NCBI GenBank assembly: GCA_012521555.1
Contig: JAAYMC010000052.1
Span: 1-64,000, forward strand
Direction of reading: 5' to 3'
From: Clostridiales bacterium
GTDB lineage: Bacteria > Bacillota > Clostridia > Oscillospirales > Oscillospiraceae
Length of the DNA: 64,000 nucleotides
Part shown: one piece after another, positions 1 to 64,000 of the stretch
Numbering within the stretch: the first letter of the stretch is position 1
Layout: each line of letters begins with the position of its first letter
The notes under the pieces: generated by a model
The model's input: only the letters and a program-made list of their open reading frames with translations
Databases searched by the model: none
What the model was told of the DNA's origin: nothing
Made by a program: the position numbers and the translations under genes

Positions 1-122
1 CGGGCAAGAAGCCGCTCGACGAGCACCTTTGTCTTTCCGGAGCCGGCCGCCGCCGAGACGAGCAGCGCCCCGCCCCTGTTTGTGATGGCCGCCTCCTGAT
101 CGCGCGTGAATTTAATCGGCAC
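1..122 (-). CDS. addA: ATP-dependent helicase/nuclease subunit A (AddA), N-terminal fragment cut by the window edge
   Basis: Reverse-strand translation from GTG at 122: (M)[39 protein letters not shown], with a Walker A AAGSGKT; directly downstream of addB with an 11-nt overlap. Confidence 0.85.
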
Positions 123-3100
123 GGTTTTTCCTCCCTTCTATGAGCGCCCAGACGTCCGGCGCCGGTATCGACCGCACATAGCGCTTCCTGTCGCCGTACC
201 GCTCGCTGAAGTGGCAGGCCGAGCGGTAGTCGCACACGCGGCAGGCGTTTTCCTCCTCGTTTTTGTACATCGGCTCGGCGGTAAGATTCCCCCGGCGGAT
301 CTGACGCACCATCGCCTTCAGGACGTCGTCAATATGGCGCTTAAGCTCCCCGAGGCGCTCGAGCCGCGCGAGGCTGTCGCCCTGAAACACGCCGTTTTTC
401 ATCTTGACGGGGAGAAACTGCGCCGCGTCCCCCCGCGCCATCGCGCCGAGGACCGCGTCGTCGTCGAGGAGCAGGCCGGTGCGGCGCACTTTTTTCATCC
501 GCTCCTCCAAAATCGCCTCCGGCGTGGCGCGCCGCGAGACTTTCAGCAGGTCGTCGCGCGCCGGGATGTACAGCACGCCGGCGGGCGCTATATTGTGCCC
601 GAACTTCGCCGCGCCGTTTTCGCACAGGGCGAAGAGGTAGATGAGCATCTGCATGTTGAGCCCCTGGTACACGTCCGAGAGCTTAAACGCCTTGCGCCCC
701 GTCTTGTAGTCGACCACGCGGACGTAGAGCGTGTCGCCCTTGACCCAGCCGTCCACGCGGTCGACGAAGCCCATAATCTTCAGCGCCTCCTCCCCTTCGC
801 CGACGGCGTAGGGCGGGACGCCGCCGCGCTCGGAAAACTCAAGCTCGAAGTCGAGAGGAACAAAGTCTGAGTCCTTGAGCTCCCACACCATGTCGAGCAC
901 GATGGCTTTCGCGTCGCGGCAGAGGCGGTTGAACAAATAGATAAAACGGCCGGATTTGTCGCGAAACCCGTCGAGGACGTTTTCGACGTACTCCCTGATA
1001 TACCGCTCGGTGTACTCCGCCGCCCGCTCGGGCGTCACGGCGGCAAAGCCCTCCCCGTCCCGGATCTCGCGGATGACGTTTTCGAGGATATAGTGCATGA
1101 ACGTGCCCACCACGGGCGCGTCGAACACCGCCGGCGCGCGCGGACGGAGCTTCAGCCCGTACTGAAGGAAATAGCGGTACCGGCAGGAATAGAACGCGTC
1201 GACGCGCGAGGCGGAGACAACCGGCACGGCCCCGTAGAGCGCCCGCGCCGCCTCCGGCGAGAGGGCGCCGCGCGTGAGGACCGCCCCTTCCCGAAGCGCC
1301 CGCAGCTGCTCGGCCGTCTGTTTGTGCATCGAAAAGTACGCCCGCGCCGTCTGCGCCGCCTCCGACGGGCGCGCGCCGTCGTCGGAGGCCGCCATCTCAA
1401 AGCAGGGCACGGGGGCATTGAGGCGGAAGTCCTCTACGGTGTCGGCGCACAGCTTGAGACCGAACATCTCCCGCATCCGGCGCACGACGAACGACGGGCG
1501 CTTTTCCTCGCCGGAAAAGCCCGTCTCGGGCCAGGAGACGAAGATGCGCCGCCCGGGCATCGCAAGCAGCGCGTAGACGGCGTGCATCGCGCGGGACAGC
1601 AGCTGCGGCGCCGTCTCGCCGATGGGAAGGCCAAGCTCTGAAATCTCAAGCCGCTCGTCGTCCGAGAGAAGCCCCCCGCCGCTTTGCCGGCCGGGGATAA
1701 AGTCGTCGCTTGCGCCGACGAGGATGAGGTGCCCCACCCCCCGCCGCCGCTGGCGCGTAAAGTCCCCGACCATGACGCGGTCGAGCGAGACGGGGATGGT
1801 GCCAAAGTCGTACTGCGCAATCAGCAGGCTCCACAGCTGCGCAAACTCCGCCGGCGTGCCGGAAATGTCCCCCGCCGCGTCGTAAAACTCCTGCATGGCG
1901 CGGCAGAGGATGTCCCAGAGCTTGTCGTACTCGTCGGCAATCTGAAGCTGCCCGCTCTCATAAAACCGCTCCCGCTTTTCCATGATGCGCCCGGGCAGCC
2001 CGATCTCCTCGATGAACGCGTAGAGGGCGCGGAGCATCTCGCCGAAACTGCCGGCTTTCTTAAGCGCGGCCGAGAGGGCCTGAAGCGGCCGCGCGACAAA
2101 CCGGCGCAGGGCGTTGATGCGCTCCAAAAGGGCGCTGTTTTCGCCCTGGTCGTCGTATCCGCCGGGCGGCAGCGCCCAGTCGGCCTGCCGCGTCCACATC
2201 GTGCCGCGGATGTTCCACATCAGCACATAGTTTTCCAAAAGGTCGACGCTCTCGCGGTCGAGCCCGGCAAGGCCCGTTTTCAGGTACCGGAAAACGGGCT
2301 CGTACTCCCAGCCGCCGAGGATAATCTCCAGCGCGCTTTCGATGAGCGCCACGGGCGGCTTTGAGCGCAGGTCCGTCCTGCGGCTCGTATAGTACGGGAT
2401 GCCGTATTTGTCGAAGATGTTCTCAAGCAGCGCCCCGTAGCTTCCCCAGTCGCCGGCCGCGACGGCGATGTCACGCCAGCGCGCCCCCTCCCGCACGAGG
2501 GCGAGCACGCGCGCGGCGGCGTATTCGCACTCGTCGGCGGGCGACGCGGCGCGATAGAGCTCCAGCGCCGCCGCCTCCCCTTCAAAGCGCGCGGGAGTGT
2601 AGGAAAAGAGGTTTTGTTCGAGGAATATAAGCTCCGGCGGGCTGTCCCGGCGCGGCTCTGTCATCGTCTCCGTTTTCGCCTCAATCCCGTATTCCCTGGC
2701 CTTCTCCAGGAGGAGTAAGGCGGTGCGCCGCGCCGCCTCAAACGGCTCTTCCGCGCCGTCAAGGCCGTCGCAGGTCAGGCAGACCGTCATGGGCAGGCCG
2801 CGCCGCAAAAGCTCCGTCACGACGCGCAGCTCCGCCGCGGTAAAGTCCGTAAACCCGTCGATATAGATATGCGCCCCGTCGAAAAGCGCGCAGCGCCGGA
2901 CGGCGTCGGCAAGCCTTGCGGGCAGGTCGTCCGGGTCGATTTTGTCGTCGCCCAATCGCGCGTCGTAGGCGGCCATGATGACCGCCAGGTCGTGCAGCTT
3001 GTCCTGCAGCGGACCCTTTGCGCGGCGGGACGCCGCCTCAAGGTCAAGCGGCGTGATGAGGGCGCGCTTTAGGAGGCTGACCGTCTCCACAAGCGGCCGC

Positions 3101-3447
3101 AGGTACTCCGGACGCCGCGCCGCGCCGCCGTAGACCTTCAGCCGCCCGGCCACGTCGCCCACGGCGCAGCTCATGAGCAGGATACGCCCGCCGGCGCTCA
3201 CTGCCGTCCGTGCCAGGCCCCCTGTCTGCGCCAGCACGCGGTGCGTCAGGCGGGTGAAGCTGAGCACCTCGCCGTACAGGCTCAGGGAGTCCCCGCAGCG
3301 CCTGAGAAGCTGGCGCTCGGCCTCGTGGGAGTACTGCTCCGGCACGATGTAAAACAGCTTCTCCTTCCCTTCGATGCGGCGGGCGATCTCGTCCATCACG
3401 CGCTGCGTTTTTCCCGTTCCGGCGCGGCCGAGTATTAAAGTGAGCAT
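112..3447 (-). CDS. addB: ATP-dependent helicase/deoxyribonuclease subunit B (AddB)
   Basis: 1111 aa; N-terminal GRAGTGKT Walker A, C-terminal PD-(D/E)XK nuclease region ([11 protein letters not shown]) and the Cys cluster [10 protein letters not shown]. Confidence 0.93.
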
Positions 3448-3568
3448 GGCGGCACATCCTTTCGTCAGAACGCCCTGCCGCGCAGGGCGTGGCGATAAAT
3501 GTTTACAAATCAGTGACGGATTATGTCACATTTTCGCGTTTTTTGATACAATATTTCATATTTTGTCA

Positions 3569-3597
3569 TTCACAAGCGCGCTTTTCCCCTGTATAAT
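3569..3597 (+). promoter_or_regulatory. Predicted sigma-A promoter for the polysaccharide deacetylase gene
   Basis: TTCACA (3569-3574), 17-bp spacer, TATAAT (3592-3597), upstream of the CDS at 3638. Confidence 0.65.
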
Positions 3598-3637
3598 GGG
3601 GACAGAATAGAGTTAAAGAGTTAAGGAGATCGCGCAA

Positions 3638-4876
3638 ATGTTCAAACGCATCATTCCGGGCGTGCTGGCCCTCGCCGCGCTGCTGACGCTCACCTCGTGC
3701 GTTAAAAAAGCGTCGGCAAATCCTCCGCCGCCCGTCGTCATCGTCGAGCCGACCGCCTCGCCTTCCGAGACGCCGGACGTCCCCGAAACGCCCGTGCCGC
3801 CCGTTGTTGTCGAGTCGCCCGAGCCGTCCCCGCCGCCGGCGCCGGACTTAAATCTCGTCCCGTACGACGGCGTGGTGGAGCACCTGTTTTTCCACCCCGT
3901 CGTGGCGTATCCGGAGCTCGCGTTTGACGGGGACTACAAGGAAAAAGGCATCGACGACTACATGGTCACCGTCAGCGAATACAAGAAGATGCTCCAGAGC
4001 ATCTACGACAACGGCTACATTCTCGTCGACATCAACGACGTCTGGAGCGAAGTCGTCGACGAAAACGGCAACGCCAAAATGGTGCGCAACACGCTGATGA
4101 TACCCGAGGGCAAAAAACCGCTCATTTTGTCCTTCGACGACGTCAACTACTACGAGTACATGCTCGCAAACGGCTTTACTTACAAGCTCGTCCTTAGGGA
4201 CGGCGAGCTGTGGAGCTGGGGGCTTGACCCGCAGGGCAACGAAGTCTACTCGCAGGACCTTGACGCCATCACCATTCTCGACAAATTCGTGAAGGAACAC
4301 CCCGACTTTTCCTTGAACGGCGCGAAAGGGTGCCTGTCCCTCACGGGATACGAGGGCATCCTCGGCTACCGCACGCACACCGACAAAAACGACACGTCGG
4401 AGGAGGCGGCGCGCCGGCGCGCGCGGGAAATTGAGGCCGTCAAGCCCATCATCCAGAAGCTCAAGGAGACGGGCTGGACGTTCGGCTGCCACTCGTGGGG
4501 GCACATCAACCTCTCGTCGGCCTCCACGGAAAAAATCAAGGCCGACACCGAGCGGTGGCTTGACGAAGTCGGCTCTCTCGTCGGCCCCACGAAAATCTAC
4601 TTCTACCCCTTCGGCGCCAGGCCCGACGGCAGCGACGTCAAGCAGACGGGCCCCTCGTTTAAGTATCTGCAGAGCGTGGGCTTTCGCGTCTTCTGCTCCG
4701 TCGGCATCGACTCGTTCTCGAAAATCAAGACCGATATCTCCGCCGTCATCTGCGACCGCATGCACCCCGACGGCATGACGCTGCGCAACCAGCGCGACCG
4801 GTACTTAAGGTTCTATGACGCGAAGGAAGTCTTCGACTATGAAAACCGCCCGGACTACGGCGTGTCCTGGAACTGA
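3638..4876 (+). CDS. Polysaccharide deacetylase-family lipoprotein
   Basis: Lipobox-like LLTLTSCVKK, Pro-rich linker, NodB-like motifs (LILSFDDVNYY, FGCHSWGHINLS). Confidence 0.85.
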   Translation: MFKRIIPGVLALAALLTLTSCVKKASANPPPPVVIVEPTASPSETPDVPETPVPPVVVESPEPSPPPAPDLNLVPYDGVVEHLFFHPVVAYPELAFDGDYKEKGIDDYMVTVSEYKKMLQSIYDNGYILVDINDVWSEVVDENGNAKMVRNTLMIPEGKKPLILSFDDVNYYEYMLANGFTYKLVLRDGELWSWGLDPQGNEVYSQDLDAITILDKFVKEHPDFSLNGAKGCLSLTGYEGILGYRTHTDKNDTSEEAARRRAREIEAVKPIIQKLKETGWTFGCHSWGHINLSSASTEKIKADTERWLDEVGSLVGPTKIYFYPFGARPDGSDVKQTGPSFKYLQSVGFRVFCSVGIDSFSKIKTDISAVICDRMHPDGMTLRNQRDRYLRFYDAKEVFDYENRPDYGVSWN

Positions 4877-4893
4877 CCATAAATGAGCGCCTT

Positions 4894-4932
4894 GCGCCGC
4901 CCTCTTTCAGCGAGGGCGGCGCTTTTGTTTTG
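4894..4932 (+). terminator. Intrinsic terminator
   Basis: GCGCCGCCCTC/GAGGGCGGCGC stem followed by TTTTGTTTT. Confidence 0.85.
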
Positions 4933-4950
4933 CGCGATTTTATTTTGACT

Positions 4951-5571
4951 TTATTTCCCGTCGGCAAAGCTCGTAAACTGCGGCTTTTCAACGGGCGGCA
5001 GCGGCGCGTTCCCGTCCCGGATGGACTTGAGGAGCCACGCCATGTTCTCGCCGAGCATGCGCATCGTCTGCAGGCCTTCCTTGTCCTTCTTCACGTCTTC
5101 GGGCGTTCTGCCGTGCACGGAGTTCCAGTACTGGGAGGAGACGACGGGCATGCGGTTGATGGTAAAGTACTTGTTGAGGCGGTCGAAGGCGGCGCTCGCC
5201 CCGCCGCGGCGGCAGCTGACCACGGCCGCGGCCGGCTTGTTCCACAGCTTCCGGCCGGAGGAGTAGAAGATGCGGTCGAGCAGGGCCGTGAGCGCGCCGT
5301 TGGGGCCGGCAAAGTACACGGGGGAGCCGACGACGATGCCGTCCGCCTCGGCGCATTTGGCCGCAAGCTCGTTGCAGATATCGTCGTCAAAGACGCATTT
5401 GCCTTCCTTAAAGCACGTCAGGCAGGCGATACAGCCGTGGACGGGCTCGGTGCCGATGTGGAAAATCTCCGTCTCGATGCCGTTTCTCTCAAGGGCGTCG
5501 GCCACTTCGCGGAGCGCGGTGTATGTACAGCCTTCCTTGTGGGGGCTGCCGTTGATGAGCAGAACCTTCAC
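4951..5571 (-). CDS. Flavodoxin-family / NADPH-dependent FMN reductase-type protein
   Basis: MKVLLINGSPHKEGCTYTAL N-terminus, GCIACLTCFKEGKCVFDDD, VGSPVYFAGPNGALTALLDR. Confidence 0.88.
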   Translation of the reverse strand: MKVLLINGSPHKEGCTYTALREVADALERNGIETEIFHIGTEPVHGCIACLTCFKEGKCVFDDDICNELAAKCAEADGIVVGSPVYFAGPNGALTALLDRIFYSSGRKLWNKPAAAVVSCRRGGASAAFDRLNKYFTINRMPVVSSQYWNSVHGRTPEDVKKDKEGLQTMRMLGENMAWLLKSIRDGNAPLPPVEKPQFTSFADGK

Positions 5572-5702
5572 GTTTCATCCCTCGCCTTTCTGGCACAGCG
5601 TGCCGGAATTTTTTGTTGACTCTATTTTACAACACGCCGCACCGGAGGGCAACGGTTTCGGCGTCGCGCCCGGAAAGCTGTACAATAAAGCGGACAGAAA
5701 AA

Positions 5703-5732
5703 AAACGGCGCGTTAACCGCGCCGTCTTTTTC
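5703..5732 (-). terminator. Intrinsic terminator downstream of spoIIR
   Basis: ACGGCGCG TTAAC CGCGCCGT with T-tracts on both strands. Confidence 0.75.
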
Positions 5733-5766
5733 ATCCCGTTCATCATGGGTTTTTTCATGTACCGCT

Positions 5767-6384
5767 TTAGAATATCCCGCGCTCCTTGAAAAACGCCTTG
5801 ATTTTGTGGAAGATCTCGAGCGTCTTAAACTTGATGACGTAGCGCGGCGTCTCCTCCGTAATCAGGCGCACTTCCTCGTCCGTCAGGCCCGCAAACGCCT
5901 CCACGTCCCCTTCGGCTGCGGCAAAGCACAGCGGCGGGTACACGACGCACCACCAGTTGCCGCCGCCGCCCTCCCCGATGGTCACGCGCAGGGAGAGGTA
6001 GTCCCCCGCGGGCAGCGCGAACGTCTCGTACCGGCGCGTCGGGAGGGACTCCATGCCGAGCGTCGCCGTGACGGGATAGTCAAATCCATTCTCGCGCACC
6101 GTCTCCGCCGCGGCCTCTTCAATCGCGGGAAGGTACTCCGCTAAAACAGCCCGCGCCAGGTCGCGGTCCGTGATGCCTTTCAGGAGGGGCTGCGTCATCT
6201 CAAGGACCTTATCCCGGACCGCTGTTTTGAGCGCCTGGTCCTCCTTCGAGTCGGAATTTGGCACAACGTGCAGCCGGATGAGCTTTGACGATAGCTCCGC
6301 CTGCTCGCGCGCGAGCGCCGTCCCGCCCAGAAGCGCCGCGACGACGGCGATGACGAGCGCGATTTCCCATACTTTCAGTTTCAT
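5767..6384 (-). CDS. spoIIR: Stage II sporulation protein R
   Basis: Single N-terminal TM, LIRLHVVPNSDSKEDQALKTAVRD, GNWWCVVYPPLCF motifs. Confidence 0.92.
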   Translation of the reverse strand: MKLKVWEIALVIAVVAALLGGTALAREQAELSSKLIRLHVVPNSDSKEDQALKTAVRDKVLEMTQPLLKGITDRDLARAVLAEYLPAIEEAAAETVRENGFDYPVTATLGMESLPTRRYETFALPAGDYLSLRVTIGEGGGGNWWCVVYPPLCFAAAEGDVEAFAGLTDEEVRLITEETPRYVIKFKTLEIFHKIKAFFKERGIF

Positions 6385-6465
6385 ATATGCCTCCGTGTCG
6401 CATTATGTAACGGTCTTCTACAAAAAGTATGGGCAATCTTTTCCACGGCTAAACCGGCCTCGACG

Positions 6466-6502
6466 AAAAATCAAAAGCCCCGCCGGTCTGGCGGGGCTTT
6501 TT
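6466..6502 (-). terminator. Intrinsic terminator downstream of ispE
   Basis: AGCCCCGCC GGTCT GGCGGGGCT with T-rich flanks on both strands. Confidence 0.75.
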
Positions 6503-6506
6503 CCGC

Positions 6507-7376
6507 TTAAATATCTATCTGCCGCACGGGCCTGACAAGGAAGCACTCCGGGTACGTCCCGCGCAGGGCGCGGCAGGCGGCTTTGGCCGCGTCCTCGTCG
6601 TCGAAGAGGCCGAAGACGGCCGAGCCCGTCCCCGTCATGACGGCGCCGAGCGCGCGGTGGTCGCAGAGGGCGCCGCGGATGGCCTCGACGTCGTCGCGCT
6701 CCCGCTGAAGCACGTCCTCGAACACGTTGTACATCCGCCGCGCCACGCCGGTGAGGCTCCCCTCCTCCAGCGCGCGCACAATTCCGTCCGTGTCGGGGCG
6801 CAGCTGGATTTTCTCCCACTTGACGCGGGAGAACAGCTCCGGCGTGGAGACGGAAAACGCCGGCTTGCAGAGCACGATAAAGCACTCCGGCAGCGGCGTA
6901 AGGGGCGTAAGCACCTCGCCCCGCCCTTCCGCGAGGGCCGTCCCGCCGCGCACGCAAAACGGCACGTCCGAGCCGACCTTTTCCGCGAGGGTTTCGAGCT
7001 CGCGCGCCGTCATCCCTGTACCGAACAGGCGGCTTAGTGCGCGCAGCGTGGCCGCGCCGTCCGTGCTCCCGCCGCCGAGGCCCGCGCCGACGGGGATGCG
7101 CTTTTTAATGTCAATCTCCGTCCTGTAGCCGGAGATGCCCGCCGCCTCGTAAAAGACGGCGGCGGCGCGGGCGGCGATGTTGCGCGCGTCGCCCGGCAGG
7201 TAGCGCAGGTTCGTCCTCACAACGACGCCCTCGCCGGGGGAGACGGTGACCGCCACGTCGTCGCACAGCGACACGCTCTGCATCACCATGCGCATGGCGT
7301 GGTAGCCGTCGTCCAGTTTGCCGACGATGTCGATGGACAGGTTGATTTTTGCGTACGCTTTTTCCTCAGTGCGCAT
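6507..7376 (-). CDS. ispE: 4-diphosphocytidyl-2-C-methyl-D-erythritol kinase
   Basis: AYAKINLSIDIVGKLDDGYH and PVGAGLGGGSTDGAATLRAL GHMP-kinase motifs. Confidence 0.95.
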   Translation of the reverse strand: MRTEEKAYAKINLSIDIVGKLDDGYHAMRMVMQSVSLCDDVAVTVSPGEGVVVRTNLRYLPGDARNIAARAAAVFYEAAGISGYRTEIDIKKRIPVGAGLGGGSTDGAATLRALSRLFGTGMTARELETLAEKVGSDVPFCVRGGTALAEGRGEVLTPLTPLPECFIVLCKPAFSVSTPELFSRVKWEKIQLRPDTDGIVRALEEGSLTGVARRMYNVFEDVLQRERDDVEAIRGALCDHRALGAVMTGTGSAVFGLFDDEDAAKAACRALRGTYPECFLVRPVRQIDI

Positions 7377-7378
7377 AT

Positions 7379-8608
7379 CTACTCGCTAAACAGGCGCGGC
7401 ATGAGCGACACGCCTTCGCTGATAAACGGGCCCGCAAGTCCCTCCGCCTCCGTGTAGGCCCGGCCGGAGGGGCTCATCTCGCGGCTGTCGTACAGAATAT
7501 AGGGCACGGGGTCCCCGTCGTGCCCGCGGGTGGCGGTGAGCGTCTTGTGGTCGGAGAGGATGAGCATGCGGAACGGCGTCCCGCTCTCCCGCAGCGCCCT
7601 CACGATGGGGCCGACGATGCGGCTGCTCAGCCACTCGATGGCCTGAATCTTCCCCTCGAGGTCGCCGTTGTGCGTGCACTCGTCGGGCGCTTCGAGGTGG
7701 ACGGCCGCAAAATCGTAGCTTTTGAGCGCCTCGATGGCGGCGGACGCCTTGCCCTCGTAGTTTGTGTCAAGCTCGCCCGTCGCCCCTTCGACGGTGATGA
7801 GCTCTAAGCCCGCAAGGCGCGCGATGCCGTGGCACAGCGGAACGGCGGAGATGACGGCGCCCGATTTGCCGTACTGCTTTGTAAAGTCCGGCAGGGCGAC
7901 GGCCGTCCCTTCCGCCCAGAACCAGATGCCGTTTGCCGGCATCTTCCCCTCGGCGCGGCGCTTTTCGTTGATGGGGTGGCGGTCTAAAATCTCGTGCGCG
8001 AGCTTCATAAGAGAAAGCAGCACCTTCGCGTTTTCGCAGCCGGAGGGCAGCAATCCCCCGATTTTCTCGCCGAGGTGGTCGTGCGGCGGGATAAGGGCGA
8101 TGCCCGTGATATCCGCCGCCTTCTGGACGGCGATGTGCCGGAACGAGTGGCCCGGGTGGATGGAAAGCCCCGCCTCCTCCGCCGCGGCGCGGAAACGCTT
8201 ATCGCTCATGAGCGCCTCCACGACGGCGTCGGACACGTCGCCCTCGATGGAGCCGGCGGAGTGGGAGAGGATTTTCTTCTCCTCGAAGGGGATATTACCG
8301 TCCTCAAACGTGACCATGTTGCAGCGGTACGCCACGCTCCCCGGCTCGAGCAGCAGGCCGCTTGCGGCCGCCTCGAGGGGCGCGCGCCCCGTGTAACACA
8401 CGCGCGGGTCGCACCCGAAAATGGACAAAATCGCCGTGTCGCTCCCGGCGGGCAGGCCCTCGGGGATGGTGCGCACGGTGCCGACTTCGCCGGCGCGCGC
8501 GAGCGCGTCGATTTCCGGCTTCTTCGCGTATTCAAGCGGCGTTTTCCCGCCGAGGGAATCGACGGGATTGTCGGCCATGCCGTCGCCGATGATGAGAACG
8601 TATTTCAT
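7379..8608 (-). CDS. apgM: Cofactor-independent phosphoglycerate mutase (ApgM family)
   Basis: MKYVLIIGDGMADNPVDSLGGKTPLEYA; LEAPDECTHNGDLEGKIQAIE; ILSDHKTLTATRGHDGDPVPYILYD. Confidence 0.92.
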   Translation of the reverse strand: MKYVLIIGDGMADNPVDSLGGKTPLEYAKKPEIDALARAGEVGTVRTIPEGLPAGSDTAILSIFGCDPRVCYTGRAPLEAAASGLLLEPGSVAYRCNMVTFEDGNIPFEEKKILSHSAGSIEGDVSDAVVEALMSDKRFRAAAEEAGLSIHPGHSFRHIAVQKAADITGIALIPPHDHLGEKIGGLLPSGCENAKVLLSLMKLAHEILDRHPINEKRRAEGKMPANGIWFWAEGTAVALPDFTKQYGKSGAVISAVPLCHGIARLAGLELITVEGATGELDTNYEGKASAAIEALKSYDFAAVHLEAPDECTHNGDLEGKIQAIEWLSSRIVGPIVRALRESGTPFRMLILSDHKTLTATRGHDGDPVPYILYDSREMSPSGRAYTEAEGLAGPFISEGVSLMPRLFSE

Positions 8609-8622
8609 TGCTGTCGCCCTTT

Positions 8623-9792
8623 TTATCTGAATTTTTGCAGGAACACATCGAGGCGCTCGAGCGCCGTCCTCAGGTTTTCAAGCGAGGAGGCGTAGCACAT
8701 CCGCACGAAGCCCTCCCCGTTCGGGCTGAACGCCGTGCCCGGGATGACGGCCACGCGCTGCTCCACAAGGAACTGCTCGCAGAACTCCTCGGAAGAAAGC
8801 CCCGTCTGCCTGATGCTGGGGAACATGTAGAAGGCGCCGCGCGGCTCAAAACACTCAAGCCCTAAAGAGCGCAGCCCTTCGAGCATGAAGCGGCGGCGGA
8901 AGTCATACTCGCGCCGCATGCGCTGCACGTCGCAGTCGCCGTTTGCCATGGCCTCGATGGCGGCGTACTGGCTCGTCGTCGGCGCGGACATAATCGCGTA
9001 CTGGTGGATTTTGAGCATCTGCTGGATGACCGGCTTCGGGCCGCACACATACCCCATGCGCCAACCCGTCATCGCGTGGCTCTTGGAAAAGCCGTTGACG
9101 ACGATCGTCCGCTCGGCCATCCCGGGAATGCTCGCGATGGACACGTGCTCCTGCCCGTATGTCAGCTCGGCGTAAATCTCGTCCGAGAGCACCATAATAT
9201 CGGTATCCCGCAGTACCTCGGCAATCGCCTCGAGGTCCTTTTGCTCCATGATGCCGCCCGTCGGGTTGTTCGGGTACGGGAGCACGAGGAGCTTCGTGCG
9301 CGGGGTGATGGCCGCGCGCAGCTCGTCGGCCGTGATGCGGAACTCGTTTTCCACCTTCGTCTCGACGTAGACGGGCGTGCCGCCCGTCAGCTCCGTGATC
9401 GGGCCGTAGCACACGAAGCACGGGACAGGGATAATCACCTCGTCGCCGGGGTTGACGAGGGCGCGGATGGCAAGGTCGAGCGCCTCGCTGCCGCCGACGG
9501 TGACGATGATCTCGCCCTGGGGGTTGTATGTAAGGTTGAAACGGCGCTTTAAGTACTTGGATATCTCTTCGCGAAGGCGGGTCAGGCCCGCGTTGCCGGT
9601 GTATTTCGTGTAGCCTTTTTCCAGCGAGTGAATGCCGGCGTCGCGGATGTGCCACGGCGTGACGAAATCGGGCTCGCCGACGCCGAGGGAGATGGCGTCT
9701 TCCATGCCCTCCAGAAGGTCAAAAAACTTCCGTATTCCGGACGGCTTGAGTTTCTGGACGTTCTTATTGAGCAGTTTGCTGTAGTCCGTCAT
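8623..9792 (-). CDS. Pyridoxal phosphate-dependent aminotransferase, class I/II
   Basis: LGVGEPDF, YPNNPTGG, NGFSKSHAMTGWRMGY PLP-lysine motif. Confidence 0.92.
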   Translation of the reverse strand: MTDYSKLLNKNVQKLKPSGIRKFFDLLEGMEDAISLGVGEPDFVTPWHIRDAGIHSLEKGYTKYTGNAGLTRLREEISKYLKRRFNLTYNPQGEIIVTVGGSEALDLAIRALVNPGDEVIIPVPCFVCYGPITELTGGTPVYVETKVENEFRITADELRAAITPRTKLLVLPYPNNPTGGIMEQKDLEAIAEVLRDTDIMVLSDEIYAELTYGQEHVSIASIPGMAERTIVVNGFSKSHAMTGWRMGYVCGPKPVIQQMLKIHQYAIMSAPTTSQYAAIEAMANGDCDVQRMRREYDFRRRFMLEGLRSLGLECFEPRGAFYMFPSIRQTGLSSEEFCEQFLVEQRVAVIPGTAFSPNGEGFVRMCYASSLENLRTALERLDVFLQKFR

Positions 9793-10271
9793 ACGAACAA
9801 CATCCTCTCTTCCTGTTCCTCGTGCTTCTTAAAAATGCACTTTTTCTCTTTGTACTTTTTGAGGATAAAGTGCGTCGCCGTGGCGGTGACGCCGTCGATG
9901 GGCGCAAGGTGCGCGTAGACGAATTTGGCGATGTCGCGCATGGAGCGGCCCGTGATGTACACGGCGAGGTCAAAGTCGCCGGACATGAGGTAAACGCTGT
10001 CGACTTCCTCATATTGATAAATCCGCTCGGCAATGCGGTCGAACCCCTCGCCGTGCTGCGGAGCGATTTTCACTTCAATCAGAGCCGTAACGAAGTCCTC
10101 GCCTGCTCGTTCCCAGTCCACCTGTGCCATATATTTTAAAATGGTGCCGTCTACTTCGAATTTTGCAATGGCGGCTTCGACATCCTCGCGTGCCATGCCG
10201 AGCATGGCGGCAATCTGCGCCGGTGTGAGCTTTGCGTCGTTCTCGAGAAGCCTTAAAATGTCGTTGTTCAT
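9789..10271 (-). CDS. Lrp/AsnC-family transcriptional regulator
   Basis: N-terminal HTH (LTPAQIAAMLGMAREDVEAAIAKFEVDGTI) and C-terminal RAM-like domain; 4-nt overlap with the aminotransferase. Confidence 0.88.
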   Translation of the reverse strand: MNNDILRLLENDAKLTPAQIAAMLGMAREDVEAAIAKFEVDGTILKYMAQVDWERAGEDFVTALIEVKIAPQHGEGFDRIAERIYQYEEVDSVYLMSGDFDLAVYITGRSMRDIAKFVYAHLAPIDGVTATATHFILKKYKEKKCIFKKHEEQEERMLFV

Positions 10272-10516
10272 AGCAAACCTCCGTCAGTGTGGACTATTAC
10301 GCCGCCCTCAGGCGGCACCGCAAGGCAAATTGCGTGTATTTTTTTATTATACATCAGAATTTAACATTATCAACCGGCTTATGCCCGCATTTTGAATTTT
10401 TTCTCTTACGAAACCGCACCCGCCGCGAATTTCCATCTTTCGCCAGCGCGGTGAACGTGTATAGTTGGCAAGTCTTCAGGCAATATTAAAAGCGCAGCAC
10501 AAAAGGAGGAATAGGC

Positions 10517-10732
10517 ATGATTATGGATCGTATTGCGCTCGTCCTTGCTATTATTGGCGGCATCAACTGGGGCCTTATCGGCCTGTTCAAGTTCGACTTC
10601 ATTGCGTATCTTTTCGGCGGCACGTACGCAGGCATCAGCAGGGTCATATATACTCTCGTCGGTTTGGCATCGCTTTGGCTCATCTCGCTGCTGTTCAGAG
10701 ACCGTCGAATCGAACACGAGGATCGCGCATAA
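10517..10732 (+). CDS. DUF378-type small membrane protein
   Basis: IIGGINWGLIGLFKFDFIAYLFGG signature; RBS AAAGGAGGAATAGGC. Confidence 0.85.
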   Translation: MIMDRIALVLAIIGGINWGLIGLFKFDFIAYLFGGTYAGISRVIYTLVGLASLWLISLLFRDRRIEHEDRA

Positions 10733-10768
10733 TCATCCCGGGGGCTGTAAGGCGCTCCCGGTTACATA

Positions 10769-10811
10769 CCTGCGGCGCTTATGAGGGCTCAAGCGCCGCA
10801 GGATTTTTTCT
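10769..10811 (+). terminator. Intrinsic terminator
   Basis: CCTGCGGCGCTT/AAGCGCCGCAGG 12-bp stem, then ATTTTTTC. Confidence 0.9.
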
Positions 10812-10887
10812 TTTCAGAGCGCGCCTTGTGCGGTATACTGGCTGTATAGAAACGGAAAATAATTACATACAAGGCGGTGCGACGGGT

Positions 10888-11964
10888 ATGAGTGCTGTCA
10901 CCATAAAGCAAAGCGCGCGGCTTCGCGCCGTGTCGTACTTAAACGTCCTGCTGTGCCTGCTTGTCGTTTTCATCCACGTCTCCTCCCACCCCGTCTCCAC
11001 GCTCGACAAAAAGAGCCTTGCCTTCGCCCTCGTCTATATTCCGTGGCGCTTTTCCTCGTTTGCCGTCCCGGGCTTTATCTTCCTCGGCGGCCTGCGCACA
11101 TTTCTAAAGCCCCCGGATCAAAACGGCTGGCGCGCATTTTACTTGGGGCGCGCGCGCCGCGTCTTTTTACCCTACCTCGTCTGGAGTGTTGTCTACTATA
11201 CATACTTTGTCCTACGAGGCTTTGACACGCTCTCCCTCTCCCGCTTTGCATACGGACTTGCCACCGCCACAATCTTCGGCCCTTTTTACTTCATCATCGT
11301 CATTTTGCAGTTTTATCTCCTTACTCCTCTCTGGAAACGGGTGACGGAGCGCGTCTCCCCGAAAATCGCCGTCCCCGTAGCGGTTGTCGCGACGCCTCTG
11401 TTTTATCTAAACTTCCCGTATCTCCTGCGGGCAATAAATCCCTCGTGGGATTTTATGTACACCGATCGCCTTTTTCTCACCTACCTTGCCTACTTTGTCA
11501 TAGGGTGCTACGCCGGCAGCCGGTACGAGGCGTTTGTGCAATGCATCCGGCGGCGCCTTGGCGCGCTCGCCGCGGCGTTTTTGCTGCTTTGCGCGCTGGA
11601 TATCGGGCTCGGGTGGGCCGTCTATACGGGGCGTCTTGCGTTTCCCCTGCTTGAGTATGTTCATTACCTGTACTGTCTTTCCGCCGTCGCCTTCTTAATG
11701 GCCGCGTTTTCGGCGCATGAAGGGAAACTTCCCTGTCCGCGGCTCCTGCGCGCCGTGGATGAGGTGAGCTTCAGTATCTATCTCCTGCACGGGCTTATCA
11801 TCTATCTGTGCAACGAGTGGATGGCCTATCTCGGCATCCGCCGCATCGGCGCCCAGTACGCCCTGCGCACCGTCTTTGTCTATACCGCAACGATTGCCCT
11901 GTGCGTCGGCTCCCGGGCGCTATCGAGGCGCCTTATAGGCAGAAAACGCAGCGCGGCGCCTTAA
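10888..11964 (+). CDS. Acyltransferase-3 family integral membrane protein
   Basis: Multiple TM helices, N-terminal LLCLLVVFIHVSSH, SFSIYLLHGLIIY; ATG at 10888 preferred over the ORF-track start at 10465. Confidence 0.82.
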   Translation: MSAVTIKQSARLRAVSYLNVLLCLLVVFIHVSSHPVSTLDKKSLAFALVYIPWRFSSFAVPGFIFLGGLRTFLKPPDQNGWRAFYLGRARRVFLPYLVWSVVYYTYFVLRGFDTLSLSRFAYGLATATIFGPFYFIIVILQFYLLTPLWKRVTERVSPKIAVPVAVVATPLFYLNFPYLLRAINPSWDFMYTDRLFLTYLAYFVIGCYAGSRYEAFVQCIRRRLGALAAAFLLLCALDIGLGWAVYTGRLAFPLLEYVHYLYCLSAVAFLMAAFSAHEGKLPCPRLLRAVDEVSFSIYLLHGLIIYLCNEWMAYLGIRRIGAQYALRTVFVYTATIALCVGSRALSRRLIGRKRSAAP

Positions 11965-12022
11965 GGGTAGCTAAAGGGAAAACACGGCGCTTGCCATATT
12001 GAGCGGCACTGCGGCGCGCCAC

Positions 12023-12054
12023 GACTGTTCGGTGCACCATGACTGTTCGGTGCA
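12023..12054. repeat. Two tandem copies of GACTGTTCGGTGCA at an 18-bp period
   Basis: GACTGTTCGGTGCA at 12023-12036 and 12041-12054. Confidence 0.9.
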
Positions 12055-12101
12055 AATTTTTCGCCGTTGTCCGTGTTTTTCAATACTTCGCAGCGCGAGC
12101 A

Positions 12102-12138
12102 GGAAAAAACGCGCCGGAAAATCCGGCGCGTTTTTTTG
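12102..12138 (+). terminator. Intrinsic terminator downstream of the acyltransferase gene
   Basis: ACGCGCCGG AAAAT CCGGCGCGT then TTTTTTT. Confidence 0.85.
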
Positions 12139-12189
12139 TGTTTATGCTGTTTTCTCAGGCGGCCATCTCACAGCCGCGCCGCAAAAGCC

Positions 12190-13431
12190 TTACTCCTCTT
12201 CTCTCCCCGCCTGCTCCAGCTCCTGCCGCCTTCTCTGGTAAACCGGATAGACGATGATAAACGCCGCAAGCCCTAAAACGATGGGGACGACGCCGAATTT
12301 AAACATGGTTGAATAGTCCGAGAGCTTGAGCACAATACTTCCATACAGCGGGCCGGTGAAAAGGGCCAGGTCGATGCCCGTGTACAGCGTGTTGCTGGCG
12401 ACGCTGCGCTTGATCGGCGGGACGGACTGCATGCACATCGCCTGAAGGGCCGGCGTCGTCGCGGCGGTGCCGAGGGCCGAGAGCACGGAGGCGAAGAGAA
12501 TCGGCGGCAGGGTTTTTGAATAGCCGACGACGAGGTACGACGCGATGAGAAGGAACATCCCCGGTATGACGACTTTCTTGTAGCCGTAATGGTCCATGAG
12601 GTAGCCGGCCAGGGGACGCGATACGACGAGCACAATCGCCGTGACCAGGAAAAAGAGGTTCATGTTGTCGATTCCGCTCACGCGGCCGAAGTCGAGGAGG
12701 TAGGACACATACAATGCCGACGCCACGCTCATAAAGAAGTTGACGAACGTCGTCGGAAGCGCGTGTACCGTGATGATGTTCTTATACCACGCGCCCACGT
12801 TCTTTAACGCTTCCTTCGGTTTTACGTCCGGGCGGAGCATGACGCAGGGGATGACCGCGATGGCCAGCGCCACGGCCGCGAACAGGAAAACGAGCGTAAA
12901 GCCGCTGTCCGCGCCAAGCAGCCTCTCCCCGAACCGCTCGAGCGAGTCGCCGATCGTGGGACCCACAGCCTGCCCGATGGCGCTGCTGATGCCGAAGACG
13001 CCGATGCCCGTTGCCATCTTCTCCGGCGGCAGCGCGTCGCTGGCGACGGTCATGTTCAGCGCGCCGACGAAGCTGTACTGCACGCCGTGGAGGAAACGGA
13101 AGAATATAAAGGCCGGGATGCTGCGAAACAGCGCGTACCCGATGTTGACGACGGACCCCAGAATCGAAATAAAAATCATCAGAAGGCGCTTGTCGACTCG
13201 TGTCATCAGCGGGCCTGATATCGGGCGGATTGCAAGAGCCACGCCGAAAAACATGCCGGTGAGGAACCCCATGAGGACGGGCTCCGCGCCGAGGTGCTTG
13301 GTGTAGGTGGCCACGAGCGTGTTCACCGCGAAGTGGGAGACGCTGAGGAAAAATTGCGCGAGCATGGCGCAGGTGAAGTTGCGCGTCCAGATCGTGCTGC
13401 GGGGCGTGAGCCTTTCGTGGGATGATGCCAT
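12190..13431 (-). CDS. MFS transporter
   Basis: 12-TM pattern; Gly-rich cytoplasmic loop motifs (RPISGPLMTRVDKR, RPLAGYLMDHYGYKK). Confidence 0.9.
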   Translation of the reverse strand: MASSHERLTPRSTIWTRNFTCAMLAQFFLSVSHFAVNTLVATYTKHLGAEPVLMGFLTGMFFGVALAIRPISGPLMTRVDKRLLMIFISILGSVVNIGYALFRSIPAFIFFRFLHGVQYSFVGALNMTVASDALPPEKMATGIGVFGISSAIGQAVGPTIGDSLERFGERLLGADSGFTLVFLFAAVALAIAVIPCVMLRPDVKPKEALKNVGAWYKNIITVHALPTTFVNFFMSVASALYVSYLLDFGRVSGIDNMNLFFLVTAIVLVVSRPLAGYLMDHYGYKKVVIPGMFLLIASYLVVGYSKTLPPILFASVLSALGTAATTPALQAMCMQSVPPIKRSVASNTLYTGIDLALFTGPLYGSIVLKLSDYSTMFKFGVVPIVLGLAAFIIVYPVYQRRRQELEQAGREEE

Positions 13432-13688
13432 AAACTTCCTCCGTTATGAATCCCTTAGAGATGCATTCATTTAAGGCAATTTTAACAAATTTTTCGCCGC
13501 TCGTCACGGGGGAAATGTGAATATGGTGTTTTGCACAGCTTTGCCTCGCTATATATAGTGTTTTTGCCAAACCGCTCGTGGCGCAACAAGGAGCCTGCTT
13601 TCTTGCATTTGAAGGTTTAAGGCGTCGATTTTGCAAATTCACCAAATTCTGTCCGGTATGTTCTCCGCAGTATTAGAGGATTTATGCG

Positions 13689-13717
13689 TTGCTTTATAGG
13701 ATTTTTCGGGGTAAAAT
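13689..13717 (+). promoter_or_regulatory. Predicted sigma-A promoter for xpt
   Basis: TTGCTT (13689-13694), 17-bp spacer, TAAAAT (13712-13717). Confidence 0.5.
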
Positions 13718-13760
13718 ACAGTATCATGTTGAATAACTTGCGAAAAAGGGGTTGGAATTC

Positions 13761-14333
13761 TTGAAACTCCTTGAAGAGCGCATCCTTAAGGAGGGCAAGG
13801 TTAAGGAAGGCGGCATCCTTAAGGTGGACTCTTTTCTGAACCATCAAATGGATATCGGACTGTTTGAGGAGATGGCGGAAGAGCTGTACCGCCTGTACGG
13901 CTCGGAGAACGTCACCAAAATCCTCACACTGGAAGCCTCGGGCATTGGTATCGCGTGCATTGTCGGCCAGCGGTTCAAATGCCCTGTCATTTTTGCAAAA
14001 AAATCGAAGACGAAAAACATCGACGGCGCGGTCTACACGGCCGAGGTAGAGTCCTTCACGCACGGGAAAACGTACGAAATCATCGTCTCGAAGGACTTCC
14101 TGCACCCAACGGACCGCGTTCTTATTATTGATGATTTTCTCGCCAACGGCTCGGCTCTTTCCGGCCTTGTCAAAATCGTCGAAGACGCCGGGGCGACGCT
14201 CGTCGGCGCCGGCATCGCCATTGAAAAGGCGTTCCAGCCGGGCGGGGACATGCTCCGCAAAAAGGGCGTGCGCATCGAGTCCCTGGCAAGAATCAAGTCC
14301 TTACGGGAAGACGGCGGAATCGAATTCTGCTGA
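13761..14333 (+). CDS. xpt: Xanthine phosphoribosyltransferase
   Basis: (M)KLLEERILKEGKVKEGGILKVDSFLNHQMD; PRPP-binding VLIIDDFLANGSALSG; TTG start preferred at 13761 (ORF track starts at TTG 13752). Confidence 0.92.
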   Translation: MKLLEERILKEGKVKEGGILKVDSFLNHQMDIGLFEEMAEELYRLYGSENVTKILTLEASGIGIACIVGQRFKCPVIFAKKSKTKNIDGAVYTAEVESFTHGKTYEIIVSKDFLHPTDRVLIIDDFLANGSALSGLVKIVEDAGATLVGAGIAIEKAFQPGGDMLRKKGVRIESLARIKSLREDGGIEFC

Positions 14334-14390
14334 ATTTCCGGAAAATATAATCTTAAGTCGCGAAAACAAGATTGTAGGAGGATTAAAAGA

Positions 14391-15584
14391 ATGAAAAAAG
14401 TACTCGCACTTATTCTGAGCCTTGCGCTGCTCATCGCCGTGGCTGCCTGCGGCGGCGGGAAAGAGACAAGCTCCCCCGCGCCTTCGGCCGGCACCTCTTC
14501 TCCGTCCGAGCCCTCCAAAGGCATAGCCAAGGAAGACCTGAAAATCGGTTTTATCCACATCTCCGACCCGTCCGACAAGGGCTACACCTTTAACCACGAC
14601 CTGGGAACCTGGAAAATGGTTGAAGCGCTCGGCTTAAGCGAGGATCAGATTATCAATAAATACAACGTCGGCGAGGACGAAGGCTGCGCCGCCGCCATCG
14701 ACGAGCTGATCGAAGCCGGCTGCCAGATTATCTTCGCCACGAGCTTCGGCCACGGCAGCTACATGCAGGAAGCCGCCGCCGCCCATCCCGAAATCGAGTT
14801 CTGCCACGCGACCGGCTCCGGCGCCGCTTCTTCGGGCCTGCCGAACTTCCACAACTACTTTACCGCCATTTATGAAGCGCGCTTCCTCGGCGGCATCGCG
14901 GCGGGCCTGAAGCTTAAGGAGCTGGGCGAGACGAAGCTCGGCTACGTCGCCGCGTATCCTTACGCCGAAGTCATCTCGGGCTATACCGCGTTCTATCTCG
15001 GCGCGAAATCCGTTCTCCCCGAAGTGACGATGGACGTCATCTACACCAACAGCTGGCACGACCCCGTCCTTGAGGCGCAGGCCGCGCAGACGCTCATCGA
15101 CGGCGGCTGCAAGGTCATCAGCCAGCACTCCGACTCCACCGCCCCGGCCACGACGGCCCAGAGCAACGGCGTGTTCCAGGTCGGCTACAACGCCGATATG
15201 ATTGACGCGGCGCCCAACGCCTCCATCATCTCCGCGCGCAGCGACTGGAGCGTCTACCTCATCTACGCCGTCACCCAGCTCATGAACGGCGAGCCCATCG
15301 CCACCGACTGGTGCGCCGGCCTTTCCGAAGGCGCCGTCTACATGAGCCCGCTCAACGAGGCCATCGCCGCCCCCGGCACGAAGGAAGCCATTGAGAAGGC
15401 CAAGCAGGACATCATCGACGGCAAGCTCCACGTCTTTGCCGGACCGCTCACGGGCTCGGGCGTCAACTTCAGCGGCGAGACCGAGACCATCACCATCCCC
15501 GAAGGCGAATGGTTCGAGGAGTCCAAGAAGCAGTCCGCCCCGTACTGGTTCTATATCATCGACGGCATCAACGTTCTCGGTTAA
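14391..15584 (+). CDS. BMP-family ABC transporter substrate-binding lipoprotein (probably nucleoside/purine)
   Basis: Lipobox LLIAVAACGGG; KIGFIHISDPSDKGYTFNHDLG and GCQIIFATSFGHG typical of BMP-family lipoproteins. Confidence 0.92.
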   Translation: MKKVLALILSLALLIAVAACGGGKETSSPAPSAGTSSPSEPSKGIAKEDLKIGFIHISDPSDKGYTFNHDLGTWKMVEALGLSEDQIINKYNVGEDEGCAAAIDELIEAGCQIIFATSFGHGSYMQEAAAAHPEIEFCHATGSGAASSGLPNFHNYFTAIYEARFLGGIAAGLKLKELGETKLGYVAAYPYAEVISGYTAFYLGAKSVLPEVTMDVIYTNSWHDPVLEAQAAQTLIDGGCKVISQHSDSTAPATTAQSNGVFQVGYNADMIDAAPNASIISARSDWSVYLIYAVTQLMNGEPIATDWCAGLSEGAVYMSPLNEAIAAPGTKEAIEKAKQDIIDGKLHVFAGPLTGSGVNFSGETETITIPEGEWFEESKKQSAPYWFYIIDGINVLG

Positions 15585-15604
15585 CACTCCCTGTATAATA
15601 CGCC

Positions 15605-15655
15605 CGCCCGCACGTGCAAATTTGCCTGTGCGGGCGGCGCGTTTCTTTTGTTTTT
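15605..15655 (+). terminator. Intrinsic terminator between the substrate-binding gene and the ABC ATPase gene
   Basis: CGCCCGCAC/GTGCGGGCG stem followed by a T-rich tract. Confidence 0.75.
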
Positions 15656-15824
15656 TCTCAAAGTGCCAAAATCGGCTAAAATCGTGCCGTTTCGATCTGT
15701 TCCGCATTGCCTTTGGAGGCATTTTATGATAGCATATCTCGTTGTTTATACGGCTGTTTTTGGTGGCACGCTATAAACAATGGAAAGCGCTATCCGGCGG
15801 ATTTAGTTTGGAAAGGGTGGCCTC

Positions 15825-17363
15825 ATGAATCCTGAGATTGCCATTGAGATGAGGGATATCACAAAAACGTTCGGCAACGTCGTGGCCAACAACAAGGTCT
15901 GCCTCGACGTGTACCGCGGGGAGATCCTCGCGCTTCTCGGCGAAAACGGCAGCGGCAAGACGACGCTCATGAATATGCTCTCCGGCATTTACTACCCGGA
16001 CAGCGGCCAGATATTCATCGACGGCAAGGAAGTGACCATCCGCTCCCCGAAGGACGCCATCGAGCTGGGCATCGGCATGGTCCACCAGCACTTTAAGCTC
16101 GTGGACAACCTCACCGCCGCCGAGAACATCATCCTGGGGCTCAAGGGCAAGGGGCGCCTGAACCGGAAAAAGGTCGCGGAAGAGGTTCTCGAAATCAGCC
16201 GGAAGTACGGCTTTGATATTAACCCCAACAAGAAAATCTACGATATGTCCGTCTCCGAAAAGCAGACGGTGGAAATCATCAAGGTCCTCTACCGCGGCGC
16301 GAATATCCTCATCCTCGACGAACCGACGGCCGTCCTGACCGTGCAGGAGACCGAAAAGCTTTTCGACATCCTCCGCGCCATGAAAAAGGACGGCAAGGCG
16401 ATTATCATCATCACGCACAAGCTCAACGAAGTCCTCGCCCTGTCCGACCGCGTCACCGTCTTGCGCAAGGGCGAGACCGTCGGGACGGTCCTCACGCGCG
16501 ACGCGACGGTGATGTCCCTGACGGAGATGATGGTCGGCCGCGCCGTGTCGCTCAACATCGAGCGGCCGGAGCCGGTCAACCCCCAGCCGCGCCTGATTGT
16601 CAACAAAATAAGCTGCGTGAACAAAGACGGCGTCAAAGTGCTCGACAACGTGAGCTTCATCGCCTACAGCGGCGAAATCCTCGGCATCGCCGGCATCTCC
16701 GGCAGCGGCCAGAAGGAGCTTCTCGAAAGCATCGCGGGCCTCGTGCCCTTAAGCCCCGGCAGCAGCATCACCTACTACCCCGAAGGGCCGGACAAGCCCG
16801 TGGAGCTCGTCGGCAAGCGGCCGCTTGAGATCCGCAAGCTCGGCGTCGCGCTCTCGTTCGTGCCGGAAGACCGGCTCGGCATGGGCCTTGTGGGCAGCAT
16901 GGACCTTGCCGACAACATGATGCTGCGCAGCTATGCGGAAGACCGCTTCTTTACAAACCGCAAGGGGCCGCGGCATCTCGCGGAGGAAGTCGTCCGCCAG
17001 CTTCACGTCGTGACCCCGAGCGTCTCCACGCCCGTCAGCCGCCTGTCGGGCGGAAACGTGCAGAAGGTGCTCGTCGGCCGCGAGATCTCGCTCGCGCCGA
17101 AAGTGCTCATGACGGCTTACGCCGTCCGCGGGCTGGACATCAACACGTCCTACACCATCTACGGCCTGCTCAACGAACAGAAGAAAAACGGCGTCGCCGT
17201 CATCTACGTCGGCGAGGACCTCGACGTCCTCCTCCAGCTGTGCGACCGCATCCTCGTCCTCTGCTCGGGGCGGGTAAACGGCATTCTGGACGCGCGGACG
17301 GCGACGCGCGAGGAAATCGGGCTGAGAATGACCGGCGCAAAGGGGGGCGAACACCATGAGTAA
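15825..17363 (+). CDS. Double-NBD ABC transporter ATP-binding protein (YufO/NupO-like)
   Basis: NBD1 LLGENGSGKTTLMNMLSG and ILILDEPTAVLTVQE; NBD2 GISGSGQKELLESIAG, LSGGNVQKVLVGREI, AVRGLDINTS. Confidence 0.93.
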   Translation: MNPEIAIEMRDITKTFGNVVANNKVCLDVYRGEILALLGENGSGKTTLMNMLSGIYYPDSGQIFIDGKEVTIRSPKDAIELGIGMVHQHFKLVDNLTAAENIILGLKGKGRLNRKKVAEEVLEISRKYGFDINPNKKIYDMSVSEKQTVEIIKVLYRGANILILDEPTAVLTVQETEKLFDILRAMKKDGKAIIIITHKLNEVLALSDRVTVLRKGETVGTVLTRDATVMSLTEMMVGRAVSLNIERPEPVNPQPRLIVNKISCVNKDGVKVLDNVSFIAYSGEILGIAGISGSGQKELLESIAGLVPLSPGSSITYYPEGPDKPVELVGKRPLEIRKLGVALSFVPEDRLGMGLVGSMDLADNMMLRSYAEDRFFTNRKGPRHLAEEVVRQLHVVTPSVSTPVSRLSGGNVQKVLVGREISLAPKVLMTAYAVRGLDINTSYTIYGLLNEQKKNGVAVIYVGEDLDVLLQLCDRILVLCSGRVNGILDARTATREEIGLRMTGAKGGEHHE

Positions 17364-18465
17364 CACCCGTCACGATGTGCACGAGCCGCTCGTCCGGATC
17401 GCCAAGCGCGGCGAAATGGCCGCGTGGAAGATGTGGATCATCCGGATAGCGGCCATCTTCCTCGCCCTGCTCACCGGCGCCGTGATCATCCTCCTGCTCG
17501 GGCACAACCCCGTGGCCGTCTATATCGACATGGTCACCGGCTCGCTTGCGACGAAGACGTCCCGCGTGGCCTCGATGAAAATCTTCATCCCGCTCCTCGG
17601 CGCGGCCATCGCCATTGCGCCGGCCTTCAGGATGCGCTTTTGGAATATCGGCGCGGAGGGGCAGATCCTCGCCGGCGCCATCGCCGCGACGTATTTCGCG
17701 CTGTTTCAGTACCGGAACCTTGCGCGCCCCGTGCTGCTTATTGTCATGTTCCTCGCCGCGGCCGTCGCCGGCGGCGTCTGGGCGCTCATTCCCGCCGCCT
17801 TTAAGGCGCGGTTTGACACGAACGAGACGCTCTTTACGCTCATGCTCAACTACGTCGCCGTCGGCATCGTCAAGTATCTGCGCATGGGCCCGTGGCGCAG
17901 CCCCACGAGCGCGGGCTTCCCGAAAATCGATATGTTCGACCAGTCGGCGCGCCTGCCGCTGCTGTTCGGCGTAAATATCGGCTGGGTGCTCGTCCTCGTG
18001 CTGGCCGTCCTCATGTACGTCTACATCCGCTACACGAAGCAGGGGTATGAGCTGACCGTCGTGGGCGAGAGCGTCAACACGGCAAAGTACGCCGGCATGA
18101 GCGTGGGGCGGATTATCGTGCGCACGGCGTTCCTCTCCGGCGCCATCGCGGGCATCGTGGGCTTCCTCATCGTCTCCGGCTCGGCCTACACCTTGAGCGA
18201 CACCACCTCCGGCGGGTACGGCTTTACGGCCATCACCGTCGCGTGGCTGGCCAAGCTCAACCCCATCGTGATGATTATCATCACGGCGTTCCTCGCCATC
18301 CTCACGAAGGGCGCCAACACCATCCAGACGAACTTCAAGATTCCGGCCTCGGCGTCGTCCGTCCTCATCGGCCTGATCTTGTTCTTCATGCTCGGCTGCG
18401 AGTTCTTCATCAATTTCCGTCTCATCTTCCGAAAGGGAAAAAAGCATGAGGTGGCCCGCTTATGA
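17356..18465 (+). CDS. ABC transporter permease (BMP-type nucleoside importer)
   Basis: RMRFWNIGAEGQILAGAIAA motif; multiple TMs; 8-nt overlap with the ATPase gene. Confidence 0.92.
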   Translation: MSNTRHDVHEPLVRIAKRGEMAAWKMWIIRIAAIFLALLTGAVIILLLGHNPVAVYIDMVTGSLATKTSRVASMKIFIPLLGAAIAIAPAFRMRFWNIGAEGQILAGAIAATYFALFQYRNLARPVLLIVMFLAAAVAGGVWALIPAAFKARFDTNETLFTLMLNYVAVGIVKYLRMGPWRSPTSAGFPKIDMFDQSARLPLLFGVNIGWVLVLVLAVLMYVYIRYTKQGYELTVVGESVNTAKYAGMSVGRIIVRTAFLSGAIAGIVGFLIVSGSAYTLSDTTSGGYGFTAITVAWLAKLNPIVMIIITAFLAILTKGANTIQTNFKIPASASSVLIGLILFFMLGCEFFINFRLIFRKGKKHEVARL

Positions 18466-19445
18466 ATATTCTCAACTTCTTTATCGCCTCCGTCCTCTCC
18501 GCATGCCCGCTGCTGTTCGGCACCCTCGGCGAGACGCTGACGGAGCGCTCCGGAAACTTAAACCTCGGCGTCGAGGGAATGATGTTCATGGGCGGCATCG
18601 CGGGGCTTGCCGGCTCGTACTACTATGAGACGCTTTCGGAAAACCCCGTCGTGTGGGTGAGCGTCGTCATCGCCATCGTCTGCTCCTTCCTGTGCGCGGC
18701 CTTCGGCGCGCTCATCTACAGCGTGCTGACCATCACCTTCCGCGCCAACCAGAACGTGACGGGCCTGGCGCTGACCATCTTCGGGACGGGCTTCGGCAAC
18801 TTCTTCGGCGAGCTCCTCAGCAACAGCGCCGGCGGCTACGCCGCCGTGGGGAACGCCACGAAGGTTGCTTTCAACGCGCCGATCTCCGCAACGCTCGCAA
18901 GCTCCTCCGTCGTCGGCAAGCTCCTGTTTTCGTACAACTTCCTCGTCTACATCGCCCTCGCGCTGGCCCTGTTCCTGACGTACTTCATCAACCACACCCG
19001 AACGGGCCTCAACCTCTGGGCCGTCGGCGAGCGTCACGCCGCCGCGGATGCCGCCGGCATCAACGTCACGCGGTATAAGTATCTCGCCACCTGTATCGGC
19101 GGCGGCATCACGGGCCTTGGCGGCATGTACATCGTGATGAACTCGGCCAGCGGCGTCGGCGGCGTGTGGGTGCACAACTGCATCTCCGGGTACGGGTGGC
19201 TGTCCGTCGCCCTCGTCATCTTCGCGATGTGGCACCCGTCCCGCGCAATTTTCGCGTCGTTCGTATTTGGCGCGCTGTCGGTGGCGCGGTTTTACTTCCC
19301 CGTCTCCTTCCTGCCGGACGCGATTTACGAGGTCGTGCCGTATATCGCCACCATCGTGGTGCTCATCTCGGTGAGCATGCGCAGCCGCAGAAGGCTGCAG
19401 CCGCCGGCAAGCCTCGGCCTTGCCTACTTCCGCGAGGAGCGGTAA
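18462..19445 (+). CDS. ABC transporter permease (BMP-type nucleoside importer)
   Basis: LFGTLGETLTERSGNLNLGVEGMMFMG motif; 4-nt overlap with the preceding permease. Confidence 0.92.
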   Translation: MNILNFFIASVLSACPLLFGTLGETLTERSGNLNLGVEGMMFMGGIAGLAGSYYYETLSENPVVWVSVVIAIVCSFLCAAFGALIYSVLTITFRANQNVTGLALTIFGTGFGNFFGELLSNSAGGYAAVGNATKVAFNAPISATLASSSVVGKLLFSYNFLVYIALALALFLTYFINHTRTGLNLWAVGERHAAADAAGINVTRYKYLATCIGGGITGLGGMYIVMNSASGVGGVWVHNCISGYGWLSVALVIFAMWHPSRAIFASFVFGALSVARFYFPVSFLPDAIYEVVPYIATIVVLISVSMRSRRRLQPPASLGLAYFREER

Positions 19446-19483
19446 GCGGGAAGTGCGTAAAGATAATAATTTGCAGAGAAAAA

Positions 19484-19516
19484 AGCCGAACGAAAACCGC
19501 TTCGGCTTTTTGCGTT
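19484..19516 (+). terminator. Intrinsic terminator of the ABC importer operon
   Basis: AAAAGCCGAA CGAAAACCGC TTCGGCTTTTT. Confidence 0.8.
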
Positions 19517-19607
19517 ATGGATGCAAAAAACTAACTGTTGCTACCGTTTCCAGAGTTGTTTCATTGGGTTTTCGTTGTTATTTCATAAGTGACGAGCCTC
19601 AAATCGA

Positions 19608-19640
19608 AAAGCCCACCCGGCATGCCGGATGGGCTTACAA
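19608..19640 (-). terminator. Intrinsic terminator downstream of the YebC-family gene
   Basis: Reverse strand AAGCCCATCCGG CATG CCGGGTGGGCTTTT. Confidence 0.75.
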
Positions 19641-19657
19641 TATGCATTTTACCTGGA

Positions 19658-20392
19658 TTAATCGTCCCTGTCCCAGTTGTGGTAGACGTTCTGGACGTCG
19701 TCGTTGTCCTCGAACAGGTCGAGCATTTTCTCCATGTTCTTGATGTCTTCCGGCTTTGTGAGCTGGACGTAGTTTTGCGGCACCATTTCAATCTGGGCGG
19801 AGAGGAACTTGTACTTCCCTTCCAGCGCGCCGGCAACTTCCGTAAACTTGTCCGGGTCCGTGTACACCTCGAACACGGCCTCGTCCGTCACGACGTCTTC
19901 CGCGCCGGCTTCGAGGGCGTCCATCATGACGTCGTCTTCGGAAAGGTCGCCGTCCTCGTTGTCGATGATGATGACGCCTTTTCGGTCAAACAGCCACGAG
20001 ACGCACCCCGTCGTGCCCATGTTGCCGCCGTATTTGTCAAACGTGTGGCGCACATCGGAAGCCGTCCTGTTGCGGTTGTCCGTCATCGCCTCGACGATGA
20101 CGGCCACGCCGCCGGGCCCGTAGCCTTCGTACGTCACGCGCTCGTAACTGTCGCCGCTGCCGCCGCCGAGCGCTTTTTCAATCGTCCTTTTGATGTTGTC
20201 GCTGGGCATGTTGTTCGCCTTTGCCTTGGCGATGGCGTTGGCAAGGCGCGTGTTATTCGCCGGGTCGCCGATTCCCGTCTCCTTGACGGCGACGATGATT
20301 TCTCTGGCGATTTTCGTGAAGATTTTCGCCCTCTTGGCGTCGACGGCGCTCTTCGTCCTCATGATGTTATGCCATTTGGAATGTCCAGACAT
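19658..20392 (-). CDS. YebC/PmpR-family regulatory/translation protein
   Basis: MSGHSKWHNIMRTKSAVDAKRAKIFTKIAREI signature. Confidence 0.95.
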   Translation of the reverse strand: MSGHSKWHNIMRTKSAVDAKRAKIFTKIAREIIVAVKETGIGDPANNTRLANAIAKAKANNMPSDNIKRTIEKALGGGSGDSYERVTYEGYGPGGVAVIVEAMTDNRNRTASDVRHTFDKYGGNMGTTGCVSWLFDRKGVIIIDNEDGDLSEDDVMMDALEAGAEDVVTDEAVFEVYTDPDKFTEVAGALEGKYKFLSAQIEMVPQNYVQLTKPEDIKNMEKMLDLFEDNDDVQNVYHNWDRDD

Positions 20393-20587
20393 AGATGACC
20401 TCTCCTTGACGCGGGATTAACTAATGCAGCTGACGACTGACCCTTAAAAAGGCGGAAAATATTTTACCACACACGGCGCCGCCTTACAAGTGCGCATTTG
20501 GAGCTGCCAAAGAAAAATTGCCGGATGCGTATAAATCTCCTGAAATGGTCAAAACTAGTACCGTACAATTTAACAGGAGGGCCTACA

Positions 20588-20734
20588 ATGGGTCAAAAAG
20601 CCAACGAAAACCGCAACCGCAACCCCTCTCAGAACCAGCAAAACCAGCAAAACCAGCGGAATCAGCAAAACCAGCAGAACCAGCAGCAAAACCAGAGAAA
20701 CCAGCAGCAAAACCAGCAGTACCAGAACAGGTGA
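20588..20734 (+). CDS. Asn/Gln-rich low-complexity small protein (about 48 aa), unknown function
   Basis: RBS AACAGGAGGGCCTACA before ATG 20588; translation MGQKANENRNRNPSQNQQNQQNQRNQQNQQNQQQNQRNQQQNQQYQNR; strong terminator just downstream. Confidence 0.7.
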   Translation: MGQKANENRNRNPSQNQQNQQNQRNQQNQQNQQQNQRNQQQNQQYQNR

Positions 20735-20741
20735 AACCGCC

Positions 20742-20771
20742 GGAGCAGCTTATAGCTGCTCCGATTTTTTA
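20742..20771 (+). terminator. Intrinsic terminator of the Asn/Gln-rich gene
   Basis: GGAGCAGCT TAT AGCTGCTCC GATTTTTTAT. Confidence 0.9.
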
Positions 20772-22667
20772 TCCCTTGGCCTTCCGCCGCAGCCGCATCA
20801 GGGCGCCTTCGCGCGCCTCCAGCCGCTCCCGGATGAGCACGGCGTAGACGATGGCGGCCATCGTCAGCAGGAAATCAAGCGCCGTGACGGTCCACAGCCG
20901 CATCACGCCGAGGATGACAAGCAGCCCGATGAGCGCCTTTGCGGCGATGGGCATCAGGATTACGCTGACCGCCGTCCGCCGGATGCTCCGCGCGAACATG
21001 ACGGCGCGGGCGATTTCGGGGAGGCGGTCGTTTTGCAAAACGACATCCGCCGCGTCGCAGACCGGGTTGGCCGCGCCGCCCGTCGCGATGCCGAGGTCGG
21101 CGGCTTTCAGCAGCGGCAGGTCTTTTTCGTCCCTGACGATGTACGCCATCTTCTCGCCCTTTATCTGCATCTCGTGCAGGAGCTTTATCCGCTGTACGCG
21201 CTCCTCGCCGCGCAGCTCGGCGTAAAACTCGCTGATGCCGAGGCGCATCGCCGTCTCCGCGCATCCGTCGTGGTCGCTTTCGGAGATGAGCACGATGCGG
21301 TCGACGCCTTCGTCCGCCATCGCGTGCACGAAGGGGACGGCGTCGCCCCGCAGGGTGTCCGCAAAGCCGATTTCGCCGGCGAGGCTGCCGTTGACGGCGA
21401 GGTATTCCGTCGTCCCCGCCGGGCGCTCGGGGCCGACGTCAATTCCCAGGGATTCCATGCACGCGGCGGAGCCCATCACGAGCCTGAGCGGCCCGACCGT
21501 GGCCTCCACGCCGCCGGGCAGGACGTTGTAATCCTTAATCCTCAGCACGTCGGGCTTTTCGCCGGAGGCGGCAAGCACCGCTTCGGCGTTCGGCCCTTCG
21601 AGGTAAGCGTAGGCGTACGACGCGAGCAGGAGCAGCTGCTCGCGGGTGAGCGTGTCCGACCGCGTGTGGCTGATCTGCCGCCCCGTCGTCAGGGACGCGA
21701 CGTCGACGGCGGCGGTCGTCGTCCGCGAGAGCGTGTCCACCGCGCCAAATGAGCGGAAGAGCACGCCGCGGCGCAAGCTCGCCGTCACGCCCGCGAAATA
21801 CACGAGCGGCACGGCGAGGACGAGCGCGTTGTGGCCGGACGTGAGGAGCAGGCCGAGCGCCCTTTTCAGCCAGACGGGGTAGCTTGCCTTAAACAGCAGC
21901 GGCACCAGCACGCCGACGATTACGGCGGCGGCCAGGACAAGCGGCGCGAAAAGGCGGGAGAAAATCGTCGTGCGCCCCATCCGGTGCGGGTAAGCGCCGT
22001 CGTTGTCGCGGAACCTCTCCGCAAGGGAGACGACCGCGTCGTGCCGCGCGTAAAGCAGCAGCGTCCCCTCCACGACGACGCTCCCTTCGTCTACCGCGTC
22101 GCCCTCGTCCACGGTTCTGGGGCCTTCCCCGCCCGGCTGCGCGATTTTTGCCTTCCCTTCCGAGACGGTCCCGGCGACCGGCACCGTCTCCCCCGGATTA
22201 AACGCAAGCACGTCTCCGGAGACGACTTCGCTGAGCGGGACGGAAACGGTTTTTCCGTCTTCCACGCGGCGGACCGTCCTGCCCTCTTCCGGCACGGCGG
22301 CGCCGATAAACATCTCGGCCAGCGCCGCGGCAAACGCGGCGGCGATCGTGCCGACGCGGTAGACAAGCAGCGCCGCGGTCCCTTCCTCCCCGGCGCGCAG
22401 GGCAAAGGCGCCGGCCGTCGCGAGCACGAAGAGCAGCTCCTCGTCGATGCCGCGGCCGCGCAGGAGCTTGAGGATTGCCGACACAATCAGGTCGAGGCAC
22501 AAAATGATGGCCGACGCGGCGAAAAAGAACGTGGCGCCGAGGGGCGGCGCGGGCAGAAACCGCCCGAGCAGAAACAGCGCGAGCGCGAGCAGCGCCGCGG
22601 AGAGCTTGGCAAGGCCCGCCTCCTGCGGCATCTTAAAGCGCATTCCCAAAGTGCTTTTTCTTTTCAT
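20769..22667 (-). CDS. P1B-type ATPase homologue with degenerate catalytic motifs (candidate pseudo-ATPase)
   Basis: NALVLAVPL...ASLRRGVLFRSFGAVDTLSRTTTAAVD aligns to the CPCALVLAVPL...RRGxLxKGGxxLExLxxxxxxxFDKTGTLT region; HAD-like GIATGGAANPVCDAADVVL; motif losses described in findings. Confidence 0.85.
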   Translation of the reverse strand: MKRKSTLGMRFKMPQEAGLAKLSAALLALALFLLGRFLPAPPLGATFFFAASAIILCLDLIVSAILKLLRGRGIDEELLFVLATAGAFALRAGEEGTAALLVYRVGTIAAAFAAALAEMFIGAAVPEEGRTVRRVEDGKTVSVPLSEVVSGDVLAFNPGETVPVAGTVSEGKAKIAQPGGEGPRTVDEGDAVDEGSVVVEGTLLLYARHDAVVSLAERFRDNDGAYPHRMGRTTIFSRLFAPLVLAAAVIVGVLVPLLFKASYPVWLKRALGLLLTSGHNALVLAVPLVYFAGVTASLRRGVLFRSFGAVDTLSRTTTAAVDVASLTTGRQISHTRSDTLTREQLLLLASYAYAYLEGPNAEAVLAASGEKPDVLRIKDYNVLPGGVEATVGPLRLVMGSAACMESLGIDVGPERPAGTTEYLAVNGSLAGEIGFADTLRGDAVPFVHAMADEGVDRIVLISESDHDGCAETAMRLGISEFYAELRGEERVQRIKLLHEMQIKGEKMAYIVRDEKDLPLLKAADLGIATGGAANPVCDAADVVLQNDRLPEIARAVMFARSIRRTAVSVILMPIAAKALIGLLVILGVMRLWTVTALDFLLTMAAIVYAVLIRERLEAREGALMRLRRKAKG

Positions 22668-22691
22668 GGCAAGCTCCTTCTCTCGGGCGGA

Positions 22692-23339
22692 TTATTCTGG
22701 TTTTGCCGGCCTTGACGCACCCGTGTCGCAAAACGGGCGGATGCTGCACGCCTCGCATTTCGGCCGCCGGGCGGTGCAGACGGCGCGGCCGTGCAGGACG
22801 AGGCGGTGGCAGAAATCGTTTGCCTTTTCGGGCGGGAGGATGCTTTTCAGTTCTTCTTCAATTTTCACGGGGTCCTTCGTCGAGACGAGGCCGATGCGGT
22901 TTGTCAGGCGAATGCAGTGCGTGTCCACCACGACGGCGGGCTTTTTATGCACGTCGCCGAGGATGAGGTTTGCCGTCTTCCGCCCCACGCCGGGCAGCCT
23001 TAAGAGCTCTTCCATCGTGTCCGGCACGCGCCCGCCGAAATCGTCCAGGAGCATCTGCGCCGCGCGGACGATGTCCCGGGCTTTGGCCCGGAAAAAGCCG
23101 CAGGAGTGGATGATTTTCTCCACGTCGGCGACGTCGGCCTGGGCAAACGCCTCCAGAGTGGGGTACTTTTCAAACAGCGCGGGCGTGATTTGGTTGACGC
23201 GCTCGTCCGTGCACTGGGCGGCAAGCCGCGTGGCAAACAGCAGCTCGTAGTCCTTCGTATAATGGAGGGAACAGGCGGCTTCGGGGTAGTCCCTCTCCAG
23301 CCGGCTGATAATCTCGTCAATTGGTTTTTTTGCCTGCAT
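22692..23339 (-). CDS. nth: Endonuclease III
   Basis: HhH LLRLPGVGRKTANLILGD, VDTHCIRLTNRIGL, C-terminal 4Fe-4S Cys (CTARRPKCEACSIRPFC). Confidence 0.95.
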   Translation of the reverse strand: MQAKKPIDEIISRLERDYPEAACSLHYTKDYELLFATRLAAQCTDERVNQITPALFEKYPTLEAFAQADVADVEKIIHSCGFFRAKARDIVRAAQMLLDDFGGRVPDTMEELLRLPGVGRKTANLILGDVHKKPAVVVDTHCIRLTNRIGLVSTKDPVKIEEELKSILPPEKANDFCHRLVLHGRAVCTARRPKCEACSIRPFCDTGASRPAKPE

Positions 23340-23425
23340 AAACGCTCTCCAGACGGTCGAAAATTCTCTCGCTTACAGCATAGCACGAACATCGTCGAAA
23401 CGCTACATTTTTGCGCTTTTAAGTG

Positions 23426-23454
23426 TTGAAAAGTGTTTTTTTCTTTTATATAAT
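23426..23454 (+). promoter_or_regulatory. Predicted sigma-A promoter for glyA
   Basis: TTGAAA (23426-23431), 17-bp spacer, TATAAT (23449-23454). Confidence 0.75.
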
Positions 23455-23501
23455 GTGCGTTGTATAAATTTTCATCAGATCGCTTACTGGAGGAACATTT
23501 C

Positions 23502-24749
23502 GTGTTAAGAGAGACGATGGCCTATATCTCAGGCTATGACCCGGAAGTCGGCGCGGCGATAGAGAGAGAATTTGCACGCCAGCGCCGCAACATTGAGCTG
23601 ATTGCGTCGGAAAACTGCGTGTCCATCCCCGTCCTGCTCGCGGCCGGCTCAGTGCTCACAAACAAATACGCGGAAGGTTACCCCGGAAACCGGTATTACG
23701 GCGGCTGCGAAGAAGTCGACGCGGTCGAGCAGCTGGCGATCGAGCGTGCGAAAAAGCTCTTCGGCGCGAAATTCGCCAACGTGCAGCCGCATTCCGGCGT
23801 TTCGGCCAACTACGCCGCGTACATGGCCCTCACCGAGCCGGGCGACACCGTCCTCGGCATGAACCTCGACCACGGCGGCCACCTCTCCCACGGCAACCCC
23901 GCCAACTTCTCCGGGAAATACTATAACATTGTTTCCTACGGCGTCACAGCCGATACCAACCTGATTGACTACGACGAAGTGCGGCGCCTTGCCCTCAAAT
24001 ACCGCCCGAAGATGATTATCGCGGGCGCGTCGGCCTACCCGCGCGTCATCGACTTTAAGGCCTTCTCCGAAATCACGAAGGAAGCCGGCGCGTACCTCAT
24101 GTGCGACATCGCGCACATCGCCGGGCTCGTCGCCGCCGGCGAGCACCCGTCCCCGATGCCGTACGCCGACATCGTCACCACCACAACGCACAAGACGCTC
24201 CGCGGCCCGCGCGGCGGCATGATCCTCACGAACGACCCTGAAATCGCCAAGAGAGTCAACAGCGCCGTCTTCCCCGGCGCGCAGGGCGGCCCGCTCATGC
24301 ACATCATCGCCGCAAAAGCCGTCGCCCTCGGCGAGGCGCTCCGGCCCGAGTTTAAGGAATACCAGCGGCAGATCCGCAAAAACGCGAAGGCGCTGGCCGA
24401 GGCGCTCTTAGAGCGCGGCTTCAACCTCGTCTCGGGCGGGACGGACAACCACCTTATGCTCGTCGACCTGCGCCCGTTTAACATCACGGGGCGCGAGATG
24501 GAGCGCAAGCTCGATCAGGTCTACATCACCGCCAACAAGAATAAAATCCCGAACGACCCGCAAAGCGCCGCCCTCACGAGCGGCATCCGCCTCGGCACGC
24601 CCGCCGTCACGGCGCGCGGCTTTAAGGAGGAGGCCATGGTGAAGGTGGCGGAGCTGATTTACCTCGCCGCGTCGGATTTTGAAAACAAAGCCGGCTATAT
24701 CCGCGAAGAAGTGCGGAAACTCACGGATAAATATCCGCTTTACGAATAG
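23502..24749 (+). CDS. glyA: Serine hydroxymethyltransferase
   Basis: [44 protein letters not shown] motif; GTG start at 23502 fits RBS GGAGGA (ORF track starts at 23460). Confidence 0.95.
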
Positions 24750-24828
24750 GCTGTTTTTGGGTACAATGGAATCAGACACCCCATGCGGGCGGGCAAAAGC
24801 CCGCCCTTTACGTTTCGGAGGTGAAGCC

Positions 24829-26094
24829 ATGTACCGCCCCCTCGCCGACGAAATCCGCCCGACGTCGTTTGACGACATCGTCGGGCAGGAGCACATCATG
24901 GGCCTGCTCCGCCGCATCGTGGACAGCGGGAAAATCCCCAACATGATTTTCTACGGCCCGTCCGGCACGGGCAAAACGACGGTGGCCAACATCATCGCCG
25001 CGCAGTCCGGCCGCACGCTGCACAAGCTCAACGCCACGACGGCAAGCCTGTCCGACATCAAGGACATCATCGCCCAGCTCGACACTTTTCTCTCCCCCAA
25101 CGGCGTGCTGCTCTACCTCGACGAGATTCAGTACTTCAACAAAAAGCAGCAGCAGTCCCTTCTGGAGTTTATCGAAAACGGGAAAATCACGCTCATCGCC
25201 GCCACGACGGAAAACCCCTATTTCTACGTCTACAACGCGATATTGAGCCGCTCGACGGTCTTTGAGTTCAAGGCCGTCCCGCCGGAACAGGTGGAAAAGG
25301 CCGTGCGCCGCGCCATCGCCATCCTCTCCGAACGCGCGGGCGTCGAGCCGGTCATCGAGCCGGGCGTGGTGGAGCATATCAGCGCCGCCTGCGGCGGGGA
25401 CGTGCGCAAGGCCATCAACGCCGTGGAGCTGCTCTTTGCCGCCTCGGCAAGCAGCGATGGCGTCACGCTGCGGCTGGAGGACGCGCGCGCCCTCTCCCAG
25501 CGCAGCGCCATGCGGTACGACCGGGACGGCGACAGCCACTACGACATCCTCTCCGCCCTTCAAAAGTCCATCCGCGGCTCGGACCCGGACGCGGCCGTCC
25601 ATTACCTGGGGCGCCTCATCGAGGCCGGGGACATCCTCTCCGCCTGCCGGCGCCTGCTCGTCACCGCCTGCGAGGATGTGGGGCTTGCCCACCCGCAGGC
25701 CATCGCCATCGTCAAGGCCTGCGTGGACAGCGCCCTGCAGGTCGGCCTCCCCGAGGCGCGGATTCCCCTGGGCATGGCGGCCGTCTTTCTGGCCACGGCG
25801 CCGAAATCAAATTCCGCCTACATGGCCATCGAGACGGCGCTCTCGGACATAAAAAAAGGGCGCTCGGGGGACATCCCCCGGCACCTGCAAAACGTCCACG
25901 CAGACACCACCGGCATGGAGCGGGAGCAGGGCTACCTCTACCCCCACGACTTCCCGAACCACTGGGTGGCGCAGCAGTACCTGCCCGACGCAATCAAAAA
26001 CCGCGTCTACTACAGGTACGGCGAGAACAAGACGGAACAGGCGGCGAAACGCTACTGGGACCTCATCAAAAATCCGCAGAAAACGGAGGGATAA
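24829..26094 (+). CDS. rarA: Replication-associated recombination protein A (RarA/MgsA family AAA ATPase)
   Basis: MYRPLADEIRPTSFDDIVGQEHIMG; FYGPSGTGKTTVANIIA; C-terminal YPHDFPNHWVAQQYLPD; ATG 24829 fits RBS CGGAGGTGAAGCC. Confidence 0.93.
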   Translation: MYRPLADEIRPTSFDDIVGQEHIMGLLRRIVDSGKIPNMIFYGPSGTGKTTVANIIAAQSGRTLHKLNATTASLSDIKDIIAQLDTFLSPNGVLLYLDEIQYFNKKQQQSLLEFIENGKITLIAATTENPYFYVYNAILSRSTVFEFKAVPPEQVEKAVRRAIAILSERAGVEPVIEPGVVEHISAACGGDVRKAINAVELLFAASASSDGVTLRLEDARALSQRSAMRYDRDGDSHYDILSALQKSIRGSDPDAAVHYLGRLIEAGDILSACRRLLVTACEDVGLAHPQAIAIVKACVDSALQVGLPEARIPLGMAAVFLATAPKSNSAYMAIETALSDIKKGRSGDIPRHLQNVHADTTGMEREQGYLYPHDFPNHWVAQQYLPDAIKNRVYYRYGENKTEQAAKRYWDLIKNPQKTEG

Positions 26095-26097
26095 GGT

Positions 26098-26301
26098 TTG
26101 GACGTGCGGGTTGGCGACGTGCTCACGCTCAAAAAGAAGCACCCGTGCGGCTCTCAGGCCTGGCAGGTGCTCCGGATCGGGGCGGATTTCAAGCTCCGCT
26201 GCCTTGGCTGCGGGCATCTGATTATGAGCCCCCGCAGCAACATCGAAAAGCATATCAGGAAAATCACGCGCGACGGGGAAACCTTCTCCCCTATCGCATG
26301 A
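26098..26301 (+). CDS. DUF951-type small protein
   Basis: VRVGDVLTLKKKHPCGSQAWQVLRIGADFKLRCLGCGHLIMSPRSNIEKHIRKI. Confidence 0.88.
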   Translation: MDVRVGDVLTLKKKHPCGSQAWQVLRIGADFKLRCLGCGHLIMSPRSNIEKHIRKITRDGETFSPIA

Positions 26302-27115
26302 TTTCGTCAAGAATATCGTGGACGCCCGGGTAGTATAGAAATGCCGTCTTTATCCCCGCGCGCAAGGCATGCATGAGCTTGCGCCGGATTGTCGCCGCGT
26401 TGTCAAACAGCACGAAGTGCGTCTGCCGGCCGTCGCGGTAGATGAAATACGACGCGCACAGGTCTTCGGAGTAGTGGATTTTCGGACTGTATGTACCAAA
26501 CAGCGCCTCCAGCTCCTCCTGCGTCAGCTCCCGCCCTGTCCCCGTTTTGGCGGGCACGGTAAAGTCCATTCGCACGCGCGCGATCTCCAGGGCGACGTTT
26601 TCCGCCCCGTACCGCGCGGCCGCCTCCATCAGATGGCGCACAAGGCTCCCGCCGGACAGCGCCGTCTGGACGAGCACGACGGCGCCGGGCACGATCTCCG
26701 CCATCTCCTGCGGCACGTAGACGGTAAGCCCCGTCTGCTCCCGAATGGACGCCAGGCGCGCCGCCAGCGCCGCCACGCCGAGCCCCAGCCGCTCCCCCGG
26801 GGTGATGACGACGCCCGTAAACCCGCCCGCCTCGCACTCTGCGCAGATTTCGTCGATAAGGCCGGAGAGCGGGCCGCCGCCGGTGTAGCCGCTCGCGTCG
26901 AGCACCATCACGCCGCCGGCATAGCGCGGCGCGCCCTGCGCGCGGAAGAGGTGGTAGCCGCGGCCGATTTTGTACGTGATGTGGGCGACGGGGAGCCCCG
27001 TCCGCGCGGCCTGTTCAATGGACTGTTTCGGAGCGGCAAGGATAATGTTCGTTTTATTCTCCAATTGTCCATCCTTCCTTTTCTGTGTTAAAATCAAGCG
27101 GCGCCCGTCCGGCAA
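26291..27115 (-). CDS. Uncharacterised protein; possible GH18-like TIM-barrel without an evident catalytic motif
   Basis: Intact 274-aa ORF; alternating beta/alpha pattern (GGVMVLDASGYTGGG, FTGVVITPGERLG, VALEIARVRMDF, C-terminal DGRQTHFVLFDNAATIRRKLMHALRAGIKTAFLYYPG). Confidence 0.6.
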   Translation of the reverse strand: MPDGRRLILTQKRKDGQLENKTNIILAAPKQSIEQAARTGLPVAHITYKIGRGYHLFRAQGAPRYAGGVMVLDASGYTGGGPLSGLIDEICAECEAGGFTGVVITPGERLGLGVAALAARLASIREQTGLTVYVPQEMAEIVPGAVVLVQTALSGGSLVRHLMEAAARYGAENVALEIARVRMDFTVPAKTGTGRELTQEELEALFGTYSPKIHYSEDLCASYFIYRDGRQTHFVLFDNAATIRRKLMHALRAGIKTAFLYYPGVHDILDEIMR

Positions 27116-27173
27116 CGCGGGGCCGGCACGCTTTTCGTACCAGTATTACAAATATGAACGCGGGAGGGCCGAT

Positions 27174-27683
27174 ATGAGCTTTTCTTTAATACCGGACTAC
27201 TCCTTTCCCGATATCTGCAAGGTCACGCCGGAGTTCCTGAAGGAAAAAGGCATCCGCCTTTTGCTTTTGGACCTCGACAATACCATGGCGCCTTACGGCA
27301 CCGTCGTCCCCACGCGGGAAATCGCCGAATGGGCTGAAAACATCCGCAAAAGCGGCGTTAAGACGTTTATCCTGACGAACAACAACGGCTCGGAGCGCGT
27401 CAAGGCCCTGTCGGAGGCGCTCGGCATGGGCTACATCATGGGCGCGCGAAAGCCGCTTGTGACGGGCATCAACCGCGCGCTCGAAAAGCTCGGCTATAGC
27501 CGCGAGGAGACGGCGCTCGCCGGCGACCAGATTTTCACCGACGTGCTCGCCGCCAACTGCGCGGGGATCACGTCCATCGTCGTGCGCCCGATTAAAATCA
27601 CAAGTCCCCTCCTCAACCTGCGCTACTGGCTGGAGGCGCCTTTCCGCGCCCTGTGCCCCAACAAGATGGACTGTCCGCGGTGA
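27174..27683 (+). CDS. YqeG-family HAD IIIA-type phosphatase
   Basis: LLLLDLDNTMAPYG, FILTNNNGSERV, ALAGDQIFTDVLAANCAG. Confidence 0.92.
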   Translation: MSFSLIPDYSFPDICKVTPEFLKEKGIRLLLLDLDNTMAPYGTVVPTREIAEWAENIRKSGVKTFILTNNNGSERVKALSEALGMGYIMGARKPLVTGINRALEKLGYSREETALAGDQIFTDVLAANCAGITSIVVRPIKITSPLLNLRYWLEAPFRALCPNKMDCPR

Positions 27684-27729
27684 GCGGCCCGCAAGGGCGC
27701 TTGCCGTTTTCTTAAAGGAGGAAACAAAA

Positions 27730-28794
27730 ATGGACACCGTATCGAAAATCCGCGAAAAGCTACAGGAGTCTGGCCTCGACGCGCTCCTTGTCACGGGCGC
27801 GGCGAGCCGGCGGTACGCCACGGGCTTTGCCTCCTCCGCCGGCGCGTTTTTCGTCACGCGGCGCAGCGCCGTGTTTTTGACGGACTCGCGCTACATCGAG
27901 GCGGCGCAGAAAGCCATCCCGCTTGCCGAGGTGCGGTGCGTGACGGCCGCGGAGACGTACGCATGGCACATTAAGCAAATCATGGAAGCGGAAAGCATCG
28001 CCGCCGTCGGCTTTGAAGAGGAGGCGATGACGTATGCCGACTACCAGTCGTGGAAGGAGAAAATCGGGGACGTGCTGCGCCCGGCGCAGAAAATCCTCAC
28101 GGAGCTGCGCGTGTCGAAAAGCCGCGAGGAGCTGGATGCCCTCAAAGCGGCGCAGGCGATCGCCGAGGAGGCGTTCAATGCCGTTTTGCCGCTGATTTCA
28201 ACGGAAATGACCGAGCGTGAGCTTGCCGCGGAGCTCATTTACAGGCTCCTTCGCTGCGGCGCGGATGATATTTCCTTCGAGCCGATTGTCGTTTCCGGCG
28301 TCCGCTCGAGTATGCCGCACGGCGTTCCCGGAGATGATAAGATTCAGAAAGGCTTTCTCACGATTGATTTCGGCGCGAAAAAGAACGGTTGGTGCTCCGA
28401 TACGACGCGCACCCTCTGCGTCGGCGAGCCGACGGCGGAGATGCGGAAAGTGTACGAGACGGTGCTGGCCGCGCAGGAAGCCGGCATCGCCGCCGCGCGC
28501 GCGGGCATTAGCGGGCGTGACGTGGACGCCGCGGCGCGGCGCGTCATCGAGGAAGCCGGATACGGGGCGTATTTCGGCCACGGGTTCGGCCACGGGCTGG
28601 GGCTCGACGTGCACGAGGCGCCCACGCTCTCGCCGTCAAACGCCGAGCCGCTGCCCGCCGGCGCCGTTGTGTCGGCGGAGCCGGGCATCTACATCCCCGG
28701 GCGGTTCGGCGTGCGCATCGAAGACGTGCTGTATCTCACCGAGGACGGCTGCGAAAACATCACGACTTTGCCAAAACACCTTATCATTGTGTAA
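27730..28794 (+). CDS. M24-family Xaa-Pro aminopeptidase/dipeptidase
   Basis: LTIDFGAKKNGWCSDTTRT, GHGFGHGLGLDVHEAPTLSP, VVSAEPGIYIPGRFGVRIED. Confidence 0.93.
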   Translation: MDTVSKIREKLQESGLDALLVTGAASRRYATGFASSAGAFFVTRRSAVFLTDSRYIEAAQKAIPLAEVRCVTAAETYAWHIKQIMEAESIAAVGFEEEAMTYADYQSWKEKIGDVLRPAQKILTELRVSKSREELDALKAAQAIAEEAFNAVLPLISTEMTERELAAELIYRLLRCGADDISFEPIVVSGVRSSMPHGVPGDDKIQKGFLTIDFGAKKNGWCSDTTRTLCVGEPTAEMRKVYETVLAAQEAGIAAARAGISGRDVDAAARRVIEEAGYGAYFGHGFGHGLGLDVHEAPTLSPSNAEPLPAGAVVSAEPGIYIPGRFGVRIEDVLYLTEDGCENITTLPKHLIIV

Positions 28795-28802
28795 ATTTTT
28801 TC

Positions 28803-28831
28803 TTGCAATAGGCGGATTAATAGGATAAAAT
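28803..28831 (+). promoter_or_regulatory. Predicted sigma-A promoter for efp
   Basis: TTGCAA (28803-28808), 17-bp spacer, TAAAAT (28826-28831). Confidence 0.55.
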
Positions 28832-28867
28832 AACGCAGTTAGAAGACACTATACGGGAGGATAAATC

Positions 28868-29431
28868 ATGATCTCAGCAGGTGATTTCAGAAACGGCGTA
28901 ACCTTCGAATGGGACGGCAAGGTCATGCAGGTCATTGAGTTTCAGCATGTCAAGCCGGGTAAAGGCGCAGCGTTCGTACGGACGAAGATGCGGAACGTGC
29001 TCACTGGCGCCGTCACTGAGACCTCCTTTAGCCCTACGGATAAATTTGAAACCGCGTATATCGAGCGCCGTGAAATGGAGTACAGCTACAACGACGGCAA
29101 CCTGTACTATTTCATGGACATGGAAACCTACGAGCTTGAACCCATAGACGGCAGCCTGCTCGGCGACAGTTTCAAATTTGTCAAGGAGAACATGCCGTGC
29201 ACCGTTCTCTCCTATAAGGGCAAGGTCTTTAGTGTCGAGCCGCCGACCTTCGTCGAGCTCGTCGTCACGCAGACCGAACCGGGTGTCAGAGGCGATACGG
29301 CGACGAACGTCACAAAGCCCGCCATCGTTGAGACGGGCGCGGAAGTCAAGGTCCCGCTCTTTATCAACGTCGGTGATAAAATCCGGATCGACACACGTTC
29401 AGGCGAATACCTCGAGCGCGCCAAGGGCTAA
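28868..29431 (+). CDS. efp: Elongation factor P
   Basis: [44 protein letters not shown]...[18 protein letters not shown]. Confidence 0.97.
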
Positions 29432-29497
29432 AGCGCCCCGCCTGTTCAGTCACCGCGCCGCGCAAACACGACTGCTCATTACTAAGGAGGTATCGTT

Positions 29498-30055
29498 ATG
29501 ACAGTGACCGAAAAAGTAGCGTATCTGAAGGGCCTTGTCGACGGACTCGGGCTCGACACCGAGAAGAAGGAAGGCAAAATCCTGGCCGCCATCATCGACA
29601 CGCTCGAGGACATCTCCCTGGACCTCGAGGCGCTGCGCGCGTCAAACGAGGATTTAAGCGAGCAGTTTAACTACCTCGCCGAGGATCTGTCCGAGCTTGA
29701 AGACGCCGTCTACGGCGAGGACGAGGACGGCGACGAGGACGACGAGGAGGAGGACGAAGAAGAGGACTCCCCCCGTTACCGCTACGGCCGCTGCTGCGAT
29801 GACGAGGAAGGCTGCTGCGGGCATGACGACTACGCCTACGAAGTCACCTGCCCGTCGTGCAACGCCGAAATCATCATCGACGACGAGGACCTCGACAAAG
29901 GCAGCGTTGTCTGCCCCGGCTGCGGCGCAACGCTCGACCTCGAGTACGACGAGGGCGAGGACTACGAAGACGAAGAAGACGAAGATTACGAGGAAGAGGA
30001 AGACTACGAGGAAATCGGGGACGAGGACGTCGCCGAGCAAAACGACGAGGAATGA
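29498..30055 (+). CDS. CD1247-type N-terminal domain protein with zinc ribbon and long acidic tracts
   Basis: EKVAYLKGLVDGLGLDTEKKEGKILAAIIDTLEDI; CPSC...CPGCGATL; poly-Asp/Glu segments. Confidence 0.8.
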   Translation: MTVTEKVAYLKGLVDGLGLDTEKKEGKILAAIIDTLEDISLDLEALRASNEDLSEQFNYLAEDLSELEDAVYGEDEDGDEDDEEEDEEEDSPRYRYGRCCDDEEGCCGHDDYAYEVTCPSCNAEIIIDDEDLDKGSVVCPGCGATLDLEYDEGEDYEDEEDEDYEEEEDYEEIGDEDVAEQNDEE

Positions 30056-30066
30056 GGAATAAACAA

Positions 30067-30096
30067 AAGCGCCTCCTTTTCGGAGGCGCTTTTTCT
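30067..30096 (+). terminator. Intrinsic terminator
   Basis: AAGCGCCTCC TTTT CGGAGGCGCTT TTTC. Confidence 0.9.
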
Positions 30097-30158
30097 TTGC
30101 GGTTGTACTCGTCTGCTTTGCGCTCAAATTCCCAAAGTATGGGTGGTCTTGTCTTTTG

Positions 30159-30833
30159 TTAATAGAACCCGTCTTCAACGAGAATCGTGTCCAGCGGGGG
30201 CAGCCCGCTTGTCAGGCCGATGGCATAGAGCGTATAGGCCACCCCGCGCTCGAGCGTGTACTCCTGCGTGATAAAGCCCGACTGCGTGCTGCCCGTCGGC
30301 CGGATGCGGAAAAGGTATGTTCCGGGCTCGAGCCGGGCGTAGCGCGTGTGCTCCGTAAAGCAGACGGAACGGAACAGGCGCGTCCCGTCCACCGGCGCAA
30401 ACTCCAGCGCCGGCGCGTCCTGCACGAGATTGACGAAGCGGAGCGCCGCAAGGTTCGGCCGGCGCATGCGGGTGTAGAGCCGGTAGATCTCGGGGATGAC
30501 GAGGATGGCCGTTTTCGGCGACGTGCAGACAATCGCAATCGTCATGACGGTCCCGGCCGTCACGGACAGGCACGCCTCCACCAGCGGAGGCGGGGGCAGG
30601 GCCGTCTCCTTCCAGTTGCCCGAGTTGGACGGGTACACGCTGATGCAATAGCTGCACGGCGTCACCGAGAAATAGTCCGTCACCTCCCCGTAGCAGACGC
30701 GCGATGCGACGCATTTGTCGTTTGCATAAATATCAACCGGCAGCTTGTCGGGCGAGGCGTTTAAGAACCGCACGTAGGACGGCCTCGCCGAGCCAGCTCC
30801 GGTAGAGAGCTTGCTGCACCATAAAGAACTCAT
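30159..30833 (-). CDS. DUF4397 domain-containing protein, possibly surface/spore-associated
   Basis: SYVRFLNASPDKLPVDIYAND...ALRFVNLVQDAPALEFAPVDGTRLF...YARLEPGTYLFRIRPTGS two-repeat DUF4397-like pattern; ATG 30833 follows RBS GCAGGAGGTACAT. Confidence 0.8.
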   Translation of the reverse strand: MSSLWCSKLSTGAGSARPSYVRFLNASPDKLPVDIYANDKCVASRVCYGEVTDYFSVTPCSYCISVYPSNSGNWKETALPPPPLVEACLSVTAGTVMTIAIVCTSPKTAILVIPEIYRLYTRMRRPNLAALRFVNLVQDAPALEFAPVDGTRLFRSVCFTEHTRYARLEPGTYLFRIRPTGSTQSGFITQEYTLERGVAYTLYAIGLTSGLPPLDTILVEDGFY

Positions 30834-30871
30834 AATATGTACCTCCTGCTGCTGACACATCCAGCTACACC

Positions 30872-30879
30872 ATTGTATG
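30872..30879 (-). promoter_or_regulatory. Possible mother-cell (sigma E/K-like) -10 element upstream of the DUF4397 gene
   Basis: Reverse-strand CATACAAT about 40 nt before ATG; the -35 element is not convincing. Confidence 0.3.
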
Positions 30880-30914
30880 ACCGGGCCGCCCCCGTGGTGT
30901 GGCCGTACAGGAGG

Positions 30915-30950
30915 CAAAAAGAAAGCCGGGCGCTTAGGAGCGCCCGGCGC
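30915..30950 (-). terminator. Intrinsic terminator downstream of rqcH
   Basis: Reverse strand GCCGGGCGC TCCTAA GCGCCCGGC TTTCTTTTT. Confidence 0.85.
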
Positions 30951-30953
30951 GTT

Positions 30954-32714
30954 TTATTTTATTTTCAGGCGCTCGGCGAGAACCTCGTCCGGCTCGACGA
31001 TGCACGTTTTGTAGTTTGTGTACGTCACCATGCCGGGCCGCCCGCCGGGCATCTTGCGCACGTTGCGCACCAAAGTGTAGTCGACGGCGACCTTCCCGCC
31101 GCCGCGCGCCTGCGAGTACGTCGCCGCGAGGACGGCGGCCTGGTACAGCGTCTTGTCCCCCGCGGCGCCGCCATTTGTCGATATGACGACGTGCGAACCG
31201 GGGATCTTCTGCGCGTGCAGCCAGATGTCCGTCTTCGCCGCCGTTTTCAGCGTCAGGCGCTCGTTTTGCATATTGTTCCGCCCGACGGTGATGAGAAGCC
31301 CCTCGTCCGACCGAAAGCGCAGCGGCGCGCTCTCGGGGCGCTTTGGCTTCCGCTCGCCCTTTTGCGGCTTTAAGTAGCCCGTCTGCGCAAGCTCCTCGCG
31401 GATGTCCGCAAGGTCGCTTTCCGTATCGGCGCGCTCGAGCGCCTCCAGAACGCTCCTTAAGTACTCCAGTTCCGCCTCGCCCAGCGCAATCTGCTGCGTA
31501 AGCATGATTTCGGCGTTTTTGAGCTTGGCGTACTCCTTATAATACTTCGCCGCGTTCTGCTGCGGCGTTTTAAGCGGGTCGAGGGGTATTGTAATCTCTC
31601 CCCCGTCCTCCGCGTAAAAATCCTCGACGGTGACGGAAGAAGCACCTTTTTCAATCCTGTAGAGGTTTGCGGTAATCAGGTCGCCGAGCCGGCGGATGCG
31701 CTCACGGCCGGCTGTCTTCGCAAGCTCCTCGCGCTGCGCCGAGAGCTTCCTGAGCACGCGGTCGTGCGCCGTCTTGACGGTCTTTAAAAGCGCCGCGGCT
31801 TTCTGGCGCATCCTCTCGGCGCGCGCGCGGCGGGTGTAAAACCGGTCGAGAAGCTGCGAAAAGCTCTCCTGCGCCTGGCACTGCACGGCCGCGCCGTACT
31901 GCCGGATGGGCATGAACGTAAAGTCCCGCTCGCGCCCGCCCGCCTCGGTAAGCAGGATGGGCACGGCGCCGCTTTGCGCTCTCTTCAGCACGCTGAAAAA
32001 CGCCTCGGAAAGCGCCCGCATCGCGCCCGGGTCGCAAAAGCGCCCGACGGGCGTGTCCGTATCCCCGCCGGCTAAAAACACAATCTCGCGCGCGACAAGG
32101 GGCGAAAGCCCCGCCATCGTCTCCGTGAGCCACCTGTCCGCCGGTCTGTCCACGGGCGCGGCGCGCACCAGGGCGCAAAACTCCTCAGGCGAAAGGTCAA
32201 GCGGGACGCGCCTGTCCTGCGGCGGCAGGCGGTAGACAAGCCCCGGGAGAATCTGGCGCTTTTCCGACATGAGCATGTCCACGCGGTTTATGGCGTCAAT
32301 GATGTAGTACGATGCGTCCGTGAGGATGATGTTGGAATACCGCCCCATCATCTCCACGATAAGGTGCTTTTCCACGTTGTCCCCCAGCGCGTCGGAGCTT
32401 AAAAGGCGAAAGTCGTAAAGCCGCTCACAGGGCGGCTGGATAATCTCCTGAATCCGCGCGCCGGTCAGGTGCTTGCGCAGTAGCATGCAGAACATCGGGG
32501 GGCTTGCGGGGTTTTCAAAGGCGGCCTCCGTGAGGTGGCAGCGGGCGTCCCCCGTCCCCGCCGAAAGAAGCAGCCGGCACGCGCCCTGCCGCCCGCGGAC
32601 GGCAAGCAGCACCGTGTCGCGCTCCGGCTGCTGGATTTTGTCGATTCTGGCGTCCGTCAATGCCTCCCGCAGCTCGTCCGCGAGCGCGGTTAGAAACAGT
32701 GCGTCAAGCGGCAT
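30954..32714 (-). CDS. rqcH: Rqc2/RqcH-type NFACT ribosome quality-control protein
   Basis: MPLDALFLTALADELREAL...RIDKIQQPERDTVLLAVRG; TVGRNNMQNERLTLKTAAKTDIWLHAQKIPGSHVVI. Confidence 0.93.
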   Translation of the reverse strand: MPLDALFLTALADELREALTDARIDKIQQPERDTVLLAVRGRQGACRLLLSAGTGDARCHLTEAAFENPASPPMFCMLLRKHLTGARIQEIIQPPCERLYDFRLLSSDALGDNVEKHLIVEMMGRYSNIILTDASYYIIDAINRVDMLMSEKRQILPGLVYRLPPQDRRVPLDLSPEEFCALVRAAPVDRPADRWLTETMAGLSPLVAREIVFLAGGDTDTPVGRFCDPGAMRALSEAFFSVLKRAQSGAVPILLTEAGGRERDFTFMPIRQYGAAVQCQAQESFSQLLDRFYTRRARAERMRQKAAALLKTVKTAHDRVLRKLSAQREELAKTAGRERIRRLGDLITANLYRIEKGASSVTVEDFYAEDGGEITIPLDPLKTPQQNAAKYYKEYAKLKNAEIMLTQQIALGEAELEYLRSVLEALERADTESDLADIREELAQTGYLKPQKGERKPKRPESAPLRFRSDEGLLITVGRNNMQNERLTLKTAAKTDIWLHAQKIPGSHVVISTNGGAAGDKTLYQAAVLAATYSQARGGGKVAVDYTLVRNVRKMPGGRPGMVTYTNYKTCIVEPDEVLAERLKIK

Positions 32715-32819
32715 ATCCCTGTCCTTTCCGTTGCGGCGCGCCCGCCTAAAATCGGCGCGCCGGTTATATGGCTTTGCCGCCCTTGCGCTTTTAGCGGGCG
32801 GCTTTATTTCTCTTGTCCG

Positions 32820-33275
32820 TTACAGCTTTTGCGGCGCCCGGTCCCCGCCGCCTGATTGCGCGTCGATGCTCTTCACGCAGATTTCAAACAGCTCGCAAAG
32901 GCGCTCATGGCGGCCTTTGAGGTAGAGGTACCCGAACAGCGCCTCGAGTCCCGTCGCGGCGTGGTACTCCTCGTGGCTTGCGCTGCGCCGCCCGGGGACG
33001 GACTTCGTGTTCCGCCCGCGCCGGAAGACGGCCTCCTCCTCTTCCGTCAGGTGCGGCAGGCACGCCGCCGCCGCGCGCGCCTGCGCCGGCGCGGAGACGT
33101 AACGGATCGTGGCCGCGTGCAGCCCCTTCGCCGTGGCGCGCCCGATGGCGCACAGCCACGAGCGGGCCATCAGCTCGTAGACGGCGTCGCCGAGGTGGGC
33201 AAGGCCGAGGGAGGAGATTTTCTTGATCTCCTCGTCCGGTATGTTCAGCGCGAAATAATCCATTCTTTTCTTCAC
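32820..33275 (-). CDS. mrnC: Mini-ribonuclease III
   Basis: LGLAHLGDAVYELMARSWL...EEAVFRRGRNTKSVPGRRSASHEEYHAATGLEALFGYLYLKGRHERL. Confidence 0.93.
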   Translation of the reverse strand: MKKRMDYFALNIPDEEIKKISSLGLAHLGDAVYELMARSWLCAIGRATAKGLHAATIRYVSAPAQARAAAACLPHLTEEEEAVFRRGRNTKSVPGRRSASHEEYHAATGLEALFGYLYLKGRHERLCELFEICVKSIDAQSGGGDRAPQKL

Positions 33276-34123
33276 TCCGTTATAGCATCGCGCGCCGTGT
33301 CCTCATTGCCCGGCCCGCCGCGCTGGAAAATGACGATGTTGAGCACGTTGCCCATGATGACGATAAGGCTGCAGATATACACCCACAGCAGCAGAATGAT
33401 AAACGACGCGAGCGACCCGTACACAACCGGGTAGTTGACCGATTCCGTCACAAGGCGCGAGAAGACGATGCTCACGCCGACGAGTAAAACCGCCGCGATG
33501 ACCGCGCCGGGCAGGCGGCGCACCTTTTTCCCTTCTCGCGGCGCGGTGATGCGGTAGACGAGGTAGATGGCCGCGAGCAGCATGATAAACAGCACCGCAA
33601 AGCGCAGCCACCGCCAGATATAAAAGACGGGCGAGATGTCAAAGTGCCTGTCGAGGAAGCGTATGAGCCACTCGCCCGAGACGATGATGATGCCCGAGGC
33701 GAAAAACGACAGGAGCAGCCCCACCGAGACGACGAGGCTGTAGACGTACCAGAGCAGCCCCGTGTACCGCGGCTTGCCCTGCAGGTCCGCCATGATGCTC
33801 ATAATCGTGCGGAACATGGACGACGCCGAGGTGATCGAGGCCACGGCGCCGATGACGATCATAAACGTCGAGGTGTTGCCGCTGACGTAGCTGAGGTGCT
33901 CGGAGATGAGCTCGCGCACCCCTTCGGGCGCGATGGTGCCGAGCAGGTCGAACACCCCCATGGCCGAGAGGTTCAGGCTCGTCAAAATCGCGTAGGCGCA
34001 AATGAGCAGGGGGAAGAGCGACATGGTGACAGAGTACGCCATCGCCGCGGCGCTGCGGGCCACGTTCTGGCGTAGGTACACCCGGTATACCTCTTTCGCG
34101 TTTTCGACAAGCTTTTTCAGAAT
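33272..34123 (-). CDS. YihY/BrkB-family integral membrane protein; start extended to a putative ATT/CTG codon
   Basis: The ORF track begins at GTG 34081, but the open frame continues upstream (ATT/CTG AAA AAG CTT GTC GAA AAC GCG AAA GAG GTA TAC CGG = (M)LKKLVENAKEVYR) to a GAGAGGTG Shine-Dalgarno-like site; body has SAAAMAYSVTMSLFPLLICAYAIL. Confidence 0.75.
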   Translation of the reverse strand: MLKKLVENAKEVYRVYLRQNVARSAAAMAYSVTMSLFPLLICAYAILTSLNLSAMGVFDLLGTIAPEGVRELISEHLSYVSGNTSTFMIVIGAVASITSASSMFRTIMSIMADLQGKPRYTGLLWYVYSLVVSVGLLLSFFASGIIIVSGEWLIRFLDRHFDISPVFYIWRWLRFAVLFIMLLAAIYLVYRITAPREGKKVRRLPGAVIAAVLLVGVSIVFSRLVTESVNYPVVYGSLASFIILLLWVYICSLIVIMGNVLNIVIFQRGGPGNEDTARDAITE

Positions 34124-34149
34124 ACTACACCTCTCGATAAAACCAGAAT

Positions 34150-34180
34150 CGGGACGGGCGCGACAAGGCCCGTCCCGATC
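34150..34180 (-). terminator. Terminator-like hairpin downstream of ftsZ (weak T-tract)
   Basis: GGGACGGGC/GCCCGTCCC stem. Confidence 0.55.
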
Positions 34181-34204
34181 CGAACCGCCTCTGAGCGGCC
34201 GCTT

Positions 34205-35332
34205 TTATTTGGAGTTGAAGATTTTGAAGATCGTGTCGAACGGATCTTCCTCGGCAGGCGGTTCCGGCTGCGGCGCCGGTTCGGGCTTGGCCTCTTCCTT
34301 CTCCTTCTTTTCCACGGCGCCCGTGTACAGCCCGCCGCTCGGCAGGTAAATCTTCGAGTTGGATTCCTTCAGGTACGACTCGTCAAACCGCGTGGCGATG
34401 ACCGTGACGCGGATTTCGTCCTCCATCGTCTCGTCGAAGGTGGCGCCGAAGATGATGTTCGCGTCCGGGTGCGCCGCCTGCTGGACGAGGGACGCCGCCG
34501 CCTCCACGTCCTCGAGGCCGATGTCCATCGAGCCGGTGATGTTGACGAGCACGCCGCGCGCGCCGTTGATGGACGTCTCCATGAGCGGGCTCGAAACGGC
34601 CGCCCGGGCCGCCTCTTCCGCCTTGCCCTTGCCCGCGGCGTGGCCGACACCCATGTGCGCAAGGCCTGCGTCCTTCATGATGGTCGTCACGTCGGCGAAG
34701 TCGAGGTTGATAAAGCCGGTGTTCTTAATCAGCTCGGCGATGCTCAGCACCGCCTGGCGGAGCACGTCGTCCGCGATGGCGAACGCGTTGGCGAAGGTGA
34801 TTTTCTGATCCGTCACATGCTTGAGACGGTCGTTGGGGATAATCAGCAGCGAGTCGACTTTGCCGAGGAGGTTCTTAATGCCTTCCTCCGCCTGCTGCAT
34901 GCGGCGCTTGCCCTCAAAGCTGAAGGGCTTCGTCACGACGCCGACCGTGAGGATGCCCGCCTCGCGGGCGATGTCGGCGACGATGGGGGACGCGCCCGTA
35001 CCCGTTCCGCCGCCCATGCCGGCGGCAATGAAGACCATATCGGCGTTTTCCAGCGCTTTCGCGATGTTGTTGCGGCTCTCTTCCGCCGCCTTCTTGCCGA
35101 TTTCGGGATTGGACCCGGCGCCCTGCCCGTGCGTGAGTTTTTCGCCTATCTGTATTTTCTGATCTGCGTTGGAGATGGCCAGAGCGGGCTTATCCGTGTT
35201 GATTGCGATAAATTCCACGCCCTGCGCGCCGCTTGTCACCATGCGGTTGACGGCGTTGTTGCCCGCGCCACCGACACCGCAGACCTTTATGACGACTACA
35301 TTATCCGGACCGCTCTCGGGTGAAAACGACAT
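34205..35332 (-). CDS. ftsZ: Cell division protein FtsZ
   Basis: [27 protein letters not shown] tubulin signature, FINLDFADV. Confidence 0.98.
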
Positions 35333-35429
35333 GTTGTTTCCTCCTATATATCAAGTTTGGCAAAGGCGCCCTGAAACGTTTGCAAGTCAGCCAGTTTTTC
35401 CCTGCGGACATAATTCTACAGTTTGCAAT

Positions 35430-35458
35430 ATTGTATAACTAAAATGCTTTGCGGTCAA
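35430..35458 (-). promoter_or_regulatory. Predicted sigma-A promoter dedicated to ftsZ
   Basis: Reverse strand TTGACC, 17-bp spacer, TACAAT. Confidence 0.65.
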
Positions 35459-35567
35459 GTAGTGGCGTTATGTAAATTTCAATTTTTTGACTGTTTCCGC
35501 CTTTTTCTTCCGCAATATATGGTGTTTTCACGCATGTTTTCCCGAATTGCCGCGCACCGGCAAAACC

Positions 35568-36338
35568 TTACGAATCGGGGATAAACCGCGCCTCAAAATC
35601 GTCCGTCATGTCGATGCGCCCCGTCTCTCCTTCCTCAATCTGGTCGATGACGCCGACAAGGCGCACGAGGTTTTTGTCTATGTTATCTATCGTCCCGAGG
35701 ACGACGGTGAAGCGGTTGTCGTAGCGCATGGTCAGCGCGGCGATGTTCGACACGTCGATCCACTCGCACCTGCCCATCATCCCCTCCCGCTCGAGCGCGA
35801 TGAGCAGGCGGCTGACGGCCTCGCGCTTTTTCTCGTCCTTCTGCGAGACGACGAGGGCTTGTCCGGCCACGACGTTTTCGGGGGCAAGCCCTTCGACGCG
35901 GACTTTCCCGGCGATGTCGACGCGCTCGGCTTTTTCAAGGGCTCTCCCCTTCTGGTCGAGCAGCCACCACTGCCCGCCCACGTCGATGGCCGCGACGGGC
36001 CGGCTCTCCGTAACCGTCATGGTGATTTTGTCCGGGATGCGCTTTTCCACAACAACGTCGCTGATGTACGGCAGGCGCGTCGTGATGTTTTCCGTCACTT
36101 CCTTCGTGTCGAGCAACAGGAGGTTGTCCCCCCGGGAGACGCGGGAGGCGGAGAGGATCTGTTCGGCGGTGTACCGCTCCGCACCTACGATTTCAATGTC
36201 CGTCACCCGGAAAAAGACGCTGATCCCGAAATAGACCGCAATGGCGATCAGCACGACGGCGATGGGCGTGTAGAAAGTCGCCCTCCTTCTCTTTCGCTTT
36301 CTGCCTTGCGCCATGGCCGCTCCACCTCTTTCGTGCAT
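35568..36338 (-). CDS. ftsQ: Cell division protein FtsQ/DivIB (POTRA domain)
   Basis: Single N-terminal TM after a basic cytoplasmic tail; FFRVTDIEIVGAERYTAEQIL POTRA start; located between murA and ftsZ. Confidence 0.88.
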   Translation of the reverse strand: MHERGGAAMAQGRKRKRRRATFYTPIAVVLIAIAVYFGISVFFRVTDIEIVGAERYTAEQILSASRVSRGDNLLLLDTKEVTENITTRLPYISDVVVEKRIPDKITMTVTESRPVAAIDVGGQWWLLDQKGRALEKAERVDIAGKVRVEGLAPENVVAGQALVVSQKDEKKREAVSRLLIALEREGMMGRCEWIDVSNIAALTMRYDNRFTVVLGTIDNIDKNLVRLVGVIDQIEEGETGRIDMTDDFEARFIPDS

Positions 36339-36345
36339 TCTATAT

Positions 36346-37605
36346 TTATTCTCTGTCGATACGCATTATATGAGCTCCCAGCGACGAAAGCGCGCCGACG
36401 ATGTCGTCGTACCCCCTGTCGATGTGCGCGACGCCGGACAGGTCCGTCACCCCCTCCGCGCCGAGCGCGGCGACGATGAGCGCCGCCCCGCCCCGCAGGT
36501 CTGTCGCCGTCATGGGGGCACCGAAAAGCCTGTCTACGCCGCTGACGATCGCCACGCGGCCTTCGATTTTGATGTCCGCGCCCATGCGCCGCAGCTCGTG
36601 GGCGTGGCGGTAGCGGTTTTCAAAGATGTTCTCCACGAAGACCGTCGTCCCCTCCGCCTTGAGCGACGCGGCCATCAGCGGGGGCTGGGCGTCCGTGGGG
36701 AAGCCGGGGTACGGGCGGGTGATGATGGGCCGCCCGGCTTTCAGCCGCCGCGGCGCCCTGATCTCGACGGTCGTCCGCCCGACCTTGATGTCGCACCCCA
36801 TTTCGGTAAGCGCGTCGGTCACGGTGGAGAAATGCGCGGGAACAACGTTTTCAAGCAGGATATGTCCCTGGGAAGAGGCGGCGGCCGCCAGGTACGTCGC
36901 GGAGACGATGCGGTCCGGTATCACCCAGTGCTCGGCGCTCTGGGCCGGCCCGTGCCCTTCGATGGTCACGACGGGCGTTCCCGCGCCGGAGACCTTCACG
37001 CCGAGCCGGCGCAGGTAGTTTTGCAGGTCCCAGATCTCCGGCTCGCGTGCGGCGTTTGTGATAATCGTCGTGCCTTCGCAGCGGGACGCGGCGAGCATGA
37101 TGTTCTCCGTCGCGCCGACGCTCGGCAGGTCGAGGTTGATGCGGCACCCGCGCAGCTTCTTCGCCTTACAGATAATGTTACCGCCTTCTTCGTTGATCTC
37201 CGCTCCCATTTCCCGCAGTCCCTTGAGGTGGAGGTCGATGGGGCGCGGCCCGAGCTCGCAGCCGCCCGGCATCGACAGGACGGCCTCGCCGGTCCGGGCG
37301 AGGATCGCCCCGAGAAAGATGACGGACGAGCGCATCTCGCGCATGAGCTCGTGCGGGATTTCGCTTTTGTCAAGCGTGGAGGAATCGATAGCTACTTTTT
37401 CGCCGTCGCGCCAGACGCGACAGCCCAGATGAACGAGGATTCGGATTGCGGCGTCGACATCGCTCAGGTTCGGGCAATTATGTAAAATCGTCTCCCCCTC
37501 CGCGAGGAGCGACGCGGCCATAATCGGCAGGACGCTGTTTTTCGCGCCATGGATAGAGACGGTCCCTTCCAGCGGGTTTCCGCCTACAATGCGTATGATA
37601 CTCAT
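36346..37605 (-). CDS. murA: UDP-N-acetylglucosamine 1-carboxyvinyltransferase
   Basis: MSIIRIVGGNPLEGTVSIHGAKNSVLPIMAASLLA; RPYPGFPTDAQPPLMA; start at ATG 37605 after GGGGG RBS. Confidence 0.95.
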   Translation of the reverse strand: MSIIRIVGGNPLEGTVSIHGAKNSVLPIMAASLLAEGETILHNCPNLSDVDAAIRILVHLGCRVWRDGEKVAIDSSTLDKSEIPHELMREMRSSVIFLGAILARTGEAVLSMPGGCELGPRPIDLHLKGLREMGAEINEEGGNIICKAKKLRGCRINLDLPSVGATENIMLAASRCEGTTIITNAAREPEIWDLQNYLRRLGVKVSGAGTPVVTIEGHGPAQSAEHWVIPDRIVSATYLAAAASSQGHILLENVVPAHFSTVTDALTEMGCDIKVGRTTVEIRAPRRLKAGRPIITRPYPGFPTDAQPPLMAASLKAEGTTVFVENIFENRYRHAHELRRMGADIKIEGRVAIVSGVDRLFGAPMTATDLRGGAALIVAALGAEGVTDLSGVAHIDRGYDDIVGALSSLGAHIMRIDRE

Positions 37606-37675
37606 AGTAAACCCCCGAAACAGCATAATTATCTCTTTATGCCGTATACTATGAGTCTAGGCTGTCCTTCGTTAA

Positions 37676-38797
37676 TCAGCAGGCAGAAAAGATGATTTCC
37701 GCTATTCTCCTCGCCGAATCCGAGACCCCTAAGCTCTTCATGGCCTGGCTCATCCTGATCAGGCCGGGCAGGTCGATAAGGAGGCGGCGGACCGTCTCAT
37801 AGAGCTTTTCTCCCGACAAATCCTTTTCGTCCAGCACGACCGCGCCGCCGGCTTCTTCCAGACGGCGCGCGTTTTTTTCCTGGTGGTTGTTGGCCACGTT
37901 CGGCGACGGGACAATCACGGCGGGCTTGCCGAGGTAGGTCAGCTCCGCGATCGTCGAGGCGCCGGCGCGGCACACGATTAAATCGGCCGCCGTCATCACT
38001 TCCGCCATGTTGGCGATGTACGGCCGGATGTCAATCCACTGCGGCAGGGGCGACGTCACCTGGCGCGCCAGGAGCTTATCCTTAAACGCCTTGAGCACCA
38101 TGTCGCCGCCGCCGGTGGCGTGTATATGGTTAAACAGACGGCTCCGCGCGTTGATTTCGATGAAATCGAGCATCATCTCGTTCATGTGTTCGGCTCCGAG
38201 AGAGCCCCAGAAGGAGACGACGAGGGGCCGTCCGTCGATTCCGAGTTTAAGGCGCGCGTCGTGTTTCGTGATGCGGCCGAAATCGCCGCGCACGGGTGTT
38301 CCGACGTGGACGGTTTTATGCGCATAGCGCCGCAAGGCGGGGATGGAATCGAAGGCCGTGAGGATTTTGTCCACCTTTCCGGCGAGCATCTTCGTGGCAA
38401 GGCCGGGGATGGCGTTCGACTCGTGGATAAACGTGGGGATGCCCATCTCGGCGGCTTTCGCGAGCACGGGATAGCAGACGTACCCGCCCGTACCGAGGAC
38501 GACGTCCGGCGAAAAGCCGCGCAAAATCTTCTCCGACTCCGCGAGGGCCTCGCGGAGCGCCTTCAGGGCGCGGATATTGCTCATGACCATCGCGGGAGTC
38601 AGGCGCCGGTCAAAACCGCGGACGGTGATATTGACAAGGCGGTACCCCTCCTGCGGGATGAGGCGGTTTTCAAGCTGCCGGCCGGAGCCGACAAAAAGGA
38701 TCTTCGCGTCCGGGTCCATGCGCTTCACTTCCGCGGCGACTGCCAGCGCGGGATTGATATGGCCGGCCGTGCCGCCGCACACAAATATCACACGCAT
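37676..38797 (-). CDS. murG: UDP-N-acetylglucosamine-N-acetylmuramyl-pentapeptide transferase
   Basis: MRVIFVCGGTAGHINPALAVA; VLGTGGYVCYPVLAKA; LIVCRAGASTIAELTYLGKPAVIVPSPN. Confidence 0.96.
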   Translation of the reverse strand: MRVIFVCGGTAGHINPALAVAAEVKRMDPDAKILFVGSGRQLENRLIPQEGYRLVNITVRGFDRRLTPAMVMSNIRALKALREALAESEKILRGFSPDVVLGTGGYVCYPVLAKAAEMGIPTFIHESNAIPGLATKMLAGKVDKILTAFDSIPALRRYAHKTVHVGTPVRGDFGRITKHDARLKLGIDGRPLVVSFWGSLGAEHMNEMMLDFIEINARSRLFNHIHATGGGDMVLKAFKDKLLARQVTSPLPQWIDIRPYIANMAEVMTAADLIVCRAGASTIAELTYLGKPAVIVPSPNVANNHQEKNARRLEEAGGAVVLDEKDLSGEKLYETVRRLLIDLPGLIRMSQAMKSLGVSDSARRIAEIIFSAC

Positions 38798-38834
38798 TTT
38801 CTGACCACCACTCCCCTTCCCGATTCGATTCGCA

Positions 38835-38857
38835 GCCCGCCTGAGGCGGGCTTTTTA
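38835..38857 (+). terminator. Plus-strand-facing terminator hairpin in the ftsW-murG gap (antisense to the operon)
   Basis: AGCCCGCC TGA GGCGGGCT TTTTATTTA; T-tract only on the plus strand. Confidence 0.7.
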
Positions 38858-38858
38858 T

Positions 38859-40055
38859 TTACCCGGCCTTCGTGATGGGTATATCGCGCGAGACGGACAG
38901 GATAATCCCCATCTCGGCCATCTGAATGAGAAGCGCCGTGCCGCCGTAGCTGAAAAACGGCAGCGAAATGCCCGTGCTGGGCAGGAGGTTCGTCACGACG
39001 GCGACGTTGAGGAACACCTGCAGGGCTAAAAGGCCGGTGATGCCCGTCACGACGAGCGAGCTGAAGCGGTCCTTGGCGTGCAGGGCAAGCCAGAAGCCGC
39101 GGATAATCAAAAGTGCGAACAAAAGGAGGATCAAAACGGCGCCGACGAAGCCGAGCTCCTCGCACACGACGGAGAAGATATAGTCGTTGTGCTCCATCGG
39201 CAGGTAGAGGTACTTCTGCCGTCCGTGGCCGAGCCCGAGGCCCATGAGGCCGCCGGAGCCGATGGCGTAGAGCGACTGCATGATCTGGTAGCCGGTGTTG
39301 CTCGAGTCGGCCTCCGGGTTGCGCCACGCCGAGATGCGCGCGCCGGCGTATCCGAGCTGGCTGACCGCGAGGTACCCCACGGCGGCGACGGCGATGGCCG
39401 CCACGGCAAACCATCTCAGGCGCGTCCCGCCGGCGAACATCATGATGGCGGCGATGCCGATAATGATGACCGACGCGGACAGGTGCGGCTCCAAAATGAG
39501 CAGCCCCACGAGCACGACGACCGTCACAGCAAAGGGGAGGACGCCGTACTTAAACGTCTTCATCTTGTCTTTAAAAGTGCAAATCATCGAGGCGAAGAAC
39601 AGCACCTCGGCGAGCTTGGCGATTTCAGACGGCTGGAACGTGGTGAAGCCGAGGTCAATCCACCGCCGCGCGCCGTTTTCCTCGACGCCGATAATCGGCA
39701 CGACGGCCAGCAGCAGCACGGCGAGAATCATCAGGTGCAGCGAAAAGCGGCGGAACAGCGAGACGGGAAAGCGCGAGATGACCATCATGACGAACACGCC
39801 GAGCGTGGCGAAAACGAGCTGGCGGATGAAGTATTTCATCGGGTCGCCCGTCGTGTAATACGCGCGGGCGAAGCTCGCCGACAAAACCATGATGACGCCG
39901 ATGGTGAGGATGACGAGCGTGAGAACCAAAAAAGGCAGGTCGACGCCGCCGCGGCGCACCTGGACCTCCGGCAGCTCGACCGGTCCCGGCTTGCCGCCTT
40001 CGAGCACGGTGAAGTTGGCCGTCGGCGATGCGTACGTGCGTTGCGTTCTCTGCAT
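38859..40055 (-). CDS. ftsW: FtsW/SpoVE-family SEDS glycosyltransferase
   Basis: SEDS TM pattern; GARRWIDLGFTTFQPSEIAKLA; SLYAIGSGGLMGLGLGHGRQKYLYLPMEHNDYIFSVVCEELGFVGA; start at ATG 40055 after GGAGG. Confidence 0.92.
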   Translation of the reverse strand: MQRTQRTYASPTANFTVLEGGKPGPVELPEVQVRRGGVDLPFLVLTLVILTIGVIMVLSASFARAYYTTGDPMKYFIRQLVFATLGVFVMMVISRFPVSLFRRFSLHLMILAVLLLAVVPIIGVEENGARRWIDLGFTTFQPSEIAKLAEVLFFASMICTFKDKMKTFKYGVLPFAVTVVVLVGLLILEPHLSASVIIIGIAAIMMFAGGTRLRWFAVAAIAVAAVGYLAVSQLGYAGARISAWRNPEADSSNTGYQIMQSLYAIGSGGLMGLGLGHGRQKYLYLPMEHNDYIFSVVCEELGFVGAVLILLLFALLIIRGFWLALHAKDRFSSLVVTGITGLLALQVFLNVAVVTNLLPSTGISLPFFSYGGTALLIQMAEMGIILSVSRDIPITKAG

Positions 40056-40097
40056 GGTCCCGCCTCCTTTTTTGCGATATGGGTTAAGCACGGCGCG

Positions 40098-41093
40098 TTA
40101 CGGCACCGCGTAGCGCCCAGCCACCGAGAAGAAGGAAATCACGGCAAACAGGAGCGACACGCCGGAGAAAACGAAAAAGAGCTTGTATTCGCTCCAGCCG
40201 CACATTTCAAAATGGTGGTGCAGCGGCGCCATCTTAAAGACGCGCTTGCCTTTGGTGAGCTTGAAATACGTCACCTGGATGATGTCCGAGAGCGTCTCGG
40301 CGATGTACACCACGCCGAGGGGGACTAAAATGAGCGGAACATCGAGCGCGAAGGCCATCGCGCAGACCATCCCGCCGAGAAACAGCGAGCCCGTGTCGCC
40401 CATAAAGACGCGCGCGGGGTAGAAGTTAAACAGCAGAAAGCCGAAAAGCGCCCCGCACATCGCCGCCGCCAGGACGCCGATGTGCACCGCGCCCCACAGC
40501 GAGGCCACGGCGCAAAAGCACGCGGCGACGGGGATGGTCACGCCCGTGGCCAGCCCGTCGGCCCCGTCGGTGATGTTGACGGCGTTGACGGTGGCGACGA
40601 TGATAAATGCCGCGAGGACGAGGTACGCCGGCTCCGATATCGGGACGGTAACGTTAAAAAACGGGATATACAGGTTCGGCGTGAGATGCCCGGTAAACCT
40701 GAGCAGGAGCACGAACACGATGGCGACGACAAGCTGCAGTATGAACTTTTGCGACGCCGTCAGTCCCAGGTTCTGCTTTTTCAGAAGCTTTTGAAAATCG
40801 TCGAGGAAGCCGATGGCGGCGAAAAACAGCGCGAAGATATACACAAACAGGTGGCTGAGCTCCCCCTCCAGCATTTCGGGGTAGCCGACGGCAAGGAGCG
40901 CCGCCAGAATCCCGACGATAAACATAAGTCCGCCCATCGTCGGCGTTCCCTCTTTTTTGCGGTGCCATGAGGGCCCGATTTCCAGAATAGACTGCCCCGC
41001 CTTTTTGCGCCGCAAAAACGGGATCAGCACAAGGCCAAACAGGGCTGTCACGCCCAGCGCCGCGACGAAGGCGGTGATATAGCGTACAATCAT
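40098..41093 (-). CDS. mraY: Phospho-N-acetylmuramoyl-pentapeptide-transferase
   Basis: GTPTMGGLMFI, GFLDDFQKLLKKQNLGL, NITDGADGLATG, FMGDTGSLFLGG, MAPLHHHFE. Confidence 0.97.
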   Translation of the reverse strand: MIVRYITAFVAALGVTALFGLVLIPFLRRKKAGQSILEIGPSWHRKKEGTPTMGGLMFIVGILAALLAVGYPEMLEGELSHLFVYIFALFFAAIGFLDDFQKLLKKQNLGLTASQKFILQLVVAIVFVLLLRFTGHLTPNLYIPFFNVTVPISEPAYLVLAAFIIVATVNAVNITDGADGLATGVTIPVAACFCAVASLWGAVHIGVLAAAMCGALFGFLLFNFYPARVFMGDTGSLFLGGMVCAMAFALDVPLILVPLGVVYIAETLSDIIQVTYFKLTKGKRVFKMAPLHHHFEMCGWSEYKLFFVFSGVSLLFAVISFFSVAGRYAVP

Positions 41094-41118
41094 GGTGTTT
41101 GTTCTCCCAGGCTCAGTT

Positions 41119-42573
41119 TCAGTGCGGCATCTTTACGCCGAGATGCTCGAAGACCACTTCGCGCTCGTCGAAATGGTGTTTTTCGCGCCCGATAATCTGG
41201 TACGTCTCGTGGCCCTTGCCCGCCAGAACGATCAGGTCGTCCTTTTGCGCCGTGTCGAGCGCGTAGGCGATGGCCTCGCGCCTGTTTTCGATGACGGTGT
41301 ACCGCGATTTCGGCGCCGACACGCCCTTTAGGATGTCCTCGATAATCCTGCCCGGCTCTTCCGTACGCGGATTGTCCGAGGTGATGATGGTAAAGTCCGC
41401 AAGGCGCGTGGCGATCTCGCCCATAACAGGCCGCTTCGTCGGATCCCTGTCGCCGCCGCAGCCGAACAGGCACACAAGCCGCCCCTTCGTCAGCTCCCGG
41501 CACGTCTCCAGGACTTTTTGCAGCGCGTCGGGCGTGTGGGCGTAGTCGATGATAACGGTAAAGTCCCGCCCCGTCGGCACGACTTCCATGCGCCCCTTCA
41601 CGCCGCGGCAGTTTTTCAGGGCCCTGACAGCGCACTGCAGGTCAATCCCCAGCTGCGAGGCCGCCGTGACGGCGGCGAGGGCGTTTTGCACCGTAAAGCG
41701 GGAGGGGATGCCCACTTCCACGTCGATGAGCAGACCGATTGTCAGGACGCAAAACTCCACCTTGTCGGCCGAGAGCTTGATGCGCTTGGCCACGATGTCG
41801 GCGGTCACGTCGTGCTCGGAGAATGTCTTGACGGGGCATTTGGCGTTTTCAATGAGATACTGCGCGTGCGGGTCGTCGAGATTGATGACGCCCTTTTTCG
41901 ACTGCGAAAACAGGAGCGATTTCGCTTTGAGGTACTCCTCCATCGTCTTGTGGAAGTCGAGGTGGTCCTGCGTGAGGTTTGTGAACACGCCGACTTCGTA
42001 CTCGATGCCGTAGACGCGGTCGAGCGCGAGGGCGTGGGAGGAGACTTCCATCACGACCCACTTGCAGCCGGCGTCCGCCATGCGGCGGAGAAGGTGCTGC
42101 AGGTCGTAAGACTCGGGCGAGGTGCGCGAGGCCTCCTCCTCGACGTCGCCGAAGACGTTGGCGTTCGTCCCGATGAGGCCGACCATGTCGCCCGTGCACG
42201 TTTCGATGATGGTCTTGATAAGATGGGTCGTCGTCGTCTTCCCGTTCGTGCCGGTGACGCCGACGATCTTCAGCTCCTTTGCCGGGTGGCCGAACCACGC
42301 GGCGGAGAGGATCGCCAGGGCGCGCCGCGCGTTTGGGACGAGGATGTACGGGACGTCGATTTCCGGCTTCTCCTCGCATACTACGCAGCGGGCACCGGCT
42401 TTGACAGCTGCCGGAATATAGCGGTGCCCGTCCGTCTCAAAGCCGCGGATGGCGACGAACACTTCCCCCTCCTTCGTCCGCCGCGAGTCGAAGCTCACTC
42501 CCGTGACGTCAAGCTCTGGGTCGGCGTGGCTTTGGAGAATATCCAGTCCGGCTGTCAGCTCTCCCAGCTTCAT
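41119..42573 (-). CDS. murE: UDP-MurNAc-tripeptide synthetase (meso-DAP-adding type)
   Basis: VTGTNGKTTTTHL; MEVSSHALALDRV; SDNPRTEEP (DNPR motif of meso-DAP-specific MurE). Confidence 0.95.
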   Translation of the reverse strand: MKLGELTAGLDILQSHADPELDVTGVSFDSRRTKEGEVFVAIRGFETDGHRYIPAAVKAGARCVVCEEKPEIDVPYILVPNARRALAILSAAWFGHPAKELKIVGVTGTNGKTTTTHLIKTIIETCTGDMVGLIGTNANVFGDVEEEASRTSPESYDLQHLLRRMADAGCKWVVMEVSSHALALDRVYGIEYEVGVFTNLTQDHLDFHKTMEEYLKAKSLLFSQSKKGVINLDDPHAQYLIENAKCPVKTFSEHDVTADIVAKRIKLSADKVEFCVLTIGLLIDVEVGIPSRFTVQNALAAVTAASQLGIDLQCAVRALKNCRGVKGRMEVVPTGRDFTVIIDYAHTPDALQKVLETCRELTKGRLVCLFGCGGDRDPTKRPVMGEIATRLADFTIITSDNPRTEEPGRIIEDILKGVSAPKSRYTVIENRREAIAYALDTAQKDDLIVLAGKGHETYQIIGREKHHFDEREVVFEHLGVKMPH

Positions 42574-42604
42574 TGTGCGTACCTCCGTGTTGCCGCTTTT
42601 GCAA

Positions 42605-44911
42605 TTAGTAGAATCCGAGAATGGTCGGGTCGACGAGCGTCACGCTGATGATCGTCCCGGCGGCCACTTCCTCCCCGCTCGGAATCGACTGCGTGGAGAC
42701 GACCGCTTTGTCGGTCCTGACGAGCGCCCCGCTGGAGCGGACGAACAGCCCGAGTTTCTCCAGCTGCGCGCGCACTTCGGACAGGCGCTTGCCGTAGAGG
42801 TTCGGGACCGTCACGGTGCCAGTTGGCTTTTCCGCGCCGGCGTACAGGATGACCGTGCTGCCCGGCGAGACGACGGCGTTGGCGCCGGGGAGCTGGTCTG
42901 TCACCGTGTCGCCGTCTCCGACGACCTTAAACTTCAGGCCCTGCGACTGCAGGAGCGCTTTCGCTTCGTCCACCGTCCTGCCCGTGACCTTGGGAACGGA
43001 GACGTCCAGAACGGCCTTCTCCTCCTCCGTATACACCGGCTCCACGCCGAGATACGGAAGGACTTCGGAGAGGATGTTGCCGACGACGGGCGCGGCCATG
43101 TTGCCGCCGCTGATGTAAATGCCCGACTTGCGGCTGGGGTTGTCGAGGATGAGGAGGACCGCGATCTGCGGGTCGTCCATCGGCGCGATGCCGAGGAACG
43201 AGACGATGTACTCCTTCTCGCCCTCGTTTCTCAGGTCCTGCGCGACTTTTTCGCTCGTGCCCGTCTTGCCGCCGACGCGGTATCCCGGGACGTAGGCGTT
43301 CTTGCCCGTTCCTTCGTCCTCGCAGACGATGGACTCGAGGATTTCGCGGATCTGGCGCGACGTGTTTTCGCTGATGACCTGCCGCACCACCGTCGGCTGA
43401 TTGACGACTTCCGCCGTCCCGTCGGCGGGGTTTGTAATCTCCTTGACGATATACGGCTTCATGAGCTTGCCGCCGTTGACCGTGGCGGACACGGCCATAA
43501 CCAGCTGGATGGGGGTGATATTAAAAGTCTGCCCAAAAGAAGCCGCCGCTAGCTGCGAAAGGTTCTTTTTGTCCTCAAAAGTTTTCTTCGGCCACCAGAT
43601 GCTGCCGCTCTCGCCGGGCAGGTCGATGCCCGTCTTGTCAAAGAAGCCGAACGCCTCGACGTACTCGTAGAACTTCTCCGCGCCGACGCGCAGCCCGATG
43701 TTGACGAGCGCCACGTTGCACGAGTGCTGCATCGCCTGCTTGAGCGTCTGGCTGCCGTGGCCCTGCGTCCTCCAGCACTTGACGGGCGTGGTGCGCCCGA
43801 GCACGGGGACGGAGCCGCCGCAGTAGAACGTGTCGCTGGGGCTGACGACGTTCTCCTCCAGCGCCATGGCGAGCGTAATAATCTTAAAGACGGAGCCCGG
43901 CTCGTACGTGTCGGCAATCGCCTTGTTGCGCCACTGCTCAACGCGCGCGGCCCGCAGCTTCTCGCTGTACTCCTCCTCGTCGGTGATGGCGGACAGTTCC
44001 TCCTGCTTTTCCACGCTGATGGCCAGGTAGTTGTTCGGGTCGAAATTGCCGTAGCTAGCGAGGGCCAGAATCTCGCCCGTCGTCGGGCGCACGGCGATGC
44101 ACGCCCCGCCGTTTTGCACGTCGTAGTCCTTAATCGCCTGGGCGAGGTACTTTTCCACGTAGAACTGGATGGTCGAGTCAATGGTCAGGGTGACGTCCTT
44201 GCCGTCCTGCGCGTCGTAGTAGTCCTCGAAGTCGGTAAAGAGCATGTCGGTGCCCTTGGCGTTTTTCAGCCGGATGATGCGCCCGTTGACGCCTTCCAGA
44301 TAGGAGTTGTATTTAAGCTCCAGCCCCTCGAGACCCTTGTTCTCCGTGCCCACGAAGCCGAGGACGTGGCTGGCGAGCGTCCCGTAGGGGTAGTAGCGCT
44401 TGCTGTCCGGCTCGAGGTGGACGGATTTGATCTTGTTCTCCTTGATAAACTGGCGCACCTGCGCGGCGACGTCGCTTTCGATCTTCGTCTTGATGGTCTT
44501 GTACCAGGACTTGGTGTCCTCCATCTTCGTAAGAATCCCCTGCTTGTCGACGCCGAGGATCTCCGAGAGCTTCGAGGCGATAAGCTCCTTGTCCTCCTTG
44601 TACAGGTTCATCTCGTACGGGCTGATGAACACCGTCTCGACCGACGCGCTCATCGCGAGCACGTTTCCGTTGCGGTCGTAAATCGTCCCGCGCGACGCCG
44701 TCACGACGGACTGGCGCGTCTGCTGCTCAACGGCAAGCTGCTCGTAATAGTCGTGCTTGACAATCTGGATATCGTACAGCTTCCAGATAAGAACGGCAAA
44801 CGCCACAACACCGCACATTGTCATCAAGATCAATGTGCGGCGCAAAATCATCGTATTGGGGCGCAAGGCGGCCTTACCCGTGCGCGCCCTTCCGCTACCA
44901 ACGCTTGACAT
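42605..44911 (-). CDS. Class B penicillin-binding protein with two PASTA domains (SpoVD/FtsI type)
   Basis: YEPGSVFKI active-site region, KTGTSEK motif, two C-terminal PASTA repeats (VSVPKVTGRTVDEAKALLQSQGL; VTVPNLYGKRLSEVRAQLEKLGL). Confidence 0.92.
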   Translation of the reverse strand: MSSVGSGRARTGKAALRPNTMILRRTLILMTMCGVVAFAVLIWKLYDIQIVKHDYYEQLAVEQQTRQSVVTASRGTIYDRNGNVLAMSASVETVFISPYEMNLYKEDKELIASKLSEILGVDKQGILTKMEDTKSWYKTIKTKIESDVAAQVRQFIKENKIKSVHLEPDSKRYYPYGTLASHVLGFVGTENKGLEGLELKYNSYLEGVNGRIIRLKNAKGTDMLFTDFEDYYDAQDGKDVTLTIDSTIQFYVEKYLAQAIKDYDVQNGGACIAVRPTTGEILALASYGNFDPNNYLAISVEKQEELSAITDEEEYSEKLRAARVEQWRNKAIADTYEPGSVFKIITLAMALEENVVSPSDTFYCGGSVPVLGRTTPVKCWRTQGHGSQTLKQAMQHSCNVALVNIGLRVGAEKFYEYVEAFGFFDKTGIDLPGESGSIWWPKKTFEDKKNLSQLAAASFGQTFNITPIQLVMAVSATVNGGKLMKPYIVKEITNPADGTAEVVNQPTVVRQVISENTSRQIREILESIVCEDEGTGKNAYVPGYRVGGKTGTSEKVAQDLRNEGEKEYIVSFLGIAPMDDPQIAVLLILDNPSRKSGIYISGGNMAAPVVGNILSEVLPYLGVEPVYTEEEKAVLDVSVPKVTGRTVDEAKALLQSQGLKFKVVGDGDTVTDQLPGANAVVSPGSTVILYAGAEKPTGTVTVPNLYGKRLSEVRAQLEKLGLFVRSSGALVRTDKAVVSTQSIPSGEEVAAGTIISVTLVDPTILGFY

Positions 44912-44963
44912 TTGCGGCCCCTCCAGAACTTAAGACAAACCTGGTTTCAGTCAAAACAGTATA

Positions 44964-45536
44964 TTATTTGCCTGTTTTGAAATATGCCAGAACGGACGAG
45001 ATAAACGCGGACAGCCGGCTCTGCTCCGGCGCGTTTTCCGCGACGACCTGCGCCCTGTCCAGGGCGGGGGCCTGTATGGTGCCGGCGCGGCTGGTGCTCG
45101 CGGGCTTTGTCATCCCGAGCACGTTCGTGGCGTAGTCCTCCACGCGTGTGACGTCGAAGGCGTCTTCGTATTCGATGCGGAGGCGGCGTTCTAGTTCTGT
45201 GAGCTCCTGCAGCTGCGCCTGCAGCTGGACCGCTTCGCTGCGGACTTCTTCATACCGGATCTGGAGCAAAAGCACAAACACAAGCATGACGGCGACGGTC
45301 ATAAATCCGAACACCGCGAAAAGAGACACGCCATGGCCCCTTTTCTCTTTCGGCGCGACGCGGGGTGCCGGCTTCGGCGCTGCCTGAGGCTTCGGGCGGC
45401 GCTGGGGAGCCTGTCTCGGGCGTCTCGGCTGCTCCGCCGGCACGGCGGCGCCGTAGCGGGCATAATACCGGGGGTCAAGCGCGCTTGTTCCGCTGACGGC
45501 TTTCGCCGCGTAATGCGCCTGCGTCCTTCTGGCCAT
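44964..45536 (-). CDS. ftsL: FtsL-like septum protein with Pro/Arg/Lys-rich N-terminus
   Basis: Single TM followed by a coiled coil (LQLQAQLQELTELERRLRIEYEDAF...VEDYATNVLGM); position between rsmH and the PBP gene. Confidence 0.75.
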   Translation of the reverse strand: MARRTQAHYAAKAVSGTSALDPRYYARYGAAVPAEQPRRPRQAPQRRPKPQAAPKPAPRVAPKEKRGHGVSLFAVFGFMTVAVMLVFVLLLQIRYEEVRSEAVQLQAQLQELTELERRLRIEYEDAFDVTRVEDYATNVLGMTKPASTSRAGTIQAPALDRAQVVAENAPEQSRLSAFISSVLAYFKTGK

Positions 45537-45569
45537 AGCGTCCCTTCCTTTCTTTCGTCGGATGTATCT

Positions 45570-46496
45570 CTAAACTCTCTCCGCCACGCGCAGCTTCGCG
45601 CTGCGGGCGCGGGGGTTTGCCTTTATTTCTTCTTCCGTTGGAACAACGGGCTTTTTCGTCACGATGCGGAGCGTCTGCCTAAACCCGCAGACGCACACGG
45701 GAAAGTCCGGCGGGCAGGTACACCCGCGCGCGCGGGCTAAAAACGCCTCCTTCACGAGGCGGTCTTCAAGCGAGTGAAAGCTGATGACGCACAGCCTCCC
45801 GCCGGTGCTGAGCCTGTCCGGCGCCGTCTGGAGCATTTCCCGGATGGCGCCGAGTTCGTCGTTGACGGCGATGCGGACGGCCTGGAACGTCCTTTTCGCC
45901 GGGTGCTGCTTTTCGCGCAGCGCCTTCGCGGGCATCGCCGAGCGGATGACCTCCACGAGCCGGAGCGTCGTCTCAATCGGGGCTTTCTCCCGCTCCCGGC
46001 AGATCCGCGCCGCGATGGACGCGGCGTAGCGCTCCTCCCCGTACTCGCCGATTATCCGGCGCAGCTCGCTCTCCGGCCATGTGTTGACGACGTCGTACGC
46101 CGTAAGGCGCTGCTGCGCGTCCATGCGCATGTCGAGGGGGGCGTCCGCCATGTAGGAAAAGCCTCTTCCGGCGTCGTCGAGCTGCGGGGACGAGACGCCG
46201 AGGTCAAACAGCATCCCGTCGACCTTGTCGATGCCGAGCCGGTCGAGGATGGCGCCGACGTTGCGGAAATCGTCGCAGACGAGCGTGACCTTATCCGCGT
46301 ACGGCGCAAGGATATTCCCGGCGTTTTCAATCGCCGCGGCGTCCTTGTCCACGGCGATGAGCCCGCCGCCTTCAAGCCGGCGCGCGATTTCAAGGGAGTG
46401 GCCGCCGCGGCCGAGCGTGCCGTCGAGATACACGCCGCCGGGTTTTATGGCAAGCGCCTCGATGCACTCTTGCAGCAGGACGGGGATGTGTTCCAT
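45570..46496 (-). CDS. rsmH: 16S rRNA (cytosine1402-N4)-methyltransferase
   Basis: HIPVLLQECIEALAIKPGGVYLDGTLGRGGHS; LFDLGVSSPQLDDAGRGFSYM; ISFHSLEDRLVK. Confidence 0.97.
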   Translation of the reverse strand: MEHIPVLLQECIEALAIKPGGVYLDGTLGRGGHSLEIARRLEGGGLIAVDKDAAAIENAGNILAPYADKVTLVCDDFRNVGAILDRLGIDKVDGMLFDLGVSSPQLDDAGRGFSYMADAPLDMRMDAQQRLTAYDVVNTWPESELRRIIGEYGEERYAASIAARICREREKAPIETTLRLVEVIRSAMPAKALREKQHPAKRTFQAVRIAVNDELGAIREMLQTAPDRLSTGGRLCVISFHSLEDRLVKEAFLARARGCTCPPDFPVCVCGFRQTLRIVTKKPVVPTEEEIKANPRARSAKLRVAERV

Positions 46497-46912
46497 CAGA
46501 AATCAAGCTCCATAAAGACCTTTGCAATATTCTCAGGCGTCGTTTCCTTCGCGTCGACTTCATCCCAGGCGGCCTTATCCCAGATTTCCACGCTGTTGCC
46601 GATGCCGACGATGGCCACGTCCTTCTTCAGGTTGGCAAAGTCGCGCAGCTTCTGCGGCAGCAGGATGCGCCCCTGCGCGTCCAGCTCGCATTTCGCGGCA
46701 TGCGCGAAAATCGGGCGGGCCAGCTTCTGCTCAAGCCGGCTCATGGTGCTGACCTTTTCTTTCATTTTTTCCCAGGTCTCCGCCGAATATGCCGACAGGC
46801 ACGGCTCGGAGGAAATGGTGACGTAAAACGTCTCGCCCAGGTCCTGCCGTAATTTGGCAGGGATGAACAGGCGTCCCTTGGCATCAATGGTGTGCTCATA
46901 GATGCCCGTCAT
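46496..46912 (-). CDS. mraZ: Transcriptional regulator MraZ
   Basis: MTGIYEHTIDAKGRLFIPAKLRQDLG; CELDAQGRILLPQKLRDFA. Confidence 0.97.
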   Translation of the reverse strand: MTGIYEHTIDAKGRLFIPAKLRQDLGETFYVTISSEPCLSAYSAETWEKMKEKVSTMSRLEQKLARPIFAHAAKCELDAQGRILLPQKLRDFANLKKDVAIVGIGNSVEIWDKAAWDEVDAKETTPENIAKVFMELDF

Positions 46913-46944
46913 CCATTTCCCTCCTTTTTCGTGGGATTTTAAAA

Positions 46945-46967
46945 CACTTTAAACCACTATCCCCCAC
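46945..46967 (-). promoter_or_regulatory. Predicted MraZ operator (GTG[G/T]-type repeats at a 10-bp period)
   Basis: Reverse strand GTGGGGGATA GTGGTTTAAA GTGTTTTAAA. Confidence 0.6.
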
Positions 46968-46977
46968 TTATGCCTCA

Positions 46978-47006
46978 ATTATAAGGGCGTGCTCCGGAAA
47001 TTGCAA
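46978..47006 (-). promoter_or_regulatory. Predicted sigma-A promoter of the dcw operon
   Basis: Reverse strand TTGCAA, 17-bp spacer, TATAAT. Confidence 0.75.
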
Positions 47007-47092
47007 GTGCTATTTTCATCGAAAACTCAGTATTTACCAAGATTTCGACACGCTGTGTCTCAGTTTTTGCCATTTCCAGGGAGTGCAACAAA

Positions 47093-47128
47093 AAAGGAGC
47101 TCTCCGGCTTACCGGAGAGCTCCTTTTG
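47093..47128 (-). terminator. Intrinsic terminator (bidirectional-looking)
   Basis: AGGAGCTCTCCGG CTTA CCGGAGAGCTCCT with T-tracts on both strands. Confidence 0.9.
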
Positions 47129-47173
47129 CGGGCTGAAATTTCTGGATTATTTGGTGTTTTTGGGTAAGGAGGG

Positions 47174-47686
47174 CTAATCGTCCATCGGGACGTCGAAGCT
47201 GCTGCTGTCTCCTCCGCGGGGGCGCGACGTGGCCGTTGCGCTGCGGAAGCGGGCGCGCGTTTTGCGGATCTCCTCGAGCGAGGCGGCGAGGGATTCTTCC
47301 GAGCGGCGCATCGCGTCGTCAACGTACTCGCTGGCGGCGCGTTTGAGCTCCGCGGCGGCGGCCTCCGCCTGCGCGATGATCTCGCTTGAGCGCATTTTCG
47401 CCATGCGGATGATTTCCTGCTCCTCGACGAGCTTGCGGGCGCGCTCCTCCGCCGTCTTGCGGATCTGTTCGGCCTCGCGCTTGGCGGCGCTGATGAACTC
47501 GGCGCGCGCCTCCACGAGGCGGCGCGCCTCCGAAAGCTCGATGGGGAAGTTTGTCTTGATTTCATCTATGAGGTCGAGCGCCTTGTCGCGCTCAATGACG
47601 CATTTTTCCGCTCCAAGCGGGATGCCCCATGCCTCGTTGATCATGTTGTAGAGCATTTCAAGCAGCTCTTGCACGCGGTTGCCCAT
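47174..47686 (-). CDS. DivIVA-like / coiled-coil ATPase-subunit-like protein
   Basis: VQELLEMLYNMINEAWGIPLGAEKCVIERDKALDLIDEIKTNFP then a long Ala/Glu/Arg coiled coil; adjacent to coaD. Confidence 0.7.
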   Translation of the reverse strand: MGNRVQELLEMLYNMINEAWGIPLGAEKCVIERDKALDLIDEIKTNFPIELSEARRLVEARAEFISAAKREAEQIRKTAEERARKLVEEQEIIRMAKMRSSEIIAQAEAAAAELKRAASEYVDDAMRRSEESLAASLEEIRKTRARFRSATATSRPRGGDSSSFDVPMDD

Positions 47687-47691
47687 GGGGT

Positions 47692-48177
47692 CTACCTCCT
47701 GCCTTGTACCTTGCTGATGACGTCGTCGATAATCTCCCGCGGGACGAATTCCCGCAGGTCGGCGCCGTACTTGGCCATTTCCTTGACGACGGTGGAGCTT
47801 AAATAGGTGTATTTCTCACTGGAGGCGAGGAAGAGCGTATCGATGCTCGGGTCAATTTTCCTGTTTGCCAGCGCCATCTGAAACTCCCAGTCGAAGTCGG
47901 ACACAGCCCGCAGGCCCTTGACGATGACGGTAGCGCCCTTGCTGCGGACGTATTCGACCAAAAGCCCGTCTGACGATTCGACGACGACGTTCGGGTAATG
48001 GCGCACGCAGCGCTCGATGAGCTCCACGCGCTCTTCACGGGAAAACAGCGGCGTCTTTGCCGAGTTTGTCATGACGCACACATAAAGTGTGTCAAAAATC
48101 TCCGCGGCGCGGCGGATGATGTTGAGGTGGCCCAGCGTGATCGGGTCAAAACTGCCGGGATAGACGGCTGATTTCAT
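47692..48177 (-). CDS. coaD: Pantetheine-phosphate adenylyltransferase
   Basis: MKSAVYPGSFDPITLGHLNIIRRA; YLSSTVVKEMAKYGADLREFVP. Confidence 0.95.
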   Translation of the reverse strand: MKSAVYPGSFDPITLGHLNIIRRAAEIFDTLYVCVMTNSAKTPLFSREERVELIERCVRHYPNVVVESSDGLLVEYVRSKGATVIVKGLRAVSDFDWEFQMALANRKIDPSIDTLFLASSEKYTYLSSTVVKEMAKYGADLREFVPREIIDDVISKVQGRR

Positions 48178-48304
48178 ATTCACTCCATGCCGCCGCACAG
48201 GCAATATCACGCGATACGCAGCGCCATACTCTCCCGTGCGGCCTGCCGCTTTGCGGCAAGCGGCGTGCCAAATATGTGCGGCGGGCCGTTCCCGCCATAA
48301 AAAA

Positions 48305-48853
48305 TCAGGCGCCGCGCCTTATATAAAGCGTTATTTTGACGCGCCCGTAATGGTACTCGCGCCCCTTTTCGTAAGGGGGCAAGGGCTCAGGAAGCGGAGT
48401 ATCCGCCTGAGTTTCACAGAGTATTATACCATTTTCCGTCATAATGTCAATTTCCATAATCATTCGCAGGATTTCGCCGATGACGCCGGTGTGGTACGGC
48501 GGGTCGAGGAAGACGAGGTCGAATTTCTCCCCGCTCCGGACGAAAGACTGCGCCAGGGTGCGCACGACGCGCACGTTCGGGCCGTCAAGCCCCGCGCTTT
48601 TCAGGTTCTCGCGCACAAGCCTTATGGCCGCGGGCGACTCGTCCACGAAGACGGCGGACGCGGCCCCCCGGCTGAGCGCCTCGATGCCGAGCTGCCCCGT
48701 CCCGGCAAACAGGTCGAGGACGCGCCGGCCTTCGATGTCGAACTGGATAATGTTGAAAATCGACTCCTTGATCCTGTCGGACGTCGGACGAATGTCCATG
48801 CCGGCGGGCTCCTTAAGCTTTCGCCCGCGGGCGGTGCCGCTGATGACTCTCAT
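48305..48853 (-). CDS. rsmD: 16S rRNA (guanine966-N2)-methyltransferase RsmD
   Basis: MRVISGTARGRKLKEPAGMDIRPTSDRIKESIFNI; VLDLFAGTGQLGIEALSRGA; DLVFLDPPYHTG. Confidence 0.95.
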   Translation of the reverse strand: MRVISGTARGRKLKEPAGMDIRPTSDRIKESIFNIIQFDIEGRRVLDLFAGTGQLGIEALSRGAASAVFVDESPAAIRLVRENLKSAGLDGPNVRVVRTLAQSFVRSGEKFDLVFLDPPYHTGVIGEILRMIMEIDIMTENGIILCETQADTPLPEPLPPYEKGREYHYGRVKITLYIRRGA

Positions 48854-48862
48854 GTTGACCTC

Positions 48863-50731
48863 CTATTCGCCCTCTGATGCGGCCGTCTCCTCCTGCTGCT
48901 CCTTCTCCCCACTTTGTCCGCCAAGTTGCTCCCTTATCCGCTCGGCGACGGGACGCGGCACCACTTCGGACAGCTCCTCCACGCTCGCACCGGCAATCGC
49001 CCTGAGGCTCCCGAAACGCTTGAGGAGCTTTTCCCGCCGCTTTTTGCCCACGCCCTCAATCGCGTCAAGTTTGGATGCGACGGTGCTCTTCGAGCGCAGG
49101 CTCCTGTGGTACTCGATGGCGAAGCGGTGCGTCTCCTCCTGAATCGTGCCGATGAGCGCGAAGACGGCCGGGTTTGCGGCGATGCCGATTTCCTGCCCGT
49201 CGGGCAAAACGAGCGCGCGCGTCCTGTGCCGGGCGTCTTTCACCATGCCGCACACGGGCACATTAAGCCCCTCCTGAATGAGGACGCTCTCGGCCGCGGC
49301 GGCGTGCGCCTGCCCGCCGTCGATGAGCATGAGGTCGGGAAGCGGAGTAAACTTTTCGTCCCCCTCCTTGTAGCGGGCGGCGCGGCGGGAGATAACCTCC
49401 ATCATGCTGTGGTAGTCGTCCTGCCCTTCGAGGGTTTTGATTTTAAACCGCCTGTAGCCGCGCTTGAGCGGCTTGCCTTTGACAAACACCGTCATGGACG
49501 CGACGATGTCGCTCCCGCCGGTGTTGGAGATGTCAAACGCCTCGATGCGCTCGGGCGGCGCGGGGAGCCTGAGCGCCTTTTGAAGCCATTCGAGGGTCTT
49601 GAGCGTCTTTTCCTCGCGCGTCGTGGCGCGCTCCGTCTCCTCGCGGGCGTTAATCTGGGCGCGCTCAATCAGCCGCGCCTTGTCGCCGCGCTTGGGCGCC
49701 TCGATGTACACGCGGTGGCCGCTCGCCTCCGAAAACAGCCGCTCGAGCGGCTCTTTGTCGGGCAGGTCTACCGGGACGCAGATCGTGCGCGGGTAGACGC
49801 CGCGGGTCGCGTAATACTGCCGGAGAAGGCCGGAGACGGCCTCCCCCTCCTCCTCGACGGGCGTTTCGATAATATCGAAGTCCTTGCCGAGGAGGTTGCC
49901 GCCGATGTAGTGGAGCACGACGAAGCAGCTTTTCGCCTCGCCGGTGTAAAAGCCCACGACGTCCGTGTCGGCTTTCGAGCCGGCGACGACGTACTGCCGC
50001 TCCGTCACCTGCAAAACGGCGCGGATGCGGTCGCGCAGCTCGGCGGCGCGCTCAAACTGCAGCGCCTCCGCCGCCGCGTTCATCTCCTCGGTCAGCTGCG
50101 CGACAATCTCGTCGAGCTTGCCCTCGAAAACGGCGACGGCCTGACCGATCCGCTCGCGGTACGCCTCCTTCGACGCGCCGGGGCGGCAGAAGGCGTCGCA
50201 CGTGCCGAGGTGGTGGTTGAGGCACGGCCGCCCCTTGCCGATATCCCGCGGGAACCGGCGGCTGCAGGTGGGCAGGCGGAAGGCCTTGAGCACGGCGTCG
50301 AGCGTCTGGCGCGTGAACGTCCTGCCGCCGTAAGGCCCGAGGTATTTTGCCCCGTCGCCGGCCGGGCGGGAGACGATGGTGAAAACGGGGTACTCCTCGC
50401 GCAGGTCGATGCGCAGGAACGGGTAGGTTTTGTCGTCCCGCAGGAGGATGTTGTAGCGCGGCTGGTGGTGCTTGATGAGGGAGTTTTCCAGCACCAGTGC
50501 CTCGAACTCGGAGCTGGCGACGATGACGTCGAAACTGTGGATTTTCGAGACCATCGCCGCCACTTTCGGCGGGTGGTCGCCGTGGAAATAGCTGCTGACG
50601 CGGTTTTTCAGCGCCTTCGCCTTGCCGACATATATAACATCTCCCGAAGCGTCCATCATAATGTATACGCCGGGCAGAAGCGGCAGGGACAGCGCCTTAT
50701 CGCGCAGCTCCTCAAACGTCATCGCGCGCAC
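48863..50731 (-). CDS. uvrC: Excinuclease ABC subunit C
   Basis: GVYIMMDASGDVIYVGKAKALKNRVSSYF GIY-YIG; FDISNTGGSDIVASMTVFVKGKP; C-terminal HhH. Confidence 0.96.
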   Translation of the reverse strand: MRAMTFEELRDKALSLPLLPGVYIMMDASGDVIYVGKAKALKNRVSSYFHGDHPPKVAAMVSKIHSFDVIVASSEFEALVLENSLIKHHQPRYNILLRDDKTYPFLRIDLREEYPVFTIVSRPAGDGAKYLGPYGGRTFTRQTLDAVLKAFRLPTCSRRFPRDIGKGRPCLNHHLGTCDAFCRPGASKEAYRERIGQAVAVFEGKLDEIVAQLTEEMNAAAEALQFERAAELRDRIRAVLQVTERQYVVAGSKADTDVVGFYTGEAKSCFVVLHYIGGNLLGKDFDIIETPVEEEGEAVSGLLRQYYATRGVYPRTICVPVDLPDKEPLERLFSEASGHRVYIEAPKRGDKARLIERAQINAREETERATTREEKTLKTLEWLQKALRLPAPPERIEAFDISNTGGSDIVASMTVFVKGKPLKRGYRRFKIKTLEGQDDYHSMMEVISRRAARYKEGDEKFTPLPDLMLIDGGQAHAAAAESVLIQEGLNVPVCGMVKDARHRTRALVLPDGQEIGIAANPAVFALIGTIQEETHRFAIEYHRSLRSKSTVASKLDAIEGVGKKRREKLLKRFGSLRAIAGASVEELSEVVPRPVAERIREQLGGQSGEKEQQEETAASEGE

Positions 50732-50881
50732 CTCCTTTCATGGCTTTCATGTAAGTTGTTATTATGGCACAATTTCAGGAAAAAGTGAAGACCGCGGCAT
50801 AAAGTTTTCCCGGTGGACAAGGTTTTACGCCGCCGTATATAATGAGCTCATAAAATTCCGCCCGGTATACGGGCGAAAGCG

Positions 50882-51178
50882 GTGAATACAATGACGACCG
50901 TGTCGGCAAAGCTCACCTTTTTCATCCCACACGCCCTGACCCTAAAGGACAAGCGCCAGATTGCCCGCAGCCTCATGGACAAGGCCCGCAGCCGCTTTAA
51001 CGCGTCCGTCGCGGAGGTGGACACGCTGGACCTCCACCAGACGCTCACCGTCGGCGTTGCGGTCGTCTCCGGCGACTTGAGCCACGCGCGGCGCTGCATG
51101 GACGAGATCATCCGCTTCATGGAGGCGCACGCCAACGCCGAGCTCATATCCTGCGAGCGGGACGAGGCCGCGCTTTAG
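50882..51178 (+). CDS. DUF503/YlxP-like protein
   Basis: TLKDKRQIARSLMDKARSRFNASVAEVDTLDLHQTLTVGVAVVSGD. Confidence 0.85.
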   Translation: MNTMTTVSAKLTFFIPHALTLKDKRQIARSLMDKARSRFNASVAEVDTLDLHQTLTVGVAVVSGDLSHARRCMDEIIRFMEAHANAELISCERDEAAL

Positions 51179-51229
51179 CGCCGGAGGGACGCTCAAGCGA
51201 CACGCGTTTTAACGGAAGGGCGGCATCTC

Positions 51230-51541
51230 ATGGAAGACGTAAAGATCTATAAAAACCCGAACTGCAAGAGGGTCAGGGGCAGCCACATCCTGGAGGTCAG
51301 CTGCGCCTACTGCGGGTGCTTTATCGCGCGGTACCAGAAGGTCGGCGAGAGCAACCTTGTCAAAATGTATAACGAGCGGATTATCGAGGGCTCCATCGAT
51401 TTCTCGCAGTACCACGGCGCGCTGTTTTGCCCCCGCTGCGGCCGGCAGATCGCCACGCGCTACATCACGAAAATGGACAAAAAGGAAGCGTACCGCCTCA
51501 TCCGGTCGGCGTTCCACAAAAGAAAGGTGCAAAGCGTATAG
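51230..51541 (+). CDS. Uncharacterised small zinc-ribbon protein
   Basis: 103 aa, basic, two CxxC pairs (SCAYCGCF, FCPRCGRQ). Confidence 0.6.
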   Translation: MEDVKIYKNPNCKRVRGSHILEVSCAYCGCFIARYQKVGESNLVKMYNERIIEGSIDFSQYHGALFCPRCGRQIATRYITKMDKKEAYRLIRSAFHKRKVQSV

Positions 51542-51587
51542 CCTCAAGGTCACCGCGCCGCGCCGTCCGCCGCGCCTTATAAACACG

Positions 51588-51622
51588 CAAAAACAGGTCT
51601 GCCTTTTGAGCAGACCTGTTTG
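51588..51622. terminator. Bidirectional intrinsic terminator between convergent genes
   Basis: AAACAGGTCTGC CTTTTGA GCAGACCTGTTT. Confidence 0.85.
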
Positions 51623-51634
51623 TTGCTTTCTTTA

Positions 51635-51898
51635 TTATTCGGCGAAATCCGATTCAATCAGCTTGCACAGGGTTTCGACGGCCTGCACCTCGTCCGGCCC
51701 GTCGCCGATGATGTTGATGGTGGCGCCTTTCGCCACGCCCAGCGAGAGAACGCCGAGCAGACTCTTCGCGTTGACTTTTCGGTCGTCTTTTTCGATCCAG
51801 ATGCTGCACTTAAACTCATTGGCTTTCTGGATCAAGAAGGTTGCAGGTCTGGCGTGCAGCCCGACCTGATTGGTCACTGTCGCTTTCTTAATGTACAT
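51635..51898 (-). CDS. HPr-family phosphocarrier protein
   Basis: GLHARPATFL (His15 present), KSLLGVLSLGV (Ser46 region), 87 aa. Confidence 0.93.
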   Translation of the reverse strand: MYIKKATVTNQVGLHARPATFLIQKANEFKCSIWIEKDDRKVNAKSLLGVLSLGVAKGATINIIGDGPDEVQAVETLCKLIESDFAE

Positions 51899-51950
51899 GC
51901 GCGTACCTCCCCAATATTACCGAAGAAAAGACCAACGGCTTTCTCCCTAC

Positions 51951-51979
51951 ACTTTACCAACGTTTCCTGTGAGCGTCAA
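51951..51979 (-). promoter_or_regulatory. Predicted sigma-A promoter of the HPr gene
   Basis: Reverse strand TTGACG, 17-bp spacer, TAAAGT. Confidence 0.6.
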
Positions 51980-51981
51980 GC

Positions 51982-51998
51982 TGATTTTTCAAAAATCA
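51982..51998. promoter_or_regulatory. Perfect palindrome (candidate operator) abutting the HPr -35 box
   Basis: TGATTTTT C AAAAATCA; second half-site copy CAAAAATCAT at 52010-52019, 20 bp from the CAAAAATCAT at 51990-51999. Confidence 0.5.
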
Positions 51999-52045
51999 TG
52001 TTATTTTACCAAAAATCATTTCCAGTTTATGGTTGTTGCCAAAAC

Positions 52046-54439
52046 CTATTTCAGCTCGACAATGGTCACGCCCGTCTCGCCTTCGCCGAACCGCCCGAGG
52101 CGGAAACGCGCCACGCCCGGCTCGTTGCGAAGCGCCGCGTGGACGGCCGCGCGCAGTGCCCCCGTCCCCTTCCCGTGGATGATGGTGACGGTGTTGAGCC
52201 GCGCCATGCGCGCGCTGTCGAGGTATTTCTCCAGCACCGGGATGGCTTCGTCGGCCGTCATGCCCCGCAGGTCAAGCTCCGGCGACACGCCGGCGGACGG
52301 CTCCTTTGCCGCGGCCGACGCGATGAGCTTTTTGATGTTCTTCTCCGTATGCCCTTCCAGCAGCTCCACCTCGTCGGGCCTGGCCGTGACCTTCATGACG
52401 CCGGCCTGAAGCGTGAGCGCCCCGTCGGGTCCGATCTCGATGACGTCCGCCTCCACGCCGAGGGCCAAAAGGCGCACGCGGTCGCCCGGGACGATGGCGC
52501 GCTTGGGCTTCTCCCCCGGGCGCGGCGCGTCGTCCCGCCCGGCAAGGCGGCTTTCCGCTTCGTTGAGGCGGCGGAACACTTCGGCGCGCTTTTCGTTCGC
52601 CTTCTGCCAGTTTTCGTCCTTTACGGCGCTGCGGCGGATCTGGCGGATGGCGCGCATGGCCGCTTCCGCCTCCCCGCGGGCAAGACGCAGGATACTCTGC
52701 GCCTCCCGCCGCGCCACGCTCGCCGCCTTTTCCCGCTCCCGCGCGGCGGCGGCGCGGTCCTTTTCGGCTTCGGCGGCCTTCTCCCGCGCCTCCATGAGAA
52801 GGCGCTGCGTCTCGGCGCGCTCGGCTTCAATCGCCTGCCGGGTACGCTCGAGGCTTTCCAGGATGTCCTCAAAGGCGGCGTTTTCTGTGCCGACGCGCGC
52901 CCGCGCGTCGTCGATGATTTCCTTCGGCAGCCCCAGCCTCTCCGAAATGGCAAAGGCGTTTGACTTGCCGGGGATGCCGATGAGCAGCCTGTATGTCGGC
53001 CGGAGCGTCTCCACGTCAAACTCGCACGAGGCGTTGACGACGCCCGGCGTGGTCAGGGCGTAGGCCTTCAGTTCCGCGTAGTGCGTCGTGGCGGCGACGT
53101 ACGCGCCCATCGCCCGCGCCCGCTCGATGATGGCGACGGCGAGGGCCGCCCCCTCCGCCGGGTCCGTACCCGCCCCCAGCTCGTCAAAGAGCAGCAGGGA
53201 GCCGGGCACGCACTCTTCAAAGATGCCCGCGATGTTGACGATGTGGGAGGAGAACGTCGATAGCGACTGCTCGATGGACTGCTCGTCCCCGATGTCGGCA
53301 AGGATTTTCGGGTAGACCGGCAGGCGGCTGCCGTCCCCGACCGGGATGTGCAGCCCGCAGTAGGTCATGGCGGAGAGGAGCCCGAGCGTCTTGAGCGTGA
53401 CCGTCTTGCCGCCCGTGTTCGGGCCGGTGATGACGAGCGTGTCAAACCCGTTTTCCTCCGGCTTCCCGCCGAGGCGGATGTCGATGGGCACGGCCGTTTT
53501 CGGATCCAAAAGCGGGTGCCGCGCGCGGTAAAGCGCGAGCCTGTCGTCCGCGGAGAGCTCCGGCGCGCAGGCGCGCAGGCGGTACGAGAGCTTTGCCTTC
53601 GCGAATATCAGGTCTAGCTGCACGAGGATTTCGTAGTTTCGGATAATGTCCTCCCCGAAATGGGCGCACTCGGCGGACAGCATCGCGAGGATGCGCTCGA
53701 TTTCCTTCTTCTCCCGGGCCTGCAGCTCGCGCAGCTCGTTGTTGAGCTCGACGACGGCCATCGGCTCGATAAAGAGCGTCGCGCCCGAGGCGGACACGTC
53801 GTGCACGAGCCCCGGCACCGCCCCTTTCTGCTCGGCCTTGACGGGGACGACGTAGCGGTCGCTGCGCATCGTGACAATCGGCTCCTGAAGCGCCTTCGAA
53901 TACGCCGGGGAGGCGATGATGCGCTGGAGCGTCTGGCGGATTTTGTCCCCCGCTATGCGGATGTGGCGGCGGATGTCGGCAAGCTCTGAGCTGGCGCTGT
54001 CGGCGATTTCATCCTCCGCCACGATGCAGGAGGAGATTTTCGACTCGAGGTATTTGTTCACCACGATGGCGTCAAAAAGCCCGTCGATGACGGTGCGCTC
54101 GGCCCTGTCCCCCGCCGCGAAGGCGCTCGCGTCCGCCGACGCGCGCAAAAGCGCGGCGATGGCCAGCAGCTCCGTTGTGCTCAGCACGCCGCCCATGTCG
54201 GCGCGGCGGATGGACGCGCGCACGTCGGTCACCCCGCCGAAGGAGGGGCTGCCGCGCACCGCCATGAGATGTTTCGCCGCCGTCGTCTCGGCAAGGCGGT
54301 ATTCGATTTCTTCGCGCGTCCCGGCGGGCCTCAGTTCCCGCGCCGCCGCGCGCGCCTCCTCGCTCACCGCTTCGTTTGCCAGCATCTCCAAAACGGCCGG
54401 CAGCTCAAGCGTGACAAGCGATTTTTCATAGAGCGTCAT
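52046..54439 (-). CDS. mutS2: Endonuclease MutS2
   Basis: VITGPNTGGKTVTLKTLGLLSAMTYCGLHIP; C-terminal Smr domain LDLRGMTADEAIPVLEKYLD...HGKGTGALR. Confidence 0.96.
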   Translation of the reverse strand: MTLYEKSLVTLELPAVLEMLANEAVSEEARAAARELRPAGTREEIEYRLAETTAAKHLMAVRGSPSFGGVTDVRASIRRADMGGVLSTTELLAIAALLRASADASAFAAGDRAERTVIDGLFDAIVVNKYLESKISSCIVAEDEIADSASSELADIRRHIRIAGDKIRQTLQRIIASPAYSKALQEPIVTMRSDRYVVPVKAEQKGAVPGLVHDVSASGATLFIEPMAVVELNNELRELQAREKKEIERILAMLSAECAHFGEDIIRNYEILVQLDLIFAKAKLSYRLRACAPELSADDRLALYRARHPLLDPKTAVPIDIRLGGKPEENGFDTLVITGPNTGGKTVTLKTLGLLSAMTYCGLHIPVGDGSRLPVYPKILADIGDEQSIEQSLSTFSSHIVNIAGIFEECVPGSLLLFDELGAGTDPAEGAALAVAIIERARAMGAYVAATTHYAELKAYALTTPGVVNASCEFDVETLRPTYRLLIGIPGKSNAFAISERLGLPKEIIDDARARVGTENAAFEDILESLERTRQAIEAERAETQRLLMEAREKAAEAEKDRAAAAREREKAASVARREAQSILRLARGEAEAAMRAIRQIRRSAVKDENWQKANEKRAEVFRRLNEAESRLAGRDDAPRPGEKPKRAIVPGDRVRLLALGVEADVIEIGPDGALTLQAGVMKVTARPDEVELLEGHTEKNIKKLIASAAAKEPSAGVSPELDLRGMTADEAIPVLEKYLDSARMARLNTVTIIHGKGTGALRAAVHAALRNEPGVARFRLGRFGEGETGVTIVELK

Positions 54440-54460
54440 TGTCTAAAATTCCCTTTCCAG

Positions 54461-54492
54461 CCCGGCGCCGCTTACGGCGCCGGGTTTTTATC
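54461..54492 (+). terminator. Plus-strand-facing terminator hairpin overlapping the recO stop codon (antisense to the operon)
   Basis: CCCGGCGCCG CTTA CGGCGCCGGG TTTTTATC; 10-bp perfect stem. Confidence 0.75.
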
Positions 54493-55290
54493 TGTATCTT
54501 CCGGCTTTTTTCCCTTTTCGGGCGGCGTTTTCGCCCCATCCGCCGCTATTCCTTCGGACACGCTTTTGTAGTACTCCAGCGTTTTAAACCGGCGGCCGAG
54601 CTGATGCATGGCGTACGCCTCGCAGGCCGCCGAAAAGCGCCTGAGCGCCGGCTCCTGAAGCCTAAACGAGAATACGCGGCGCGGCGCGGCGTCCAGCACG
54701 AAGCGCATCGCCTCAAGCGAGCCCTCGCACAGCTTCTCGTACGCCTCCCCCGGCTTTTTGCAGCGCAGGCAGGAAAGCGCGCCCTCGTCGAGGAGCAGCA
54801 CAGGGTCATTTGCCGGCTCCCCGCAGCGGGCGCAGGCGGCAAGGGACGGCGCGTAGCCGGATATGAGCATGATCCGCAGCTCAAAGACGGCTTTGACAAG
54901 GCGCATGTCGCGCTTTCCTTCGCTGAGCAGATACAGGGCGTTGAGGCCAAAAGACAAAAGCTCCGGATTGGGCACGTCCTCGTCCGCGACGGCCTCCAGC
55001 AGCTCGGCAAAATACGCGCCGAGGGAATAGCGGGCAAGGTCATGGGTCAGCCCCGGGAACAGCTCGACGGGCTGCGCTTCCGTCAGCGTGTAGCGGTCGC
55101 GGTGGACGAAAAGCGTCATCTCCGAGAGCATCAGCGGCTGCGCCGCCGCGGCGATGCGGCTGCCCCGCCGCCGCGCGCCCCGGGCGGCGACGGTGATTTT
55201 CCCGTGCGTGGACGTCAAAACGGTGAGAATCTTGCTCGACTCCCTGTACGGCGCTTCCCTGAGCACAAGGCCCGTCGTGTTTATGTACAT
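54472..55290 (-). CDS. recO: DNA repair protein RecO
   Basis: MYINTTGLVLREAPYRESSKILTVLTSTHGKITVAARGARR; CARCGE...CLRC; start at ATG 55290. Confidence 0.92.
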   Translation of the reverse strand: MYINTTGLVLREAPYRESSKILTVLTSTHGKITVAARGARRRGSRIAAAAQPLMLSEMTLFVHRDRYTLTEAQPVELFPGLTHDLARYSLGAYFAELLEAVADEDVPNPELLSFGLNALYLLSEGKRDMRLVKAVFELRIMLISGYAPSLAACARCGEPANDPVLLLDEGALSCLRCKKPGEAYEKLCEGSLEAMRFVLDAAPRRVFSFRLQEPALRRFSAACEAYAMHQLGRRFKTLEYYKSVSEGIAADGAKTPPEKGKKPEDTDKNPAP

Positions 55291-55368
55291 GGCCGCTCCC
55301 CATTCCGGTGTTGAGTTTCCGCTTTTTAGCCGCCCCGGCCGCATGGCCGAAAGGCGGCTTTGCTTATC

Positions 55369-55506
55369 CTATTGCGCCGCGTCCTTGTCGGCTTTGCCGT
55401 CCTCCCGCTCTTTCTCATCGGCGGATGCGGCTTTTTTCGCGTAAAGGAGATAGTACGCGATGTCGCCCGTCTCGGCGAACAGATCCCAAAACTTATCGGC
55501 CGACAT
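55369..55506 (-). CDS. YqzL-like small protein, absent from the supplied ORF track
   Basis: Reverse strand: MSADKFWDLFAETGDIAYYLLYAKKAASADEKEREDGKADKDAAQ; RBS GGAGGG 6 nt before ATG; immediately upstream of recO as for YqzL. Confidence 0.75.
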   Translation of the reverse strand: MSADKFWDLFAETGDIAYYLLYAKKAASADEKEREDGKADKDAAQ

Positions 55507-55737
55507 CTTCATCCCTCCGATGTCTTAAAGTTTCTCTGACCTTTAGTGTTCATCTGTCCGCCGGCGAATATTTGCGGTAATATTTGCGCTGGTTTGAAAA
55601 AGTTTAAGCGTGAAAGACGCGCGTTTATTAAATCTTTTCCAGTTTGAAGTCATTATAGCACGTCCCGGAAAAGTCTCGCAACAAGGTTTGCGCATGCCGC
55701 CGCGGCTGCAAAGGCTTCTTCATGCGCACTATCCAAT

Positions 55738-55778
55738 AGAAAAAGGAAGCGCCTTGAGTCAAAGCGCTTCCTTTATTT
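55738..55778 (-). terminator. Intrinsic terminator downstream of the chemoreceptor gene
   Basis: AAAGGAAGCGC / GCGCTTCCTTT stem with T-tracts both ways. Confidence 0.8.
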
Positions 55779-55824
55779 TGCGAGAAAACGTGCCGGAAAA
55801 CGTTTAGCCTGTCTCGGATTTTGG

Positions 55825-57537
55825 CTAGCCGGCCTTCAATAGCGCGGCGCTTTCGTCGGTGCTCTTGGTTTTGAATGCCGCGACCATCTGTTTTAAGGAT
55901 TCGGCCTGGCTGGACAGCTCCTCGCTGGCCGCCGCGCTCTCTTCCGACGTCGCGGAGTTTTCCTGCACGACCTGCGACACCAGGCTGATGCCCTCGTTGA
56001 TCTGGGCGATGGCGGCGGCCTGTTCGTTCGAGGCGGCGTTGATCTCTTTCATCAGATTGGACACAGCGTCGACGTCCTTGATAATCCTGCCGACGGCTTC
56101 GGCCGTTTCGCTGGCGATCCGGCTGCCGTCCTCAATCTTTTTAATCGAATCTTCGATGTAAGCCGTCGTGTTCTTGACGGCTTCGGCCGACCGCGCCGCG
56201 AGGTTCCTCACTTCCTCCGCGACGACGGCAAAGCCCTTGCCGGCGGCGCCGGCGCGTGCGGCCTCCACGGCGGCGTTGAGCGCGAGGATATTCGTCTGGA
56301 AGGCGATATCGTCGATGACCTTGATGATTTTGCCCACGTTGCCCGACGACTCGCTGATCTTTGTCATCGCGTCCAGCATTTCCTGGATGTGTCTGCTCAC
56401 GACAGCCGCATAATTTTTGACTTCTTCCGCCGCCTTGTTGGCGTGGCTCGCGCTCTCAGCGTTTGACTTCGTCTGGGACGCGACTTCCTCGATCGACGCC
56501 GTCAGCTCCTCGATGGAGCTGGCCTGTTCCGTCGCGCCCTGAGAGAGCTGCACGCTGGAGTCGGCGATTTGCCGCGCGCCCGCCGAAACCTGGTCGGCCG
56601 CCGTCATGATGTCCCGCACGAGGCGGTTGAGATTCCGCACCATCTGGGCGAGCTTCTGCCCGAGCAGGTCTTTGTCGGAGCGGATGCGAACGTCTACGGT
56701 CAGGTCGCCGTCGGCAATCCGCTCAATCGTCTCGGCCTGTTCCTTCGTGCTGTCGATGACCTTGGAAAACGAGTCGGCCATCTGTCCGATTTCGTCCTTC
56801 GTGTAGATGGTCCTATGTATTTCCGTGTCGCCCAGGGCAAGCCGTTCAGCCGCCGCGGCGATTCTCCTGATCGGGACGGTGATTCGTCTTGACAGCCAGA
56901 TGCCCGTCACAACGGCCAGAATAATGCCGGCCGCCATGAAGGCGACCATGAGGATTTTGGATTCATTCGCCAGTCTGGCGTTGCTCTCCGCCCTGATGCC
57001 GGCGTTCCGGCTGTTGTACTCCATGAGCTTTGTCAGGCCGTCGCGCATCGCGTCTCCGGATTCCTTCGCGTCTTCGAGCAGCAGCTTCTCGGCTCTCGTA
57101 TACTGCCCGCTCTGGATATACCCGACCGCCTGCTGCACGTAAGACTTAAACGTCCCCCAGCTGGTATTGACCGCATCAAAGAGCTGGCGGTCTTCCTCCG
57201 TGATGATGTCCTCTTCGTACGCCGCAAGGTCCGTGTCGATGGTCTCGATAAAGGCGTTAATATTCCCCGCGTATTCGTCCGCCAGACTGTCGTCTTTAAG
57301 CATGATGATTTCCGCGAGGTTATATTTGAGCCTCTGGTAATAGATTGCCGCGTCGTCCGCGCTTTTGATGCCCAGCGTGTTCCCTTCATACAAAAGATTG
57401 TCGGCAGCCGAAATCCTGCTGATGCTGTATAAACCGACACCTCCCACAACCGCGCAAAGAAAGGCGATGAAAAGGAACCCGAGTATCAGCTTGGCCGACA
57501 GCTTGAGGTTGTTGTACGACTCTCTCAATTTGCTCAT
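55825..57537 (-). CDS. Methyl-accepting chemotaxis protein (4HB-type sensor, HAMP, MA signalling domain)
   Basis: Two TMs, HAMP ([21 protein letters not shown]), signalling hairpin tip [41 protein letters not shown]. Confidence 0.95.
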
Positions 57538-57849
57538 TATGCTTTCCCACTACTCCTTCTTCTTTAAGCTTTTTCCTTACAAATCAGCCGCGTCGGGGGA
57601 TTATTTTCTATCGGAAGTTTCCAACGGTATCACAACGCGCTCACCTCTTCCTCCAAACCCTTTTTGCATCCCATATTTTTATCGGGTCAATTGTAAATCG
57701 CTAACAGTGAACAAAACCGTGAACATTTGTTTATTATTTTATTTTAAAATCTCCAGAAACGCACCGTTTTGTCTCAATAAATGCACCGTTTTAGTTCCTG
57801 AAAGCCCGCCTGCAGCGGCCACTTGCCTTTCGCGCCGGCCAATAAAAAC

Positions 57850-57884
57850 AAAAAAGCCTGAGATGCATTATGCATCTCAGGCTA
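57850..57884 (-). terminator. Intrinsic terminator downstream of era
   Basis: Reverse strand GCCTGAGATGCA TAA TGCATCTCAGGC TTTTTTG; preceded by a second hairpin at about 57895-57931. Confidence 0.85.
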
Positions 57885-57931
57885 TAGGGCACGGTGCGGC
57901 GTTTGTCCCGCCGGGCGGGGCAAACGCCGCT

Positions 57932-58825
57932 TTATTCCGTGAAGCCGAAGTTGCGGATCATGGCGATGTTATCGCGCCACTTATCCTTCACTTTGACCCA
58001 GGTTTCCATAAAGACTTTTGTGCCCAGAAACGCCTCGATCTCCTCGCGCGCCATCTGGCCGATTTTCTTGAGCATCTGGCCGTTTTTGCCGATGATGATG
58101 CCCTTGTGGCTGTCCTTTTCGCAGTAAATCGTGATGTCCAGCTCGACGACGCCGTCTTCCCGCTCGGAAAAGCGCGACACTTCCACGGCGGTGCCGTGCG
58201 GCACCTCCCGCTCAAGGCAAAGGAGCAGCTTTTCGCGCACGATCTCCGCGATCATCTGCCGCTCGGGCTGGTCCGTCACCATATCCTCCGGAAACAGCGG
58301 CGGCCCATCGACGGCGAATTTCTCAAGCTCGTCTAAAAGCTCGCCGATGCCGTCGCCCTTGAGCGCGGAAATCGGCACGATGGCGGCAAAATCGTGCGCC
58401 GCGCTGTACAGCGCGATGATTTTGAGCAGCTCCGGCTTTTTGATGGTGTCGATTTTATTGATGACGAGCACCGCCGGCACGCCGTTTGCCTTAATCTGCT
58501 CGATGAGCATCTGCTCCTGCGTGCCGATATTATCCACCGGCTCGACGAGCAGCGCCACGGCGTCCACCCCCGCGACGCTCTCGCGCACGACGCCCACCAT
58601 GTACTCGCCCAGGCGCGTGCGCGCCTTGTGGAAGCCCGGCGTGTCGAGCAGCACGAACTGCGTTTCGCCGCGGTTGACGATGCCGTAGATCCTTGTCCGC
58701 GTCGTCTGCGGCTTAGGCGTCACGATGGATATCTTTTCGCCGACGAGCGTGTTGACCAGAGTCGACTTGCCCACGTTCGGCCGGCCGGCAATCGTGATCA
58801 TTGCGGTTTTCTTTATCATTCCCAT
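57932..58825 (-). CDS. era: GTPase Era
   Basis: ITIAGRPNVGKSTLVNTLVGEKISIVTPKPQTTRTRIYGI; DTPGFHKARTRLGEYMV; NKID; KH domain IIGKNGQMLKKIG. Confidence 0.96.
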   Translation of the reverse strand: MGMIKKTAMITIAGRPNVGKSTLVNTLVGEKISIVTPKPQTTRTRIYGIVNRGETQFVLLDTPGFHKARTRLGEYMVGVVRESVAGVDAVALLVEPVDNIGTQEQMLIEQIKANGVPAVLVINKIDTIKKPELLKIIALYSAAHDFAAIVPISALKGDGIGELLDELEKFAVDGPPLFPEDMVTDQPERQMIAEIVREKLLLCLEREVPHGTAVEVSRFSEREDGVVELDITIYCEKDSHKGIIIGKNGQMLKKIGQMAREEIEAFLGTKVFMETWVKVKDKWRDNIAMIRNFGFTE

Positions 58826-59267
58826 ATCCCCTAAACACAAAGTAAGCAAAACCCGGCGCGGCGGCAAGAGCAACCACCGCGCCCAGCGGGTGCGCGCGCA
58901 CGTTTGCGGCAAGGCGCTGGAGCGTCCCCTCCGCAAAAAACACGCTGGCGCCGATGAACACGGCCGCTATGGCGAGCACGAAAACGCCGCCCGCCGCGAG
59001 GTCCTTGACCTTGCCGATGAGCTTGTCCCACCCGGGGCTGACCGCGTCGGCCAGGCGCTCGATGGCGGTGTTGAAAATCTCCGCGGACAGGACGCCGCCG
59101 ATGCACAGCAAAACGGCCGCCCACTGCCAGGGCTCAAAACGCGCGTACGCGCCGGCGGCGATTGTATAAAACGCCGCCGCCAAATGTATCCTGAAATTCC
59201 GCTCCTCCCGCACGCATACAAGCACGCCGCGCGCGGCGCACTTAAAGCTTCTCTTCACGTCCCTCAC
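58713..59267 (-). CDS. Diacylglycerol/undecaprenol kinase family protein, running about 110 nt into era in another frame
   Basis: FRIHLAAAFYTIAAG, ALLCIGGVLSAEIFNTAIERLADAVSP, KDLAAGGVFVLAIAAVFIG; start codon (GTG 59267 or 59258) uncertain. Confidence 0.85.
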   Translation of the reverse strand: MRDVKRSFKCAARGVLVCVREERNFRIHLAAAFYTIAAGAYARFEPWQWAAVLLCIGGVLSAEIFNTAIERLADAVSPGWDKLIGKVKDLAAGGVFVLAIAAVFIGASVFFAEGTLQRLAANVRAHPLGAVVALAAAPGFAYFVFRGYGNDKENRNDHDCRPAERGQVDSGQHARRRKDIHRDA

Positions 59268-59745
59268 CGATTTTCGCCATAATCGCCTTCTCGCGGCTGC
59301 GCATGAGGCGCTTGTCCGCCCCTTCGTCGACGTGGTCGTATCCAAGAAGGTGCAGCACGGAGTGGACGCTCAGGTACGCCGCCTCGCGGCTCGGGCTGTG
59401 CCCGAGCTCCCTTGCCTGCGCCTTCACGCGGTCAAGGGAGAGCACGATGTCCCCCAGCATGAAACAGCCCGTCTCCGGGTCAAACCCGCTTTTCACGGGC
59501 TTAAAGCGGCCGGGCGCAAGCGCGTGCAGGGGGAACGAGAGCACGTCCGTGGCCTTGTCGACGTGGCGGAACTTCCTGTTGATGGCGCGGATGTCCTCGT
59601 CGTCCGTGAGCAGCACGTCGACGCGGCAGGGGCAGCCGACCTTCTCCTCGTCGAGCGCCGTGCGGATGCTGCGCCGCAGCAGGGCGACGTCAATCACCCG
59701 CCCCGCCGCGGGGATGCGGCTGCGGACGAAAACACAGTGCTTCAT
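59242..59745 (-). CDS. ybeY: Endoribonuclease YbeY
   Basis: INRKFRHVDKATDVLSFPL; HSVLHLLGYDHVDEG. Confidence 0.95.
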   Translation of the reverse strand: MKHCVFVRSRIPAAGRVIDVALLRRSIRTALDEEKVGCPCRVDVLLTDDEDIRAINRKFRHVDKATDVLSFPLHALAPGRFKPVKSGFDPETGCFMLGDIVLSLDRVKAQARELGHSPSREAAYLSVHSVLHLLGYDHVDEGADKRLMRSREKAIMAKIGEGREEKL

Positions 59746-60740
59746 CGCTTTTTCTCCTTCGTACGCGCCGGCGCAGGCGCTCCGCCCTTCGATTTTTCAA
59801 AGCGGTCGTACGCCTCGACGATTTTCGACACGAGCTGGTGCCGGACGACGTCCGCCCCCGTCAGGCGGCAGATGGCGACGTCCTCAATCCCCTCCAGCAC
59901 GCGGACGGCTTCCTTCAGGCCGCTCGTCTTGTCCGGCGGCAGGTCGATTTGCGTCAGGTCCCCCGTGATGACGATTTTCGAGCCGAAGCCCAGACGCGTG
60001 AGGAACATCTTCATCTGCTCGCGGGAGGTGTTTTGCGCTTCGTCGAGGATGATGAAGGAGTCGTCGAGCGTCCGCCCGCGCATGTAGGCAAGCGGCGCGA
60101 CTTCGATGTTGCCCCGCTCGAGGTACTTGTGGTAGGTGTCGGGGCCGAGCATGTCGAACAGCGCGTCGTACAGCGGGCGAAGGTAGGGGTCGACCTTGCT
60201 CTGCAGGTCGCCTGGCAGGAAGCCCAGGCGCTCGCCGGCCTCCACCGCCGGGCGCGTGAGGATGATGCGGTTGACCGCCTTGTCCCGAAACGCCGCGACG
60301 GCCGCGGCCACGGCCAGATACGTCTTCCCCGTCCCCGCCGGGCCGATGCCCAGCGTGATGGTGTTTTTCGAGATGGCCTCGACGTACGCCTTCTGCCCGA
60401 GCGTTTTCGGCTTGATGGGCTTGCCCTTGGCCGTAATGCAGATGACGTCCCGCGCGAGGTTTTGTATCTGGTCGTCCTTCCCGCTGCGGACGAGCCCGAG
60501 GACGTACCGCACGCTGCCGGAGTCGATTGTCTCGCCGCGGGCGGCGAGCGACAGGAGCCCCTCCACGGTGCGCTCGGCGAGATCAATCTGTTCCACGTCG
60601 CCTGATATGCTGATTTCGGAATTGCGGTCTGTGATGCGCACGCCAAGTTCGTTTTCTATGAGGCGCAGGTTCTCGTCGAATGAGCCGAAGACGCTGATGA
60701 TGTGCTCGAGCCTGTCAACACTCATAGTTGTTTCCGCCAT
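59742..60740 (-). CDS. PhoH-family ATPase
   Basis: LGIGPAGTGKTYLAVAAAVAA; RIILTRPAVEAGERLGFLPGDL; FIILDEAQNTSREQMKMFLTRLGFGS. Confidence 0.95.
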   Translation of the reverse strand: MAETTMSVDRLEHIISVFGSFDENLRLIENELGVRITDRNSEISISGDVEQIDLAERTVEGLLSLAARGETIDSGSVRYVLGLVRSGKDDQIQNLARDVICITAKGKPIKPKTLGQKAYVEAISKNTITLGIGPAGTGKTYLAVAAAVAAFRDKAVNRIILTRPAVEAGERLGFLPGDLQSKVDPYLRPLYDALFDMLGPDTYHKYLERGNIEVAPLAYMRGRTLDDSFIILDEAQNTSREQMKMFLTRLGFGSKIVITGDLTQIDLPPDKTSGLKEAVRVLEGIEDVAICRLTGADVVRHQLVSKIVEAYDRFEKSKGGAPAPARTKEKKR

Positions 60741-60785
60741 ACAAGTCTTCTCCGTTTCTTTCGTATAAATTCCGCACGAGGCGGT

Positions 60786-62012
60786 TTAATTTGCCTTTTT
60801 CTCGTCCGGCGTTCTTGCCTGCTGCAATTCCTCCGGCGTGAAGGGCCGCTCCGCGGCAATCTGCTCAAGGCACTCGGCCGAGAGGGTCACGGTGAGGACG
60901 CCGCCATTGAGCGTTGAGGTAAAGCGCGTGGACGTGATCTCCCCGTCGCCAATCAGGCGCGCAAGGCGCGCAAGCAGGCGCTTTTGGAGCATCCGCTCCG
61001 CGTCGAGGAGGGCCATCTCGGCCTCAAGCGGCTCGTACTCGCGGTACGTTTCGCGGACGACGGCGATCGGCAGGACGTTTCCCGTCGGGAGGGTGAGCTT
61101 TTTTACCGTTGTCATCTTATCATAATTTGTAAATGCAATTCCACTGTTAAAATATAAATTTACCCGCCCGCCGGCAAAAAACAAGGCGGTTTTTGTCTTT
61201 TCCCGGCCGGTGAACCTTTTTTCCGTCATCCTCAGCGGGACGGACGCCGACAGGTCGTACCACGTGCGCGCCCAGACCTCCGCCATCGCGTGGACCGTGC
61301 GCTTTCCGGAGGCGATGGAGTCCATGATGCCGGTGACGAGCAGGTCCCCCGCCTGCACCGTGTCGCCCACCTTGACGACGCTCTTTCCCTCCAGCACGCT
61401 CATGCGCTTGATGACCCCCGACTTGACGGCGTAGACCATAATCGGCTCCGTCTTGTCGAGAATTTCCGGCTTGTCGATCCGCTCGCGCACCAGCACGTCC
61501 GCCCGGCTGCCGCGCACGTTCACGGCAATCCACTGCAGCTTCGGGATTTTCAGGAGCATGTCGTTTGCGATCGCCTCGGAGGAAATCGTCGGCCCGAACG
61601 AGCCGATGCCGACGCCCAGCTCGTCGAGCGCCTCGAGGATTTCGCGGGCGGAGAGCGTCTCGTTGCCGCTGACCTCGATTTCCCAGACAAACAGCGACAG
61701 CGTCCAGACGGCAAGGAGCATGACGATAAGGCCGGCGAGCAGCGCGTACCGCCGCCGCAGCCGCCAGAGGAAAAAGGGCACGCCCGACTTCCGCGCGCGC
61801 TCGATGGAAAAGCCGCCGCGCTCGGCAAGCTCCCCCAGCTTGCGGTAGCCGGTTTGAAAAACGGAAAACTCCACGGTGGTGGGGCCGACGCGCTCGTAAT
61901 CCCAGAAGGCGATGTTGTTGAGCGCGCAAATATTCATCACCCGCTCGGGGTACGGGCACTCCGCGCGGACGCGGACCGTTCCGAGAAAGAAGTTCACAGC
62001 ACGTTTCATCAT
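60786..62012 (-). CDS. yqfD: Sporulation protein YqfD
   Basis: Single TM; VWEIEVSGNETLSAREILEALDELGVGIGSFGPTI; adjacent to the yqfC-like gene and phoH. Confidence 0.92.
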   Translation of the reverse strand: MMKRAVNFFLGTVRVRAECPYPERVMNICALNNIAFWDYERVGPTTVEFSVFQTGYRKLGELAERGGFSIERARKSGVPFFLWRLRRRYALLAGLIVMLLAVWTLSLFVWEIEVSGNETLSAREILEALDELGVGIGSFGPTISSEAIANDMLLKIPKLQWIAVNVRGSRADVLVRERIDKPEILDKTEPIMVYAVKSGVIKRMSVLEGKSVVKVGDTVQAGDLLVTGIMDSIASGKRTVHAMAEVWARTWYDLSASVPLRMTEKRFTGREKTKTALFFAGGRVNLYFNSGIAFTNYDKMTTVKKLTLPTGNVLPIAVVRETYREYEPLEAEMALLDAERMLQKRLLARLARLIGDGEITSTRFTSTLNGGVLTVTLSAECLEQIAAERPFTPEELQQARTPDEKKAN

Positions 62013-62020
62013 AAGTCCCT

Positions 62021-62296
62021 CTATTCAAACTCAATGGACAAGATGGTGCCGCGGATGAGCATCTCCTCGGCACTCATGGCGGCAACCTCAAGGTTTTCCC
62101 CGCGCAGCTTGAGGATGAGCTTCCCGCCGTTTATCGCGATGAGGCTGCTGTCGTACTCCAAAATCCCTTTGTGGCACTCGATATGCAGCCGGCTGTTACC
62201 GACGAGCGTGAGCTTCGGCAGCCCGGCTATCACCTCGCCGGGCAGGTCGAACACGTCAATCGCGCGGGTGACGATTCCCTTTCTTCTTTCTTTCAC
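62021..62296 (-). CDS. yqfC: Sporulation protein YqfC
   Basis: (M)KERRKGIVTRAIDVFDLPGEVIAGLPKLTLVGNSRLHIECHKGILEYDSSLIAINGGKLILKLRGENL; GTG start 62296 (the ORF track's 532-aa version is a spurious antisense extension). Confidence 0.92.
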   Translation of the reverse strand: MKERRKGIVTRAIDVFDLPGEVIAGLPKLTLVGNSRLHIECHKGILEYDSSLIAINGGKLILKLRGENLEVAAMSAEEMLIRGTILSIEFE

Positions 62297-62392
62297 CGGT
62301 GCACCCCCTTGCCTATTCCGTTTATATTTATGCGGAAGGGGGAAAAAATACGCCGCCCCGCGCATAAGCTTTTCCGAGGCGGAGGTGATTGT

Positions 62393-63598
62393 ATGGTGAA
62401 AGCCGGAACCATCAGGCGGTACGTCTACGACTTTGCCGTCCTCGCGGGGCTTGCGCTGTGCGCCGCGGGGCTCCTGCTCTACCCGCAGCAGTCCGTGAGC
62501 GCGGCGAAAAACGGGCTGACCCTGTGCCTGAACGTGATTATCCCGTCGCTGTTTCCCTTTTTCGTGCTCTCGTCGATGATCGTCAACCTCGGCTACGCCC
62601 GCTATTTCGGGCGCGTTCTGGAGCCCGTCATGCGCCCGCTGTTTAACGTGGGCGGGGCGTGCTCCACGGCGTTCGTGCTGGGGTTTATAGGAGGGTACCC
62701 CGTCGGCGCGCGGACGGTCATCGCGCTGTACAAAAACGGCGTCTGCTCGAAGACGGAGGCCGAGCGGATGCTCTCCTTCTGCAACAACTCCGGCCCGGCC
62801 TTTATCTTCGGCGTGGTGGGCGCGGGCGTCTTCGCCAGCTCCAGCGCGGGGCTGCTCCTGTATCTGGCGCACACGGCGGCTTCCGTGTGCGTGGGGCTGC
62901 TCTTCCGCAACTGGGGCGCGGGGCGGGAGGACGAAAAAGGCGCGCGCCGCGCCATCGCCGCCGCCGCGCAGCCCTTCGCGCCGGCGTTTACCGACGCGGT
63001 GAAGTCCTCCTTTATGTCGATGCTCAACATCAGCGGGTTTGTCGTGTTCTTTACGGTGCTCATCAGCCTGCTGACCCTCACGGGGTTTATCCCTGCCGTC
63101 TCGGCCGCCCTCGGCCGCGTTTTCGCCCCCGTCGGGCTCGACAGGGACTGGATTGAGCGGCTTATCACGGGCATCATCGAGCTCACGTCCGGCGTGGCGA
63201 GCCTGCGCGGGGCGACGGCGTCGCTCTACCGCTCCATGGCCGCGGCGGCGTTCATGCTCGGCTGGGCGGGCCTTTCCATCCACGCGCAGACGCTCTCCTT
63301 CATCGCCGACAGCGGCCTGTCCGTCAAGACCTACTTCTTCGGCAAGCTCCTCCACGGCCTTCTCTCCGCCGTCTTCGCCACGGCCTTGGCGCGCATCTTC
63401 GTGTTCAGCCTGCCGACGGGGGTGTACCTCGCCGAGCAGGTCCGGGCGATGGCGTCGCTCAATTTCGGCGCGGCGCTGCAGCTGTCCTGCCTGAGCGCGG
63501 GACTTGTGCTGATTTTCTTCATCATCGCCGCCCGCCGCGCCAAAACGCGCAAGGGCGCGCGCCCGAAAAACGCCGTGAAAAAGCGCTCCGCCCGGTAA
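62393..63598 (+). CDS. ylbJ: Sporulation integral membrane protein YlbJ
   Basis: NVIIPSLFPFFVLSSMIVNLGYARYFGRVLEPVMRPLFNVGG...FIGGYPVGARTVIALYKNGVCSKTEAERMLSFCNNSGPAFIFGVVG. Confidence 0.92.
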   Translation: MVKAGTIRRYVYDFAVLAGLALCAAGLLLYPQQSVSAAKNGLTLCLNVIIPSLFPFFVLSSMIVNLGYARYFGRVLEPVMRPLFNVGGACSTAFVLGFIGGYPVGARTVIALYKNGVCSKTEAERMLSFCNNSGPAFIFGVVGAGVFASSSAGLLLYLAHTAASVCVGLLFRNWGAGREDEKGARRAIAAAAQPFAPAFTDAVKSSFMSMLNISGFVVFFTVLISLLTLTGFIPAVSAALGRVFAPVGLDRDWIERLITGIIELTSGVASLRGATASLYRSMAAAAFMLGWAGLSIHAQTLSFIADSGLSVKTYFFGKLLHGLLSAVFATALARIFVFSLPTGVYLAEQVRAMASLNFGAALQLSCLSAGLVLIFFIIAARRAKTRKGARPKNAVKKRSAR

Positions 63599-63645
63599 AG
63601 GCAAAGCGCGCAAAAGCACAAGCGGCGCAGGTTACATAACGCAAA

Positions 63646-63675
63646 AAGCGGGCGCGCTGCGCCCGCTTTTGTGCT
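63646..63675 (+). terminator. Intrinsic terminator downstream of ylbJ
   Basis: AAAAGCGGGCGC GCT GCGCCCGCTTTT. Confidence 0.85.
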
Positions 63676-63689
63676 ATGACGTCTGCCCG

Positions 63690-63721
63690 ACTGCCGGCAT
63701 TAAGTACTGCCGGCATTAAGT
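63690..63721. repeat. Perfect 16-bp tandem duplication
   Basis: ACTGCCGGCATTAAGT x2. Confidence 0.95.
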
Positions 63722-63737
63722 ATGATTCTGCATAAAG

Positions 63738-63766
63738 AAAAAGCGCGCCAAAAGGCGCGCTTTCGT
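63738..63766 (-). terminator. Intrinsic terminator for a minus-strand gene entering from the right edge
   Basis: Reverse strand AAGCGCGCC TTTT GGCGCGCTT TTTC. Confidence 0.75.
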
Positions 63767-63944
63767 CTCAGGTGCGTTTGCCCGACGCACGCCCGCGCGA
63801 CGCCGCTTTGACAAGCGGCGGAGAACCTTACACAAAAGCACCCAATTGTCCGCCGCGCCCGCACGACGCCGCTTCATCCCGACGCCGCCATTATGGCGGC
63901 GGGGCGCTTAAAGCCGCGCCCCGCCCTCGCCACGCAAAACGCGG

Positions 63945-64000
63945 TTATTTGTCGCACAGCCCGCATTCGTCGCATTCGGAGGCGGCGCAGCCGGCGGCGG
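63945..64000 (-). CDS. C-terminal fragment of a Cys-rich protein (window edge)
   Basis: Reverse frame ends ...AAGCAASECDECGLCDK*; spacing C-x4-C-x2-C-x2-C. Confidence 0.4.
   Translation of the reverse strand, partial: AAGCAASECDECGLCDK

Follow-up and report, generated by a model that had tools for sequence, protein, structure and literature searches.

Transport by P1B pumps needs metal ligation at the CPC motif and phosphorylation of the DKTGT Asp. For these pumps, both the role of the catalytic Asp and that of the TGE motif in dephosphorylation have been described (PMC8880997). DKTGT is carried by 99.77% of identified P-type ATPases, and a UniProtKB survey using a classifier found 22 of 9,634 without an intact version of it, for which 'non-functional or highly specialized' is one reading given by the authors (PMC3896382). 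In the literature searched, which covered few subscription journals, this survey was the only prior art found for a P-type pseudo-ATPase and no described lineage of this kind came up, which is weak evidence of absence. Pseudokinases and pseudophosphatases have been reviewed, and the words ATPase and transporter are absent from the text of that review (PMC10211241).

A candidate for such a lineage is P0001, a gene found in Sporobacter. The window described here is the whole stretch of DNA analysed, 64,000 nt in length, in which the gene and its closest neighbours lie as follows:

20769..22667, minus strand: candidate pseudo-P1B-ATPase gene P0001, 632 aa, recognised by NCBIfam and Pfam profiles, a match to SsZntA and a structural model
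19658..20392, minus strand: yebC/TACO1
20588..20734, plus strand: small Q/N-rich ORF of 48 aa, between P0001 and yebC and on the opposite strand to P0001
22692..23339, minus strand: nth (endonuclease III), 24 bp upstream of P0001 and on the same strand

P0001 is a full-length P1B-ATPase homologue, with a similarity far beyond chance. An earlier note on this DNA had claimed an uninterrupted homologue of 632 aa, which stands: the frame has zero internal stops, and its position was given correctly, with the strand (minus) omitted. The heavy-metal P-type ATPase profile TIGR01525 matches residues 77-608 (E=4.6e-53), at 180.9 bits and thus below its curated cut-off of 346.25 bits. The E1-E2 domain PF00122 is found above the Pfam cut-off (E=3e-16), while no P-type hydrolase domain is found at the Pfam cut-off. 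By sequence, the closest solved relative is the SsZntA structure 4umv (E=7.5e-35). An AlphaFold model built with 48 homologues (pLDDT 87.6, pTM 0.80) predicts the full P-type fold, with eight membrane helices and the A, P and N domains, and its top PDB matches are SsZntA (4umw/4umv) and CopA (7r0g).

P0001 therefore resembles ZntA, a P1B-2 Zn/Cd exporter (SsZntA 4umv/4umw), in predicted fold, helix layout, M5 Lys and M6 Asp. Unlike ZntA, it lacks CPC, the TGE Glu, all of DKTGT except the Asp, HP, the GDG and Asn of the hinge, and a metal-binding N-terminus. It is also similar to the P1B-4 ATPase sCoaT, having eight helices and no classical N-terminal heavy-metal-binding domain; in contrast to P0001, sCoaT pumps actively and its catalytic core is intact (PMC8880997). 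Alignment with 41 motif-intact relatives was used to call the motifs, and places the altered and retained sites as follows:

22125..22136, minus strand: eroded TGES loop, P178-G179-G180-E181, with a 3-residue deletion just before it
21828..21839, minus strand: eroded CPC site in M4, S277-G278-H279-N280 where S-C-P-C is expected
21690..21704, minus strand: eroded phosphorylation loop, D322-V-A-S-L against D-K-T-G-T-L, with the Asp kept and one residue short
21591..21599, minus strand: eroded N-domain HP motif, E-G-P against S-x-H-P
21120..21137, minus strand: eroded GDGxND hinge, V511-R-D-E-K-D516, with the last Asp alone kept
20937..20939, minus strand: retained M5 Lys K577, aligned with the SsZntA counter-ion Lys
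20874..20876, minus strand: retained M6 Asp D598, aligned with SsZntA D714, with the invariant V-G after it lost

Further changes include SES in place of TGD, a GxG that is one residue shorter and Arg for the P-domain Lys. Of the 90 columns without variation among the intact relatives, P0001 keeps 46, while intact rows, assessed by leave-one-out, keep at least 97%. The alignment agrees with the replacement of CPC by GHN, the shortened D-VASLTTG loop and the eroded TGES-like loop described in the earlier note. The Asp of the loop (D322, codon 21702-21704) aligns with the phosphorylation-site Asp. One caveat concerns E181, which lies one residue past the TGE position, so that a register shift is possible. 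The proposed loss of GDGxND was partly right, since GDG and the Asn are lost and D516 is kept. Similarly, the statement that all core motifs are eroded can be extended to HP, TGD, GxG and the Lys, but has to exclude D322, D516, K577 and D598, which remain. Intact motifs elsewhere in the protein, including DKTGT and GDGxND, were looked for and none were found.

Of the features of an active pump, P0001 thus lacks CPC, DKTGT, TGE (with the E181 caveat), GDGxND and HP. Without metal ligands, the ATP-binding His and most of the phosphorylation site, it is very unlikely to pump, and we infer that the protein is catalytically inactive. Nevertheless, the retention of D322, the M5 Lys, the M6 Asp and E181 makes some residual catalysis or ion conduction possible.

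Orthologues of P0001 are present in all six available Sporobacter genomes: that of the window (G000), a Clostridiales MAG (G001), the draft G002, an S. termitidis MAG (G003), the isolate JHJ (G004, formerly Sporobacter sp. CM) and S. termitidis DSM 10068 (G005). Two of these, DSM 10068 and JHJ, are cultured strains. The G002 orthologue is partial as contig C135 ends inside the gene, and the other five are complete. The C-terminal half of the G002 gene was not recovered, and contig C77, which begins just before yebC, has no recognisable tail. No stops or frameshifts occur in the six orthologues. The comparison of orthologues proposed in the earlier note thus yields six open frames, five of them shown at the same locus. 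At the positions of TGES, CPC, DKTGT and GDGxND, in that order, they read:

S. termitidis: TGSS, GAS, DKTGT, GDGASD
G001: NGKA, SPA, DKTGT, GNGADD
JHJ: TGDT, SGT, DKTGV, GDGVAD
G003: TGAR, SFS, SKTGT, GDGDAD
P0001 (window, G000): PGGE, GHN, D-VAS, VRDEKD
G002: SGGE, GQN, D-MAT, hinge beyond the contig end

These sequences leave a negligible probability to an assembly or sequencing error in a MAG. The genome of the window, a draft in 149 contigs, is probably a MAG, but an error is rejected because the same motifs are replaced in G002, an independent draft, at 73% identity. It is also rejected because eroded orthologues are carried by S. termitidis DSM 10068 and by the complete genome of isolate JHJ, which was sequenced by Illumina and Nanopore at 325x.

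The losses are graded, and not coordinated across four motifs as had been claimed. None of the six orthologues has either CPC Cys or the TGE Glu, and all five complete copies lack the hinge Asn. Metal binding and dephosphorylation were therefore probably lost before the group diverged. DKTGT, HP and TGD are intact in some members and lost in others; HP, for example, is GP in P0001 and is kept by the four other complete orthologues. As the CPC and TGE losses are universal and these are partial, loss was stepwise, with that of DKTGT coming later than that of CPC and TGE and in some lineages only. Among the 90 intact-invariant columns, eight are lost in every pseudo member in which the column is seen. 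The eight include four functional residues, namely the Glu of TGE, the two Cys of CPC and the Asn of the hinge, and two more follow the M6 Asp. The M5 Lys and M6 Asp are themselves kept in P0001 and most orthologues.

The less eroded members might suggest that these proteins still pump with a changed chemistry, in which D322 or its neighbours act and something other than a soft metal is carried. The cut-offs of TIGR01525 and TIGR01512 are passed by the four less eroded complete orthologues (L010, L011, L012 and L013), and three have the DKTGT core, one of them as DKTGV. P0001 itself keeps D322 and D516. In addition, JHJ has TGD where TGE is expected, and E181 of P0001 lies one residue later. 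However, P0001 has lost HP, TGD, the P-domain Lys and most of GDGxND along with DKTGT, no complete member keeps the hinge Asn, and the TGE motif has been described as the one that brings about dephosphorylation (PMC8880997). A pump of altered chemistry is accordingly very improbable. Four of the five complete orthologues lie above the NCBIfam heavy-metal ATPase cut-off, and automatic annotation would probably name these as working pumps.

The six Sporobacter orthologues form one clade (support 99/100). An intact gene from another genus, G128, is placed beside this clade (support 82/65, or 80/49 with more rows). It lies 184 bp upstream of yebC, all motifs are present in it, its N-terminus is rich in Cys and His, and an ArsR-type gene precedes it; no ArsR-type gene was seen beside P0001. 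On the strength of this synteny, tree support being modest, the ancestor of P0001 was an ordinary regulated ZntA-type metal pump at the yebC locus. Orthologues with normal motifs, which the earlier note had taken as a sign of local decay or sequencing error, are thus found outside the genus only. Since all six in-genus orthologues are altered, the G128 gene points to ancestry and not to either of these. Outside Sporobacter, 63 of the 67 P1B sequences retrieved have all four motifs by pattern; of the four exceptions, two are CPC sites missed by the pattern and two are degenerate copies of the kind described below. Within the clade, the stem branch of G000 and G002 is very long, at about 3 changes per column. 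There was thus a phase in which constraint changed or relaxed before being re-established.

The first half of P0001 is under purifying selection. Between G000 and G002, codons 1-326 give dN 0.18, dS 0.80 and an omega of 0.22 (bootstrap 95% 0.15-0.31), or 0.12 by YN00; these values cover the N-terminal half only, with a high dS (0.8-1.3). The intact ZntA of these two genomes, analysed in the same way, has an omega of 0.227, and most flanking genes range from 0.06 to 0.18. An outlier among the flanking ORFs, at 26369, has an omega of 1.1 and is probably no gene in that frame. Omega is 0.15 over residues 231-326, the stretch with the eroded CPC and the first part of the phosphorylation loop. In deeper pairs of orthologues, omega is saturated or uninformative. 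Neutral simulation to genus-level divergence leads to about 14-16 in-frame stops, and no stop-free ORF was found at d>=0.4.

These results bear on a reading as slow decay, in which a redundant ZntA paralogue is becoming a pseudogene and its frame is open by luck in GC-rich DNA. A motif-intact ZntA is also present in each Sporobacter genome searched, making a second pump redundant, and erosion is progressive between lineages, with long branches. Nevertheless, this reading is improbable. Six orthologues have no stop or frameshift where about 14-16 stops would be expected if neutral, omega over the first half equals that of ZntA and falls to 0.15 in the region of the lost CPC, and P0001 has a confident predicted fold. 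Altered orthologues shared across the genus, together with an omega equal to that of ZntA, make both decay and sequencing error unlikely. The dN/dS comparison that had been suggested for this gene is thus in favour of the view in the earlier note, namely that it encodes a non-pumping protein under selection and is probably not a case of recent decay.

The best explanation, to which we give a probability of roughly 60%, is that P0001 is a pseudo-ATPase with a P1B (ZntA-type) fold that does not pump and is kept by selection as a scaffold or regulator acting through protein contacts. That it is a non-pumping protein under selection is, on the sequence evidence, highly probable; given this, the odds of a scaffold or regulatory partner role are about even. 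P0001 combines homology to an active family and loss of its motifs with purifying selection (in codons 1-326 only), two features expected of a pseudoenzyme. It is therefore comparable to pseudokinases and pseudophosphatases, which likewise keep the fold and have lost catalytic motifs under selection (PMC10211241). As in the proteins of the UniProtKB survey, it is recognisably P-type without an intact phosphorylation motif. Unlike those, which were described as single point changes and of which some are perhaps sequencing errors, the P0001 clade loses several motifs genus-wide, with synteny and purifying selection (PMC3896382).

In the mechanism proposed, an intact ZntA-type pump at the yebC locus would first have lost its metal site, TGE Glu and hinge Asn. 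The G000 lineage then lost the phosphorylation loop and the ATP-binding HP, with the phosphorylation-loop loss shared by G002. The resulting P0001 may act in the membrane as a scaffold or regulator that is static or switches slowly, with contacts to, for example, the intact ZntA or envelope proteins. Less eroded orthologues (S. termitidis, G001 and JHJ) may still bind ATP; perhaps they also form an E-P but fail to break it down. Since the gene is retained even in a lineage whose phosphorylation loop and ATP site are unusable, the function common to the clade should require neither phosphorylation nor the ATP cycle.

A scaffold or regulatory partner is the most likely role, followed by a passive channel or exchanger, in which the transmembrane half conducts an ion or small molecule and the soluble domains gate it without ATP turnover. 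All eight helices are modelled in P0001, the M5 Lys and M6 Asp are kept there and in most orthologues, and a relative in another genus, g3, that has no A-domain keeps its helices. However, the M4 site differs per genome (GHN, GQN, GAS, SPA, SFS and SGT), as if no ligand were bound. The invariant V-G after the M6 Asp is also lost, and few M5-M6 positions are common to all members. A channel is thus unlikely. If the reading as a selected pseudo-ATPase is true, a pump has turned pseudoenzyme with intermediates preserved in two cultured strains, and the P1B fold has a use apart from pumping that could be found by genetics.

A separate case of erosion is seen in genus g3. There, the G007 copy L163 (G007:C9:164-2107) is a 648-aa P1B paralogue with TGE and CPC intact and a broken P-domain (DKTGS, SED for TGD, YP for HP and a GNGIGN hinge). 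The syntenic G135 copy (G135:C98, L180 7395-9149) is an open frame of 584 aa with RPL for CPC, EKTGI for DKTGT and a GDAAKD hinge. It lacks the whole A-domain, with the Pfam E1-E2 match covering profile positions 109-180 only. Its AlphaFold model (pLDDT 81.8) predicts eight helices, P and N domains and a low-confidence linker (139-168) at the place of the A-domain. The g3 pair and the Sporobacter genes share a wider clade, in which the pair stands next to intact genes, and a single origin of the Sporobacter and g3 pseudo-ATPases is not rejected by the AU test (p=0.36). Nevertheless, judging by the motifs, the losses of CPC and TGE must be independent in the two groups because the G007 copy still has both.

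It is rather probable, in our view, that a pump has become a pseudo-ATPase more than once in one bacterial family, with a retained fold whose conserved cellular job needs neither metal nor ATP turnover. The series would run from the working pump of G128 through S. termitidis, G001 and JHJ, which keep the DKTGT core, to P0001, and in another genus to G135.

Neighbours of the g3 locus, named by eye, are a tyrosine recombinase, an M23 peptidase and an M50-like protein. Two other unusual genes were seen. L104 2214-4115 (JAFRAF010000203.1, Oscillospiraceae RGIG2311) is a very divergent degenerate P1B gene with one in-frame stop, a branch of 7 changes per column, TGES and DKTGT lost, CPT for CPC and a GDGVDD hinge. 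Its neighbours, again named by eye, are an EamA-like gene and a dipicolinate-synthase-A-like gene. No close relative was found among 30 relatives searched, and L104 is treated as a separate case that may be dead. In S. termitidis, L068 1441-3573 (G005:C20, minus strand) encodes a 711-aa P-type ATPase with DKTGTLT and GDGVND intact, AGH for TGE and SPS for CPC. It scores 256 bits to TIGR01525, below the cut-off, and may represent another unusual class.

Around the locus, yebC adjoins the gene in five of six Sporobacter genomes and the intact G128 orthologue, and in G002 lies at the start of another contig. In G001, G003, G004 and G005, the gene has yebC on one side and, on the other, a CD1247-like zinc-ribbon gene that follows efp. 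The block from nth to CD1247 is inverted in G000, which brings nth upstream and leaves yebC next downstream; in G002, nth is likewise upstream. Within the stretches fetched, the inverted block is nth-glyA-rarA-HAD-pepP-efp-CD1247 (window 19658-30055) relative to those four genomes, and one inversion breakpoint adjoins the pseudo-ATPase gene.

The 376-bp gap between P0001 and yebC has no RNA element by Rfam, and no tRNA was found in the window by ARAGORN. The Q/N-rich ORF in this gap is seen in all six Sporobacter genomes, where its length is 37-48 aa, or 69 aa in G000 when counted from an earlier start, and has no NCBIfam match. A terminator-like hairpin follows it at 20741-20763. Beyond yebC, window positions 14391-19445 (plus strand) encode a PnrA/Bmp-type substrate-binding protein, an ABC ATPase and two permeases, which together make up an ordinary ABC importer of the nucleoside- or B6-like kind.
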